Assembly (NCBI RefSeq): GCF_013030945.1
Contig: NZ_JABBXF010000059.1
Coordinates: 1 to 64,000 of the forward strand
Reading direction: 5' to 3'
Source: Streptomyces morookaense
GTDB taxonomy: Bacteria; Actinomycetota; Actinomycetes; Streptomycetales; Streptomycetaceae
Length of the DNA stretch: 64,000 bases
Shown: piece after piece, positions 1 through 64,000 of the stretch
Layout of the letters: each line of letters opens with the position of its first letter
Numbering within the stretch: position 1 is the first letter of the stretch
Made by a program: the position numbers and the translations under genes
Notes under the pieces: model-generated
Database searches by the model: none
Seen by the model: the letters and a program-made list of their open reading frames with translations, nothing else
What the model was told of the DNA's origin: nothing

Positions 1-214
1 CGACCAGGCGGCGGGGCGCGGGGGGCGGGGGCGCCTGGCGCGGGGGAGGGGGTGCCGCCGGGGACGGCGTTGGCGCCGGTGCCGCCGGGTCCGGTTCCGC
101 CGCCGCCCGCGAGGGCCTCGGTACGGCGCCGGACCGGGCCGGCAGGAACGTCGCCGGGACGGGGACCCCGGCGGAGTCGCAGGGGACGGGGCCGGACGGG
201 GGTCGTGCGGTCAC
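1..214 (-). CDS. glgB: Probable 1,4-alpha-glucan branching enzyme, N-terminal fragment
   Basis: An open frame starts at a GTG (plus-strand cac at 212-214) preceded by a good ribosome site, GGGAGGAC, about 6 nt upstream. It runs off the window start without a stop. The visible 71 codons are extremely Pro/Ala-rich and contain no catalytic motif. The glgB assignment therefore rests on position: it follows mak by 38 nt on the same strand, and in Streptomyces glgE clusters a GlgB with a long N-terminal extension follows the maltokinase gene. GlgB would add alpha-1,6 branches to the linear glucan made by GlgE. The coding frame is well supported; the function is inferred from context. Confidence 0.55.
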   Translation of the reverse strand, partial: MTARPPSGPVPCDSAGVPVPATFLPARSGAVPRPSRAAAEPDPAAPAPTPSPAAPPPPRQAPPPPAPRRLV

Positions 215-252
215 GGGGTGGTCCTCCCAGGGGAATTGCGTCGGTCGGGCTG

Positions 253-2058
253 TCATACGGGGCGCGGGCCCGGGGCGCCGAGGCCGGACGGCTCCCCGGC
301 GAGGCGGTGGATCGCGGACATCGGGACGGACAGCCAGTCCGGGCGGTGCCGGGCCTCGTACAGCACCTCGTAGACGGCCTTGTCGGTCTCGTGGGCCCGC
401 AGCAGCCGGGGGTCCTCGCGGGGGTCGTGGTGGACGGCGGCGTAGCCCTCGCAGAAGGCGTCGCGGGCGCGCTGCGCCCACTCGGTGCCGGTCGCGTGGC
501 CGACGGCCGCCGCGTAGTCGAAGGAGCGCAGCATGCCGGCGACATCGCGGGCGACGGGCTGCGGCCGGCGCCGCTCGGCGAGCGGGCGGGCGGGCTCGCC
601 CTCGAAGTCGATGAGCGACCAGCGGCCGTCCGCCGCGGTGCGCAGCGCCTGCCCGAGGTGCAGGTCGCCGTGGATGCGCTGGGCGCGCCAGGTGCGTCCG
701 GCCCGGCCGAGTCCGGCGAGTTCCTCGTAGGCGGAGCGCAGTGCGGTCCGGTACGGGCGCAGTGCGGGCACGGCGTCGGCGGCGGACTCCAGGCGCCGGG
801 TCATGCCGGCGGCGAGGCGTTCGAGCTGCGGACGGCGCAGCACGACGGTGGGCAGGGCCTCGGCGAGGGCCAGGTGCACCTCGGCCGTGGCGTGGCCGAG
901 GGCGCGCGCGGAGGCGGCGAAGTCGGCGCGCACGGCCAGGGCGCCCAGGGCCAGTTGCCAGCCGTCGGCGGAGCCGGCGAGGTAGGGCTGGAGCACGCCC
1001 AGGGTCATCGGTTCCGCACCGGGCGGGCCGGGCGGCTCGGCCTCGAACCAGGCGGCGGGCGCGGGGACGCGCGAGCAGCCGGCGTTCGCGAGTGCACGCG
1101 GCAGTTCGAGGTCGGGGTTGGTGCCGGGGCCCACGCGGCGGAAGAGCTTGAGGATATACGTTTCGCCGTATACGGCCGAGGAGTTGGACTGCTCGGCGCC
1201 CAGGAGGCGGGGCGTGAGACCGGACGGGATGGACGCGTCCGCTTCGCGGCTGAAACGGAGCGGACCGAGCCGGCCGGGCATCCGGAGCCGCTCCAGCAGC
1301 AGCGCGGCGAGCCGGGGATCGGCGAGGCCCTCGTAGAGGGTGCAGCCGTGCAGCGGCCCGTCGGCCGGCCGCCCGATGAGCGCCGGGGCCAGCTGCGGGG
1401 GCAGCACGTCCTGGACGCCGAGCAGCAGTTGGTAGCAGTCCTGGGTACCGCGCCCCTGACCGGGGGCCGCGGGCTGCTGGGCCCGTACGAGCAGATGCAG
1501 CAGCCCGGGCGCACTCCCGCCCCGCGCCCGGGGCAACAGCTCGGTGGCGGACACCAGGCTGAACCCGCTGATGGGCCGCCCCTTCCCGGCGAACCACCGC
1601 TGCCGCGGCAGCCATTCCCGCAACAGCGGGACCAGGGAGCGGAGCAGCTCGGGGGCGGTGGGGGCCGGCTGCGAATACCGGTGCGTATCCGGCGGGTTGG
1701 GGTCGGTGCGCCCCGCACCGGGGGGCGCCGCCGGTTCGCCGCCCACGGGGGCGGCATCGGCCTGGGGGGCCGTTGCGGGGGTGCCCGGCACGGGTGCGTC
1801 GGGGTATGCGGTACCGGGCGGTCGGGGCCGTCCGGCACGGCCGCCGGGGGGCGCCGGCTGCTCGCCGCCTGCGGGGGCGGTGCGCGGCCCGGGCCCGTCG
1901 GGCAACGGCGTCGGGACGGTGTCCGCCTCGGGCGAATCCCCCGCGGCGGCCCGTGCGGGCTCTGCGGGGGGCGCGCCGGGTCCCGCGGGGGTCCCGGCAG
2001 ATGCTGCGGCTCCCCGAGGGCCCCCCGCCAGGGGCCTGGCCTGCGGTGCGTCCGACAT
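253..2058 (-). CDS. mak: Maltokinase with long low-complexity N-terminal extension
   Basis: Phosphorylates maltose with ATP to alpha-maltose-1-phosphate, the donor used by GlgE. 601 aa from the ATG at 2058, which has GGAAAGGA upstream. Residues about 1-130 are a Pro/Ala/Gly-rich, probably disordered tail. The kinase fold then begins near RWFAGKGR (about 155-161). The aminoglycoside-phosphotransferase-like catalytic loop HGDLHLGQ and the metal-binding segment IDFEGE are both present. Known maltokinases are about 450 aa, so the extra length is the N-terminal tail. The gene is separated from treS by 233 nt with a terminator-like hairpin, so it probably heads a mak-glgB unit of its own. A start further downstream cannot be excluded. 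Confidence 0.9.
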   Translation of the reverse strand: MSDAPQARPLAGGPRGAAASAGTPAGPGAPPAEPARAAAGDSPEADTVPTPLPDGPGPRTAPAGGEQPAPPGGRAGRPRPPGTAYPDAPVPGTPATAPQADAAPVGGEPAAPPGAGRTDPNPPDTHRYSQPAPTAPELLRSLVPLLREWLPRQRWFAGKGRPISGFSLVSATELLPRARGGSAPGLLHLLVRAQQPAAPGQGRGTQDCYQLLLGVQDVLPPQLAPALIGRPADGPLHGCTLYEGLADPRLAALLLERLRMPGRLGPLRFSREADASIPSGLTPRLLGAEQSNSSAVYGETYILKLFRRVGPGTNPDLELPRALANAGCSRVPAPAAWFEAEPPGPPGAEPMTLGVLQPYLAGSADGWQLALGALAVRADFAASARALGHATAEVHLALAEALPTVVLRRPQLERLAAGMTRRLESAADAVPALRPYRTALRSAYEELAGLGRAGRTWRAQRIHGDLHLGQALRTAADGRWSLIDFEGEPARPLAERRRPQPVARDVAGMLRSFDYAAAVGHATGTEWAQRARDAFCEGYAAVHHDPREDPRLLRAHETDKAVYEVLYEARHRPDWLSVPMSAIHRLAGEPSGLGAPGPRPV

Positions 2059-2250
2059 GGCGTCGCGTCCTTTCCCCGGGCACACGACAGATTGGGCAAA
2101 GTGTCCCGGATTGCGGCTTTGGCCAGTGCGCGGTGCGGGACGTGTCGGGCGAGGATCGTCCGTACGGTCAGTGACAACGGCCCGTGTGTGCGGATGCGAT
2201 CTCTTCGGCCCGGCCCGTGCGTAGTAGTAGGGGTTCCCAGGGTCGGGGCG

Positions 2251-2283
2251 GGAAAACGCCTGTGCGCGGGCGGGCCGCGCACA
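2251..2283 (-). terminator. Hairpin terminator downstream of treS
   Basis: Eight-base inverted repeat TGTGCGCG/CGCGCACA with a 7-nt loop at 2261-2283, beginning 8 nt after the treS stop. On the minus strand it is followed by GGCGTTTT. This looks like an intrinsic terminator separating glgE-treS from mak. Confidence 0.65.
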
Positions 2284-2291
2284 GGGGTGGT

Positions 2292-4006
<1,715 letters not shown>

Positions 4007-4010
<4 letters not shown>

Positions 4011-6001
4011 GGTGTGGGTGACCCTCCGATCGGTGAGGACGGTCGCAGCGAGAACACGTGCGCAGGCGCCATCGGACGGCCCGGCTCGAGGCGCACATAG
4101 TTGTCCCTGCCCCAGTGATAGGTCTCTCCGGTGAGCTCGTCGCGCACCGGCACGGACTCGCCCCATTCGAGGCCGAGTTCCGGCATGTTCAACGAGACCG
4201 TCGCCTCCTGGGTGTGGTGGGGGTCCAGGTTGACGACCGCCAGGACACAGGAACTGCCGGAGCGCTTGGAGTAGGCGATCACGGCATCGTTGTCCGCGCT
4301 GTGGAAGCGCAGGTTGCGCAGCCCGTGCAGGGCGGGTTGACGGCGCCTCAGCCGGTTGAGGGCGGTGAGCAGCGGGGCGAGGCTGCGCCCCTCGCGTTCG
4401 GCCTTCTCCCAGTCCCGCGGCCGCAGTTGGTACTTCTCGGAGTCGAGGTATTCCTCGCTGCCCTCGCGGACCGGCGTGTTCTCGCACAGCTCGAATCCCG
4501 CGTAGACGCCCCAGGACGGGCTCAGCGTCGCCGCCAGCACCGCGCGTGCGGCGAAGGCGGGCCGGCCGCCGTCCTGCAGGTAGGCGTGCAGGATGTCGGG
4601 GGTGTTCACGAACAGGTTCGGACGCATGAAGGCGGCCGATTCACCGGCGAGTTCGGTCAGGTACTCCGTGATCTCGTGCTTGGTGTTGCGCCAGGTGAAG
4701 TAGGTGTACGACTGCTGGAAGCCGACGGCACCCAGCGTGCGCATCATCGCGGGCCGGGTGAACGCCTCGGCGAGGAAGACGACATCGGGATCCGTGCGCC
4801 CGATTTCCGCGATCACCCGCTCCCAGAAGGCGACGGGCTTGGTGTGGGGATTGTCGACGCGGAAGACCCTGATCCCGCGCTCCATCCAGAAGCGCAGGAC
4901 GCGCAGCGTCTCCGCGGTCAGCCCCTCCGGGTCCGCGTCGAAGGCCAGGGGGTAGATGTCCTGGTATTTCTTCGGCGGATTCTCGGCATAGGCGATGGAG
5001 CCGTCGGCACGGTGGTGGAACCATTCCGGGTGCTTGTCCACCCAGGGGTGGTCGGGGGAGCACTGCAGCGCGAAGTCGAGCGCCACCTCCATGCGCAGCT
5101 CGCGCGCCCGGGACACGAAATGCGCGAAGTCCTCGAAGGTGCCCAGGTCCGGGTGCAGTGCATCGTGTCCGCCCTCCGCGGAGCCGATGGCCCATGGGCT
5201 GCCGACGTCCCAAGGGCCCGCCGTGAGCGCGTTGTTGGGGCCCTTGCGGAAGGAGGTGCCGATGGGGTGGACCGGGGGGAGGTAGACGACGTCGAAGCCC
5301 ATCGCGGCGATCGCCGGCAGCCGCTCGGCGGCGGTCCGGAACGTACCGCTGCGGGGCCGGGCGCCCTCCGCCACCACCGCGCCCTCGGAGCGCGGGAACA
5401 TCTCGTACCACGCGCCGAACAGCGCCCGCTCGCGCTCCACCAGCACCGGAACGGGCCTGCTGACGGTGACCAGTTCGCGCAGCGGCCACGCGGCCAGCGC
5501 GGCCGTGACCTCGGGCGCGAGGGCCGCGGCGAGCCGGTCGGCGGGGCGCCGGCCGCGGTCGCGCAGGGCGTCCACCGCGCTCAGCACGGCTTCCCGGCCG
5601 TTCTTCTTCGGCACGCCGGCGGCGGCCCGTTCGTGCAGCCGGGCGCCCTCCTCCAGCACCAGGTCCGTGTCGATCCCGGCCGGGACCTTGATCTGCGCGT
5701 GGTGCCGCCACGTCGTCACCGGATCGCCCCAGGCCTCCACCGCGTACGTCCAGCGGCCCTCGGCGTCGGGGGTGACCTCCGCGCCCCACCGGTCGGTGCC
5801 CGGAGCCAGCTCCCGCATCGGCGTCCACGGCCCGCTGCGGCCCTGCGCGTCCCGCAGCACCACATTCGCCCCCACCGCGTCGTGCCCCTCGCGGAACACC
5901 GTGGCGGTCACCTCGAACGTCTCCCCCACCACGGCCTTGACCGGTCGTCGGCCGCAGTCGACGAGCGGTGCGAGGTCGAGGACGGGAATGCGGCCGATCA
6001 T
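4007..6001 (-). CDS. glgE: Alpha-1,4-glucan:maltose-1-phosphate maltosyltransferase
   Basis: Extends alpha-1,4-glucans by transferring maltosyl units from maltose-1-phosphate. 664 aa from the ATG at 6001 (AGGTGA upstream). The N-terminal beta-sandwich (residues about 1-200) precedes the GH13_3 barrel. Visible motifs: [25 protein letters not shown], the nucleophile segment [10 protein letters not shown], the acid segment [10 protein letters not shown], and [10 protein letters not shown] with the third Asp. It is the first gene of glgE-treS and diverges from glgP across a 565-nt gap holding a 7-bp inverted repeat at 6236-6255. Length and motifs fit the GlgE family well. Confidence 0.95.
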
Positions 6002-6566
6002 GGGATCACCTGGGAATTCGACGTCGGGGGACGGGGGATGGGCGGATCCGGACGCTGTTCTTTCTAGCCGTTTCGCCGGCCGTCGGCGGAGTGCGGGCAT
6101 GAGGGCTCCTGTCCGCGTTCACTCGGGTGGGCGGAGACAACGCGCTGACGTAGCTGGAGTAAAGGCGACGGACGGCCGCCCGTGGATACGGATGAGCTTT
6201 CCCACCGGCCCCCGCCCTGCATGCCGGGTCCGTATGAACTACTCGTGCGTAGTTCGCGTGGCACCGTGTGGGGAGGGCGGACGGACCCCCGTCACCCGTA
6301 CGGAGTCTGCTCGCTGGGCCGACCGTGTGCAATGTGACGAAAGGAGGCTTCCGGCAGCCAAATGAGGGAACGCTCCCCGACTTCACCTTCGAAGGCCGTA
6401 GCGCCCGTTGGCCTTGGACCCTGGTGATGTACGCGCGGCGTATTTTTGCCTAGTACTTTCTTACGGGACGCAAACCCCCCGCACGGACTCGGGTGCGGTC
6501 AGGCGGACGAGGGTACTTGGCGGCTTGGGCCCTGCCGCGGGGCGGTGCGGCGCTACCGTCGGGGGA
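6002..6566. promoter_or_regulatory. Divergent glgE/glgP intergenic region with inverted repeat
   Basis: 565 nt without a convincing gene. It holds a perfect 7-bp inverted repeat GAACTAC-tcgtgc-GTAGTTC at 6236-6255, a plausible operator for the divergent glucan genes. It also holds a strong SD-like AAGGAGG at 6341-6347. A 21-codon open frame starts at the ATG at 6362, 14 nt after that SD, which is too far for a normal start. A TACCGT box at 6554-6559 sits 7 nt before the glgP GTG. Long open frames here are the usual GC-driven artefacts. Confidence 0.5.
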
Positions 6567-9191
6567 GTGAAGGCCATTCGTCGATTCAGCGTGCGCCCCG
6601 TCCTTCCGGAGCCCCTACGACCGCTCAGCGAACTGGCGCGCAATCTGCGCTGGTCCTGGCATGCCGAGACGCGCGAACTCTTCCAGTCCGCCGACCCCGA
6701 GGGCTGGCGCGCGGCGGGCGGCGATCCGTTGCGCCTGCTCGGCGCCCTCTCCGCCGACCGCCTCGCGGCGCTCTCCGGGGACCGCCGCTTCCGGCGGCGC
6801 CTGGCGGCCGCCGCCGACGACCTGCAGGACTATGTCACCGGCCGCCGCTGGTACCAGGAACAGCCGGCGGGACTCCCCGCCGCGGTCGCCTACTTCTCGC
6901 CCGAGTTCGGCATCACCGCCGCCCTCCCGCAGTACAGCGGCGGCCTCGGCATCCTGGCCGGAGACCATCTGAAGGCCGCCAGCGACCTGGGAGTTCCCCT
7001 CATCGGCGTCGGACTGCTCTACCGGCACGGCTATTTCCGGCAGTCCCTCTCCCGCGAGGGCTGGCAGCAGGAGCACTACCCCCTGCTCGACCCCAACGAG
7101 CTCCCGCTGACCGTGCTCCGCGAACCCGACGGCAGCCCCAGCAGAGTCACCCTCGCGCTGCCCGGAGGCCGCAGCCTGCTCGCCCACATCTGGCAGGCGC
7201 AGGTGGGCCGGGTGCCGCTGCTGCTGCTCGACTCCGACGTCGAGGAGAACGCCCCCGGCGAACGCGATGTCACCGACCGGCTCTACGGCGGCGGCAGCGA
7301 ACACCGGCTGCTGCAGGAGATGCTGCTGGGCATCGGCGGCGTACGGGCGGTCCGGGCGTACTGCCGGCTCACCGGACACCCGGACCCCGAGGTCTTCCAC
7401 ACCAACGAGGGCCACGCCGGTTTCCTCGGCCTGGAGCGCATCCGCGAACTCACCTGCCGGGGCGTCGAGTTCGACGCCGCGCTCGAAAGCGTGCGGGCCG
7501 GCGCCGTCTTCACCACCCACACCCCCGTGCCCGCCGGCATCGACCGCTTCGACCGCGAACTCGTCGGCCGGCACTTCGGCGACGACGGCGAACTGCCCGG
7601 AATCGACGCCGGACGCATCCTCGCCCTCGGCCTGGAGACCTACCCCGGCGGCGAGCCCAACCTCTTCAACATGGCCGTCATGGGCCTGCGCCTGGCGCAG
7701 CGTGCCAACGGCGTCTCCGTCCTGCACGGCAGGGTGAGCCGCGAGATGTTCGCCGGACTGTGGCCGGGTTTCGACGCCGACGAGGTGCCGATCACCTCCG
7801 TCACCAACGGCGTCCACGCGCCCACCTGGGTCGCCCCCGAGGTCTTCCGGCTGGGCGCCCGCCGCGTCGGCATCGGCCGCGCCGAGGAGGCGCTGAGCAT
7901 CGGCGGCGCCGAGCGCTGGGACTCCGTCGCCGAGATCTCCGACGACGACATCTGGCAGCTGCGGCGCACCCTGCGCGAGCAGCTGGTGGAGGAGGTGCGC
8001 GAGCGGCTGCGCGCCGCCTGGCGCGAGCGCGGGGCCGGCGCGGCCGAACTCGGCTGGATCGACGGCGTGCTGGACCCCGGCGTCCTCACCATCGGCTTCG
8101 CCCGGCGCGTGCCCTCGTACAAGCGGCTCACCCTCATGCTCCGCGACCGCGACCGGCTCATGGAACTGCTGCTGCACCCCGAGCACCCGGTGCAGATCGT
8201 CGTCGCGGGCAAGGCCCACCCGGCCGACGACAGCGGCAAGCGCCTGGTCCAGGAGCTCGTCCGGTTCGCCGACGACCCGCGGGTGCGCCACCGCATCGTC
8301 TTCCTCCCGGACTACGGCATGGCCATGGCGCAGAAGCTGTACCCGGGCTGCGACGTGTGGCTCAACAACCCGCTGCGCCCGCTGGAGGCCTGCGGCACCT
8401 CCGGGATGAAGGCCGCGCTCAACGGCTGCCTCAACCTGTCCGTCCTGGACGGCTGGTGGGACGAGTGGTACGACCCGGACTTCGGCTGGGCCATCCCGAC
8501 CGCCGACGGCACCGGCACGGACGAGGACCGCCGCGACGACCTTGAGGCGGCGGCGCTGTACGAGCTGCTGTCGCAGCAGGTGACGCCGTGCTTCTACGAC
8601 CGGGGTCCGGGCGGGCTGCCGGTGCGCTGGATCGAGATGGTCCGCCGGACCCTGGCGACCCTCGGGCCGAAGGTGCTGGCCGGGCGCATGGTGCGCGAGT
8701 ACGTGGAGGAGCTGTACGGCCCGGCCGCCGAGGCGCAGCGGGCGCTGAACCCGGCTGCCGCGGCCGACCTGTCCGCCTGGAAGGCGCGGGTCCGTGCCGG
8801 GTGGTCCGGGGTGGCCGTCGACCACGTCGAGGCGGTGACGGACAGCCCGCTCAACGGCACGGCCGAGCTGGGGTCGACGGTGTCCCTGCGGGTGAGCGTC
8901 CGGCTGGGCGAACTGGAGCCGTCCGACGTGGAGGTGCAGGCCGTTGCGGGCCGGGTGGACCCGGCGGACCGGCTGACCGCGCCGGCCACGTTCCCGCTGA
9001 AGCCGACGGGTGCGGCGGGCCTGGACGGGCGCCGCCTCTACGAAGGCCCGCTGACCTTCGACCGCACCGGCCCGTTCGGCTACACGGTACGCATCCTGCC
9101 GGCGCACCGGCTGCTCGCCGGCGGGGCGGAGATGGGCTTGGTGGCGGTACCGCCGGAGGCCTCGGGGGACGGCGGGGTACTGATGCGGTAG
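6567..9191 (+). CDS. glgP: Glycogen/alpha-glucan phosphorylase
   Basis: Releases glucose-1-phosphate from the non-reducing ends of alpha-1,4-glucan in a pyridoxal-phosphate-dependent reaction. 874 aa from the GTG at 6567. The HTNEGHAGF motif and the PLP-site segment GTSGMKAALNG mark the bacterial alpha-glucan phosphorylase subgroup, whose members start with a small extra N-terminal domain. The start was chosen because the protein begins VKAIRRFSV like family members and because TACCGT lies exactly 7 nt upstream, suggesting a leaderless mRNA. There is no Shine-Dalgarno at a usable distance. The gene is divergent from glgE and convergent with the metalloprotease gene. Confidence 0.93.
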   Translation: MKAIRRFSVRPVLPEPLRPLSELARNLRWSWHAETRELFQSADPEGWRAAGGDPLRLLGALSADRLAALSGDRRFRRRLAAAADDLQDYVTGRRWYQEQPAGLPAAVAYFSPEFGITAALPQYSGGLGILAGDHLKAASDLGVPLIGVGLLYRHGYFRQSLSREGWQQEHYPLLDPNELPLTVLREPDGSPSRVTLALPGGRSLLAHIWQAQVGRVPLLLLDSDVEENAPGERDVTDRLYGGGSEHRLLQEMLLGIGGVRAVRAYCRLTGHPDPEVFHTNEGHAGFLGLERIRELTCRGVEFDAALESVRAGAVFTTHTPVPAGIDRFDRELVGRHFGDDGELPGIDAGRILALGLETYPGGEPNLFNMAVMGLRLAQRANGVSVLHGRVSREMFAGLWPGFDADEVPITSVTNGVHAPTWVAPEVFRLGARRVGIGRAEEALSIGGAERWDSVAEISDDDIWQLRRTLREQLVEEVRERLRAAWRERGAGAAELGWIDGVLDPGVLTIGFARRVPSYKRLTLMLRDRDRLMELLLHPEHPVQIVVAGKAHPADDSGKRLVQELVRFADDPRVRHRIVFLPDYGMAMAQKLYPGCDVWLNNPLRPLEACGTSGMKAALNGCLNLSVLDGWWDEWYDPDFGWAIPTADGTGTDEDRRDDLEAAALYELLSQQVTPCFYDRGPGGLPVRWIEMVRRTLATLGPKVLAGRMVREYVEELYGPAAEAQRALNPAAAADLSAWKARVRAGWSGVAVDHVEAVTDSPLNGTAELGSTVSLRVSVRLGELEPSDVEVQAVAGRVDPADRLTAPATFPLKPTGAAGLDGRRLYEGPLTFDRTGPFGYTVRILPAHRLLAGGAEMGLVAVPPEASGDGGVLMR

Positions 9192-9195
9192 CGAG

Positions 9196-9259
9196 CCCGC
9201 CCACCCGCCCGTTACCCGGAAACGCCACGGCGTTGCCGGTGATCGGGTGGGTGGGCGGG
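9196..9259. terminator. Bidirectional terminator between glgP and metalloprotease
   Basis: A 16-bp inverted repeat, CCCGCCCACCCGCCCG at 9196-9211 against 9244-9259, has one G-U-compatible mismatch. It encloses a small AACGCC/GGCGTT hairpin. It lies between the convergent stops of glgP and the protease. A second GC hairpin, CCGGGGGC-gga-GCCCCCGG, follows at 9270-9288. Confidence 0.65.
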
Positions 9260-9301
9260 GAACGGGGGTCCGGGGGCGGAGCCCCCGGCGGCCACCGGCG
9301 G

Positions 9302-11581
9302 TCAGCCGAATGTCAAGCGCCAGCTGTTCACCGTGCCGGTGTCACCGGCGTACATGTCCTGCACCCGCAGCTTCCAGGTGCCCTTCGCAGCCACCGCGGA
9401 AGCGTCGACGGTGTACGTCTCTTTCACGTTCGCCGCCGAGTCCCACATGTCCGCGCTCTTCAGCCGCCACGTCTTGCCGTTCGGTGCGACGAGGTCGATC
9501 TGCAGGTCGCCCCGGTAGGTGTGCGTGATGTTCACGGTCGCCTTGAGCGCCTTCGGGCCGTTGCCGGTGCGCGTCACGGTGACCGGCGAGGTGACCGCCG
9601 GGCCCGCGTCCGGGATGGCGACCGGTGTGGTGTTCTCGAAGACCGTGCCGCCGCCGTCCGCCGCGTTCACCGTCCAGGTGAAGGAGACCGTGCCGGTCTT
9701 GCCGGCCGCGTCCTTCACCGTCACGGTCACGGCGCTGCTTCCGGTGGCGGTCGGCGTCCCCGTGATCAGGCCGGTCGACGCGTTGATGGACAGGCCGGCC
9801 GGCAGTCCGGTCGCCGCGTAGCTCAGCGAACCGGTCGTCGGGCTGGTCGCCTTGATCTGCAGCGAGACCGGCGTGTTCACGATGCTGGTCTGGTCGCCGG
9901 GGCTGGTGACCGACACACCGCTGGAGAGCCGGCTGCCGACGTTGATGGCGGCCCATGCGTTGCCCACGTTGTTGTACGTGTCGCTGCCGACGCCGAAGAG
10001 CTGGCCGGCCGCCCACAGCGTGGCGTCGCGTGCGCCCGCGTAGTCGGTGGTGGACGTCATGCGCTCGGTGAGCGCCTTGTACCAGACGTTGGCCGCGTTG
10101 TCCCGGCCGACCGGGGTGACCGGCAGGCCGTCGGAGGTCGGGCTGTCGTAGTGGGTGCCGTTGATGTCCTTCGGGCCGCTGCCCTCGGAGGCCAGGTAGA
10201 ACCAGTGGTTGGCCGGACCGGACGAGTAGTGGACGTCGACGTCGCCGACACCGGCGTACCAGCTGTCCTTGGAACTGCCGTCCTTGCTCGGCTGGTCCAT
10301 GTAGCGCAGCGGGGTGCCGTTGCCGTTGATGTCGATCTTCTTGCCGATCATGTAGTCGCCCGGATCGGCGGGGTTGTTGGCCCACCACTTGACGGCGATG
10401 GCCATCATGTCGGAGGTGGCCTCGTTGAGGCCGCCGGACTCTCCGCTGTAGGTGAGGTTGGCGGTGGCGGAGGTGACGCCGTGCGTCATCTCGTGCGCGG
10501 CCACGTCGATGGCGGTGAGCGGGTGCGCGTCGCCGGAGCCGTCGCCGTAGGTCATGCAGAAGCAGCCGTCGTCCCAGAAGGCGTTGACGTAGCTGTTGCC
10601 GTAGTGCACCCGGCTGTACGCGCCCACGCCGTCGCCGCGGATGCCGCTGCGGTTGTGCACGGTCTTGTAGTAGTCCCAGGTCAGTTGGGCGCCGTAGTGC
10701 GCGTCGGCACCGGCCGTGGCGGGGTCGTTGACCGTGCCGTCGCCCCAGACGTCGCTGGAGTTGGTGAACAGCGTGCCGGTGCCGCTCGACCCGTGGTTGA
10801 GGTTGTACGTCTTGTGGCCGCCGCGCGACGCGTCGTTGAGCTGGTACTGGCCGCCCGACTGCGAGGTGCCCAGGGTGACCTTGCCGCTGTACTCCGTGTT
10901 GCCGGTGCCGGTCTTGACGCCCTGGAACTCGAAGAGCTTCTTGCCGGTCCGGGCATCCGTGATGACGTGCAGCTGGTTGGGGGTGCCGTCCTCCTGGAGG
11001 CCGCCGACGACGGTCTCGTAGGCGAGGACCGGCGTGCCGTGGCCCGCCCAGATCACCTTGCGGGGGGCACGGTCGGCCCGGGTGGCCGTGGAGCCCTGTG
11101 CGGCCGCGGACTTGACGGCGTCCTTCTCGGCGGCGGAGGCGGCGAAGGAGGGCGTGGTCGTCGGCACGGCCAGGCGGGCCTTGTTCGCCTTGGCGACGGT
11201 GGTGACCTTGCCGCCGGCGGTCGCGTCCACGACCAGGTCGCCGCCGAGGACCGGCAGGCCGTCGTATGTGCGCTCGTACCGGGTGTGCAGCGTGCCGTCG
11301 GCGTCCCGGGCGACGTCCTTGACGACGAGCTGCTCCCCGGAACCGAGGCCGAGGGTGCGGGCGGTCCGGGCCCGGGTCGCGGTGGCGTTGCGTATCAACT
11401 CGGCGCGCTGGGAGGGCGACAGCAGGGCGGGCCGGGCACCGGGGTCGGCCTTTGCGGCCTTCTGGCCGCCGGGCTCCGGGCGGGCGGTGGCGGAACCGGT
11501 CTGTACTCCGACGGCGATCATCGCCGTCACGGCTACCAGGGCGCCGGTCGCGACGGCGCGCCGATGGGGGGTGGATCTCAC
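9302..11581 (-). CDS. Secreted M4-family (thermolysin-like) zinc metalloprotease
   Basis: Extracellular neutral protease made as a preproenzyme of 759 aa. GTG start at 11581 with AAGGAG 6 nt upstream. Residues about 1-33 form a signal peptide ending in an Ala-x-Ala region. An FTP/PepSY-type propeptide follows to about residue 200. The catalytic domain has HEMTH (about 361-365) and GGLNEATSD (about 382-390), giving two His and one Glu zinc ligands. After it come an Ig-like domain (about 545-635) and a C-terminal P-proprotein (PCSK-type) beta-sandwich over the last 120 residues. No dedicated inhibitor or regulator gene is adjacent. The gene is monocistronic between terminator-like sequences. 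Confidence 0.92.
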   Translation of the reverse strand: MRSTPHRRAVATGALVAVTAMIAVGVQTGSATARPEPGGQKAAKADPGARPALLSPSQRAELIRNATATRARTARTLGLGSGEQLVVKDVARDADGTLHTRYERTYDGLPVLGGDLVVDATAGGKVTTVAKANKARLAVPTTTPSFAASAAEKDAVKSAAAQGSTATRADRAPRKVIWAGHGTPVLAYETVVGGLQEDGTPNQLHVITDARTGKKLFEFQGVKTGTGNTEYSGKVTLGTSQSGGQYQLNDASRGGHKTYNLNHGSSGTGTLFTNSSDVWGDGTVNDPATAGADAHYGAQLTWDYYKTVHNRSGIRGDGVGAYSRVHYGNSYVNAFWDDGCFCMTYGDGSGDAHPLTAIDVAAHEMTHGVTSATANLTYSGESGGLNEATSDMMAIAVKWWANNPADPGDYMIGKKIDINGNGTPLRYMDQPSKDGSSKDSWYAGVGDVDVHYSSGPANHWFYLASEGSGPKDINGTHYDSPTSDGLPVTPVGRDNAANVWYKALTERMTSTTDYAGARDATLWAAGQLFGVGSDTYNNVGNAWAAINVGSRLSSGVSVTSPGDQTSIVNTPVSLQIKATSPTTGSLSYAATGLPAGLSINASTGLITGTPTATGSSAVTVTVKDAAGKTGTVSFTWTVNAADGGGTVFENTTPVAIPDAGPAVTSPVTVTRTGNGPKALKATVNITHTYRGDLQIDLVAPNGKTWRLKSADMWDSAANVKETYTVDASAVAAKGTWKLRVQDMYAGDTGTVNSWRLTFG

Positions 11582-11767
11582 TCTGATCTCCTTCAGCCGA
11601 TGGGCATGGAGAGAGGTTCGATCGGCGACGGGTCTGGGGGGGATGTGGGGGTGGCCCGTGCCAGTTGAGGTGAGAGTCCCACCGCAACCAAGTGGGTGTC
11701 ATGGGCGGGTCAAGAAGTTGGCCGGAAAATGTCCGTTGGCCAAGGAAGGTTGTCCGCATAGCGGCAA
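11582..11767. other. Protease upstream region
   Basis: Together with the repeat that follows, this fills the 366-nt gap between the protease gene and the ABC operon. It should contain the protease promoter on the minus strand. I see no clear -10 hexamer, operator or small gene in it. Confidence 0.4.
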
Positions 11768-11947
11768 GCGCCCCGAGGGGGCGCGGGGAACTGCGCGACA
11801 AGCCCCCACCGGCCCGCAGCCGACGCATCACCCAGGGGGTCCGGGGCGCAGCCCCGAGCCCCTCGTCCGCAGGCGCGCCGTGGCTGAGCGCGCAGTTCCT
11901 CCCCCAGCTACCGCTGGGAGGTGCCCCCAGCGCCCCTTCGGGGCGCC
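11768..11947. repeat. Inverted pair of GCGCCCC-type intergenic elements
   Basis: The left copy (11768-11819) begins GCGCCCC-GAG-GGGGCGC, then GGGGAACTGCGCGA and CCCGCAG. The right copy (11867-11947) is the same element inverted, with an extra Ser-loop-like hairpin insert CCCCCAGCTACCGCTGGGAGG at about 11911-11931. Between them lies GGGTCCGGGGCGCAGCCCC (about 11837-11855), similar to the hairpin at 9267-9288. The element abuts the ABC-B stop codon and may act as its terminator. Confidence 0.6.
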
Positions 11948-13732
11948 CTACACCAGGCTCTCCCGCCACGCCTTGTGCAGGTCCGCGAACCGCCCTGCCC
12001 CCGCGACGAGTTCGGACGGGGTGCCGTCCTCGACGATCCGTCCCCCGTCCATCACCAGCACCCGGTCCGCGATCTCCACCGTCGACAGCCGGTGCGCGAT
12101 CACCACCGCCGTGCGGCCGTGCAGGACCGTGGCCATCGCCCGCTGCACCGCCCGTTCGCCGGGGATGTCCAGGGAGGACGTCGCCTCGTCGAGGATCAGC
12201 ACCGCCGGGTCGGCGAGCAACGCACGGGCGAAGCCCACCAGTTGGCGCTGGCCCGCCGAGATGCGGCCGCCGCGTTTGCGGACGTCCGTGTCGTAGCCGT
12301 CGGGCAGGGCGGTGATGAAGTCGTGCGCACCGATGGCCCGCGCGGCCCGCTCGATCTCCTGGCGCGTCGCGCCGGGGCGGCCGATGGCGATGTTGTCGGC
12401 GACCGTCCCGGAGAACAGGAAGGACTCCTGCGTCACCATCACCACCCCGCGCCGCAGTTCGCGTCCGGACAGCGCGCTCAGCGGCACACCGTCGAGCAGT
12501 ACGCGGCCCTCGGTGGGGTCGTAGAAGCGGGCCAGCAGCTTGGCGAGGGTGGACTTCCCGGCCCCCGTCGACCCGACGACCGCGACCGTCTCCCCGGCGC
12601 GCAGCGTCAGATCGAGGCGCGGCAGCACCTCCACCCCGGCGCGGTACGCGAAGCGCACCCCCTCGAAGACCACCTCGCGGCCGGGGCTGCCGGCCGCCCG
12701 CGCGGGCAGCGGTACGGGCTCCGCCGGCTCGGGCACGGAGGGGCGCCGGGCCAGCAGCTCGGCGATCTTCTCCAGCGAAGCGGCCGCGGACTGCCAGGAG
12801 TTGAGGAACGACCCCAGCCGGTCGATGGGGTCGTACAGCCGTCGCAGGTACAGCACGGCCGCCGCCAGCACCCCCAGCCCCAGTTCGCCGGCGGCCACCC
12901 GGCACGCACCCCACACCACGATCGTGGCCAGCACCGCATTGGCCACCAGCCGGGACGAGACCACGTAGCGCGCCATCTCCAGCAGCAACCGGGCGTTGCC
13001 CTCCAGGTGCCGTTCGTTGAGCACCGCGAAGTGCGCCTCGTTGGCGGCCTCGCGGCGGAACGCCTGGACCGGGCGGATGCCGTTCATGGTCTCGGTGAAC
13101 TTCACGATGACCGCCGCCATCGCGGAGGAACGCATGCGGTAGACGACCGCGGAGCGGCGCCGGTAGGAGCGCACGAGCACGGACAGCGGGGCGAAGGAGA
13201 GCAGCGCGGCGGCGCCGATGCCCGGGTCCAGGTACAGCAGCATCGCCGAGACGTACAGCACCGACAGCGCGACGCCCATCAGTTCCTGCAGGCCGTCGTT
13301 GAGCAGCTCGCGGATCGACTCGACGTCGGTGGTGGCGCGGGCGATCAGCCGGCCGGAGGTGTAGCGCTCGTGGAAGTCGACGCTGAGGGACTGCGCGTGG
13401 CGGTAGAGCCGGCCGCGCAGCTCCAGCAGGGCGTCCTGGCCGATCCGGGCGCTCAGCCGCACGAAGACGAGCTGCAGCAGGCCGGAGGCCACGGCACAGA
13501 GCCCGTACCCGGCCGCGACGGCCATGAGCGGCCCGTGGTCGTGCCGGATGACGGCCGGCACGGCGTGGTCGATGGCATACGCGACGAGCAGCGGGCCCGC
13601 CTGGACCGCGGCCTGCTGGAGCAGCAGCAGGAGGGCCGCGGTGCGCACCCGGGCGCGGGCGGGTGCCAGCAGGGAGCGCAGCAGTGCTCTGGACGCGTCC
13701 CTCGGAACCTCACCGGCAGGGGAGTTCGTCAT
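11948..13732 (-). CDS. ABC exporter half, catalytically complete subunit
   Basis: Membrane ABC exporter of 594 aa with an N-terminal six-helix transmembrane domain (about 20-310) and a C-terminal nucleotide-binding domain. Walker A is VGSTGAGKST (about 382), the signature is ISAGQRQL, and Walker B plus catalytic Glu is AVLILDEATSSLD (about 510), so this NBD is complete. The ATG at 13732 overlaps the stop of the partner gene as ATGA. A GC-rich inverted repeat begins at its stop codon. With the upstream subunit it should form a heterodimeric exporter of the BmrCD/TM287-288 type. The substrate cannot be read from the sequence. Confidence 0.9.
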   Translation of the reverse strand: MTNSPAGEVPRDASRALLRSLLAPARARVRTAALLLLLQQAAVQAGPLLVAYAIDHAVPAVIRHDHGPLMAVAAGYGLCAVASGLLQLVFVRLSARIGQDALLELRGRLYRHAQSLSVDFHERYTSGRLIARATTDVESIRELLNDGLQELMGVALSVLYVSAMLLYLDPGIGAAALLSFAPLSVLVRSYRRRSAVVYRMRSSAMAAVIVKFTETMNGIRPVQAFRREAANEAHFAVLNERHLEGNARLLLEMARYVVSSRLVANAVLATIVVWGACRVAAGELGLGVLAAAVLYLRRLYDPIDRLGSFLNSWQSAAASLEKIAELLARRPSVPEPAEPVPLPARAAGSPGREVVFEGVRFAYRAGVEVLPRLDLTLRAGETVAVVGSTGAGKSTLAKLLARFYDPTEGRVLLDGVPLSALSGRELRRGVVMVTQESFLFSGTVADNIAIGRPGATRQEIERAARAIGAHDFITALPDGYDTDVRKRGGRISAGQRQLVGFARALLADPAVLILDEATSSLDIPGERAVQRAMATVLHGRTAVVIAHRLSTVEIADRVLVMDGGRIVEDGTPSELVAGAGRFADLHKAWRESLV

Positions 13733-15522
13733 GGGGTGCCCTTCGGTCCGGACATCAGCGAGGCGTACTCCCGGTTGCCGTGGAGGAGTTCGTAGTGCGT
13801 GCCGACCGCCGTGATGCGCCCCTGCGACAGCAGTGCCACGCGGTCCGCCAGCAGGACGGTGGACGGGCGGTGGGCGACGACGAGGGCCGTCGTGTCCGCG
13901 AGGACCTCGCGCAGCGCGTTCTCGACCAGGGCCTCGGTGTGCACGTCGAGCGCGGAGAGCGGGTCGTCGAGGACGAGGAAGCGGGGACTGCCGACGACCG
14001 CGCGGGCGAGCGCGAGCCGCTGGCGCTGGCCGCCGGACAGGCTGAGGCCCTGCTCGCCGACCTGAGTGCGGTGCCCCTCGGGCAGGTCGTGGACGAACCC
14101 GGCCTGGGCGACGGCGAGGGCGCGGTCGAGATCCTCCTCCCCGGCGTCGTCGGCGCCCATGAGGACGTTCTCCCCGGCGCTGGCGGAGAACAGCGTCGGC
14201 TCCTCGAAGGCGACGGCCACCCACTGGCGCAGCCGGCTGCGCGGCACCGCGGTGACGTCGGTGCCGTCGAGGGTGATGCGGCCCGCGGTCGCCTCGTGGA
14301 GCCGCGGGATGAGGGAGACCAGGGTGGTCTTGCCGCTGCCGGTGGTGCCGACGAGGGCCATGGTCTCGCCGCGGCGGATGTGCAGGTCGACCCCGCGCAG
14401 CACGGGCGGGGTGCCGGGCGGCGCGTCGGGGTAGCGGAACTCGACGCCCTCCAGCCGCAGTCCGCCGTCGCCGCGGCACGGCGCGCAGCGCGGCCGCCGG
14501 ATCCGCGGCTCCCGGGCGGCGGGCGGTGCGGTGTCCATCACCTCGAAATAGCGGTCCGCGGCCGTCGCCGTCTCGTTGGTCAGGGCGAGCAGGAAGCCGA
14601 TCGACTCGACCGGCCAGCGCAGCGCCAGCGCCGTCGACAGGAACGCCACCAGGGTGCCCGTGGAGAGCTGCCCGTCGGCGACCTGCAGCGTGCCGAGCAC
14701 CAGGGCCGTGCCGACGGCCAGTTCGGGCAGGATCATGATGAGCGCCCAGAGCGCGCCCAGCAGGGCGGCCTTGTGCAGCTCGATGCCACGCAGCCCCTCC
14801 GCGAGCGTGCCGAAGGCCCGCTGCAGCGCCGGGTGGCGGCCGAAGCCCTTGACGATGCGGATGCCGAGGACGCTCTCCTCGATGACGGTCGTCAGATCCC
14901 CGATCCGGTCCTGCGCGGTGCGCGCCGCCCGCGCGTAGCGCTCCTCGAAGAACCAGCACAGCGCGACGAGCGGGACGACCGGGGCCAGCAGGACGAGCCC
15001 GAGCCGCCACTCCTGCATCAGCAGAATGGTGAAACCCACCACGATCGTGGCCCCGTTGACCAACAGGAAGGTCAGCGGGAACGCCAGGAAGATGCGCACG
15101 AGCATCAGATCGGTCGTGCCGCGCGAGAGCAACTGCCCGGAGGGCCAGCGGTCGTGGAAGGAGACCGGCAGACGCTGCAGATGCGCATACAGCGCCGCTC
15201 GCATGTCCGCCTCGACCCGCGCCAGCGGCCGCGCCACCAGCACCCGCCGCAGCCCGAACAGCCCCGCCTCCGCGGAACCGACCAGCAGCAGCATCAGCCC
15301 GCCGAGCCACACCCCGGACGGCTCGCGGCGCGCTATCGGCCCGTCCACGGTCCACTTCAGGGCGAGCGGGATCACCAGGCTCAGGCAGGAGGCCGCCACG
15401 GTCACCAGCGCGGCCGCCGCCAGCCGCCGGTGCACGGGCCGCACATAGGGCCACAGGCGCAGCAACGACCGTACGGCCGACCGGTGTTCGGCCGGGCGGG
15501 TCGCTTCACGGGTTCCGGTCAT
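13729..15522 (-). CDS. ABC exporter half with degenerate catalytic site
   Basis: 597-aa ABC exporter half, first gene of a two-gene operon. Transmembrane domain in about residues 25-320. The NBD carries Walker A GTTGSGKTTL (about 390) and signature LSGGQRQRLALARA. Walker B reads FLVLDDPLSALD (about 515): the residue after the Walker B Asp is Asp, where a catalytic Glu is expected. This is the usual mark of the non-hydrolysing site in heterodimeric exporters. The partner at 11948-13732 keeps the Glu. The ATG at 15522 has TAGTCT 8 nt upstream and no clear SD, so a leaderless or nearly leaderless mRNA is possible. Confidence 0.9.
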   Translation of the reverse strand: MTGTREATRPAEHRSAVRSLLRLWPYVRPVHRRLAAAALVTVAASCLSLVIPLALKWTVDGPIARREPSGVWLGGLMLLLVGSAEAGLFGLRRVLVARPLARVEADMRAALYAHLQRLPVSFHDRWPSGQLLSRGTTDLMLVRIFLAFPLTFLLVNGATIVVGFTILLMQEWRLGLVLLAPVVPLVALCWFFEERYARAARTAQDRIGDLTTVIEESVLGIRIVKGFGRHPALQRAFGTLAEGLRGIELHKAALLGALWALIMILPELAVGTALVLGTLQVADGQLSTGTLVAFLSTALALRWPVESIGFLLALTNETATAADRYFEVMDTAPPAAREPRIRRPRCAPCRGDGGLRLEGVEFRYPDAPPGTPPVLRGVDLHIRRGETMALVGTTGSGKTTLVSLIPRLHEATAGRITLDGTDVTAVPRSRLRQWVAVAFEEPTLFSASAGENVLMGADDAGEEDLDRALAVAQAGFVHDLPEGHRTQVGEQGLSLSGGQRQRLALARAVVGSPRFLVLDDPLSALDVHTEALVENALREVLADTTALVVAHRPSTVLLADRVALLSQGRITAVGTHYELLHGNREYASLMSGPKGTP

Positions 15523-15642
15523 CAGGTGCGAGACTACGGTTCACCACTGACACCGCCCACCGGGATTCCCGCCCCGGGCCCGCGGGCGGTGGCGAGCGCC
15601 GGTCCGTGCGCGGGACGCGTGCCCGTACGCTCCCGGTGCCCG

Positions 15643-17958
15643 CTACGCACGCACCCCCCGGCCCGTGGGCACGGCGCGCAGGAGCAGCACCGAACGCGCG
15701 GGCACCACCGTCCGCGCGCCTGCTCTGCGCCGGCTCTCCGGAGCGGCCTGCTGGTCCTCCCGCGAGGTGTCCGCCACCAGTTCGTACGCCTCCGCCCACG
15801 GCGGGCCCGGCAGCAGGAAGCGGACCGGGCGCGGGCCCGCGTGCAGGATCACCAGGAAGCTGTCGTCCGTGACCGGTGCGCCCGTCGGACCGCGCTGCGG
15901 GATGTCGCGGCCCGAGAGGTACATGCCGAGCGTGGCCGTCGGGCCGTACCAGTCGGCCTCGGTCATCTCCGTGCCGCCCGGCGTGAACCAGGCCAGGTCC
16001 CGCAGGCCCTGCGCGCTCTGCGGACGGCCGGAGAAGAACACGCGGCTGCGCAGCACCGGATGGGCGCGGCGCAGGGCCAGCAGCCGGGAGCAGAGGCGGG
16101 CGACGGCCCGCCAGCCGGGGTCCTCCAGCGCGGACCAGTCGACCCAGCCGGTCTCGTTGTCCTGACAGTAGGCATTGTTGTTGCCGCCCTGGGTCCGGCC
16201 CATCTCGTCACCCGCCACCAGCATCGGCACGCCCGTGGACAGCAGGAGGGTGGTGAGCAGGTTGCGGATCTGGCGGCGGCGCAGGGCGAGCACGTCCGGG
16301 TCGTCGGTCTCGCCCTCGGTGCCGCAGTTCCACGAGCGGTTGACGTCCGTGCCGTCCCGGTTGCCCTCGCCGTTGGCCTCGTTGTGCTTGCGGTCGTAGC
16401 TGACGAGGTCGCGCAGCGTGAAACCGTCGTGCGCCGTCACGAAGTTGACGGAGGCGTGGGGGCGGCGGCCGCCCCAGGCGTAGAGGTCGCTGGAGCCCGT
16501 GAGCCGGTAGCCCAGGTCGCGCACATCGGGCAGGGCGCCGCGCCAGAAGTCGCGCACGGCGTCCCGGTAGCGGTCGTTCCACTCGGCCCACGGCGGCGGG
16601 AAGGCGCCCACCCGGTACCCGCCGGGGCCCACGTCCCACGGCTCGGCGATGAGCTTGACGCGGCGCAGCACCGGGTCCTGGGCGACGACCGTGAGGAAGG
16701 GCGAGAGCATGTCGGGCTCGTCCGTGCCGCGCATGTCCCGGGCCAGCGTCGCGGCGAGGTCGAAGCGGAAGCCGTCGACGCCCATCTCGGTGACCCAGTA
16801 GCGCAGCGAGTCGGATATCAGGCGCAGCACATGGGGCTGTGCGACGTGCAGGGTGTTGCCGCAGCCGGTGTAGTCGGCGTAGCGGCGTGCGTCGCCCTGG
16901 AGGCGGTAGTAGCGGCGGTTGTCGATGCCGCGCAGCGAGAAGGTGGGTCCGAGCTCGCCGCTCTCGGCGGTGTGGTTGTAGACCACGTCGAGGATGACCT
17001 CGATGCCCGCCGTGTGCAGGGCCCGCACCATCGCCCGGAACTCGGCGACCTGCTGGCCGCGCGTGCCGGAGGCCGCGTAGGCGGCGTGCGGGGCGAAGTA
17101 GCCGATGGAGTTGTAGCCCCAGTAGTTGCCCAGTCCGCGCCGCAGCAGGTGGTCCTCGTGCGCGAACTGGTGGACGGGCAGCAGCTCCACGGCCGTCACG
17201 CCCAGCCGCACCAGGTGCTCCAGGGCCGCCGGGTGCGCCAGGCCCGCGTAGGTGCCGCGCAGCCGCTCGGGCACGCCGGGGTGGCGCATGGTGAAGCCGC
17301 GCACGTGCAGTTCGTAGAGGACGGTGTCGGCCCACGGGGTGTCGGGGCGGCGGTCGTCCGGGTCGTCGCGGTCCGCGACCACCACGCCCTTGGGGACGTG
17401 GGGTGCGGAGTCCCGTTCGTCGCGTACGGTGTCGGCGACGTGCTGCTGCGGCCAGTCGCGCACGTGTCCGTAGACCTCGGCCGGGAGCGCGGTGCGCGGG
17501 TGCCCGGGCGGGCCGCCGAAGTCGCCGTCGACGGCGCGGGCGTAGGGGTCCAGGAGGAGTTTCGCGGGGTTCCAGCGGGCGCCGGTCCAGGGGTCCCAGC
17601 GGCCGTGCACGCGGTAGCCGTAGCAGCGTCCGGGAAGGACGCCGGGCACGAAGCCGTGCCATATCTCGTGCGTCAACTCCGTCAATGGATGACGGGTTTC
17701 ACCCCCTGCCGGGTCGTCGGTCCCGTCCTCGCCGAACAGGCACAGTTCGACGGCTTCCGCCCCTCCGGCCCACAGCGCGAAGTTCGTCCCCGCCACGCCG
17801 TGCGCGTCCACCGTGAAGTGCGCCCCGAGCGGTTCCGGGCTGCCCGGCCACACGGGAGCGCCCGGGCCGGCCGGGCGGGGGCGGCCGTTGACACGGGCGA
17901 ACTGGGCGTCCTGCCGCGCCTCTTGCTCGGACGCGCTCTTCTCGGATGCGCTCGACAC
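15643..17958 (-). CDS. glgX: Glycogen debranching enzyme (isoamylase family)
   Basis: Hydrolyses alpha-1,6 branches of phosphorylase-limit glycogen. 771 aa from the GTG at 17958, chosen for GGAGG 7 nt upstream. The N-terminal CBM48 region (about 40-190) precedes the GH13_11 barrel. Motifs: VILDVVYNHTAE, DGFRFDLAATLAR (nucleophile), KLIAEPWDVGPGG (acid Glu) and NFVTAHDGFTLRDLVSYD with KHNEANGE, characteristic of GlgX. It completes the glycogen set in this window with glgE, glgB and glgP. It is divergent from the first L,D-transpeptidase gene, with a 12-bp palindrome between them. Confidence 0.94.
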   Translation of the reverse strand: MSSASEKSASEQEARQDAQFARVNGRPRPAGPGAPVWPGSPEPLGAHFTVDAHGVAGTNFALWAGGAEAVELCLFGEDGTDDPAGGETRHPLTELTHEIWHGFVPGVLPGRCYGYRVHGRWDPWTGARWNPAKLLLDPYARAVDGDFGGPPGHPRTALPAEVYGHVRDWPQQHVADTVRDERDSAPHVPKGVVVADRDDPDDRRPDTPWADTVLYELHVRGFTMRHPGVPERLRGTYAGLAHPAALEHLVRLGVTAVELLPVHQFAHEDHLLRRGLGNYWGYNSIGYFAPHAAYAASGTRGQQVAEFRAMVRALHTAGIEVILDVVYNHTAESGELGPTFSLRGIDNRRYYRLQGDARRYADYTGCGNTLHVAQPHVLRLISDSLRYWVTEMGVDGFRFDLAATLARDMRGTDEPDMLSPFLTVVAQDPVLRRVKLIAEPWDVGPGGYRVGAFPPPWAEWNDRYRDAVRDFWRGALPDVRDLGYRLTGSSDLYAWGGRRPHASVNFVTAHDGFTLRDLVSYDRKHNEANGEGNRDGTDVNRSWNCGTEGETDDPDVLALRRRQIRNLLTTLLLSTGVPMLVAGDEMGRTQGGNNNAYCQDNETGWVDWSALEDPGWRAVARLCSRLLALRRAHPVLRSRVFFSGRPQSAQGLRDLAWFTPGGTEMTEADWYGPTATLGMYLSGRDIPQRGPTGAPVTDDSFLVILHAGPRPVRFLLPGPPWAEAYELVADTSREDQQAAPESRRRAGARTVVPARSVLLLRAVPTGRGVRA

Positions 17959-18078
17959 GTGTTCGCCTCCGGCGGCTCTGGGACGGCGCACCCGGGGCAC
18001 CCGGCGTCCCGTCCGGGGGCCCGGTGGTTGCGCTCTTTCCCGGTCTTCCCCGGTTTCTTCCCGGATCCACGTATGCGC

Positions 18079-18090
18079 TCACACGTGTGA
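18079..18090. promoter_or_regulatory. 12-bp perfect palindrome between glgX and ldt
   Basis: TCACACGTGTGA is a perfect 12-bp palindrome in the 193-nt divergent gap between glgX (start 17958) and the L,D-transpeptidase gene (start 18113 or 18152). It has the size and place of a dimeric-regulator operator. The cognate regulator is unknown. Confidence 0.4.
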
Positions 18091-18151
18091 TCGGCCGCAG
18101 CAAGCGAGTGCAGTGACGTTTCTCGGGAGGGGAAGCGTCGTTGGGCCCGGT

Positions 18152-19390
18152 GTGACACTTGGACTCTCGCGCGCGGTACGGGCACTGGCCGTGCCGGCGG
18201 CGGCCCTTGCCTGCCTGGTCGTGCTCGGCGGGTGCACCTCGGTCTCCCCGGTGACCCCGGCCGCCCCGCGGACCGCGTTCACCGACGACGCACGCCCCGC
18301 CGCCGGGCTGATCCGTGTCGTCCCCGGCGACCGCGCGGAGGACGTCCCGGCGGACGCCCGGTTCGAGGTGCGGGTCCCGCACGGCACCCTGGAACGGGTG
18401 GACGTCACCGAGACCCAGGACGGCGGGCAGCGCCCCCTGGCGGGCCGGATCACCCCGGACGGCCACACCTGGCGGCCCACCGCGCAGGGCAGGCTCGGGC
18501 TGGCCGCCCGCTACGCCGTGGACGTGGTGGCGCGCGACGTCTCCGGCCACCGCGCCGCCCGGCACACCACGTTCACGACGTACGTGCCCGAGCACCGCTT
18601 CATCGGGTACTTCACGCCGGAGCCGAACAGCACCGTGGGCACCGGCATGATCGTTTCGCTTGGCTTCAACCGGCCCATCACCGACCGGGCCGCCGTCGAA
18701 CGCGCCATCCGCGTCACCTCCGACCCGCCCGCCGAGATCGCCGCGCACTGGTTCGGCCCCACCCGCCTCGACTTCCGGCCGCGTACGTACTGGAAGCCCG
18801 GCACCGTCGTCAGCCTCGCCCTGCGACTGCGCGATGTGCGCGGCGGCGAGGGCGTCTACGGCTCGCAGGACAAGACCGTCACCTTCACCGTCGGCCGCAG
18901 CCAGATCAGTACGGTCGACGCCGCGCGGCACACCATGGAAGTCGTCCGCGACGGCCGGACGATGGCGACGCTGCCCATCACGGCCGGCGGCCCGGGCAAT
19001 GCCACCTACAACGGACGGATGGTTATCAGCGAGAAGTTCGACGTGACCCGGATGAACGGCGGCACAGTGGGCTTCGGGGGCGAGTACGACATCTCGGACG
19101 TACCGCATGCCATGCGCCTGACCGCCTCCGGGACGTTCCTGCACGGCAACTACTGGGCCCGGCCGGGGGCGTTCGGCACCGTGAACACCAGTCACGGCTG
19201 TATCGGGCTGCGCGACACCCAGGGCGGCAGCACGTCGAGCCCGGCGGGCTGGTTCTACGACGCCTCGCTCGTCGGCGACGTCGTCGAGGTCGTCCACTCC
19301 GGGGAGCGGACCGTGGCCCCGGACAACGGGCTGGGCGGCTGGAACATGTCCTGGGAGGAGTGGCGCGCGGGGTCGGCGCTCGGGGGCTGA
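18152..19390 (+). CDS. L,D-transpeptidase lipoprotein (YkuD family), copy 1
   Basis: Cell-wall enzyme expected to form 3-3 cross-links between meso-DAP (or LL-DAP in Streptomyces) stem peptides. About 412 aa from the GTG at 18152; another in-frame GTG at 18113 is possible and neither has a strong SD. A signal sequence ends in the lipobox VLGGC. Two Ig-like domains follow (about 40-260). The YkuD catalytic domain has HGNYW then SHGCIGL, giving the catalytic His and Cys. It is 288 nt upstream of a close paralogue on the same strand. The two share the C-terminal pattern PDNGL-x-GWNM. Confidence 0.9.
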   Translation: MTLGLSRAVRALAVPAAALACLVVLGGCTSVSPVTPAAPRTAFTDDARPAAGLIRVVPGDRAEDVPADARFEVRVPHGTLERVDVTETQDGGQRPLAGRITPDGHTWRPTAQGRLGLAARYAVDVVARDVSGHRAARHTTFTTYVPEHRFIGYFTPEPNSTVGTGMIVSLGFNRPITDRAAVERAIRVTSDPPAEIAAHWFGPTRLDFRPRTYWKPGTVVSLALRLRDVRGGEGVYGSQDKTVTFTVGRSQISTVDAARHTMEVVRDGRTMATLPITAGGPGNATYNGRMVISEKFDVTRMNGGTVGFGGEYDISDVPHAMRLTASGTFLHGNYWARPGAFGTVNTSHGCIGLRDTQGGSTSSPAGWFYDASLVGDVVEVVHSGERTVAPDNGLGGWNMSWEEWRAGSALGG

Positions 19391-19678
19391 CCCCGCCTCA
19401 CCGGGTGCCACGCCCGTTCGCACGCCCCCGAGTTCGACCCGCCGGGTATCTCGGCATATGCTGCGCGCCTGGTGACCGTGTCCGGAAACAACCGCTTCAC
19501 TTCAGTCACCTCCCTCACCCCAGGCGCACGGTTCGTATCACCCCTCTCATTTGGGACCGAACGGTGACATTCGCTAGGTCAGCGTCGCCAAAGGCGTGTG
19601 GTTATCTATCGACATGCGCGTGAGCCGCGCACAGGGGGCGCCGCGTGGCCGTGCGCCATGCGAAGGGAGACAACCGTT

Positions 19679-20905
19679 GTGAACGTGCAGCCGATACCGG
19701 TGCGCCGAGGCCGTCGGGCAGGCCTGTCCGCACTGTTGATCGGAACGGTGCTGACGCTGGTCAGCGCCTGCGGCGGGGACGGTGACGGGGGGAAGGCGAG
19801 CGGCAAGGCCGACGGTGCCTCCGTCGCCGTGGTGGACATCGCGCCCAAGGACGGTGCGAGCGACGTCGCCACGAGCGGCGCGCTCAAGATCACTGCGGAG
19901 AAGGGCAGTCTGACGTCCGTCAAGGTCGCCGACGCCAAGGGCAACACGGTCGACGGCAAGATATCCGGGGGCGGTTCGGAGTGGCAGCCCTCCGGGCACC
20001 TCGCCGCCTCCACGAAGTACACGGTCGACGCGGTGGCGAAGGACGACAAGGGCCGCGAGTCGGCCAAGCACGCCGTCTTCACCACCCTCACGCCCCAGAA
20101 CACCTTCGTCGGCTATTTCACGCCGGAGGACGGCACCACCGTCGGCGTGGGCATGCCCGTATCCATCAATTTCAGCCGCGGCATCACCGACCCCAAGGCC
20201 GTCCAGCAGGCCATCAAGGTGACCGCCGAGCCGGCCGTCGACATCAAGCCGCACTGGTTCGGCAACGACCGCCTCGACTTCCGTCCGGAGAACTACTGGG
20301 CGGCCGGCACCAAGGTGACGGTCAGCATGGACCTCGACGGCGTGCAGGGCCGCGAGGGCGTCTACGGCACCCAGAAGAAGACGGTGAAGTTCACCGTCGG
20401 CCGCAGCCAGGTCAGCACGGTCGACGCGAGCAGCCACCAGATGACCGTGGTGCGGGACGGCAAGACCCTCAAGACCATCCCGATCTCGGCCGGCGGACCG
20501 GGCCACTCGACGTACAACGGCCAGATGGTCATCAGCGAGAAGGACGAAGTCACCCGCATGGACGGCCGCACGGTCGGCTTCGGCGGCGAGTACGACATCT
20601 CCGACGTGCCGCACGCCATGCGCCTGTCCAACTCGGGCACCTTCATCCACGGCAACTACTGGTCCGGTGAAGGAACGTTCGGCTCGGAGAACGCCAGCCA
20701 CGGCTGCGTCGGCCTGTACGACGAGCGCGGCGGCGCGGACCCCTCCACGCCGGCCTCCTGGTTCTTCAACAACTCGCTCATCGGCGACGTGGTGATCGTG
20801 AAGAACTCCGAGGACAAGACGATCCAGCCGGACAACGGGCTCAACGGCTGGAACATGCCGTGGTCCCAGTGGACGGCCCCGAGCGGCGGCGACTCCGGCA
20901 ACTGA
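19679..20905 (+). CDS. L,D-transpeptidase lipoprotein (YkuD family), copy 2
   Basis: 408 aa from the GTG at 19679, which has AAGGGAGA about 8 nt upstream. The signal sequence ends at the lipobox LVSAC, followed by a short Gly/Lys-rich linker. Two Ig-like domains precede the YkuD domain. The catalytic segment is HGNYWSGEGTF then SHGCVGL. It is a tandem paralogue of the gene at 18152-19390, identical in architecture, probably by duplication. It has its own 288-nt upstream region and is closed by a very strong 17-bp terminator hairpin, so it can be transcribed alone. Confidence 0.93.
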   Translation: MNVQPIPVRRGRRAGLSALLIGTVLTLVSACGGDGDGGKASGKADGASVAVVDIAPKDGASDVATSGALKITAEKGSLTSVKVADAKGNTVDGKISGGGSEWQPSGHLAASTKYTVDAVAKDDKGRESAKHAVFTTLTPQNTFVGYFTPEDGTTVGVGMPVSINFSRGITDPKAVQQAIKVTAEPAVDIKPHWFGNDRLDFRPENYWAAGTKVTVSMDLDGVQGREGVYGTQKKTVKFTVGRSQVSTVDASSHQMTVVRDGKTLKTIPISAGGPGHSTYNGQMVISEKDEVTRMDGRTVGFGGEYDISDVPHAMRLSNSGTFIHGNYWSGEGTFGSENASHGCVGLYDERGGADPSTPASWFFNNSLIGDVVIVKNSEDKTIQPDNGLNGWNMPWSQWTAPSGGDSGN

Positions 20906-20926
20906 CGCCTCTTCCGACGGCTGTTC

Positions 20927-20973
20927 GGGCGGCCCGGTGCACTGTGACCAAGTGCACCGGGCCGCCCTTCGTT
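20927..20973 (+). terminator. 17-bp perfect hairpin terminator after ldt copy 2
   Basis: Perfect 17-bp stem: GGGCGGCCCGGTGCACT at 20927-20943 pairs with 20951-20967. The loop is 7 nt and the stem is followed by TTCGTT. It is the strongest hairpin seen in the window and separates ldt copy 2 from echA. Confidence 0.85.
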
Positions 20974-20994
20974 AACGGGGGCTAACCTGCTGCC

Positions 20995-21762
20995 ATGACT
21001 GTGCATCTTGAGGTCGCCGAGGGTGTCGGCACGCTCCGCCTGGACCGCCCGCCGATGAACGCACTGGACGTCGCCATGCAGGACCGGCTCCGCGAGCTGG
21101 CCGAGGAGGTGACCCACCGGGACGACGTGCGCGCCGTCGTGGTGTGGGGCGGGGAGAAGGTGTTCGCGGCCGGCGCGGACATCAAGGAGATGCAGAAGAT
21201 GGACCACGCCGCGATGGTGGCCCGGTCCCGCGGCCTCCAGGACGCCTTCACCGCCGTCGCCCGGATCCCCAAGCCCGTCGTCGCCGCCGTCACCGGCTAT
21301 GCGCTCGGCGGCGGCTGCGAACTCGCGCTCTGCGCCGACTACCGGATCGCCGGGGAGAACGCCAAGCTCGGCCAGCCCGAGATCCTGCTGGGCCTCATCC
21401 CCGGCGCGGGCGGCACCCAGCGGCTGTCCCGGCTCATCGGCCCGTCCCGTGCCAAGGACCTCATCTTCACGGGACGTCAGGTGAAGGCGGACGAGGCGCT
21501 CACGCTCGGTCTCGTCGACCGCGTGGTGCCGGCCGGCGAGGTCTACGAGCAGGCGCACGCCTGGGCGGCCCGGCTCGCGGCCGGCCCGGCCATCGCCCTG
21601 CGCGCCGCCAAGGAGGCGGTGGACGCGGGCCTGGAGACCGACATCGACAACGGGCTCACCATCGAACGCACCTGGTTCGCCGGGCTCTTCGCCACCGAGG
21701 ACCGCGCGATCGGTATGCGCAGCTTCGTCGAGGAAGGGCCTGGCAAGGCCAAGTTCGTCTGA
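20995..21762 (+). CDS. Enoyl-CoA hydratase/isomerase (crotonase family)
   Basis: 255-aa single-domain crotonase, probably hydrating trans-2-enoyl-CoA in fatty-acid beta-oxidation. The oxyanion-hole segment AAGADIKEM (about 60) and the two active-site regions GGGCELALCADYRIA (about 103-117) and GQPEILLGLIPGAGGTQ (about 125-140) are present, with both conserved Glu residues. TAACCT lies exactly 6 nt before the ATG at 20995 with no SD, so a leaderless mRNA is likely. It is flanked by terminators on both sides, so monocistronic. The acyl-CoA specificity cannot be read from the sequence. Confidence 0.92.
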   Translation: MTVHLEVAEGVGTLRLDRPPMNALDVAMQDRLRELAEEVTHRDDVRAVVVWGGEKVFAAGADIKEMQKMDHAAMVARSRGLQDAFTAVARIPKPVVAAVTGYALGGGCELALCADYRIAGENAKLGQPEILLGLIPGAGGTQRLSRLIGPSRAKDLIFTGRQVKADEALTLGLVDRVVPAGEVYEQAHAWAARLAAGPAIALRAAKEAVDAGLETDIDNGLTIERTWFAGLFATEDRAIGMRSFVEEGPGKAKFV

Positions 21763-21783
21763 ACCATGGCCTGTTGAGGAGAT

Positions 21784-21811
21784 ACGCCCGGAGTCCCGCG
21801 CTCCGGGCGTT
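21784..21811 (+). terminator. Hairpin terminator after echA-like gene
   Basis: Perfect 10-bp stem ACGCCCGGAG/CTCCGGGCGT at 21784-21793 and 21801-21810 with a 7-nt loop, followed by TTGCCTCTT. It starts 22 nt after the hydratase stop. Confidence 0.75.
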
Positions 21812-21959
21812 GCCTCTTGTGGGGGAATTCCGGCACGACTCCGCATGCTCCCGGGAGCCTTGCGCCAAGCCGTCGGCGCGCCGTGGTGGATCGGGGTCCG
21901 CCGCAGGTCAGTTGCCCTCTTCCCGGCGCGCCGGAGCCAGTGGCATATGTCGCGGAGGC

Positions 21960-21984
21960 TCCCCGGAGGGCTCGCCTCCGGGGA
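21960..21984 (+). promoter_or_regulatory. Hairpin upstream of RsbW-type ATPase gene
   Basis: Perfect 10-bp inverted repeat TCCCCGGAGG/CCTCCGGGGA with a 5-nt loop, 44 nt before the start of the ATPase gene. It could be an attenuator, an operator or a second terminator for upstream transcripts. Confidence 0.4.
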
Positions 21985-22028
21985 ATCGGATCCGGCCGTT
22001 CCTCATCCCTTGTGACGAAACGGCGGCC

Positions 22029-22544
22029 ATGATGGGGGACATGGCGGGCCTGGAGGGAATGGAGCAGCCGCGGCAGCGGGCCGTTGCGACCCCGGTGCGG
22101 TGGACGCCGAACGTCGAGGACGAGCTGGCGCTCAAGGCGCTGGAGCTGTTCGGCAATCCGATGACGGGTGAGATCCGGCTGCCCTCCCAGCCCCCATCCG
22201 CCGTGGCCGCCCGCCGGCTGACCCAGACCGTGTGCCTGCGGCACTGGGGGCTCAACGCCCAGATCACCGAACACGCCGTGCTGCTCGTCTCGGAGCTCGT
22301 CGGCAACGCCGTCCGGCACACCGGCGCCCGCTACTTCGGGCTGCGGATGCGGCGCCGGCGCGGCTGGATGCGCATCGAGGTGCGCGACCCCTCGCGCGGG
22401 CTGCCGTGCCTGATCCCGGTGCGCGAGCTGGACACCAGCGGGCGCGGGCTGTTCCTGGTGGACAAGCTGTCGGACCGCTGGGGCGTGGACCTGCTCGCGT
22501 GCGGCAAGACGACCTGGTTCGAGATGCGGGTGGCCGACCGCTGA
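22029..22544 (+). CDS. ATP-binding anti-sigma-factor-like protein (RsbW/SpoIIAB type GHKL)
   Basis: 171-aa protein with one HATPase_c domain of the serine-protein-kinase/anti-sigma type abundant in Streptomyces. The N-box is ELVGNAVRHTG (about 85-95). It is followed by VRDPSRGLP (G1 region) and GRGLFLVDKLSDRWGV (G2). No sigma factor or anti-anti-sigma gene is adjacent, so the partner is unknown. Three in-frame ATGs (22029, 22032, 22041) could be the start. The last has CATGAT 7 nt upstream, an imperfect leaderless -10. The hairpin at 21960 precedes the gene and a strong terminator follows. Confidence 0.85.
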   Translation: MMGDMAGLEGMEQPRQRAVATPVRWTPNVEDELALKALELFGNPMTGEIRLPSQPPSAVAARRLTQTVCLRHWGLNAQITEHAVLLVSELVGNAVRHTGARYFGLRMRRRRGWMRIEVRDPSRGLPCLIPVRELDTSGRGLFLVDKLSDRWGVDLLACGKTTWFEMRVADR

Positions 22545-22552
22545 CGCGACGA

Positions 22553-22602
22553 CGAAGAGGCCCCCATCCGTCGTCGTACGACGGGCCGGGGGCCTCTTCG
22601 TT
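22553..22602 (+). terminator. Terminator after RsbW-type gene
   Basis: Perfect 13-bp stem CGAAGAGGCCCCC/GGGGGCCTCTTCG at 22553-22565 and 22588-22600. The loop contains GTCGTCGTACGACGG, itself partly self-complementary. The stem is followed by TTGT. Confidence 0.8.
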
Positions 22603-22721
22603 GTGGCCGCGGAAAGGGGTGGGGTGTATTCCGCGGCGCGATGACGACCTGGCCCGGGTCAATGGGGGTCGTGGCTTCGACTATGGCAGACGCGGGTAGT
22701 CAATACCAAAACGAGTCCCGC

Positions 22722-22783
22722 TCATTCCAAGGTGAGTTCCGACACTTACCTTGCATTTGGTGAATGATCGCCCGCAGTAGCTT
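22722..22783 (+). promoter_or_regulatory. Inverted repeat and -10 box upstream of amidase gene
   Basis: CAAGGTGAGT at 22728-22737 faces ACTTACCTTG at 22744-22753 (9 of 10 complementary, 6-nt spacer). An outer pair TCATTC (22722-22727) and GAATGA (22762-22767) flanks it. A TAGCTT box at 22778-22783 may be the -10. The stretch is AT-rich for this genome. It looks like an operator just upstream of the promoter. Confidence 0.45.
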
Positions 22784-22804
22784 ATTTTTATGCAAGGAGG
22801 TCCG

Positions 22805-23314
22805 GTGACTTCGCTTCTGTCCTATCCGCCGACCCACTGGATTCCGGCCGCCGGGGCCGACTTCACGGTCTCCCACCGCCCCGGTGCCCATCCGGTGGAG
22901 CTCGTCGTGATCCATGTGACCCAGGAGACCTTCCAGGACGCACGGAGAATCTTCCAGGACCCCGGCTCCCGGGTCTCGGCGCACTACATGGTGGCCTCCG
23001 CCGACGGCTACGTCGGCCAGTTCGTCCGCGAGAAGGACATCGCCTGGCACGCGGGCAACTGGGACTACAACACCCGCAGCATCGGCATCGAGCACGAGGG
23101 CTGGATCGACCGTCCCGAGTACTTCACCGACGCCCTCTACAGCGCCTCGGCCCGGCTGACCGCCGCCGTCTGCGACCGCTACGGGATCCCGAAGGACCGG
23201 GACCACATCATCGGCCACGTCGAAGTGCCGGGCTCCACGCACACCGACCCGGGGCCGTACTGGGACTGGGACCGCTATATGGCCCTGGTGACCGCCCCCT
23301 GGGACAGGCCCTAA
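22805..23314 (+). CDS. N-acetylmuramoyl-L-alanine amidase (Amidase_2/PGRP fold)
   Basis: 169 aa, essentially one amidase domain. Candidate zinc ligands are His37 in LVVIHVT and the His/Asp of STHTDPGPYWDW (about 145-148). SIGIEHEG matches the family core strand. It should cleave the lactyl-Ala bond of peptidoglycan. No signal peptide is visible, so it may be exported non-classically or act after lysis. The GTG at 22805 was chosen because AAGGAGG sits just upstream; the ATG at 22790 lies within the leader. No phage genes are nearby. The stop codon overlaps that of the convergent downstream gene. Confidence 0.82.
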   Translation: MTSLLSYPPTHWIPAAGADFTVSHRPGAHPVELVVIHVTQETFQDARRIFQDPGSRVSAHYMVASADGYVGQFVREKDIAWHAGNWDYNTRSIGIEHEGWIDRPEYFTDALYSASARLTAAVCDRYGIPKDRDHIIGHVEVPGSTHTDPGPYWDWDRYMALVTAPWDRP

Positions 23315-23625
23315 CGCCAGGAGCGCCGCTGCGCGGCATTCGCCCGGCGCCGCCGGTCGTTGCACAGCAGACAGCGGCCCCAGCCGGGCGGCAGCGGATC
23401 GTCCTTGTCCCCGTACAGCGGATCCACCGCCCCCTTCGGGTGCTCGGCGCAGCCCGTGGCCCCCGCCCCCGCGCCCAGCGCCGCCGCCGCGGCCGTCGCC
23501 CTGCGCAGGGCCTCGAGCAACTGCTCGGCCTCGTGCGGGGCGGGGGCGGCGGCGTCGAGGGAGAAGGCGATGTCGGAAGCGGTGCTGAGCGCGCTCTGCA
23601 GCTCGCGCAGGTCTGCGTAACCCAT
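23311..23625 (-). CDS. Small uncharacterised protein with CxxC motif
   Basis: 104 aa, function not recognised. The N-terminal half is an Ala/Leu-rich helical segment (DLRELQSALSTASD). The C-terminal half carries GWGRCLLCNDRRRR, a CxxC pair followed by basic residues that could bind metal or nucleic acid. A single upstream Cys in TGCAEHP may join it. TACGCT lies exactly 6 nt before the ATG, so a leaderless start is likely. Its stop (TAG, 23313-23311) overlaps the stop of the convergent amidase gene. Confidence 0.7.
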   Translation of the reverse strand: MGYADLRELQSALSTASDIAFSLDAAAPAPHEAEQLLEALRRATAAAAALGAGAGATGCAEHPKGAVDPLYGDKDDPLPPGWGRCLLCNDRRRRANAAQRRSWR

Positions 23626-23676
23626 ACGACGAGCGTACGGGGTGCCACTGACAACGCCGTCAGGGTGCGGCGGCGG

Positions 23677-25059
<1,383 letters not shown>

Positions 25060-25123
25060 GGTGGCTGCTCCTCTGGTCGGTGGTACGGGGTGGTACTCGG
25101 TTGTACGGGGGGTCACGCGGTGC

Positions 25124-25163
25124 GGGGCACCGGGGCTCACCTTTCAGTGTGCCCTGGTGCCCC
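25124..25163 (-). terminator. Large hairpin between glyA and sdaA
   Basis: 17-nt arms at 25124-25140 and 25147-25163, 15 of 17 complementary, with a 6-nt loop. There is no T-run, so it is either a U-less actinobacterial terminator for glyA or an attenuator that lowers sdaA expression. Confidence 0.5.
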
Positions 25164-25193
25164 TTACCGGCGGGTAAAGCAGGAGCCGACGGA

Positions 25194-26456
25194 CTACTTC
25201 AGCCCGGGGTACAGCGGGTGCTTCGCCGCGAGGGCGGTGACACGGGCGCGCAGGGCCTCCGCGTCGTAGCCCGGCTTCAGCGCCTCGGCGATGACGTCCG
25301 CGACCTCGCGGAAGTCCTCGGCCTGGAAGCCGCGGGTGGCCAGCGCCGGGGTGCCGATCCGCAGGCCCGAGGTGACCATCGGGGGGCGCGGGTCGTTCGG
25401 GATGGCGTTGCGGTTGACCGTGATGCCGACCTCGTGGAGACGGTCCTCGGCCTGCTGGCCGTCCAGCTCGGAGTGGCGCAGGTCCACCAGGACCAGGTGC
25501 ACGTCCGTGCCGCCGGACAGGACGGAGACGCCCTCCGCCGTCACGTCGTCCTGGACGAGGCGCTCGGCCAGGATCTTCGCGCCCTCCAGCGTACGGCGCT
25601 GGCGGTCCTTGAACTCCTCGCTCGCCGCGACCTTGAAGGAGACCGCCTTGGCCGCGATCACATGCTCCAGCGGGCCGCCCTGCTGACCCGGGAACACCGC
25701 CGAGTTGATCTTCTTGGCCAGCTCGGCCGTCGAGAGGATCACACCACCGCGCGGACCGCCCAGCGTCTTGTGCGTGGTCGTGGTGACGACGTGCGCGTGC
25801 GGCACCGGGTTCGGGTGCAGACCGGCGGCGACGAGGCCCGCGAAGTGGGCCATGTCGACCATCAGGTACGCGCCGACCTCGTCGGCGATCCGGCGGAACG
25901 CCGCGAAGTCCAGCTGGCGCGGGTACGCGGACCAGCCGGCCACGATCAGCTTCGGACGGTGCTCCTTGGCGAGGCGCTCGACCTCCTCCATGTCCACCCG
26001 GTTGGTCTGCTCGTCGACGTGGTAGGCGACCACGTTGTAGAGCTTGCCGGAGAAGTTGATCTTCATGCCGTGGGTCAGGTGCCCGCCGTGGGCGAGGTTC
26101 AGACCCAGGATCGTGTCGCCGGGGGAGAGCAGGGCGAACATCGCGGCGGCGTTGGCCTGCGCGCCGGAGTGCGGCTGCACGTTCGCGTGCTCGGCGCCGA
26201 AGAGCGCCTTGATCCGGTCGATGGCGATCTGCTCGACGACATCGACGTGCTCGCAGCCGCCGTAGTAGCGGCGGCCGGGGTAGCCCTCGGCGTACTTGTT
26301 GGTGAGGACCGAGCCCTGGGCCTCCATGACCGCGACCGGAGCGAAGTTCTCCGAGGCGATCATCTCGAGGGTGGACTGCTGGCGGTGGAGTTCGGCGTCG
26401 ACGGCGGCGGCGACATCGGGGTCGAGCTCATGGAGGGGGCTGTTCAGCAGGGACAT
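25194..26456 (-). CDS. glyA: Serine hydroxymethyltransferase
   Basis: Interconverts serine plus tetrahydrofolate with glycine plus methylene-THF. 420 aa, normal for bacterial SHMT. The N-terminus has [11 protein letters not shown]. The PLP-lysine segment is [13 protein letters not shown] (about 225-237). [11 protein letters not shown] is also present. The ATG at 26456 is 33 nt after the gcvH stop, so they share a transcript. With GcvT and GcvH it funnels one-carbon units from glycine, under the riboswitch upstream of gcvT. Confidence 0.97.
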
Positions 26457-26489
26457 GAGTTCTTCCTGGACGAGAGAGGAGGACTTGGG

Positions 26490-26867
26490 TCAGCCGGCGA
26501 AGTCGGTGTACTCGTCGGCGGTCAGCAGGTCCGCCGGCTCGTCCGTGATCTTCACCTTGAACAGCCAGCCGCCCTCGAAGGGGGCGGAGTTCACCAGCGC
26601 CGGGTCGTCCACGACGTCCTGATTGGTCTCGATGACCTCGCCCGTCACCGGGGCGTACAGGTCGCTGACCGACTTGGTGGACTCCAGCTCACCGCAGGTC
26701 TCGCCGGCGGTGACCGTGTCACCGACCGCCGGGAGCTGGGCGAAGACGACATCGCCGAGCGCGTTGGCGGCGAACTCGGTGATCCCGACCGTGGCCACAC
26801 CGTTCTCGTCGGTGGCCGAAAGCCACTCGTGCTCCTTGGAGTAGCGCAGGTGCTGGGGGTTGCTCAT
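26490..26867 (-). CDS. gcvH: Glycine cleavage system H protein
   Basis: 125-aa lipoyl carrier that shuttles the aminomethyl group between P, T and L proteins. The lipoylation motif is [15 protein letters not shown], with Lys near residue 63. The start [15 protein letters not shown] matches family N-termini. GcvP and the L protein are not encoded in this window. It lies 84 nt after gcvT and 33 nt before glyA. Confidence 0.96.
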
Positions 26868-26951
26868 GGGTCGATTCTCCTGTACGCGGGTCAATGCTTG
26901 TGCAACGGGTCTTGACAGGTGAGACGGAAGAGAGAACGGAAGAGAAGTCGA

Positions 26952-28067
26952 TCAGCGCTCGCGCTTGTAGAACGGCAGCGCCACGACCTCGTACGCCTCA
27001 TGGCTGCCACGGATGTCCACGGCCACGCCCTCCGTGCCGGGCGTCGCGTGCGCCGCGTCCACGTAGGCGATGGCGATCGGCTTGCCGAGGGTGGGGGAGG
27101 GGGCGCCCGAGGTGACCTCGCCGACGACCTCGCCGCCCGCCACGACCTGGTACCCGGCGCGGGGCACGCGGCGGCCGGCGGCCACCAGGCCGACCAGCTT
27201 GCGCGGCGGGGCGGTCTCGGCGCGCGCGGCGGCGGCCTGCAGCGCCTCGCGGCCGACGAAGTCGCCCTGCTTGTCGAACTTGACCACTCGGCCGAGTCCG
27301 GCGTCGAACGGTGTGGTGGCGGTGGTCAGCTCGTGCCCGTACAGCGGCATGCCGGCCTCCAGGCGGAGCGTGTCGCGGCACGAGAGGCCGCACGGCACGA
27401 GGCCGGCCGCGGCGCCCGCCTCGGTCAGGGCCTGCCACAGCTTCTCCGCGTCGGCGGGCGCGACGAACAGCTCGAAGCCGTCCTCGCCGGTGTAGCCGGT
27501 ACGGGCGATGAGCGCGGGCACGCCCGCGACCGTGCCCGGCAGGCCCGCGTAGTACTTCAGGCCGTCCAGGTCGGCGTCGGTGACGGACTTCAGGATCCCG
27601 GGGGAGGCGGGGCCCTGGACGGCGATCAGGGCGTAGTCGTCGCGGTCGTCGCGGACCTCGGTGTCGAAGCCGGCGGCGCGCTCGGTGAGCGCGTCCAGCA
27701 CGGTCTGCGCGTTCGAGGCGTTGGCGACGACCATGAACTCCTGCTCGCCCAGGCGGTAGACGATCAGGTCGTCGAGGATGCCGCCCTCCGCGTTGCAGAT
27801 CATGGTGTACCGGGCCCGGCCGACCGCCAGCGCGGAGAGGTTGCCGACCAGGGCGAAGTCCAGGGCCGCGCCGGCCTGCGGGCCGGTCAGGGTGATCTCG
27901 CCCATGTGGGAGAGGTCGAACAGCCCGGCGCGGGTGCGCACGGCGAGGTGCTCGTCGCGCTCGCTGCCGTAGCGCAGGGGCATGTCCCAGCCCGCGAAGT
28001 CGGTCATGGTGGCGCCGAGCGCGCGGTGCGTCGCGTCGAGGGCCGTTCGGCGAGGGGCAACGGTCAT
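26952..28067 (-). CDS. gcvT: Glycine cleavage system T protein (aminomethyltransferase)
   Basis: Transfers the methylene group from aminomethyl-lipoyl GcvH to THF, releasing ammonia. 371 aa from the ATG at 28067, which has GGGAG about 7 nt upstream. FAGWDMPLRYGS, the folate-site Asp region, and GLFDLSHMGEI are in the N-terminal domain; RTGYTGEDGFELF lies in the middle; GEVTSGAPSPTLGKPIA is near the C-terminus. It is the first gene after a tandem glycine riboswitch, so the operon should be induced by glycine. Confidence 0.96.
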   Translation of the reverse strand: MTVAPRRTALDATHRALGATMTDFAGWDMPLRYGSERDEHLAVRTRAGLFDLSHMGEITLTGPQAGAALDFALVGNLSALAVGRARYTMICNAEGGILDDLIVYRLGEQEFMVVANASNAQTVLDALTERAAGFDTEVRDDRDDYALIAVQGPASPGILKSVTDADLDGLKYYAGLPGTVAGVPALIARTGYTGEDGFELFVAPADAEKLWQALTEAGAAAGLVPCGLSCRDTLRLEAGMPLYGHELTTATTPFDAGLGRVVKFDKQGDFVGREALQAAAARAETAPPRKLVGLVAAGRRVPRAGYQVVAGGEVVGEVTSGAPSPTLGKPIAIAYVDAAHATPGTEGVAVDIRGSHEAYEVVALPFYKRER

Positions 28068-28096
28068 GTGGGGCTCCCAGGCATGGCAGTGAGGAC

Positions 28097-28284
28097 GTCC
28101 TCCCCATCTGTCATCGGAACCTGAGAGGTTCACCGGGAGCTCCCCGGCTTGCACCTTGGGTGGGACCGCCGAACGGGCGGCCCGCTTTTCAGATCTGCCT
28201 CGCCCGTGCGGTATCGGGGCCTGAGAGATTCAAGGGAGGAACTTGCTCCTTCGGCGCCCGGGTCGGTGCCCGGGACTCTCCCGC
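28097..28284 (-). promoter_or_regulatory. Tandem glycine riboswitch (gcvT leader)
   Basis: On the minus strand aptamer 1 (28284-28208) shows GCGGGAGAG, GCCGAAGGAGCAA, CTTGAATCTCTCAGG and a closing ACCGC, the canonical glycine aptamer. Aptamer 2 (about 28207-28097) shows CCCACCCAAGGTGCAAGCC, GTGAACCTCTCAGG and GACAGATGGGGAGG. The two aptamers bind glycine in the family. A 12-bp palindrome GAGGACGTCCTC at 28091-28102 directly follows and may belong to the expression platform. The leader ends 29 nt before the gcvT ATG. Confidence 0.93.
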
Positions 28285-28439
28285 ACGGATTCGAGCGGCC
28301 GGTATGCAGTTTGGTCGTGCCGGTCGTGCTTCGGCGCGCACATCATTGCACGTACGGGCGTGCGATGGACCAGGTGCGGCCCCGTGAATTGGATTACCTT
28401 TCTTTTACGTTCTGCGGGTATCGGCAGGAGGGAGGTGCC

Positions 28440-29003
28440 ATGACGGAGGTGGTCGACCTGCGGTACCCGGCCGGCGATCTGCTGGTCGTCTCCGGGCTGC
28501 CCGGCAGCGGGAAGACGACGCTGATCCGGCGGGCGGTGGCCCCGCTGGACGCCGCGGGCGTTCCGGTGCGGTGCGTGGACTCCCAGGACTCCCGCCTCCG
28601 GCTGGAGCGGCGGCTGCCCGGCCGGGTGCCCTACGGGCTGTACCGGCCCGTGGCCCGGTTGCTGCACTTCGCCGCCCTGCGGCGTGCCCTGCGGGCCGGC
28701 GGCAGTGTGGTGGTGCACGACAGCGGGCGGGTGGGCCTGGTACGGCGCTGGCTGGCGCGGGGCGTGCGGCGGCGCGGGGGTGCGCTGCACCTGTTGCTGC
28801 TGGTCGTCGAGCCGGCGGTGGCGCTGGAGGGCCAGATGAGGCGGGGGCGACGCGTGCCGCGGCGGGTGTTCGCACGGCACCGGCGCGCCATGGGGCGCCT
28901 CGTGGCGGGGGCGGCGGCCGGGCGCCTCCCGCGGGGGGTCGACTCGGTGGCGGTCCTGGACCGCGAGGCGGCGGACACGGTGCGCATCATCACCTTCGGC
29001 TGA
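28440..29003 (+). CDS. P-loop NTPase, putative kinase-like ATP-binding protein
   Basis: 187 aa with a clear Walker A near the N-terminus, VVSGLPGSGKTTLIRR (about residues 16-31). VVVHDSGR (about 95) resembles the Asp-containing strand of zeta-toxin/AAA_33 kinases. The rest is Arg-rich. The substrate cannot be told from the sequence. The ATG at 28440 follows GGAGGGAGGT closely. The gene diverges from the gcvT riboswitch operon and is followed by a GCGCCCC-type repeat, probably its terminator, before the sseB-like pair. Confidence 0.75.
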   Translation: MTEVVDLRYPAGDLLVVSGLPGSGKTTLIRRAVAPLDAAGVPVRCVDSQDSRLRLERRLPGRVPYGLYRPVARLLHFAALRRALRAGGSVVVHDSGRVGLVRRWLARGVRRRGGALHLLLLVVEPAVALEGQMRRGRRVPRRVFARHRRAMGRLVAGAAAGRLPRGVDSVAVLDREAADTVRIITFG

Positions 29004-29009
29004 GCCGGC

Positions 29010-29089
29010 GCGCCCCGAAGGGGCGCGGGGCTGTTGACATGTGCGGCTGCGCCGCGTGGGCGCGACCAGCCACGCACGGCCCGCGGCCG
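29010..29089 (+). repeat. GCGCCCC-type intergenic element, variant with inserted hairpin
   Basis: Starts with GCGCCCC-GAA-GGGGCGC (29010-29026). A second hairpin GCGGC-TGC-GCCGC (29043-29055) is followed by GTGGGCGCGACCAGCC and CCCGCGGCCG. Closely matches the element at 41697-41780, including a compensatory base pair. It lies 7 nt after the NTPase stop and may terminate it. Confidence 0.65.
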
Positions 29090-29113
29090 ACAACGGACCG
29101 GCCCCGCCCCGTT

Positions 29114-29140
29114 GCAGGGGAACCGTTAAAGTTCCCCTGC
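29114..29140 (+). promoter_or_regulatory. 10-bp perfect inverted repeat upstream of first sseB-like gene
   Basis: GCAGGGGAAC at 29114-29123 and GTTCCCCTGC at 29131-29140 are perfectly complementary around the AT-rich loop CGTTAAA. It ends 30 nt before the sseB-like ATG. It could be an operator overlapping the promoter or a structured leader; it has no T-run. Confidence 0.5.
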
Positions 29141-29170
29141 GCGCCTTTGACGACACGGTGGTTGGACGAC

Positions 29171-29926
29171 ATGAGCATCCCTTCGCAGCAGCCCTACGAC
29201 TGGCCCGCCAACGAGCTCGAGGCGGTGCTCGCCGCCTCGGTCGGGGTGGCCGGGGCCGGGCCCCGGATCGTCGAGGCGCTCGGGCGCAGCAGCGTGTGGA
29301 TCCCGCTGCCCAACGGCGGCGGCGCCGCCAGCCCGGATCTCGACATCCCCGCGATGGACATCGACGGTGCCGCCTACGTCCCGGTGTTCAGCTCCGAGCA
29401 GGAGTTCCGCCGCGTCGTCGGCGACCGCACCGACTTCGCCGTCGCGCCCGCGGTCGAGTTCGCCCGCGGCCTGCCGCCCCGGGTCGGGATCGTCGTCAAC
29501 CCGGAGGGCACCGTCACGGTGCCGCTGCCGGCGCCCGCCGTGGCCGGGCTGTGCCGGGCCGGGCGCACGGTGCTGGACGGCGACGCCACCGGCGGCCGCG
29601 TCCGGCTCTTCCAGCCGGACTGGCAGGAGGAGCCGACCGCCTTCCTCGCCGCCGCCGGGCTGGAGTTGGCCGCGACCGGCCTGGTCCGGACCGCCCGGCG
29701 CGCCCTGGCCAGCATCGAGGGCGCGGATCCGGCCCTCTTCGTGGGGATAGAGCTGGACCTCCCCGACCCGGGCAGCCGCGAGGCCGCCATGGCCGCCGTC
29801 GGCCGCGCGCTGGGCGCGGCCCCCGTGCCCTGGCCCGTCCAGCTGGTCTTCCTCGACGTCGCCCAGGACCCGGTCGGTGACTGGATGCGCGCTCAGGTGC
29901 GTCCGTTCTACGACCGTGACCTGTGA
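29171..29926 (+). CDS. SseB-family protein, copy 1
   Basis: 251 aa, matching the SseB N-terminal/C-terminal domain layout. The protein has SSVWIPLPNGG, AYVPVFSSEQEFRRV and PPRVGIVVNPEG in the N-terminal domain. The C-terminal domain ends QVRPFYDRDL. SseB was named in E. coli for enhanced serine sensitivity; its biochemical role is not settled. ATG at 29171 without an obvious SD. A second family member follows 98 nt downstream and shares the C-terminal RPFYDRD. Both lie beside the glycine/serine operon. Confidence 0.82.
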   Translation: MSIPSQQPYDWPANELEAVLAASVGVAGAGPRIVEALGRSSVWIPLPNGGGAASPDLDIPAMDIDGAAYVPVFSSEQEFRRVVGDRTDFAVAPAVEFARGLPPRVGIVVNPEGTVTVPLPAPAVAGLCRAGRTVLDGDATGGRVRLFQPDWQEEPTAFLAAAGLELAATGLVRTARRALASIEGADPALFVGIELDLPDPGSREAAMAAVGRALGAAPVPWPVQLVFLDVAQDPVGDWMRAQVRPFYDRDL

Positions 29927-29975
29927 CAGCACCCGTGCCCGCCGCCGCGGGCTCGTAAGCTGGTTGGACGACCAA

Positions 29976-30003
29976 CACGGGGAGCGCGGCCGCGCTCCCC
30001 GTG
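29976..30003. promoter_or_regulatory. 28-bp perfect palindrome between the two sseB-like genes
   Basis: CACGGGGAGCGCGG at 29976-29989 is followed at once by its exact reverse complement to 30003, with no spacer. It sits 21 nt upstream of the second start. It may be a terminator of the first gene, a leader hairpin or an operator. Confidence 0.55.
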
Positions 30004-30024
30004 CCGAGAGAAGAGGCGGACCAG

Positions 30025-30831
30025 GTGAGCGCGGGCGCGGAGAGCGGCGTGGAGCAGGTGCTGCGCCAGGTGGCGCCCGGACGGTACGACACCTATGAGG
30101 CGCTGCTGAGGGCCGTGGCCGAGGGCCGCGTGTGGATGCTGCTGTGGCACGGTCAGGCCGGTTCCCCCGACGCCCAGTACGGGAACATGGAGGTCGACGG
30201 CCTGGGCTACGCGCCGTGCGTGACGTCCGCGCAGGAGCTCGCCGCCAGCGGCTGGAACCGGGCCCACGAGGTCGTCTCCGGCCGGTCCGTCGCCGCCGCG
30301 CTCTACCCCGACCGCTGGGGCCTGTGGCTCAACCCCCATGCGCCCGGCGGCGGTGTCGGCATCCCCTGGCTCGACCTGCGGCGCATCACCGGCGGCCTGG
30401 ACCGGCTGCCGGCCGGCCCGCTGCGGCTGAGCGAACCCGCCGCCGACATCCCGCAGTTCTACGCGCTGCTGGCGCAGAACGCCCGCAACACCCCGGCCGT
30501 CCGGGCGCTGCGCCGCGCCTGGGTGCAGCCCGCGCTGGGCGCCGCGTACCTGGCGATCGGCCTCGACCTGTACGACACGTCCCGGGCCGCCGTGGAGTCG
30601 GTGCGCCTGATGATGCAGCAGTCGGTCGGCGCGGTGCCGGACGGGCTGCCGGTGTCGACCGTCTCCCTCGCGGACGAGTACGACCCCGTCGCGATGTGGA
30701 TGCGCGCCAACGCCCGGCCCTTCTACGACCGTGACGCCTACGGCGGCGGCACCCCGGCCCCCGTTGCGCCCTCCCCGGTGTCCGGTTACGGCTACCCGCC
30801 GCAGCACGGCTGGCAGGCCGGGGCGTACTGA
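30025..30831 (+). CDS. SseB-family protein, copy 2
   Basis: 268 aa from the GTG at 30025, chosen for AAGAGG 8 nt upstream. An in-frame GTG at 30001 overlaps the 28-bp palindrome and is less likely. The N-terminal domain contains YEALLRAVAEGRVWMLLWHG and YAPCVTSAQELAASGWN. The C-terminal domain ends ANARPFYDRDAYGG, as in copy 1. A Pro/Gly/Tyr-rich tail (GYGYPPQHGW) extends beyond the domain and is absent in copy 1. Function not established; likely paired with copy 1. Confidence 0.8.
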   Translation: MSAGAESGVEQVLRQVAPGRYDTYEALLRAVAEGRVWMLLWHGQAGSPDAQYGNMEVDGLGYAPCVTSAQELAASGWNRAHEVVSGRSVAAALYPDRWGLWLNPHAPGGGVGIPWLDLRRITGGLDRLPAGPLRLSEPAADIPQFYALLAQNARNTPAVRALRRAWVQPALGAAYLAIGLDLYDTSRAAVESVRLMMQQSVGAVPDGLPVSTVSLADEYDPVAMWMRANARPFYDRDAYGGGTPAPVAPSPVSGYGYPPQHGWQAGAY

Positions 30832-31131
30832 CCCGTCAACTCGGCGCGCGGCACCGCCGATTCCGTTCCGCTGACGGGACCGGTCTGTCCGTATAACGGA
30901 AGCTCCCTACGCACATCACGGTTGCGCATCCTTTGGCGGCCGGGTCTGGCAGTGATCGCGACCACATTGAAGACTCCCGCTTCAAAGGGCGTTCGGTCCT
31001 GTGTACGACCTGCTCCGCGTGATGTTTCCGCACCATCCCGCACCACCCCGCACCATCGCTCCACTTCTGCGCACCAACCGCACCAGTGATGTGAACCGGC
31101 CACTTCGGTGGCGAGGGGGGTCCCCGCAACG
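30832..31131 (+). promoter_or_regulatory. Importer operon upstream region with phased CCGCACCA repeats
   Basis: 300 nt without a gene. CCGCACCA occurs at 31028, 31038, 31048 and 31078, with GCGCACCA at 31069. Spacings of 10, 10, 21 and 9 put most copies on one face of the helix, as for a multimeric regulator site. The last copy ends 46 nt before the first importer gene. TCCGTATAACGGA at about 30887-30899 is a weak 5-bp inverted repeat. I could not fix the -10 box. Confidence 0.45.
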
Positions 31132-32130
31132 ATGACAGCACCCATCGAGACCACCGGGTCCGCTGCCGGCGCGCAGCCCGAGGCCGTCCTCGCCGGGGCG
31201 AAGAGGAGCCAGATCGAAGGGCGTTCGCTCTACCAGATCGCCTGGCTCCGCTTCAGACGGGACAGGGTCGCCGTGGCCGGCGGGATCGTGGTGATCCTGC
31301 TCGTCCTGCTGGCGGCGCTCGCCAAACCGATCGAATCCGTCTTCGGCCTGGACCCCAATGCCTTCCACCAGGACCTCGTCGACCCGTCCCTGCTCGCCCC
31401 CAAGGGCTCCTGGGGCGGTATGAGCTGGGAGCACCCGCTGGGCGTGGACCCGCAGTACGGGCGAGACATCCTGGCCCGGATCATCGAGGGGTCCTGGGTC
31501 TCGCTGCTGGTCGCCACGGGTGCCACGGTGCTCTCGGTGGTCCTCGGCACCGTGCTCGGCGTCGTCGCCGGGTTCTACGGCGGCTGGGTGGACAGCGTGA
31601 TCAGCAGGATGATGGACACGTTCCTGGCCTTCCCCCTGCTGCTGTTCGCCATCTCCATCTCGGCCTCCCTGCAGGACGGCGCCTTCGGGTTCTCGGGGCT
31701 GCCGCTGCGCATCGGTGTGCTGATCTTCGTGATCGGCTTCTTCAACTGGCCCTACATGGGCCGCATCGTGCGGGCGCAGACGCTCAGCCTGCGGGAGCGG
31801 GAGTTCGTCGAGGCGGCCAGAAGCCTCGGCGCGCGCGGTCCGTTCATCCTCTTCCGGGAGCTGCTGCCCAATCTGGTCGCACCGATCCTCGTCTACTCGA
31901 CGCTGCTGATCCCGACCAACATCCTCTTCGAGGCCGCGCTGAGCTTCCTCGGCGTCGGCATCGCCCCGCCGCAGGCCTCGTGGGGCGGCATGCTCACCAG
32001 TGCGACGGGCCTCTACCAGGCCGATCCCCAATACATGATCGTGCCGGGCCTGGCCATCTTCGTCACGGTCCTGGCCTTCAACCTGCTGGGCGACGGGCTG
32101 CGCGACGCGCTCGACCCCCGCAGCAAGTGA
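31132..32130 (+). CDS. Oligopeptide ABC importer permease (OppC type)
   Basis: 332-aa inner-membrane permease. N-terminal TM around VAGGIVVILLVLLAALA (about 48-64), then a periplasm-facing loop and about five more helices. The EAA loop that docks the ATPases reads FVEAARSLGARGPFILFRELLPN (about 225-247). N-terminal half typical of DppC/OppC. First gene of a five-gene plus-strand unit: permease, binding protein, permease, two ATPases. The ATG at 31132 lacks a well-spaced SD; an in-frame GTG at 31108 exists. bldK-like order, but peptide specificity is unknown. Confidence 0.92.
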   Translation: MTAPIETTGSAAGAQPEAVLAGAKRSQIEGRSLYQIAWLRFRRDRVAVAGGIVVILLVLLAALAKPIESVFGLDPNAFHQDLVDPSLLAPKGSWGGMSWEHPLGVDPQYGRDILARIIEGSWVSLLVATGATVLSVVLGTVLGVVAGFYGGWVDSVISRMMDTFLAFPLLLFAISISASLQDGAFGFSGLPLRIGVLIFVIGFFNWPYMGRIVRAQTLSLREREFVEAARSLGARGPFILFRELLPNLVAPILVYSTLLIPTNILFEAALSFLGVGIAPPQASWGGMLTSATGLYQADPQYMIVPGLAIFVTVLAFNLLGDGLRDALDPRSK

Positions 32131-32204
32131 TCAGCGCGACAGACCTCTTGAGCGGCCGCCTGCCGGTCCGCCGTTCCGTCATCGTTCGAGGAGGCGTTCC
32201 TCAG

Positions 32205-33965
32205 GTGAAGAGAAGCAAAGCGACGGCCGCGATGGCCGCCGCCGTGGTCCTGGCCCTCGGGGCGACGGCCTGCGGCGGCGGGTCCAAGGACAGCGGCGGC
32301 GGGAAGGGCGGCGGCAGCTCCGCGGCCGACGCGGCCCTCGCCTCCATCGTCAACCCGTCCGACAAGAAGGGCGGGACGCTGACGTTCGCCCACTCCGACG
32401 TCCCCGACTCCCTGGACCCCGGCAACACCTACTACGGCTGGGTGCAGAACTTCGCCCGGCTGTACGCCCGTTCGCTCACCACCTTCAAGCCCGCGGTCGG
32501 CAAGGCCGGGCTGCAGATCGTCCCGGACCTCGCCGAGTCGCTGGGCAAGCCGAGCGCCGACGCCAAGACGTGGACGTACACGCTGCGCCAGGGCGTGAAG
32601 TACGAGGACGGCACCCCCGTCACGTCCAAGGACGTCAAGTACGCCGTCGAGCGCAGCAACTTCGCGCCCGAGGCGCTGTCCAACGGGCCGACCTACTTCA
32701 AGGCGCACCTGGCCGACGGCGACAAGTACCAGGGCCCGTACAAGGACAAGAGCCCCGACGGCATCAAGTCCATCGAGACCCCGGACGACCGGACGATCGT
32801 CTTCCATCTCAAGGACGGCTTCGCGGACTTCGACTACCTCGCGGGTCTCCCCGGGACGGCTCCCGTGCCGCAGAAGGCCGACAAGGGCGCCGACTACGTC
32901 AAGCACATCATTTCCTCGGGTCCGTACAAGTTCTCCTCGTACGAGGACGGCAAGGGTGCGACGCTGGTGCGCAACCCGGAGTGGGACCCGAAGACCGACC
33001 CGATCCGCAAGGCGCTGCCGGACAAGGTCGAGATCAAGTTCAAGGTCAACCAGGTCACCATCGACAACAACCTGATCAACAACAGTCTTCAGGTCGACGC
33101 GCAGGGCAACGGTGTCGACCCGCAGACCCAGCCGAAGGTGCTGCAGGACCCCAAGTACAAGAAGCAGACGGATTCCGCGATCGCCGGCGCGACCTCGTAC
33201 ATCGGCCTGAATCTGCACGTGAAGCCCTTCGACAACATCCACTGCCGCAAGGCGGTCCAGTGGGGCGTCGACCGGGCCTCCGCGCAGGAGGCGGCCGGCG
33301 GTCCCCCCAAGGGCGACGTGGCCACCACGCTGCTGCCGCCGACGGTCAACGGCTACACCAAGTTCGACGAGTACCCCACGCCGAACGGCAAGGGTGACAT
33401 CGCCAAGGCCAAGGAGGAGCTGGCCCAGTGCGGTCAGCCCAACGGCTTCACCACCACCCTGACGGCGCGCTCGGACCGGAACACCGAGATGGCCATGGCC
33501 ACCGCCGTACAGGCCTCGCTGAAGAAGATCGGCATCACGGCCGAGATCAAGTCCTTCCCCAGCGGCAAGTACTTCACCAACTTCGCCGGGGTGCCGGACT
33601 ACGTGCACAGCCACAACCTCGGCATGATCATGACGGCGTGGGGCGCCGACTGGCCCACCGGCTTCGGCTTCCTGGACCAGATCACCAACGGAGCGGCCAT
33701 CAAGCCCTCCGGCGGCAACAACGTCCAGGAGCTCGACGACCCGAAGATCAACGAGATGCTCAACAGTGCCATCAAGAACACCGATGCCGCTGCGCGGAAC
33801 AAGGCCTGGGGCGATATCGACAAGCTGATCGCCGACAACGCCTCGGCGGTGCCTCTGGTCTACCGCAAGAACCTGCTCTTCCGCCCCACCGGTGCCGCCA
33901 ACGTCACGGTCACCCAGGCGTATCTCGGCATGTACGACTACGCGTTGATGAGCGTCTCCAAGTAA
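32205..33965 (+). CDS. Oligopeptide-binding lipoprotein of ABC importer (SBP_bac_5)
   Basis: 586-aa extracytoplasmic peptide receptor. Lipoprotein signal ends LGATAC, with a Gly/Ser-rich linker after the Cys. SBP_bac_5 features: GGTLTFAHSDVPDSLDPG, then WTYTLRQGVKYEDGTPVTSKDVKYAVER (about 125-152), the family signature region. The GTG at 32205 has GAGGAGG about 10 nt upstream. Two hairpins follow the stop before the next permease, consistent with higher expression of the binding protein. Family members bind 2-6 residue peptides or nickel; the context points to peptides. Confidence 0.93.
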   Translation: MKRSKATAAMAAAVVLALGATACGGGSKDSGGGKGGGSSAADAALASIVNPSDKKGGTLTFAHSDVPDSLDPGNTYYGWVQNFARLYARSLTTFKPAVGKAGLQIVPDLAESLGKPSADAKTWTYTLRQGVKYEDGTPVTSKDVKYAVERSNFAPEALSNGPTYFKAHLADGDKYQGPYKDKSPDGIKSIETPDDRTIVFHLKDGFADFDYLAGLPGTAPVPQKADKGADYVKHIISSGPYKFSSYEDGKGATLVRNPEWDPKTDPIRKALPDKVEIKFKVNQVTIDNNLINNSLQVDAQGNGVDPQTQPKVLQDPKYKKQTDSAIAGATSYIGLNLHVKPFDNIHCRKAVQWGVDRASAQEAAGGPPKGDVATTLLPPTVNGYTKFDEYPTPNGKGDIAKAKEELAQCGQPNGFTTTLTARSDRNTEMAMATAVQASLKKIGITAEIKSFPSGKYFTNFAGVPDYVHSHNLGMIMTAWGADWPTGFGFLDQITNGAAIKPSGGNNVQELDDPKINEMLNSAIKNTDAAARNKAWGDIDKLIADNASAVPLVYRKNLLFRPTGAANVTVTQAYLGMYDYALMSVSK

Positions 33966-33982
33966 ACGCCTCCGAGTAAGCA

Positions 33983-34069
33983 GCGGAATCGTTCCGCCAC
34001 CCGCACCCGAAAGGCAGGTGAAGGCACCCCGGCGGCCGCCGGACGGATCCCACGGGGCCCGTCCGGCGG
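33983..34069 (+). repeat. Two intercistronic hairpins after binding-protein gene
   Basis: GCGGAA-tcg-TTCCGC at 33983-33997 and an 11-bp perfect stem CCGCCGGACGG/CCGTCCGGCGG at 34036-34046 and 34059-34069. There is no T-run. Such structures often stabilise or partly terminate binding-protein mRNA inside importer operons. Confidence 0.55.
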
Positions 34070-34087
34070 GCCCGGCGCCGCACAGCT

Positions 34088-35097
<1,010 letters not shown>

Positions 35098-35101
<4 letters not shown>

Positions 35102-36141
35102 GCGAACAGACCGGGGAGGTCTTCCTCTCCGTGCGCGACCTGAAGATCCACTTCGACACGGACGACGGCCTGGTGAAGTCCGTGGACGGCATCAGCTTCG
35201 ACGTGCGCCGCGGCAGCACGCTCGGCATCGTCGGCGAGTCCGGCTCCGGCAAGTCCGTCACCTCGCTCGGCGTCATGGGCCTGCACCGCACGGCGCGGGC
35301 CCGGATCTCCGGCGAAGTGCACCTGGACGGCGAGGAGTTGATCGGAGCCGACCCCGACCGGGTGCGCCGGCTGCGGGGCAGCAAGATGGCCATGATCTTC
35401 CAGGACCCGCTGTCGGCCATGCACCCCTACTTCACGGTCGGCGCACAGATCGTCGAGGCCTACCGCGTCCACCACGCCGTGGACCGGAGGACCGCCCGCA
35501 AACGGGCCGTCGAACTCCTGGACAGGGTCGGCATCCCGCAGCCCGACCGCCGCGTGGACGACTACCCGCACCAGTTCTCGGGCGGCATGCGCCAGCGCGC
35601 CATGATCGCCATGGCGCTGGTCAACAACCCCGAACTGCTCATCGCCGACGAGCCGACCACGGCCCTGGACGTGACCGTGCAGGCGCAGATCCTCGACCTG
35701 ATCCGCGACCTGCAGAAGGAGTTCGGCTCGGCCGTCATCATCATCACCCACGACCTGGGCGTCGTCGCCGAACTCGCCGACGACATCCTGGTGATGTACG
35801 CGGGCCGCTGCGTCGAACGCGGACCGGCCGAGGCGCTCTTCACCCGCCCCCGGCACCCCTACACCTGGGGCCTGCTGGGCTCCATGCCGCGCATCGACCG
35901 CGAGCAGACCGACCGGCTGATCCCCGTCAAGGGCAGCCCGCCCAGCCTCATCAACGTGCCCGAGGGCTGCGCCTTCAACCCGCGCTGCCCGTACGCGGAC
36001 GTGCCCGAGGGGGGCCTCACACGGACGGAGCGCCCGGAACTCACGCCGGTACCGGGCGACGACGGGCACCACTCCGCCTGCCACCTCGCGCACGAGGAGC
36101 GGACGCGCATCTGGACCGAAGAGATTGCGCCCAAGCTGTGA
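35098..36141 (+). CDS. Oligopeptide importer ATPase (OppD type)
   Basis: 347-aa ATPase. Walker [13 protein letters not shown] (about 45-56), Q-loop [11 protein letters not shown], signature [15 protein letters not shown], Walker [18 protein letters not shown]-loop IITHDLG. The C-terminal oligo_HPY region contains a Cys-rich segment [10 protein letters not shown], like OppD proteins. GTG start at 35098 coupled to oppB. The next ATPase gene follows without a gap (GTGA at 36138) or starts 12 nt downstream. Confidence 0.94.
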
Positions 36142-36152
36142 AGGACCGAGCG

Positions 36153-37142
36153 ATGACGAACCCCGGACCTCCGGAAGCCCTGCTCACGGTGGAGGGGCTG
36201 GTCAAGCACTTCCCCATCACCAAGGGGGTGCTGCGGCGCCAGGTGGGCGCGGTGCAGGCGGTGGACGGCCTCACCTTCGACGTGCGCACGGGGGAGACCC
36301 TGGGCGTGGTCGGCGAGTCCGGCTGCGGCAAGTCGACCATGGGCCGGCTGATCACCCGGCTGCTCGAACCCACCGCGGGGCGGATCGAGTTCGAGGGCCG
36401 GGACATCACCCACCTCGGTGTCTCGGGGATGCGCCCGATGCGGCGCGACGTGCAGATGATCTTCCAGGACCCGTACTCCTCGCTGAACCCCCGGCACACC
36501 GTCGGCACGATCGTCGGCGCCCCTTTCAGGCTCCAGGGGATCGCCCCCGAGGGCGGCGTGAAGAAGGAGGTCCAGGGGCTGCTGGAGCTCGTCGGCCTCA
36601 GCCCCGAGCACTACAACCGCTACCCGCACGAATTCTCCGGCGGCCAGCGGCAGCGCATCGGCATCGCGCGGGCGCTCGCGCTCAAGCCGAAGCTGGTGGT
36701 CGCCGACGAGCCGGTGTCGGCGCTGGACGTGTCGATCCAGGCGCAGGTGGTCAACCTGCTGGACGACCTCCAGGACGAACTGGGCCTGACGTACGTCATC
36801 ATCGCGCACGACCTGTCGGTCATCCGGCACGTCTCCGACCGGATCGCGGTGATGTACCTGGGCAAGCTGGTGGAGCTGACGGACCGGACGTCGCTGTACA
36901 CGGCGCCTGCGCATCCGTACACCAAGGCGTTGTTGTCGGCGGTGCCGGTGCCGGATCCGCGGCGGCGGACGCAGCGGAAGAGGATTCTGCTCAACGGGGA
37001 TGTGCCGTCGCCCATTTCGCCGCCGTCGGGGTGCCGGTTCCGGACGCGGTGCTGGAAGTCCGCCGAGGTGTGCTCGGAACAGGAGCCTCCGCTCCTGGAG
37101 TTGCGTACCGGCCATCAAGTGGCCTGTCACTTTCCCGAGTAG
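36153..37142 (+). CDS. Oligopeptide importer ATPase (OppF type)
   Basis: 329-aa second ATPase. Starts LVKHFPITKGVLRRQVGAVQAVDGL, the standard OppF N-terminus. Walker A GESGCGKSTMGRL, Q-loop IFQDPYSSLNP, signature FSGGQRQRIGIARAL, Walker B LVVADEPVSALDVSIQ, and H-loop IIAHDLSV. The C-terminus has the Cys motif CRFRTRCW. The ATG at 36153 has GAAGGA upstream; a GTG at 36138 overlapping the previous stop is the alternative. It completes the importer. Confidence 0.94.
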   Translation: MTNPGPPEALLTVEGLVKHFPITKGVLRRQVGAVQAVDGLTFDVRTGETLGVVGESGCGKSTMGRLITRLLEPTAGRIEFEGRDITHLGVSGMRPMRRDVQMIFQDPYSSLNPRHTVGTIVGAPFRLQGIAPEGGVKKEVQGLLELVGLSPEHYNRYPHEFSGGQRQRIGIARALALKPKLVVADEPVSALDVSIQAQVVNLLDDLQDELGLTYVIIAHDLSVIRHVSDRIAVMYLGKLVELTDRTSLYTAPAHPYTKALLSAVPVPDPRRRTQRKRILLNGDVPSPISPPSGCRFRTRCWKSAEVCSEQEPPLLELRTGHQVACHFPE

Positions 37143-37154
37143 GACGAGCGCGTT

Positions 37155-37182
37155 GCACAAGTGCATGGTGGGGCCCTTGTGC
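37155..37182 (+). promoter_or_regulatory. 7-bp inverted repeat upstream of M1 peptidase gene
   Basis: GCACAAG at 37155-37161 and CTTGTGC at 37176-37182 with a 14-nt spacer, 48 nt before the M1 peptidase ATG. It could be an operator or a weak terminator of the importer operon. Confidence 0.35.
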
Positions 37183-37229
37183 GGGAAGGGTCGTCGCGGC
37201 ACGCTGAACTACCGCTGAAAGGACGGAAC

Positions 37230-38624
37230 ATGACCCGCACCCCCACCAGACTGCTCGCCCTTGCCACCGCCGCGGCCTCCGCCTGTCTGATATCCGCGGC
37301 TCCGGCCCAGCACCCCTCGCCCGGGGCGGCCGGCATCGGCGACTCCTACTTTCCCCACGAGGGCAACGGCGGCTTCACCGTCCGGCACTACAACCTCGAC
37401 GTCTCGTACGCCCCGGACACCGGAAGAATCGACGGCCGCACCACCGTCTCCGCGCGGGCCACCCAGAGCCTGTCCTCCTTCGATCTCGACCTCCAGCAGC
37501 TGGACGTCTCCAAGGTCGAGGTGGACGGCCGCCCGGCCGCCTTCCGGCACGACGGCGACGAGCTCGTCATCACCCCGCGGCACGCCCTCGCCAAGGGCCG
37601 AGCCTTCACGGTGACCGTCACCTACGGCGGCGTCCCGCAGGCGCTCGGCGGCCCGATCATCTTCGGGTCCAAGTACGGCTGGATGAAGACCAAGGACGGC
37701 GTCTTCGTGGCCTGCGAGCCCAACGCGGCCTCCACCTGGTTCCCGTCCAGCGACCACCCGTCGGAGAAGGCGACCTTCGACATCACGGTCCGGGCCCCCA
37801 AGGGCCTGACCGCCGTCTCCAACGGCAGGTTGATCTCCACCCGCGACAGCGGTGCCACCACCGTCACCCACTGGCGAGAGAGCCGCCCCATGGCGACGTA
37901 CCTGGCCACCGCCACGATCGGCAACTTCGACGTGCGGACGGGGAAGACCCCCGGCGGCATCCCCGAGTACGTCGCCGTCAACAAGGGCCTGCAGACGGGC
38001 AAGACGGACTTCTGGGGCATCACGGCCGCGGCCACCGACTACTGGTCCACGATCTTCGGCCCGTACCCCTTCGAGGAGACCGGCGCGATCGTCGACGACA
38101 TGCCGGACGCCCACTTCTCCCTGGAGGTGCAGTCGAAGCCGGTCTACTCGGCGGTGCGCAGCGAGACCACGATCGTCCACGAGCTCGCCCACCAGTGGTT
38201 CGGCGACTCGGTCTCCGTCGAGCGCTGGAAGGACATCTGGCTCAACGAGGGCTTCGCCACCTACGCCCAGTGGCTGTGGGACGAGCACAAGGGCACCCGC
38301 AGCGCCCATGACTCCTTCCTCAAGGCGTACAACGGCTACAAGCCGGACGACGCCTTCTGGAAGATCGATGTGGCGGACCCGCAGCGCGACACCATGTTCT
38401 CGGACTCGGTCTACGAGCGCGGGGCGATGACCCTGCAGATGCTCCGCGAGCGGATCGGCGACAAGGCGTTCTTCAAGCTGCTGCCCACCTGGACCGCTCA
38501 GCACCGGTACGGAAACGCGAACACCGCCCAGTTCGTCGCCCTCGCCGAGAAGATCTCCGGCAAGGACCTCGGTGATCTCTTCGCCACCTGGCTGTCGAGC
38601 CCCGGAAAGCCTGCGCTGCGGTAA
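37230..38624 (+). CDS. Secreted M1-family metallopeptidase
   Basis: 464 aa with a signal peptide (MTRTPTRLLALATAAASACL, cleavage near residue 25-30). The M1 N-terminal beta domain occupies about 45-225. The zinc site is HELAHQWFG (about 316-324) with WLNEGFATYAQ (about 336-346) supplying the third ligand. The exopeptidase GxMEN motif of classic aminopeptidases is not present; the equivalent region reads DAHFSLEVQSKPVYS. It lacks the large C-terminal ERAP-like domain. Being 87 nt downstream of the oligopeptide importer, it may release peptides for uptake. Confidence 0.9.
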   Translation: MTRTPTRLLALATAAASACLISAAPAQHPSPGAAGIGDSYFPHEGNGGFTVRHYNLDVSYAPDTGRIDGRTTVSARATQSLSSFDLDLQQLDVSKVEVDGRPAAFRHDGDELVITPRHALAKGRAFTVTVTYGGVPQALGGPIIFGSKYGWMKTKDGVFVACEPNAASTWFPSSDHPSEKATFDITVRAPKGLTAVSNGRLISTRDSGATTVTHWRESRPMATYLATATIGNFDVRTGKTPGGIPEYVAVNKGLQTGKTDFWGITAAATDYWSTIFGPYPFEETGAIVDDMPDAHFSLEVQSKPVYSAVRSETTIVHELAHQWFGDSVSVERWKDIWLNEGFATYAQWLWDEHKGTRSAHDSFLKAYNGYKPDDAFWKIDVADPQRDTMFSDSVYERGAMTLQMLRERIGDKAFFKLLPTWTAQHRYGNANTAQFVALAEKISGKDLGDLFATWLSSPGKPALR

Positions 38625-38652
38625 TCGTGTACGCGACGAGTAAGAATGTCGC

Positions 38653-39312
38653 GTGCTCACCGATCTGTTCAGTCCCTCCGTCCAGCACTCGCTCGACCTC
38701 GCCGGGATCTTCGTCTTCGCGATCTCCGGCGCGCTGCTCGCCGTCCGCAAGAACTTCGACGTCTTCGGCATGGCCGTGCTGGCGGAGGTCACGGCGCTGG
38801 GCGGCGGGCTGTTCCGGGATCTGATCATCGGGGCCGTGCCGCCCGCCGCCTTCACCGACCTGGGCTACTTCCTCATGCCGCTGGTCGCCACGCTGATCGT
38901 CTTCTTCCTGCACCCGGAGGTGGAGCGGATCACCAGGGCGGTGGGCGTCTTCGACGCGGCCGGACTGGGGCTGTTCTGCGTGTCCGGCACGGTCAAGGCC
39001 TACGACCGCGGGCTCGGCCTCACCTTCGCCGCCACCCTCGGCCTGGCCACGGCCGTGGGCGGTGGTGTGCTGCGCGACATACTCGCCCACGAGGTGCCGT
39101 CGCTGCTGCGCTGGGACCGCGACCTGTACGCCGTGCCCGCCATGGTCGGGGCGGCCATCGCCGCCCTGATGATCCGCTACCACGTGCTCGACGGCCCCAC
39201 CACCGCCGTGCCGGTCGTCACGGCCTTCGTCCTGCGGCTGCTGGCCATGCACTACCACTGGAGGGCGCCGCGCGCCTGGCACCGCAGGAGCGCGGCCGCC
39301 GAGGAGCTCTGA
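38653..39312 (+). CDS. TRIC/UPF0126 family membrane protein (putative glycine/cation channel)
   Basis: 219 aa, about seven helices, two internal repeats. Each repeat carries the family hallmark: ALGGGLFRDLIIG (about 48-60) and AVGGGVLRDILAHE (about 133-146). Prokaryotic TRIC proteins form trimeric cation channels; some UPF0126 members are described as glycine transporters. Start GTG at 38653; AAGAAT lies 5 nt upstream and no SD is visible. Convergent with the following gene, only 3 nt between stops. Confidence 0.88.
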   Translation: MLTDLFSPSVQHSLDLAGIFVFAISGALLAVRKNFDVFGMAVLAEVTALGGGLFRDLIIGAVPPAAFTDLGYFLMPLVATLIVFFLHPEVERITRAVGVFDAAGLGLFCVSGTVKAYDRGLGLTFAATLGLATAVGGGVLRDILAHEVPSLLRWDRDLYAVPAMVGAAIAALMIRYHVLDGPTTAVPVVTAFVLRLLAMHYHWRAPRAWHRRSAAAEEL

Positions 39313-39315
39313 GTC

Positions 39316-39894
39316 TCAGACCGTCCGGCCCAGCCAGGCCGCCAGCCGCCCGTACGCGTCCGCGTCTTCGGGGGCCGGCCGCACCGGGCCGAACGGCACG
39401 CCCTCGCCGCGCCGGTCGGCCGTCAGCTTCTGCCGGGCCCACTCCAGCGCGTACTCCCCGAGCTCCTGGTCCAGCGGCAGCGGGTGGCCGAGGGCCTGCG
39501 AGAGGTCCCAGGTGTGGGCGACGGTCTCCAGCACGCACCCCGAGGCGAGGTACGCCCGGCCCGGCATCTCGCCCCACGGCACGGCGACGGCCATGTCGAG
39601 CTTCGCGTCGTCCGCCCAGGCGGCCGCCAGCCGCGCCCGCCCCGCCTCGTAGGCCGCCGCCCAGCCGTCGTCCGGCACGTCCGTGACCGGCGCGAGCCGC
39701 CGGGGCTCACCGGTCTCGCCGAGCAGCGCACCGGCCTCCAGACCGCCGACGAGGTGCGCGAGGAGTCCGCGTATGTCGAACTCCTCGCACGGCGTGGGGT
39801 CCCCGAGCCGCTCGGCGGGCACGGTGGCGACGAGCTCCGCCAACTGGGCGGTGGCGCGGGCGAGGAGGGGGCGGGGGTCGGTTGTTGTGTTCAT
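39316..39894 (-). CDS. TIGR03086-type DinB-like metal-binding protein
   Basis: 192 aa of the DinB/mycothiol-dependent maleylpyruvate isomerase superfamily, actinobacterial TIGR03086 group. Metal-ligand positions are visible as LLAHLVGGLE (about 44-53) and ETVAHTWDLSQALG (about 122-135). TPCEEFDIR is the typical lead-in to the first helix. Function unknown; members may use mycothiol. TAACCT lies exactly 6 nt before the ATG at 39894, so the mRNA is probably leaderless. Confidence 0.82.
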   Translation of the reverse strand: MNTTTDPRPLLARATAQLAELVATVPAERLGDPTPCEEFDIRGLLAHLVGGLEAGALLGETGEPRRLAPVTDVPDDGWAAAYEAGRARLAAAWADDAKLDMAVAVPWGEMPGRAYLASGCVLETVAHTWDLSQALGHPLPLDQELGEYALEWARQKLTADRRGEGVPFGPVRPAPEDADAYGRLAAWLGRTV

Positions 39895-39931
39895 GCGAAC
39901 AGGTTAACGATCATGTAGGTCGGAGCGTGTC

Positions 39932-40426
39932 CTAGTGCGCCCCTGACCGGGCGCCCCTGCCGGGGCGCGAAGAGCCGCCGGGCGCGCCCTGATTGCTCAC
40001 CGGCAGCAGCCCGCGCTCGGCGAAGACCTTCTTGGCCACGAACGTCGCGTTGAGGGCCTTCGGGATGCCGCAGTAGACCGCGGAGTGCAGCAGCGCCTCG
40101 ACGACCTCCGTCGGCGTCAGGCCCACGTTGAGCGCGCCGTTGACGTGCACCTCCAGCTGGGCCTCGCAGCCGCCGAGGGCGGTCAGCATGCCGAGCGTGA
40201 CCAGCTGGCGCTCGCGCGGGGCCAGTTCGGGGCGGGCGTAGATCTCGCCGAAGGCCCAGGAGATGACCTGGTTGCCCAGTTCCGGGGAGATGTCGGCGAG
40301 GGATTCGACGACGCGGTGGCCGGCCTCGCCGTCGACCGTGTCCAGCATGGCCAGGCCGCGCTCGTAGCGCTCGCCGAGGGTCGTGTCCTGCCGGTTGTTC
40401 AGGCTGTTCCCGTTGCTCATGGACAT
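39932..40426 (-). CDS. Carboxymuconolactone decarboxylase family protein
   Basis: 164 aa CMD-family protein (AhpD-like fold). [12 protein letters not shown] and [15 protein letters not shown] are typical of gamma-CMD proteins, and [20 protein letters not shown] is the C-terminal core. The CxxC of AhpD peroxidase partners is absent; only one Cys is in that core. The last about 12 residues ([11 protein letters not shown]) are encoded by a GCGCCCC-type hairpin (39951-39968), so they look like an acquired tail. The start may be the ATG at 40426 or at 40420. A MerR-like inverted repeat sits 10 nt upstream. Confidence 0.85.
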
Positions 40427-40436
40427 GACGATAAGA

Positions 40437-40454
40437 GTTGGAGCGAACTCCAAC
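40437..40454 (-). promoter_or_regulatory. Operator-like inverted repeat in the CMD-gene promoter
   Basis: GTTGGAG-cgaa-CTCCAAC, perfect 7-bp arms. On the minus strand it lies between TTTGCG (possible -35) and TCTTAT (possible -10), nearly filling a 17-nt spacer. That layout is typical of MerR-type or repressor control. Confidence 0.55.
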
Positions 40455-40526
40455 GCAAACCCCGCCCGCGCACGGCCGGGACGCCCGGTACCGCCCGGCG
40501 GGCCGCCTCGTAGAATCGTGCCCACC

Positions 40527-41696
40527 ATGGCCTACCTCGACCACGCCGCCACCACCCCGATGCTCCCGGAGGCGGTGCAGGCGATGACCGCCCAGCTCGC
40601 CCTCACGGGCAACGCCTCCTCGCTGCACGCCGCCGGGCGGCGGGCGCGCCGCACCGTCGAGGAGGCGCGCGAGTCGCTCGCCGCGTCGCTCGGCGCGCGC
40701 CCCAGCGAAGTGGTGTTCACCGCGGGCGGCACCGAAGCGGACAACCTCGCCGTGAAGGGCCTGTACTGGGCCCGCCGCGCCGCCGACCCGGCCCGTACGC
40801 GCGTCCTGGCCAGCCCGGTGGAGCACCACGCCGTGCTCGACGCCGTCGACTGGCTCGCCGCGCACGAGGGCGCGACCGTCGAGTACCTGCCGGTCGACTC
40901 CTACGGGCGCGTGCACCCGGACGCGCTGCGCGAGGCGATCGCCCGCAACCCGGACGATGTGGCCCTGGTCACCGTGATGTGGGCCAACAACGAGATCGGC
41001 ACCGTGCTGCCGGTGCGCGAACTGGCCGAGGTCGCAGGCGAGTTCGGCATTCCGGTGCACGCCGACGCGGTGCAGGCCTTCGGCCAGCTCGACGTGCGGT
41101 TCGCCGACTCGGGGCTCGCCGCGATGACGGTCAGCGGGCACAAGATCGGCGGCCCGTACGGGATCGGCGCACTGCTGCTGGGACGCCGGTACGCGCCCGT
41201 GCCGCTGCTGCACGGCGGCGGCCAGGAGCGGCACGTGCGCTCCGGGACGCTCGACGTGCCGGCCGTCGCCGCGTTCGCCGTCGCGGGCGCGCTGGCCGCC
41301 GAGCGGCGCGAGGAGTTCGCGCGCGAGGTGGGTGCCCTGCGGGACGAGCTGATCGCGGGCGTGCGGGCGTCCGTCCCGGACGCGGTCCTGGGCGGCGACC
41401 CGGACCCGGCGGGCCGGCTCCCGGCCAACGCCCACTTCTCCTTCCCGGGCTGTGAGGGGGACTCCCTGCTCCTGCTGCTGGACGCGCAGGGCATCGAGTG
41501 CTCGACGGGCTCGGCCTGCACGGCCGGGGTGGCGCAGCCGAGCCATGTCGTGCTGGCGACGGGGACGGATCCGGAACTGGCGCGGGGGACGCTGCGGTTC
41601 TCGCTGGGCCACACGTCGACGCGGGAGGACGTGGCGGCGGTGATCGAGGCCATCGGGCCCGTGGTGGAACGGGCCCGGAGCGCGGGGCTGAGCTAG
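40527..41696 (+). CDS. Cysteine desulfurase (NifS/IscS family)
   Basis: 389-aa PLP enzyme that takes sulfur from cysteine as a persulfide. [15 protein letters not shown] at the N-terminus, [12 protein letters not shown] (about 70), the PLP-Lys segment [16 protein letters not shown] (about 200-215), and catalytic Cys in [11 protein letters not shown] (about 328-338). Start ATG at 40527 with TAGAAT 10 nt upstream, so a very short leader is likely. It lies just upstream of mnmA, an actinobacterial arrangement that suggests it supplies sulfur for tRNA 2-thiouridine. Confidence 0.94.
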
Positions 41697-41780
41697 GGCC
41701 CCGTCAGGGGCGCGGGGCCGTGTCCGATGTGTGGCTCCGCCACGTGGGCGCGACCAGCCCGGAACCACCCGCAGCCGCAG
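41697..41780 (+). repeat. GCGCCCC-type intergenic element, second copy of the variant
   Basis: GCCCC-GTCA-GGGGC at 41698-41711, then GTGGC-TCC-GCCAC (41731-41743) followed by GTGGGCGCGACCAGCC and CCCGCAGCCG. Matches the copy at 29010-29089. It fills the gap between the desulfurase stop and the mnmA promoter. Confidence 0.65.
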
Positions 41781-41800
41781 GACCGTACTCTGGAGAGGCT

Positions 41801-42961
41801 ATGACTGACTTCCCCGGTGCCCCCGACTCCCAGGCCCCCCGCAAGGGGCGCCGCCTCCGCGTACTGGCCGCCATGTCCGGCGGTGTGGACTCCGCCGTCG
41901 CCGCGGCGCGCGCCGCCGAGGCCGGACACGATGTGACCGGCGTGCACCTCGCCCTGTCGGCGAACCCGCAGTCCTTCCGCACCGGCGCCCGCGGCTGCTG
42001 CACCATCGAGGACTCCCGCGACGCCCGCCGCGCCGCGGACGTCATCGGCATCCCCTTCTACTGCTGGGACCTCGCCGAGCGCTTCCGCGAGGACGTCGTC
42101 GAGGACTTCGTCGCGGAGTACCAGGCGGGGCGGACCCCGAACCCCTGCCTGCGCTGCAACGAGAAGATCAAGTTCGCGGCCCTGCTGGACAAGGCCCTCG
42201 CGCTCGGCTTCGACGCGGTGTGCACCGGCCACTACGCGACGGTCGTGGTGAACGAGGACGGCACGCGCGAGCTGCACCGCGCGAGCGACATGGCGAAGGA
42301 CCAGTCGTACGTCCTCGGCGTGCTGGACGAGCGGCAGCTCGCCCACGCGATGTTCCCGCTGGGCGACACGATCACCACCAAGGAGGAGATCCGCGCGGAG
42401 GCGGAGCGCCGTGGCCTGGCGGTGGCGAAGAAGCCCGACAGCCACGACATCTGCTTCATCGCGGACGGCGACACCCAGGGCTTCCTGGCGAAGCGCCTCG
42501 GCAGGGCCGAGGGCGACATCGTCGACGAGTCCGGCACCAAGGTCGGCACCCACGAGGGCGCCTACGGCTTCACCATCGGCCAGCGCAAGGGCCTCCGCAT
42601 CGGCCACCCGGCCCCGGACGGCAAGCCGCGCTACGTCCTGGACATCTCGCCGGTGAACAACACGGTGACGGTGGGCCCGGCGGAGGCGCTGGACGTGATC
42701 GCCCTGACGGCCATCAAGCCGCGCTGGTGCGGCGTCGCCCCCACGGAGCCGGGCACGTACACGGCCCAGCTGCGCGCCCACGGCGGCGAGACGCCGGTGA
42801 CGGCGGAGCCGGTGGGCGACTCGGAGCTGCGGGTCACCTTCACCGAGCCGGTCCGGGGCGTGGCCCCGGGGCAGGCGATCGTGCTGTACGACGGCACACG
42901 CGTGGTGGGGTCGGCGACCATTGCGGCGACGGAGCGGGCTGCCCTGCGGGCGGCTCAGTAG
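41801..42961 (+). CDS. mnmA: tRNA-specific 2-thiouridylase
   Basis: Thiolates U34 of tRNA Lys/Glu/Gln at C2. 386 aa. PP-loop [13 protein letters not shown] (about 24-36), [15 protein letters not shown] with the first catalytic Cys, and [17 protein letters not shown] with the second. The C-terminal beta-barrel follows [16 protein letters not shown]. The ATG at 41801 has TACTCT 9 nt upstream. Sulfur presumably comes from the cysteine desulfurase encoded just upstream. Confidence 0.95.
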
Positions 42962-43025
42962 GACGCGGTGCCCCGGCCGGTGCCGGGGCACCGAACTCGC
43001 CCCGGGTGAAGGCCCCGACGAGGGC

Positions 43026-43766
43026 TCACTCCGCGCGGAGCGTCCGCGCGAAGAACGGCAGCAGCCGGTCCCAGTGCAGCTGGAGCCCGGACGGGCTGAA
43101 GGCCGCCGTGTCGGACATCGTGAAGCCGTGGACGGTGCCCGGGTAGACCTCGGAGGTGCAGCGGACCCCGGCCGCGTCGACCGCCTTGTCGAACTCGGGC
43201 ATCGGCTCGTCCCCCTCGGCCAGGCCGAAGAGGAGTTCGGCACGCAGCAGCGGGGCGAGCAGGTGCGCGCTGTCGGGCTTCTCGGTGGCCAGGCGGCCGG
43301 GGTGGAAACCGGCCACGGCGGCCACGTCGTCGGGGCGGCTCGCCGCCGTGCGCACCGCCAGGACCGCGCCCATGCAGTAGCCGACGACGCCGACCGGGCC
43401 GGGGCGGACCTCGGGCTGGGCGGTGAGGAAGTCCAGGTAGGCGTTGGCGTCGCTCTGCACCCGCTCGGGGGTGAGCTCCTGCATCATCGGGCCGAGGTGC
43501 TCGAAGAACGCCCCGCGGAGCTCGGGGCTGCTCAGGTCGGGCACCTCGAACAGCGGCGCACGGCCCCGGCGGTAGAAGGCGTTCGGGGCCAGGACGTAAT
43601 AGCCCTCGGCGGCCAGCTGCTCGGCCAGTGCGTGGATGACCGGGCGCAGGCCGAGGGCGTCCATGTACAGCAGGACGCCGGGGTGCCGCTCGCCGTCGTC
43701 GGGGAAGGCGAGGAAGGCGTCGGCCGTGCCGTCGTGGGTCGTGATGTCAACTGTGCGGGTGGGCAT
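43026..43766 (-). CDS. Dienelactone hydrolase family protein
   Basis: 246-aa alpha/beta hydrolase. The nucleophile elbow is GVVGYCMGAVLAV with Cys (about 127), as in dienelactone hydrolases. YPGTVHGFTM supplies the His (about 215). PGVLLYMDALGLRP forms the oxyanion strand region. Start ATG at 43766, preceded by AAGGAG at 8 nt. Substrate unknown; no aromatic-degradation genes are nearby. Confidence 0.9.
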   Translation of the reverse strand: MPTRTVDITTHDGTADAFLAFPDDGERHPGVLLYMDALGLRPVIHALAEQLAAEGYYVLAPNAFYRRGRAPLFEVPDLSSPELRGAFFEHLGPMMQELTPERVQSDANAYLDFLTAQPEVRPGPVGVVGYCMGAVLAVRTAASRPDDVAAVAGFHPGRLATEKPDSAHLLAPLLRAELLFGLAEGDEPMPEFDKAVDAAGVRCTSEVYPGTVHGFTMSDTAAFSPSGLQLHWDRLLPFFARTLRAE

Positions 43767-43857
43767 GCGTATTGCTCCTTGATCAGGCGGTGAGTGGTGT
43801 GAGCGTATCGGGGAACCCCGTCACCGCTTCATCAGCCTCGCGCGTACCGTGACTCCC

Positions 43858-44397
43858 ATGAACATCACCGTCTTCTGCTCCGCCGCCGACCTCGACGACC
43901 GTTACACCGCTCCCGCCCGCGAGTTCGCCGAACTCCTCGGCAAGGGCGGCCACACCATGGTGTGGGGCGGCTCGGAATCCGGGCTGATGAAGGTGATGGC
44001 GGACGGCGTGCAGGAGAACGGGGGCCGGCTCGTCGGCGTCTCCGTGGAGTTCCTGGCCGCCAAGGCCCGCCGGAACGCGGACGAGATGATCGTCGCCAAG
44101 GACCTCGCCGAGCGCAAGGCGGGGCTGCTCGCCCGCGGTGACGCCGTCGTCGTCATGGTCGGCGGCACCGGCACGCTCGACGAGGCCACCGAGATCCTGG
44201 AGCTCAAGAAGCACGGGCTGCACACCAAGCCCGTCGTGCTGCTGAACACGGCCGGGTTCTACGACGGGCTGCAGCAGCAGTTCCGGCGGATGGAGGCCGA
44301 GGGGTTCCTGCCGCTTCCCCTCGCCGAGCTGGTGTTCTTCGCCGAGGACGGGGCGAGCGCCCTCGCCTATCTGGAGAGCGCCGCAGCGAGCCGGTAG
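43858..44397 (+). CDS. LOG family protein (TIGR00730)
   Basis: 179-aa Rossmann-like protein of the lysine-decarboxylase-like/LOG family, whose members hydrolyse cytokinin or nucleoside-5'-monophosphates. MVWGGSESGLMKVMADG replaces the usual GGGxxGLMG segment. VGGTGTLDEATE corresponds to the PGGxGTxxE motif, with Val in place of Pro. ATG at 43858 sits 7 nt after TACCGT; an in-frame GTG at 43849 overlaps that box. It probably has a leaderless mRNA. Substrate unproven. Confidence 0.88.
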   Translation: MNITVFCSAADLDDRYTAPAREFAELLGKGGHTMVWGGSESGLMKVMADGVQENGGRLVGVSVEFLAAKARRNADEMIVAKDLAERKAGLLARGDAVVVMVGGTGTLDEATEILELKKHGLHTKPVVLLNTAGFYDGLQQQFRRMEAEGFLPLPLAELVFFAEDGASALAYLESAAASR

Positions 44398-44412
44398 GGC
44401 AAGCTGTCACCC

Positions 44413-45111
44413 ATGGCTACACATGTGATCACCGGAGCGGGCTCCGGCATCGGCGAGGCCGTCGCGACGCGGCTGTTGGAGCGCGGGGACGAGCTGTGGC
44501 TGTTCGCGCGGGACGCGGGACGGGCCAAGGAGCTGGCCGCCCGCTTCCCCGGGGCGCACACGCTCGTCGCCGATCTGGGCAACCCCGACCGGCTCTCCTG
44601 GGCCCTCGGCCACCAGAACCTGCCGGACCGCATCGACTCGCTGCTGCACATCGCCGGGGTCGCCGACCTCGGCGGCGTCGGCGAGCTCACCACGAAGACC
44701 TGGAACAACACCCTCGCCGTCAACCTCGTCACCCCGGCCGAGCTGACCCGGCTGCTCCTGCCCCAACTGCGGGTCTCCAAGGGGCACGTGGTGTTCATCA
44801 ACTCCGGCGCCGGACTCCGGGCCAACGCCGAGTGGGGCGCGTACGCGGCCAGCAAGCACGGCCTCAAGGCGCTCGCCGACGCGCTGCGCGAGGAGGAGCA
44901 CACCAACGGCGTGCGGGTCACCAGCGTCTACCCGGGCCGCACGGCCACGCCCATGCAGCAGAAGGTGCGGCAGCAGGAGGGCCAGGAGTACGACGCGCAG
45001 CGCTGGATCGACCCGAACTCGGTCGCCGCGACCGTGCTGCTCGCGCTCGACCTGCCGCGCGACGCCGAGATCAACGACCTTTCGGTGCGGCCCGGGTACA
45101 CGGGAGGCTGA
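44413..45111 (+). CDS. Short-chain dehydrogenase/reductase
   Basis: 232-aa classical SDR: TGAGSGIGEAV (cofactor glycine motif, residues about 7-17), HIAGVADLGG (NNAG-like position), FINSGAGLRAN with catalytic Ser, and YAASKHGLKAL (about 140) with Tyr-x3-Lys. PGRTATPMQ follows. Substrate unknown. It begins 15 nt after the LOG gene, so the two may be co-transcribed. Confidence 0.9.
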   Translation: MATHVITGAGSGIGEAVATRLLERGDELWLFARDAGRAKELAARFPGAHTLVADLGNPDRLSWALGHQNLPDRIDSLLHIAGVADLGGVGELTTKTWNNTLAVNLVTPAELTRLLLPQLRVSKGHVVFINSGAGLRANAEWGAYAASKHGLKALADALREEEHTNGVRVTSVYPGRTATPMQQKVRQQEGQEYDAQRWIDPNSVAATVLLALDLPRDAEINDLSVRPGYTGG

Positions 45112-45140
45112 GCCGCCGGGCGGGTAAGTACGCTTCCGGG

Positions 45141-48433
<3,293 letters not shown>

Positions 48434-48436
<3 letters not shown>

Positions 48437-48460
48437 TGCCCGCATAGGCAGTGGGCATTA
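48434..48460 (+). terminator. Hairpin at ligA stop
   Basis: Perfect 8-bp arms TAATGCCC at 48434-48441 and GGGCATTA at 48453-48460; the first arm contains the ligA stop codon. There is no T-run. A second 8-bp pair GCAGAAGG (48486) and CCTTCTGC (48539) lies between it and rmdB. Confidence 0.5.
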
Positions 48461-48609
48461 CCCCTACAGCGCCTGCTGGACGGCTGCAGAAGGCCGGATC
48501 GCATTCGGGCAACCGCTGCCGATCGCTGCCCGCCGTAGCCTTCTGCGGCCTACTGTTGAGATGTGCGCCTGCCGTGGCGCGGGCACCGCCGGCTGTGAGA
48601 GGGACGGGC

Positions 48610-50706
48610 ATGAAACCCACCGACAGCGCCGAACCGGCATCCCGGCTGCGCAGGCTCCGCCCACCCGCGCTGCCGACGGTCTGCACGGCCGCGGCCGCAC
48701 TCGCGTTCGCGGCCGGAACGGCCCGTGCGGCCGCCACGGGCCGGGCCCTGTTCCCCGGCGGCACGACCGGCTGGTCGCTGGCCACCCTCACCGCGCTCAT
48801 CGTCGCCCATCTCGTCGCCCTCGGCCGGGACCGCTGGTGGGGCGGCACCGGCTCCGGTGCCGCCCTCACGCTGGCCGTGCTGCTGCTCTACGGCTGGCTC
48901 CCGTCCGCGCTGGTGAGCATCGCGGTCGTCACCCTCGTCGCGGCCGCCCGCCGCCACCGCTGGCGGCAGGCCTTACTCCACGGCGCGGTCGACATCCTCG
49001 GCATCGCCGCGGCCGGGCTGGCGCTCGCCGGATGCGGCGTCAGGGCCGGCGTCGAGTCCCCCTGGCCGCCGGACAGCTGGCAGCTGTCCGCCGCCCCCCG
49101 GATCGCCCTCGCGGCCTTCGTCTACCTCGCCGTCACCCGCTCCCTGCTGTGGTACTCCATGGCCCCGCGGGTGGCGCTCACCAGCATCGCCCGGGCCGCC
49201 CTGGTGCGGCAGGCCCTCGTCGGCGGCGCGCTGCTCGGCATCGCCCCGCTCATCGCCGTCGTCGCCGACCACGCGCCGGTGCTGCTCCCGCTGTTCGCGG
49301 TGCCGCTCATCGCCCTGGACTCCACGCTGTGGATAGCCCGCGCCCGCGCCGAGGAGCAGCTGCGCGACCCGCTCACCGGGCTGCCGAACCGCCAGTGGCT
49401 GCTGGAGCGCACCTGGACGGCCCTGGACGAGGCCGAACAGGCGGGCACCCGGGCCGCGTTGGTCCTGATCGACCTGGACCGGTTCCGGTCCGTCAACGAC
49501 ACCCTCGGCCATCTCGCGGGCGACCGGCTGCTGCTGCAGATAGCGGACCGGCTGCGGCTGGCCCTGCCGCGCGAAGCGGAGGCCGCCCGGCTCGGCGGCG
49601 ACGAGTTCGCGGTGCTGCTGCCCACCGCCGACTCCCTCACCAGCGCCCAGCGGGTGGCCCGTTCGCTGGTCGGCACCCTCGGCTCACCGCTCGACCTCGA
49701 CGGGCTCACCCTCGTCCTGGAGGCGAGCGCCGGCGTCGCCGTCTACCCCGACCACGCACTCGACGCCGAAGGCCTGCTGCGCCGGGCCGACGTGGCGATG
49801 TACCAGGCGAAGCGCGACCGCAGCGGCGTCGAGGTCTACGAGGCCCGCCGCGACGGCAACACCCCGGACCGGCTGGGGCTGTTGGGCGACCTGCGGCGTG
49901 CGCTGGACGCCGGCGAGGTCGAGCTGCACTACCAGCCGAAGGTCGGCTTCGACGGCCATGTCGAGGGCCTGGAGGCCCTGGTGCGCTGGGTGCACCCGGA
50001 GCGGGGCCGGGTCTCCCCGGACGAGTTCATCGCGATAGCCGAGTCGTCCGGGCTGATGCCGCGGCTCACCGAGTACGTGCTGGAGACCGCGCTCGGCCAG
50101 GTCGCGAAATGGCGGGCGATGGGCCTGGAGGTGCCGGTCGCCGTCAACGTCTCGCCGCGCGACGTCCACACGCCGGGCTTCGCCGGCTCGGTGGCGGCCC
50201 GCCTCGCCCGCCACGGGGTGCCCCCCGGGGCGCTGCAGCTGGAGATAACCGAGCACGTCCTGCTGGAGGACCCGCAGCGCGCCGCCGACACCCTCGCCGG
50301 CCTCACCGGCCACGGCGTCAAGATGTCCCTGGACGACTTCGGCACCGGCTACTCCTCGCTCGTCCATCTGCGCCGCCTGCCGGTGAGCGAGCTGAAGATC
50401 GACCGTTCCTTCGTGGCCCGCCTCGCCATCGACAACGAGGACGCCGAGATCGTCCGCTGCACGCTGGACCTGGCCCACTCCCTGGGCCTGCTGGTGGTCG
50501 CGGAGGGCGTGGAGGACGACGAGACCTGGGAGCGGCTGCGGGATCTGGGCTGCGACGCGGTCCAGGGCTGGCTGGTCGCCGCCGCGATGCCGCCGGACGA
50601 GACGACGGCCTGGCTCCGGCTCCGCCAGGAGGGCGGCTGGCGCCGGGAGGCCGCACCCCTGCATGCCGGGGCGACCTCGCAGGCCGAGGAGGACGCGGTC
50701 ACCTGA
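48610..50706 (+). CDS. rmdB: Membrane GGDEF-EAL cyclic-di-GMP protein with a TTA codon
   Basis: 698 aa. About seven hydrophobic segments in residues 1-245, then GGDEF (RLGGDEFAVLL, about 330, motif intact) and EAL (EGLEALVRWVHP, about 452; DDFGTGYSSL, about 577; VVAEGVED, about 630). The EAL metal ligands seen are conserved, so phosphodiesterase activity is plausible. S. coelicolor RmdB (same context between ligA and gatC) acts as a c-di-GMP phosphodiesterase. ATG at 48610 after GAGGGA. Codon 122 (48973-48975) is TTA, the only in-frame TTA I found in the window. Translation may therefore need the bldA tRNA. Confidence 0.85.
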   Translation: MKPTDSAEPASRLRRLRPPALPTVCTAAAALAFAAGTARAAATGRALFPGGTTGWSLATLTALIVAHLVALGRDRWWGGTGSGAALTLAVLLLYGWLPSALVSIAVVTLVAAARRHRWRQALLHGAVDILGIAAAGLALAGCGVRAGVESPWPPDSWQLSAAPRIALAAFVYLAVTRSLLWYSMAPRVALTSIARAALVRQALVGGALLGIAPLIAVVADHAPVLLPLFAVPLIALDSTLWIARARAEEQLRDPLTGLPNRQWLLERTWTALDEAEQAGTRAALVLIDLDRFRSVNDTLGHLAGDRLLLQIADRLRLALPREAEAARLGGDEFAVLLPTADSLTSAQRVARSLVGTLGSPLDLDGLTLVLEASAGVAVYPDHALDAEGLLRRADVAMYQAKRDRSGVEVYEARRDGNTPDRLGLLGDLRRALDAGEVELHYQPKVGFDGHVEGLEALVRWVHPERGRVSPDEFIAIAESSGLMPRLTEYVLETALGQVAKWRAMGLEVPVAVNVSPRDVHTPGFAGSVAARLARHGVPPGALQLEITEHVLLEDPQRAADTLAGLTGHGVKMSLDDFGTGYSSLVHLRRLPVSELKIDRSFVARLAIDNEDAEIVRCTLDLAHSLGLLVVAEGVEDDETWERLRDLGCDAVQGWLVAAAMPPDETTAWLRLRQEGGWRREAAPLHAGATSQAEEDAVT

Positions 50707-50830
50707 GGGCGCGGTGCAGGGCGGGTTCGCGGACCCGGAAACGGGCCCGGAAACAATGGTCAGGCGGGCCGTCGCCCGGAGGCCATAGGATTGGCCCCGA
50801 AACCTACACACTCACCCTGAGGATCGCTGC

Positions 50831-51127
50831 ATGCCTGGCATCACGCGCGAGGAGGTCGCCCACCTCGCCCGGCTGGCACGTCTGGAGCTGCAGGACGAAG
50901 AGCTCGACCACTTCGCCACCCAGCTCGACGACATCATCGGCGCGGTCGCCCGCGTCTCCGAGGTCGCCGAACAGGACGTCCCGCCGACCTCCCACCCGCT
51001 GCCGCTGACCAACGTCATGCGCCCGGACGTGGTCCGTCCGTCGCTGACCCCGCAGGCGGCGCTGTCCGGCGCCCCCGCCCAGGAGCAGCAGCGTTTCAAG
51101 GTGCCGCAGATCCTGGGGGAGGACTAA
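50831..51127 (+). CDS. gatC: Asp/Glu-tRNA amidotransferase subunit C
   Basis: 98-aa subunit that tethers GatA and Gat[18 protein letters not shown] and [18 protein letters not shown] are hallmark segments. ATG at 50831 with GAGGA 7 nt upstream. TAGGAT at 50786-50791 is a likely -10, giving a short leader. First gene of gatC-gatA-(small)-gatB. Confidence 0.96.
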
Positions 51128-51131
51128 GAAC

Positions 51132-52622
51132 GTGGACATCATCAAGCTCACCGCCGCCGGGATCGCGGAGAAGATCGTCTCCGGCGAGCTCACGGCCGTC
51201 CAGGTCACCGAGGCCCACCTGGCCCGGATCGACGCCGTCGACGAGAAGGTGCACGCCTTCCTGCACGTGGACCGCGAGGGCGCACTCGCCCAGGCCCGTG
51301 CCGTCGACGAGAAGCGCGCCCGCGGCGAGAAGCTCGGCCCGCTGGCCGGCGTCCCGCTCGCGCTGAAGGACATCTTCACCACCGAGGGGATCCCGACCAC
51401 CGTCGGCTCCAAGATCCTCGAGGGCTGGATCCCGCCGTACGACGCGACGCTGACCAAGCGGCTGAAGGACGCGGACGTCGTCATCCTCGGCAAGACCAAC
51501 ATGGACGAGTTCGCCATGGGGTCCTCCACCGAGAACAGCGCCTACGGCCCGACCGGCAACCCCTGGGACCTGACCAAGATCCCCGGCGGTTCCGGCGGCG
51601 GCTCGTCCGCCGCGCTCGCCTCCTACGAGGCCCCGCTGGCGATCGGCACGGACACCGGCGGCTCCATCCGCCAGCCCGCCGCCGTCACCGGCACCGTCGG
51701 CGTCAAGCCGACCTACGGCGCGGTCTCCCGCTACGGCATGGTGGCCTTCTCGTCCTCCCTCGACCAGGGCGGCCCCTGCGCCCGCACGGTCCTGGACGCG
51801 GCCCTGCTGCACGAGGTGATCGCCGGCCACGACCCGCTGGACTCCACCTCCATCGACGCCCCGGTCCCGCCGGTCGTCGAGGCGGCGCGGAACGGCAGCG
51901 TCGCCGGCATGCGCGTCGGCGTCGTCAAGCAGTTCCGCGGCGAGGGCTACCAGGCCGGTGTGCTGCAGCGGTTCGACGAGTCGGTCGAGCTGCTCAGGGA
52001 GCTGGGCGCCGAGATCGTCGAGGTCGATTGCCCGTCCTTCGACCTGGCGCTCGCCGCGTACTACCTGATCGCGCCGTCCGAGTGCTCCTCGAACCTGGCC
52101 CGCTTCGACGGCCTGCGCTACGGCCTGCGGACCGGCGACGACGGCACCCGTTCCGCCGAGGACGTCACCGCCCTCACCCGCGAGGCCGGCTTCGGCCCCG
52201 AGGTGAAGCGCCGCGTCATGCTCGGCACCTACGCGCTGAGCTCGGGCTACTACGACGCCTACTACGGCTCCGCGCAGAAGGTCCGCACGCTCATCACGCG
52301 CGACTTCGAGAAGGCCTTCGAGCAGGTCGACGTGCTCGTCTCGCCGACCACCCCGACCACCGCCTTCGCGATCGGCGAGCGTGCCGACGACCCGATGGCG
52401 ATGTACCTCGCGGACCTGTGCACCATCCCGACCAACCTGGCGGGCAACGCGGCCATGTCGCTGCCGTGCGGCCTCGCCCCGGAGGACGGGCTGCCGGTGG
52501 GTCTGCAGATCATCGCTCCCGCCATGAAGGACGACCGGCTCTACAAGGTCGGCGCCGCGGTCGAGGCCGCGTTCACCGAGCGTTGGGGCCACCCGCTGCT
52601 GGAGGAGGCTCCGTCGCTGTGA
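51132..52622 (+). CDS. gatA: Asp/Glu-tRNA amidotransferase subunit A
   Basis: 496-aa amidase-signature enzyme releasing ammonia from glutamine. Catalytic Lys in [12 protein letters not shown] (about 78), [13 protein letters not shown] (about 153) with the cis-Ser, and [12 protein letters not shown] (about 175) with the nucleophile Ser. GTG start at 51132, 4 nt after gatC. The stop overlaps the next gene as GTGA. Confidence 0.97.
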
Positions 52623-52873
52623 GTGCAGAGAAGTCGAGCGCGTTGAAGAAGGCCAAGGGCTTCAAGAAGTCCAAGGCCGGTACGTACCTGTCCATCGGCA
52701 CCACCCTGTTCGGTGCGGTGAGCGTGGCCAAGCAGGCGAAGAAGGCGCGGACCGAGCAGGACACGCTCCAGCTCGTCGACGCGGTCGTCTCCGCCGCCGC
52801 CATCGTCACCGGCGTCGCCCTGCTCGTGCGCGAGCTGCGCCGCATGAACAGCGACGACGTCCTCGCCGGCTGA
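52619..52873 (+). CDS. Small membrane protein between gatA and gatB
   Basis: 84 aa, function not recognised. GTG at 52619 overlaps the gatA TGA (GTGA). The N-terminus is Lys-rich ([15 protein letters not shown]). Two hydrophobic stretches follow: [15 protein letters not shown] (about 24-38) and [15 protein letters not shown] (about 57-71), joined by [15 protein letters not shown] hairpin of two helices with positive ends is likely. It sits in the gat operon, 25 nt before gatB. Confidence 0.8.
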
Positions 52874-52898
52874 GCAGGGACTTGAGAGGTTAGTTTTC

Positions 52899-54407
52899 GT
52901 GACCGTCACTGAACTGGTGCCGTACGAGGACGCGCTGGCGTCCTACGACCCCGTCATGGGCCTGGAGGTCCACGTCGAGCTGGGCACCAAGACCAAGATG
53001 TTCTGCGGGTGCTCCACCGAGCTGGGCGCCGACGCCAACTCGCAGACCTGCCCCACCTGCCTCGGCCTCCCCGGCGCGCTGCCGGTCGTCAACGCGACCG
53101 GCGTCGAGTCCGCGATCCGCATCGGCCTCGCGCTGCACTGCGAGATCGCCGAGTGGTGCCGCTTCGCCCGGAAGAACTACTTCTATCCGGACATGCCGAA
53201 GAACTTCCAGACCTCCCAGTACGACGAGCCCATCGCCTTCAACGGCTACCTCGACGTGCAGCTGGAGGACGGCGAGATCTTCCGTGTGGAGATCGAGCGC
53301 GCCCACATGGAGGAGGACACCGGCAAGTCCACGCACGTGGGCGGTGCCACCGGCCGCATCCACGGCGCCCGGCACTCGCTGCTGGACTACAACCGCGCCG
53401 GCATCCCGCTCATCGAGATCGTCACCAAGCCGATCGAGGGCGCGGGCGAGCGGGCCCCCGAGGTCGCCAAGGCGTACGTGGCCGAGCTGCGCGAGCTCAT
53501 CAAGGCGCTCGGCGTCTCCGAGGCCCGCATGGAGATGGGCCAGATGCGCTGCGACGTCAACCTGTCGCTGCGCCCCAACGGCACCGAGAAGTTCGGCACC
53601 CGCAGCGAGACCAAGAACGTCAACTCGCTGCGCTCCGTGGAGCGTGCCGTCCGCTACGAGATCAGCCGCCACGCCGGCGTGCTGAACGCGGGCGGGAAGA
53701 TCGTCCAGGAGACCCGGCACTTCCACGAGGAGGACGGCTCCACCACCGCCGGCCGCATCAAGGAAGAGGCCGAGGACTACCGCTACTTCCCCGAGCCGGA
53801 CCTGGTGCCGGTGGCCCCCGCCCGCGAGTGGGTCGAGGAACTGCGGGGCACCCTCCCCGAGCTGCCGCGCGTGCGCCGCAACCGGCTGCGCGAGGAGTGG
53901 GGGATCTCCGAGCACGACATGCAGTCGATCCTCAACGCCGGTGCGGTGGACCTGATCGAGGCCACCATCGCGGCCGGCGCCGACTCGGCCGCCGCCCGCA
54001 AGTGGTGGATGGGCGAGCTGGCCCGCCGGGCCAACGAGGAGGGCACCGCCCTCGCGGAGCTCCCGATCAGCCCGGCCCAGGTCGCGCGGATCGCGGCGCT
54101 GGTCGCCGACGGCTCGCTCAACGACAAGCTGGCCCGTCAGGTCATCGAGGGCGTGCTGGCCGGCGAGGGCGAGCCGGACGCGGTCGTCGAGCAGCGCGGT
54201 CTGAAGCTCGTCTCCGACGACAGCGCCCTGGGTGCGGCCGTCGACGAGGCGATCGCGGCCAACGCGGCCATCGCGGACAAGATCCGGGCCGGCAAGGTCG
54301 CGGCGGCGGGTGCGCTCGTCGGCGCGGTCATGAAGGCCACCCGGGGCCAGGCGGACGCGGCGCGTGTCCGCGAACTGATCCTGGAGAAGCTGGGCGTCGA
54401 GGGCTGA
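52899..54407 (+). CDS. gatB: Asp/Glu-tRNA amidotransferase subunit B
   Basis: 502 aa, phosphorylates and amidates mischarged Glu-tRNA(Gln)/Asp-tRNA(Asn). [20 protein letters not shown] at the N-terminus, [12 protein letters not shown], and [17 protein letters not shown] are signatures. The C-terminal helical/YqeY-like tRNA-binding domain covers about 345-502. GTG start at 52899. Ends with a terminator hairpin. Confidence 0.97.
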
Positions 54408-54429
54408 CGTCCGGCAATCGCCTGCCGAT

Positions 54430-54463
54430 AATGGCCGCTTCTCCCCCCGGAGGAGCGGCCATT
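54430..54463 (+). terminator. Terminator after gatB
   Basis: Perfect 10-bp arms AATGGCCGCT at 54430-54439 and AGCGGCCATT at 54454-54463, extended inward by TCTCC/GGAG-type pairing. It starts 23 nt after the gatB stop. Confidence 0.75.
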
Positions 54464-54581
54464 GCCGTATGCCCCGGGCCGGCTGATTTTTGCCGGTACG
54501 CACCCCACATGCCGGAACGGTCCGGCATGATCGCCTGGAACGGGCCGGTCCGCGTGCCCGGACGAGGGCTGGGGAGTGGCA

Positions 54582-55187
54582 ATGCGACGGGTGAGCACAG
54601 CGCTGGCGGCGCTCCTGTTGACGGGCGCGGGGCTGGCGGCGACGACAGGGACGGCGGATGCGGCCACGTCGGCGGCCGGCATCGAGGCGGCTTGTGCGGG
54701 CGACTGGGGCAGTCTTCCCAAGACCGCCACCGAGACGGCCGGTTACTCGCCGCTGGTGAACATCAGAACCGGGCAGCACGCCTGCTTCGACCGCATGGTC
54801 TTCGACATCCGCGGCGCCGAGGGCAGCGCGGAGCACGGCCCGGTCCGCTATCAGGTCCGTTATGTGGACGAGTTGCACCAGGACGGCTCCGGTGACCTGA
54901 TCCCGGTCGGAGGCGGTGCGATCCTCGAAGTGCGTGTCGGTGCGCCGAGTTACGACCCTGAGACGATGCAGCCGAGCTACCGGGCACATGTCGGCAAGCC
55001 GCTGCCGGGCGTCGGCGTCGAGGGATACCGCACCTTCAAGGACATCCGCTACGGCGGCAGTTTCGAGGGCGACACCCAGGTGGGCGTGGGGGTACGGGCA
55101 CGACTGCCGTTCCGGGTGTTCCAGTCGGGCAACCATGTCGTGGTGGATGTGGCGCACCGCTGGGGCGCGGACCACGGCGCCCCGTAA
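54582..55187 (+). CDS. Secreted AMIN-like domain protein
   Basis: 201 aa with a signal peptide (RRVSTALAALLLTGAGLAA, cleavage near residue 30). The mature part, with two Cys residues (EAACAGDW, GQHACFDR) that could form a disulfide, matches the AMIN-like beta-rich domain: FDRMVFDIRG, then YRTFKDIRYGGSFEGDTQVGVGVR and HVVVDVAHRW at the end. Cell-wall association is likely. ATG at 54582 with GGGGAG 5 nt upstream; an in-frame GTG at 54576 is less likely. Monocistronic after the gatB terminator. Confidence 0.78.
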   Translation: MRRVSTALAALLLTGAGLAATTGTADAATSAAGIEAACAGDWGSLPKTATETAGYSPLVNIRTGQHACFDRMVFDIRGAEGSAEHGPVRYQVRYVDELHQDGSGDLIPVGGGAILEVRVGAPSYDPETMQPSYRAHVGKPLPGVGVEGYRTFKDIRYGGSFEGDTQVGVGVRARLPFRVFQSGNHVVVDVAHRWGADHGAP

Positions 55188-55289
55188 GGCGCCCCCTCCT
55201 CCGTGTGGGGTGGGCCACAAAGGGGACAAAGGATCTTTTTCGGCTGTCAGAGTGTGGGGGATCTCCCGCAACAGCCCGGAAGCCCGTCC

Positions 55290-57464
55290 ATGACCTCACT
55301 CGCCCGGTGGTGCCTGCGCCGCCGCACCACCGTCGTCGTGCTGTGGCTCCTGGCCCTCCTGGGCACCGCGGCGGCCGCCACGGCCGCCGGGTCCGGCTAC
55401 TCCGACGACTACCGCGTGCCCGGCACCGAGTCCGCGCGGGCGACGGAGCTCATGCAGCAGGCCTTCCCCGACACGGGCGGTGACGACGTCATCGTCTGGC
55501 ACACCGGCGACGGCACCGTGAAGGCCACGGACGTGGAGCGGCGCATGAGATCCGTCCTGCACGAGGTCGGGCGCCTGCCCGGCGTCGCCGACGTCGGCAC
55601 CCCGCACACCAGCCGCGACGGGCACACCGCGTACGCCTCCCTCGCCTTCGCGTCGGGCGGCGCCACCAAGGCGCAGGTGCAGAAGGTCGTCGACACCGTG
55701 CGGAAGGCCGGCACCGGAAACCTGCGCACCGCTCTCGGCGGCAGCGACATCGCCACCACCGAGAGCGCGAGCGGCCACCTGAGCGAGGTCGTCGGCGTTG
55801 TCGTCGCCGCGGTCGTGCTGTTCCTGGCCTTCGGATCGCTCGCGGCGAGCCTGTTGCCCATCGCCACCGCCCTCGTCGGCGTCGGCACCGCCGCCATGGG
55901 CACCGTCCTGCTCGGCCACGTGATGACGGTCGCCGGCTTCGCGCCCATGCTGGGCACGCTCATCGGCCTCGGCGTGGGCATCGACTACGCCCTGTTCATC
56001 GTCACCCGGCACCGCAAGGGACTGCGGCAGGGCCTGCCCGTGGCCGTCGCCGCGGAGCGTGCCGTCGCGACCACCGGGCGAGCCGTGGTCTTCGCGGGCG
56101 GCACCGTGTGCGTGGCCCTGCTCGGCATGCTGATCCTGCGGCTCGGCTTCCTCAACGGCGTGGCCGTGGCCGCCTCGCTCACGGTCGTCCTCACCGTCGC
56201 GGCCTCCGTCACCCTCCTCCCTGCCCTGCTCGGCATGATCGGCCCACGGGCGCTGAGCCGCCGCGAACGCCGCCTGCTCGCCGCCGAGGGCCGCTGCCCC
56301 GAGGCCCCCACCGGGCTCGCCGCGCGCTGGTCCGCCTTCGTGGAACGGCACCCCAAACTGCTCGGCGCGGTGGCCGCCGTGGTCATGCTGACCCTCGCGC
56401 TGCCCACGTTCTCCCTCCACCTGGGCACCTCCGACCAGGGCAACAACCCGGCCTCCAGCACCACGCGCCAGGCCTACGACCTGCTCGCCGACGGCTTCGG
56501 CCCCGGCGTCAACGGCCCGCTCACCCTCGTCGCCCCGCTCGACAGCGCCGCGGACCGCCTCGCCTTCGACAAGCTCCCCGACACCCTCCGCCGCACGGAG
56601 GGCATCGCCTCCGTCACCCCCGCGGCCCTGAGCGGCAGCGGCAGCACGGGCCTGATCACGGTCGTCCCCACCACCGCACCCCAGTCCCGCGCCACCAGCG
56701 ACCTGGTCGACCGGCTCCGCACCCAGGTCCTCCCGAAGGCCGCGGACGGCACGGGCCTGAAGGTCCGCGTGGGCGGCGTGACCGCGAGCTACGACGACTT
56801 CGCCGGCGTCATCCGCGGCAAACTCCCGCTGTTCGTGGGCACGGTGGTGGGTCTGGGCTGCCTGCTGCTGCTCCTGGCCTTCCGCAGCATCGGCATACCG
56901 GTGAAGGCGGCGCTGATGAACATCGCCGCGGTGGCCTCGTCGTTCGGCATCGTCGTGGCGATCTTCCAATGGGGCTGGGGCAGCGAATTCCTGGGCCTGG
57001 GCCACCAGGGCCCGGTGGAACCGTTCCTTCCGGTGGTCATGGTCTCGGTCCTGTTCGGCCTCTCCATGGACTACCAGGTCTTCCTCGTCAGCCGCATGTA
57101 CGAGGAGTGGCTGGCGACCCGCGACAACTGCCGCGCGGTACGGGTCGGCCTGGCCGAGACCAGCCGCGTCATCAACTCGGCGGCCGTCATCATGATCTCG
57201 GTCTTCCTGGCGTTCGTCCTGAGCGGCGACCGGGTGATCGCCATGTTCGGCATCGGCCTGGCGGCGGCGGTGGCCCTGGACGCGTTCGTGCTGCGCACGC
57301 TGCTGGTGCCGGCGCTGATGCACATGCTGGGCGGGGCCAACTGGTGGTTGCCGCGTTCGCTGGAGCGCTGGCTTCCGAGGGTGAGCATCGAGGCGCCGGA
57401 ACCGGCTGCGCCCCGTCAGGGGCGCGAGGAACTGCGCGAGCAACCACTGGCAGCCCGCAGTTGA
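55290..57464 (+). CDS. MMPL/RND-superfamily membrane transporter
   Basis: 724 aa, two repeats, each with one N-terminal helix, an extracytoplasmic loop and five helices. The first repeat holds GTLIGLGVGIDYALFIVTRHR (about 228) and the second SVLFGLSMDYQVFLVSRMYEEW (about 588), the proton-relay-bearing motifs. About 170-residue loops follow TM1 and TM7. Probably exports a lipid or hydrophobic compound; none is coded nearby. The C-terminal 18 residues (from APRQGREELREQ) are encoded by a dispersed GCGCCCC-type element that begins at 57408. Confidence 0.92.
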   Translation: MTSLARWCLRRRTTVVVLWLLALLGTAAAATAAGSGYSDDYRVPGTESARATELMQQAFPDTGGDDVIVWHTGDGTVKATDVERRMRSVLHEVGRLPGVADVGTPHTSRDGHTAYASLAFASGGATKAQVQKVVDTVRKAGTGNLRTALGGSDIATTESASGHLSEVVGVVVAAVVLFLAFGSLAASLLPIATALVGVGTAAMGTVLLGHVMTVAGFAPMLGTLIGLGVGIDYALFIVTRHRKGLRQGLPVAVAAERAVATTGRAVVFAGGTVCVALLGMLILRLGFLNGVAVAASLTVVLTVAASVTLLPALLGMIGPRALSRRERRLLAAEGRCPEAPTGLAARWSAFVERHPKLLGAVAAVVMLTLALPTFSLHLGTSDQGNNPASSTTRQAYDLLADGFGPGVNGPLTLVAPLDSAADRLAFDKLPDTLRRTEGIASVTPAALSGSGSTGLITVVPTTAPQSRATSDLVDRLRTQVLPKAADGTGLKVRVGGVTASYDDFAGVIRGKLPLFVGTVVGLGCLLLLLAFRSIGIPVKAALMNIAAVASSFGIVVAIFQWGWGSEFLGLGHQGPVEPFLPVVMVSVLFGLSMDYQVFLVSRMYEEWLATRDNCRAVRVGLAETSRVINSAAVIMISVFLAFVLSGDRVIAMFGIGLAAAVALDAFVLRTLLVPALMHMLGGANWWLPRSLERWLPRVSIEAPEPAAPRQGREELREQPLAARS

Positions 57465-57543
57465 CCTGCTGCCCTGGGCGGGTGCGTCGGCTGCGGGCCG
57501 TCGGTGGCTTGCCGCGCAGTTCCCCGCGCTCCTGACGGGGCGC
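57408..57543. repeat. Inverted pair of GCGCCCC-type elements overlapping the MMPL stop
   Basis: Left arm 57408-57460 and right arm 57491-57543 form an imperfect 53-nt inverted repeat. Both begin GCGCCCCGTCAGG and contain GAACTGCGCG and CCCGCAG. The MMPL stop codon (57462-57464) lies in the central spacer, so the left arm is coding. It probably also terminates transcription. Confidence 0.7.
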
Positions 57544-57645
57544 CTAAGGCCCCCTCACCCGCAGATCAGGCACTTGCCCGATGCCCCCACCCCCCTCCTT
57601 AGGGACGAGGCTTCTCCCGAAGCCGAATCCCGAAGGGGGAAACCC

Positions 57646-57777
57646 GTGTTCATCCACTACGAACTCCACCGGATCCGCAGCGCCGAGCTCATCCGCGAGG
57701 CGGCCGCACACAGGCCGGCCCGTGTCGCCCGCAGGGCACCCCGGCGCCTCCGCCGCCTCTTCGTTCTCGCCGCCTGA
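57646..57777 (+). CDS. Small uncharacterised basic protein (43 aa)
   Basis: GTG at 57646 follows AAGGGGGA at 6 nt. The 43 residues start VFIHYELHRIRSAELIREAA and end in an Arg-rich tail (RRAPRRLRRLFVLAA). YELH-x-IRSAELIR resembles tiny Streptomyces proteins of unknown role. It lies 35 nt before the LuxR gene on the same strand. Confidence 0.65.
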   Translation: MFIHYELHRIRSAELIREAAAHRPARVARRAPRRLRRLFVLAA

Positions 57778-57812
57778 ACCCGATGTCAGCCCCCTGTGCG
57801 ATGCTCGGCGAC

Positions 57813-60794
57813 GTGCAGAAGACCTCCGTCAGCCCCGTGTTCGTCGGCCGTTCCGACGAACTCGACACGCTCGCCGACGCGCTGGAGCGCGCAGCCGCCG
57901 GCGAGCCCCAGGCCGTGCTCGTCGGCGGCGAGGCGGGCGTCGGCAAGACGCGCCTGCTGGAGGAGTTCCTCGCCGGCGCCGCGGCCGGCGGCGCCGTCAC
58001 CGCGACCGGCGGCTGCGTCGAGATCGGCGAGGACGGCCTGCCGTTCGCGCCCCTGGCCACCGCCCTGCGGGCCCTGCACCGACAGGTCGGCGACGCCCTG
58101 ACCCGGGCCGCCGCCGGGCACGAGGGCGAACTCGCCCGCCTCCTGCCCGAACTGGGCGAAACCGCCCGCGAGTCGCACGACGAGGACGGCCGCGCCCGGC
58201 TCTTCGAGCTCACCGCCCGGCTGCTGGAGCGCCTCACCGCCGACCGCACCCTCGTCCTCGCCGTCGAGGACCTGCACTGGGCCGACCGCTCCACGCGTGA
58301 GCTCCTCGGCTACCTCTTCCGCTCGCTGCACAGTGCACGCCTGCTCATCATCACCACCTACCGCTCCGACGACATCCACCGGCGCCACCCGCTGCGCCCC
58401 TTCCTCGCCGAGCTCGACCGGATGCGCTCCCTGCACCGGATCGAACTCGGCCGCTTCACCCGTGCCGAGGTGCGGGCCCAGCTGGCGGGCATCGCGGGCG
58501 GCAGCCAGCCCGACCGGGACGTGCTCGACCGGATCTTCGAACGCTCCGACGGCAACGCCTTCTTCGTCGAGGAGATCGCGGCCTCACTGGCCGACGGTTG
58601 CACGGGCGGGCTCAGCACCTCCCTGCGCGATCTGCTGCTGGTCCGCGTCGAGGCGCTGCCCGAGGACGCCCAGCGCGTGGCCCGCATCGCCGCCGCGGCC
58701 GGCTCCGCCGTCGAGTTCGAGCTGCTGCACGCGGTCGCGGGCCTCGGCGAGGACGAGCTGATCGAGGCGCTGCGCGCGGCCGTGGGCGCCGGCATCCTGC
58801 GGGCCACGCCGGACGGCGACGGATACCGCTTCCGGCACGCCCTGGTCCGCGAGGCCGTCGTCGACGATCTGCTGCCCGGCGAGCGTTCCCGCCTCAACAG
58901 GCGCTATGCGCATGCTCTGGAGGCGGATCCGGGCCTCGTCCGGGCCGACGAACTCCCGGCCCGCCTCGCCAGCCACTGGTACCACGCGCACGATCCGGCC
59001 AAGGCGCTGCCCGCCGTCCTCGCCGCCGCCGTGCACGCCCGCCGGCGCTACGCCTACACCGAGCAACTGCGCCTGCTGGAACGCGCGCTGGAGCTGTGGG
59101 AGGACGTCCCGAAGGAGGTCCGCGAAGCCCAGCGGCCGTTCGACCACGCGGACGTCTATCCCGCGTGCGGCTGTGACGACGAGGCGCTGCGCCGGCTCGA
59201 CCTGCTGGCGGAGATCGTGGTCGCCGCGCACATGTCGGGGGAGCGCGAGCGCTCGCTGGCCGTGGCCAGGAAGGCGCTGCGCATGCTGGACGAGACCAAG
59301 GACCCGCTGCGCGCGGCCTGGTTCTGGACGCAGCAGGGCAAGGCGGCGGAGGGCCTGGCACGCGGCGACGGCCGGGCGGAGCTCGGCCGGGCGCAGGAGC
59401 TGGTCCGGGGGCTGCCGCCGTCCCCGGTGCACGCCGAAGTGATCGCGCAGGCCGCCGCGTGGAGCGCCGTCCACACGCCGGGCCCGGAGAGTTACGCCAC
59501 CGCCGAGCAGGCGGTCGAGCTGTCCCGGCTCGTCGGGGCCGAGAGCACGGGGCTCAGCGCCCGGCTCACCCTGGGCGGGCACCGGATCGACTCGGGGGAC
59601 GTCGAGGGCGGCCTCGCCGAGATGCGCGCCGTCTGCGCCCGCGCCGTCGAGCTCGGCGAGGTCCATGTCCTGGGGCGCTGCTACATCAACCTGGCCTCCG
59701 CCCTGGAGGGTGTGGGCCGTTCCGCGGAGGCCGTCACGGTCGCGGACGAGGGCGTCGAGGTGCTGCACCGCTTCGGCCTGCGCGACTCGACGGCCTGGGT
59801 CCACGGCAACAAGGCCTGTTCCCTGTACTCGCTGGGCCGTTGGCCGGAGGCGGAGGAGGCGGCCCGCGAGGCGCTGCGCCTGGCGCGGACCCGCATGCCC
59901 CGGGGCGCGGCGGCCAAGCGCTTCGCGCTGCTGGCCCTGGCCCGCGGCGAGTGGGACGCGGCCGAGCGCGAACTGGCCGTGGCCCGCGCGCACTACGGCA
60001 CGCACGACCCGCAGCCGCAGTACGAGATCCCCTTCGGCCACTGCACCCTGGAACTGGCCGCCGCCCGCGGCCGGTTGACCGATGCCCGCGCCGCCCTCGA
60101 CGAGACCCTGCGCCCGGGCCTCCCGGCCGCCGCCCAGCGCTACGCCTGGCCGCTGCTGATCGCCGCGGCCACGGCCGAGGCGGACGCGCGCGGCCTGCCG
60201 GCGGCCGAGCAGGGCCGTGCCGCGGTCCTCGGCAGTATCCGGGCCGCCGCCAAGCGGCTGCCGCGGTTCATCCCGGTATGGCAGGCCCACGCGCTCTATC
60301 TGGACGCCGAACTCCTGCGCGCGGATGGCTGTGAGGACGCACATCGCTGGGCGGAGGTCGTGGCCGCCTTCGAGCTGCTCGACCGGCCCTACGAACTCGC
60401 CCGCGCCCGGTACCGCTGGGCCGCCTCCCTGCTGGGTGCGGGCGGAGAGGGGGCGGCCGAGCCACTGGCCGCGGCCCACACCACCGCCGTCCGGCTGGGC
60501 GCCCGGCCGTTGCGCGAGGCCGTCGAACTGCTGGGGCGGCGGGCCCGGTTGTCCCTGGGCGGTAACCGGCAGACGGGCGACGGTCTCGGGCTGACCCCGC
60601 GGGAGCGTGACGTCCTGCGCCTGGTGGCGCTGGGCCACAGCAATGGTCGGATAGCCGAGGAGCTGTTCATCTCGCCGAAGACGGTGAGCGTGCACGTCTC
60701 CAACATCCTTGCCAAGCTCGGCGTCTCGGGCCGCGGCGAGGCCGCCGCGACGGCGCACCGGATGGGGCTGTTCAGCCCGCCGGTCCGCAGCTGA
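57813..60794 (+). CDS. LAL-type LuxR-family transcriptional regulator
   Basis: 993 aa from the GTG at 57813; ATGs at 57783 and 57801 are in-frame alternatives. The AAA-type ATPase domain has Walker A GGEAGVGKTRLLEEF (about 35) and Walker B-like LVLAVEDLHWADRST (about 149). A long TPR-like helical region follows. The C-terminal LuxR HTH reads LTPRERDVLRLVALGHSNG and SPKTVSVHVSNILAKLG (about 930-970). GATGCT, 7 nt before the GTG, resembles a leaderless -10 but lacks the first T. Ligand and targets unknown. Confidence 0.92.
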   Translation: MQKTSVSPVFVGRSDELDTLADALERAAAGEPQAVLVGGEAGVGKTRLLEEFLAGAAAGGAVTATGGCVEIGEDGLPFAPLATALRALHRQVGDALTRAAAGHEGELARLLPELGETARESHDEDGRARLFELTARLLERLTADRTLVLAVEDLHWADRSTRELLGYLFRSLHSARLLIITTYRSDDIHRRHPLRPFLAELDRMRSLHRIELGRFTRAEVRAQLAGIAGGSQPDRDVLDRIFERSDGNAFFVEEIAASLADGCTGGLSTSLRDLLLVRVEALPEDAQRVARIAAAAGSAVEFELLHAVAGLGEDELIEALRAAVGAGILRATPDGDGYRFRHALVREAVVDDLLPGERSRLNRRYAHALEADPGLVRADELPARLASHWYHAHDPAKALPAVLAAAVHARRRYAYTEQLRLLERALELWEDVPKEVREAQRPFDHADVYPACGCDDEALRRLDLLAEIVVAAHMSGERERSLAVARKALRMLDETKDPLRAAWFWTQQGKAAEGLARGDGRAELGRAQELVRGLPPSPVHAEVIAQAAAWSAVHTPGPESYATAEQAVELSRLVGAESTGLSARLTLGGHRIDSGDVEGGLAEMRAVCARAVELGEVHVLGRCYINLASALEGVGRSAEAVTVADEGVEVLHRFGLRDSTAWVHGNKACSLYSLGRWPEAEEAAREALRLARTRMPRGAAAKRFALLALARGEWDAAERELAVARAHYGTHDPQPQYEIPFGHCTLELAAARGRLTDARAALDETLRPGLPAAAQRYAWPLLIAAATAEADARGLPAAEQGRAAVLGSIRAAAKRLPRFIPVWQAHALYLDAELLRADGCEDAHRWAEVVAAFELLDRPYELARARYRWAASLLGAGGEGAAEPLAAAHTTAVRLGARPLREAVELLGRRARLSLGGNRQTGDGLGLTPRERDVLRLVALGHSNGRIAEELFISPKTVSVHVSNILAKLGVSGRGEAAATAHRMGLFSPPVRS

Positions 60795-60834
60795 CCCGTC
60801 ACCCCCGGGGACGTCGGCCGCGGGTGCGTCCGCC

Positions 60835-61857
60835 TCAGTCCCACGACCCCATGGCCTTCGGCAGCGCCGCTATCTCCGCCAAGTCCTCGGCGGTCAGGCG
60901 CAGTTCCGCCGCGGCCGCGTTCTGCACCGCCCACGCGGCCTTCTTGGTGCCCGGCACCGGTATGACGTGCCTGCCCTGGGCCAGTACCCAGGCCAGGGCG
61001 ACCTGGGCCGCGGAGGCGTCGTGGCGGTGGGCCACGCGGCGCAGGCCGGCCACGATCGGCTGGTTGGCGGCCATCATCTCCGCGGTGAACCGCGGGTGCC
61101 GCGCCCGGACGTCCTCCGGCTCGAAGCCCTGGCCGGGGGTGAGGGTGCCGCTCAGGAAGCCGTTGCCCAGCGGCATCGCGGCCAGCAGGCCCACGCCGCG
61201 CGAGGCGCACCACGGCACCAGGCGGTCCAGTGCCTCCCGCGACCACACCGACAGTTCGGCCTGAACGCTGCTGACGGGAAAGACCTGTTGGATGCGTTCG
61301 AGCTGGCGGATCGTCGTGTCGTACATCCCCGTCATCCGCGCGGCCGGTGCGCCGGACCGCAGGCTCGTGCGGCGCTGGGCGCGGGCCCCGACCGCGGACC
61401 AGCCCAGGGCGCGCACCTTGCCGGCGGAGACCAGGTCGGCCATCGCCCCCCAGGTCTCCTCGACCGGCACCTCGGGGTCGGGGCGGTGCAGCTGGTAGAG
61501 GTCGATCACATCGGTCTGCAGGCGGCGCAGCGAGGCGTCGCACGCGCGCTTCACATAGCCGGGGCGGCCGTTGGCGACGATGTGCTGATCGCCCACCAGC
61601 AGCCCGCACTTGGTCGCCACGAAGGCCTCGCCGCGGCGCTCCCGCAACACCCGTCCCAACAGCAGCTCGTTGGTGAACGGCCCGTACATGTCGGCCGTGT
61701 CCAGCAGGGACGTTCCGGCATCGAGTGCCGCATGGATCGTCCGCAGCGAGCCCTCGCCGCTCCGCTGGGAGGCGGTGTACGCCCAGTGCATGGGCATGCA
61801 CCCGAGTCCGACGGCGCCCGCTTCGAGTGCCGTCGCACCGATTCTCCTGCGCTCCAC
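60835..61857 (-). CDS. Aldo/keto reductase
   Basis: 340-aa NADPH-dependent (beta/alpha)8 reductase. Catalytic Asp and Tyr in LLDTADMYGPFTNE (about 52-65), Lys in VATKCGLLVG (about 80), His in DLYQLHRPDPEVP (about 118). HVIPVPGTKKA near the C-terminus. GTG at 61857 with GGGAGGGGA about 8 nt upstream. Convergent with the LuxR gene, 40 nt apart. Substrate unknown. Confidence 0.92.
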   Translation of the reverse strand: MERRRIGATALEAGAVGLGCMPMHWAYTASQRSGEGSLRTIHAALDAGTSLLDTADMYGPFTNELLLGRVLRERRGEAFVATKCGLLVGDQHIVANGRPGYVKRACDASLRRLQTDVIDLYQLHRPDPEVPVEETWGAMADLVSAGKVRALGWSAVGARAQRRTSLRSGAPAARMTGMYDTTIRQLERIQQVFPVSSVQAELSVWSREALDRLVPWCASRGVGLLAAMPLGNGFLSGTLTPGQGFEPEDVRARHPRFTAEMMAANQPIVAGLRRVAHRHDASAAQVALAWVLAQGRHVIPVPGTKKAAWAVQNAAAAELRLTAEDLAEIAALPKAMGSWD

Positions 61858-61931
61858 CGCCCGTATCCCCTCCCGTTCCTCGCCCCCAAACTAACCTCTG
61901 CCGGGACCGCCTCTTCGCATAGCCTCCAGGC

Positions 61932-62906
61932 ATGAGCGCAGATCACAGCGGTACCACGACCCGCGCGGCCCGCCCCCTGGCCTGGCTGCCGATCCGGCCC
62001 GAGGAGATCGAGGACCTTCCGGGCGGCCTGGAGTACGCGTACTGGAACGGCGAACCGGACTTTCCCACCGACCCGGCCCGTGTCGTCTTCTACGCCGCCC
62101 CCTACATGAAGGGCGACGAGGTCTGCACCCGTCCGCTGCCGCTGATGCCGAACCTCAGGGTGCTGCAGGCGCTCACCGCCGGTGTCGAGAACCTGCTGCC
62201 CGCCGTGTCCTCGCTGCCCTCCGGGGCGAAGCTGTGCAACGCCCGTGGCCTGCACGACGCGAGCACCGCGGAGCTGGCCCTGACGCTCACGCTCGCCGCC
62301 CTGCGCGACATCCCGGGGTTCGTCCGGGCCCAGGACGCGGGGGAGTGGCGGCACGGGTTCCGTCCGGCGCTCGCCGACAGGTCCGTCCTCATCGTGGGGT
62401 ACGGCTCGATCGGCAGTGCCATCGAGGACCGGCTCGCACCCTTCGAGTGCGCGCGGGTGGCACGTGTCGCGCGCTCTGCGCGGACAACCGCGCGCGGGCG
62501 GGTGCATCCGGTCTCCGCCTTGCCCGGTCTGCTTCCCGAGGCGGATGTGGTGATCCTCGCGACGCCGCTCACGGAGGAGACCCGCGGTCTCGTCGACGCC
62601 GGGTTCCTCGCGCGGATGAAGGACGGCGCCCTCCTGGTGAACGTCGCCCGGGGCGCCGTCGTGCGGACCGGGGCGCTGCTCGCCGAGCTGGAGAGCGGCC
62701 GGCTGCGGGCCGCACTCGACGTCACCGACCCCGAGCCGCTGCCCCCGGGGCATCCGCTGTGGAGTGCACCCGGCGTTCTCGTCACCCCCCATGTGGGTGG
62801 GCCGAGTTCGGCCTATTTCTCGCGCGCCAAGGCCCTCTTGCGCGATCAACTGGCCAGATTTGTACTGGACGAGCCTCTGCGGAATGTCGTAGTCGCTGCG
62901 GACTGA
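61932..62906 (+). CDS. D-isomer-specific 2-hydroxyacid dehydrogenase
   Basis: 324 aa. NAD-binding LIVGYGSIGSAIEDRL (about 153-168), catalytic Arg in LVNVARGAVVRTGALL (about 236), Glu in LDVTDPEPLPPGHPLW (about 266), His in VTPHVGGPSSA (about 285). ATG at 61932 lies exactly 6 nt after TAGCCT, so a leaderless mRNA is likely. Substrate (glyoxylate/hydroxypyruvate-like or other) cannot be told. Confidence 0.93.
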   Translation: MSADHSGTTTRAARPLAWLPIRPEEIEDLPGGLEYAYWNGEPDFPTDPARVVFYAAPYMKGDEVCTRPLPLMPNLRVLQALTAGVENLLPAVSSLPSGAKLCNARGLHDASTAELALTLTLAALRDIPGFVRAQDAGEWRHGFRPALADRSVLIVGYGSIGSAIEDRLAPFECARVARVARSARTTARGRVHPVSALPGLLPEADVVILATPLTEETRGLVDAGFLARMKDGALLVNVARGAVVRTGALLAELESGRLRAALDVTDPEPLPPGHPLWSAPGVLVTPHVGGPSSAYFSRAKALLRDQLARFVLDEPLRNVVVAAD

Positions 62907-63209
62907 TACCACGTAGAGGCACGATTTGAGTGCGCTGAGTATCCGTAATCCGGTAGCCAGTTACGCTATGTATATGAGCTATGTCCCTGAGTGACGAGTC
63001 TGGTGTATCGTCCGGTCCGGGGGCTGCGCCGCGCAGTGAACGGCGCAGCGATGTACCGGAACTCGAGGGGGGCGACGGGCGATGCACGGCCAATGGACGA
63101 TCAACCCGACGCGGCAAGCGCACGGACCACGCAGCCACTGTCCGGTGATCTCGGACCCCCGCCTCCCGCAGCCGGCCCCCGCCGGGGCCCCGACCGGGGA
63201 GGCGGCGCG
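62907..63209 (+). promoter_or_regulatory. Upstream region of the terminal membrane-protein gene
   Basis: 303 nt between the dehydrogenase and the next gene. It is AT-richer than average near 62930-62990. TTACGCTATGTAT at 62961-62973 resembles a BldD half-palindrome (see findings). A 55-codon open frame from 62981 and in-frame extensions of the next gene (GTG 63003, ATG 63093) exist but lack ribosome sites. Confidence 0.4.
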
Positions 63210-64000
63210 GTGAGCGCCCCCGGAGCGGCCCTGCCGCGGCGGACGATGCCCGCCTCCGGCTCGGGCGTGGTCCCCCAGCTCCTCCTCGCCCTCGTCTGCG
63301 GCGGCTACGCCACGGGCGCCGCCTTCGGCTGGGGCTCGGCCGAGCTGGCCCTGACCATGGGCGACTTCGGGCTCAGCGGCGCGGCGGGCCTCGCCGCGGC
63401 CTCCTGCTTCTGGTACGGCCGCACGCACAGCAGCCGGTTCCGGCCCGCCTGGCTGCTGTTCGCCGCCTCCTCCGCGATGGCCGGCTTCGGCAACTTCGTC
63501 TGGGGCTGGTACGAGGTCGTCCTCGGGCGGCACGTGCCGAGCCCGTCCCCGGCCGACTTCTGCTTCCTGCTCTTCGCGCCGCCCGCCATCATCGGCCTGC
63601 TGGTGCTCGCCCGCCGCCCGGTCACCCGGGCCGGCTGGGTCTGTCTCGGCCTCGACTCGTGGCTCATCGGCGGCTCGCTGCTGACCCTCTCCTGGAGCCT
63701 GGCCCTCGCGCACACGGCGCACTTCGCCGGCGAGACGGTCGCGCAGGCCGCCCTCTCGCTGGCGTACCCGCTGCTGGACATCGTGCTGGTGTCGATGGTG
63801 CTGGCGCTGCACTTCAAGCGCTCGTCCGCCAACCGCTCCGCGATCAACACCGCCATCGCCGCCCTCGCGCTGACCGTCCTGTGCGACGCCCTGTTCACCT
63901 CCCCGCTGCTGCGCGAGCACTACCGCTCGGGCCAGATCCTGGACGCGGGCTGGTTCGCGGGCTACATGCTCATGGCCTACGCGCCCTGGGTGGCCCGCGA
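63210..64000 (+). CDS. Membrane protein, N-terminal part (likely c-di-GMP signalling protein)
   Basis: GTG at 63210 has GGGGAGG 7 nt upstream. The frame stays open to the window end (263 codons). About eight hydrophobic segments are visible (QLLLALVCGGYATGAAFGW, GLSGAAGLAAASCFW, AWLLFAASSAMAGFGNFVWGW, CFLLFAPPAIIGLLVL, SWLIGGSLLTLSWSLAL and others). This matches the N-terminal sensor of GGDEF/EAL proteins found here in Streptomyces. The catalytic domains would lie beyond the window, so that role is inferred from synteny only. Confidence 0.6.
   Translation, partial: MSAPGAALPRRTMPASGSGVVPQLLLALVCGGYATGAAFGWGSAELALTMGDFGLSGAAGLAAASCFWYGRTHSSRFRPAWLLFAASSAMAGFGNFVWGWYEVVLGRHVPSPSPADFCFLLFAPPAIIGLLVLARRPVTRAGWVCLGLDSWLIGGSLLTLSWSLALAHTAHFAGETVAQAALSLAYPLLDIVLVSMVLALHFKRSSANRSAINTAIAALALTVLCDALFTSPLLREHYRSGQILDAGWFAGYMLMAYAPWVAR

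Follow-up and report, generated by a model that had tools for sequence, protein, structure and literature searches.

The rmdB gene of the 64,000-nucleotide stretch of Streptomyces morookaense DNA analyzed here (the window) carries a single TTA leucine codon, at codon 122. Among 252 orthologues, TTA at this codon is limited to the window's own clade; other lineages of the genus have TTA in the same gene at other codons. We judge it likely that rmdB is gated by bldA in the window strain, with the brake being often kept and its site changing across the genus. The codon seen here thus probably ties the production of RmdB to a developmental tRNA.

The rmdB gene and its TTA codon

A preliminary description of this DNA, made from its letters, had named the gene rmdB and read an in-frame TTA at its codon 122. 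Both statements hold, the first through the Pfam GGDEF and EAL domains and the orthology with SCO5495 (name and number as tabulated in PMC7911125), the second through the sequence and its translation, in which the codon falls within RWRQALLHGAV. The frame is open from ATG to stop without an inner stop, and its leucine codons comprise 64 CTG, 41 CTC, 2 TTG and the one TTA. An alternative GTG start at 48451 would make the TTA codon 175, still in frame; the domain positions published for S. venezuelae RmdB, with GGDEF at 258-421, fit a start near the ATG. The EAL motif reads LEALVRW. Since c-di-GMP phosphodiesterase activity and an effect on sporulation are published for RmdB orthologues (for S. 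ghanaensis in PMC7026642), the window protein is predicted to be such a phosphodiesterase. Its residues 1-251 are hydrophobic to the eye only, and its N-terminal membrane helices are predicted by homology with S. venezuelae RmdB, for which eight helices have been described at 28-232.

An rmdB orthologue was found in 384 of 392 genomes of the genus (E<=1e-150), with one match per genome. The neighboring genes, which we take to be ligA, gatC, gatA and gatB (Table 1), accompany it widely, ligA being shared by 101/101 and gatA by 98/101 of the stretches compared, some of which end at contig ends. The source genome comprises 7.47 Mb in 237 contigs. Of the named relatives found, the verticillate species S. 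netropsis and S. orinoci are the closest.

Table 1. Coordinates of rmdB, its parts and its neighbors in the window.
Feature	Coordinates	Strand	Basis or remark
rmdB	48610..50706	+	translation; Pfam; genus orthologues; 698 aa; N-terminal region, GGDEF, EAL
TTA Leu codon 122 of rmdB	48973..48975	+	N-terminal (membrane-region) coding part, 5' of GGDEF and EAL
GGDEF domain of rmdB	49363..49821	+	residues 252-404; Pfam 7.2e-40
EAL phosphodiesterase domain of rmdB	49888..50583	+	residues 427-658; Pfam 2e-72
ligA	45998..48436	+	upstream neighbor, control gene
gatC	50831-51127	+	downstream neighbor, control gene
gatA	51132-52622	+	downstream neighbor, control gene
gatB	52899-54407	+	downstream neighbor, control gene

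Two further genes of the region were observed. Positions 57783-60791 (+) encode a large AAA-ATPase/LuxR-type regulator; just 5/101 stretches, the window counted, gave a usable match to this gene, a figure to be read with the proviso that many stretches may stop short of it. Just past base 64000, 14 kb downstream of rmdB and on the same strand, lies a PAS-GGDEF-EAL gene with a long N-terminal part (G000:C193:64626-65912; L004), whose product we take to be cdgC-like; the part read contains no TTA, and its start is perhaps missing.

The trinucleotide TTA occurs 52 times on the two strands of the window, and nine open reading frames with GC3 > 0.75 contain it in frame, rmdB among them. The other eight were judged not to be genes, either because a better reading frame runs opposite or across them or because their composition is unlike that of coding DNA. 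One of them, 50804-51529 (-), is antisense over gatC/gatA; the least clear case is 28571-29926 (+), which overlaps only partially. These verdicts are our own judgement, not annotation, and by them rmdB has the only convincing in-frame TTA of the window, in agreement with the earlier claim that no other gene called there contains one. If TTA were as frequent as in 13 other local orthogroups, where it accounts for 6 of 32,639 leucine codons, a gene with 108 leucines would be expected to contain about 0.02 TTA. A search with a bldA sequence gave one match in the strain's own genome, a bldA-like tRNA-Leu(UAA) gene at G000:C185:74199-74281 (-), 94% identical over 83 bases; the sole genome match to an anticodon-arm pattern with the anticodon TAA falls inside it.

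Distribution and turnover of the TTA sites

The main sample comprises the window and 100 genomes (G001-G101 in handle order, G050 being without a match), drawn evenly over the genus, with stretches of at most 20 kb. A larger set started from 300 loci with an rmdB above 60% identity and retained 252 after removal of identical cores; it is tilted towards the window's nearer relatives and still includes close species. In the main sample, 49 of the 101 species have an rmdB with TTA and 52 have one without, the codon occurring at 12 sites (21, 31, 38, 86, 91, 122, 142, 203, 208, 233, 284 and 336 in window numbering). The larger set divides similarly into 129 orthologues with TTA and 123 without, and 126 of the former have exactly one. 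A multiple codon alignment places these TTAs at 15 sites, superseding a count of 17 from pairwise alignments, and the sites are occupied in 74, 14, 11, 7, 6, 5, 4, 2, 2, 2, 2, 1, 1, 1 and 1 species. Each separate codon column implies a separate origin of TTA, whichever tree is used. The counts omit in-frame TTAs that precede the assumed start in certain relatives, as the start is uncertain. Five loci (L026, L027, L039, L040 and L049) have such a TTA 42 codons ahead of the point that matches the window's rmdB start, and a few others have one elsewhere upstream; if the true start lies further upstream, the TTAs of these five loci would be additional sites.

At site 122, TTA is present in 11/11 sampled species of the window's clade and in 0/241 other orthologues, the 11 carriers forming one clade with no further members. 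On a reference tree built from gatA, gatB, gatC, ligA and a methionine-synthase-like gene, this site (5 species) requires a single change. The preliminary description had proposed a search of the orthologues for TTA at this codon and had considered that it might be private to the strain. The search recovers the codon throughout the clade but not beyond it, 241 of 252 orthologues being without it, and the idea of a private mutation fails, as all 11 sampled clade members carry the codon; ten non-identical orthologues sharing it with the source strain rule this out.

The largest clade has its TTA at site 336, which falls within GGDEF and is CTG in the window. This site changes seven times on the reference tree (27 species), and the common ancestor of its carriers comprises 34 tips, 7 of them without TTA336. 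These 34 tips share 83 invariant leucine columns, and in all but 336 the commonest codon is CTG or CTC. In the same tips, the isoleucines at residues 311 (49540) and 474 (50029) have ATA as their major codon (71% and 85%), which is unusual in the GC-rich rmdB. The state of having any TTA in rmdB changes 19 times on the reference tree and 16 times on the rmdB tree.

In the aligned part of the 252 set, the 15 sites range from residue 21 to residue 336, and none lies in EAL. Leucine codons at or before 336 make up 56% of the total, so that the chance of finding 15/15 sites there is 2e-4, assuming random and independent sites; CTA sites fall in the same part in 14/23 cases (p = 0.006 against TTA). 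This placement 5' of EAL fits a brake that acts before the catalytic domain is made, although streptomycete TTA codons in general tend to lie near gene starts (PMC4255298).

Proposed gating by bldA and alternative explanations

We propose a mechanism in which the bldA tRNA-Leu(UAA) would be required to translate RmdB via its TTA. During early growth, when this tRNA would be scarce, ribosomes would stall at codon 122, ahead of GGDEF and EAL. Stalling would keep the phosphodiesterase low and c-di-GMP high, and high c-di-GMP would allow BldD and the RsiG-sigmaWhiG complex to restrain development. With the appearance of the mature bldA tRNA, RmdB would be made, c-di-GMP would fall and sporulation could proceed. 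Across the genus, TTA would have arisen at 15 or more codons, all 5' of the EAL-coding part and normally one per gene. The best reading of this pattern is that rmdB has repeatedly been brought under bldA control, with a replaceable site and a conserved dependence. By analogy, gating in the window strain would operate through codon 122, and we infer that selection, rather than tolerance, drives the repeated acquisition of TTA. The link between bldA and c-di-GMP drawn in the preliminary description is supported, through the TTA, the bldA-like tRNA and the S. ghanaensis fusions of PMC7026642, but it is not new. The wording that RmdB would be made "only when bldA tRNA is charged" exceeds the data, as the published argument concerns the timing of the mature tRNA and 52/101 rmdB genes have no TTA.

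The principal alternative, which we regard as unlikely, is that the TTAs are tolerated and not selected, drifting in and out of a non-essential gene with relaxed codon constraint. It draws on the fact that about half of the species (52/101) have no TTA in rmdB, so that the genus as a whole can do without gating. Furthermore, distinct TTA sites per leucine codon (12/10,694) exceed those of three non-housekeeping-looking neighbors (5/10,473) by just 2.4x, which is not significant (p = 0.14), and some of the gain could therefore come from codon tolerance in a dispensable gene. What stands out is how TTA persists over clades rather than how often it arises, and it is here that tolerance accounts poorly for the data. 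Four control genes from the same stretches have no TTA at all (ligA 0/101, gatA 0/98, gatB 0/98, gatC 0/97), and further controls have few or none (methionine-synthase-like 0/100, SDR 0/99, mnmA-like 0/73, LOG-like 1/79, MMPL 4/65); two more window genes were dropped as controls, having 1 and 5 matches among the 101 stretches. When genes were newly called and grouped, TTA was present in 47/95 rmdB genes vs 5/853 genes of the 13 other local orthogroups, none of which exceeded a prevalence of 2/47, and 47 of the 69 TTA-containing genes among all 1,556 newly called belonged to the rmdB group. CTA, a leucine codon that is likewise rare and A-ending but is not known to be read by bldA, is not raised in parallel: in the 101 species there are 12 CTA, spread over 11 sites, vs 51 TTA, spread over 12. 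In the 252 set CTA never exceeds 4 species at any site, as opposed to the clades of 74, 14 and 11 species over which TTA is kept. Within the 122 clade, only 10/92 invariant leucine columns keep a single codon in all 11 species, and only 3/12 columns with an A/T-ending major codon are fixed, TTA122 included; the equally fixed others, AAA2 and GAA8, weigh the other way. With its moving TTA, rmdB supplies a set of naturally occurring brakes that were acquired, lost or relocated, in which one could ask directly whether TTAs are selected switches or merely tolerated.

The remaining alternatives fare worse. A slow UUA codon could serve as a pause that helps RmdB to insert into the membrane or to fold its domains, rather than as a developmental switch, and the restriction of TTA sites to the N-terminal and GGDEF-coding parts, with none in EAL, would agree with this. 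However, the site moves by more than 300 codons from one lineage to another (from 21 to 336), a poor fit to a fixed folding pause, and without bldA S. ghanaensis translated the CTG allele but hardly the TTA allele (PMC7026642), which makes a pause very improbable. Lastly, a misread base or a wrongly chosen start or frame has a negligible chance of explaining TTA122: the start (ATG 48610 vs GTG 48451) is unproven, but the TTA is in frame with both candidates, and the same codon in ten other, non-identical orthologues speaks against such an error.

Bearing in mind this preference for selected gating, we tentatively advance a more specific version, itself rather less likely than not to be correct in full. 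Stabilizing selection on rmdB may act on bldA dependence and not on a codon, TTA being lost and gained at at least 15 interchangeable pre-EAL positions, usually singly, and the brake may be affordable only with a second phosphodiesterase, RmdA. Among 160 genomes examined for both genes, 147 were scored as having RmdA and 12 as lacking it, G001 being excluded. The RmdA-less genomes comprise ten without a match at E<=1e-180 and two, G086 and G365, whose sole matches are 50% and 49% identical; G031, G044 and G154, with a 74-78% match to the second half only, were scored as having RmdA. TTA occurs in rmdB in 0/12 of the RmdA-less genomes (G036, G047, G048, G064, G086, G090, G191, G248, G293, G336, G348 and G365) vs 85/147 of the others, 62/147 being TTA-free. 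The Fisher test (p = 6e-5) ignores kinship, and the RmdA state changes only three times on the tree, leaving three pairs for a pair test, too few for significance. We do not accept this association as a result and treat it as a lead. The left-out G001 genome (79% complete, no RmdA match, rmdB with TTA) counts against the idea if rmdA is truly missing from it.

Comparison with known systems

The connection between bldA and rmdB is not new: TTA in this gene was tabulated in 2013 (PMC4255298), and in 2020 the codon swap and loss of bldA that the preliminary description asked for had already revealed bldA-dependent translation of rmdB in S. ghanaensis (PMC7026642). The 2013 review lists SCO5495, the same gene as the window rmdB, with TTA in 7/14 Streptomyces and in the Kitasatospora setae orthologue, its table recording presence and not position; it also describes a 5'-ward TTA bias as general among streptomycetes. 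New beyond these papers are the clade-limited TTA at codon 122 and the TTAs of other lineages at other codons, which extend the published link through RmdB to another Streptomyces clade. We found no description of TTA-site movement in rmdB in the main-text parts, supplements aside, of PMC7026642, PMC7911125, PMC7374567, PMC10327506, PMC4255298, PMC13232838 and PMC6205966, and on a word search neither "TTA" nor "bldA" occurs in the main text of PMC13232838 or PMC6205966. In a 2023 study, as excerpted, 18 groups have TTA "in any position" and 11 have it at a fixed site, which implies that its authors met cases of moving sites. RmdB is also described as releasing sigmaWhiG from RsiG via its GGDEF domain (PMC13232838), and S. 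venezuelae RmdB is reported to be abundant and active through all growth stages, which counts against the gating reading.

The closest parallel is S. ghanaensis rmdB (ssfg_02196; Makitrynskyy 2020, PMC7026642), which, like the window gene, encodes an orthologous TM-GGDEF-EAL phosphodiesterase and has one TTA 5' of the EAL domain. There, a C-terminal GusA fusion with TTA had no activity during the first 24 h, as against low activity from 18 h for the CTG version; deletion of bldA almost abolished the activity of the TTA fusion and left the CTG fusion unaffected. The need for bldA in translation is thus shown in S. ghanaensis, whereas it is predicted for the window gene, whose TTA occupies a site seen in its own clade only; the main-text part of PMC7026642 yielded no codon number for ssfg_02196. 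Another entry, the "diguanylate phosphodiesterase" FQ762_RS28405 (PMC10327506), is probably the same gene as rmdB and has TTA at nt 1171-1173, a single site reported to hold TTA in half or more of the species possessing the gene. This TTA falls at S. coelicolor codon 391; in the window gene, codon 336 is CTG and the TTA is codon 122. Codon 391 may correspond to site 336, since candidate starts in four relatives place that site at codons 385-393, among others; against this, TTA336 occurs in only 27/101 sampled species, not half, in a sample without S. coelicolor. Finally, adpA is, like rmdB, a developmental regulator gated by bldA through TTA (PMC4255298), but its TTA is present in all 14 Streptomyces and K. 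setae and lies between two domains, whereas rmdB has TTA in about half of the species and at many sites.
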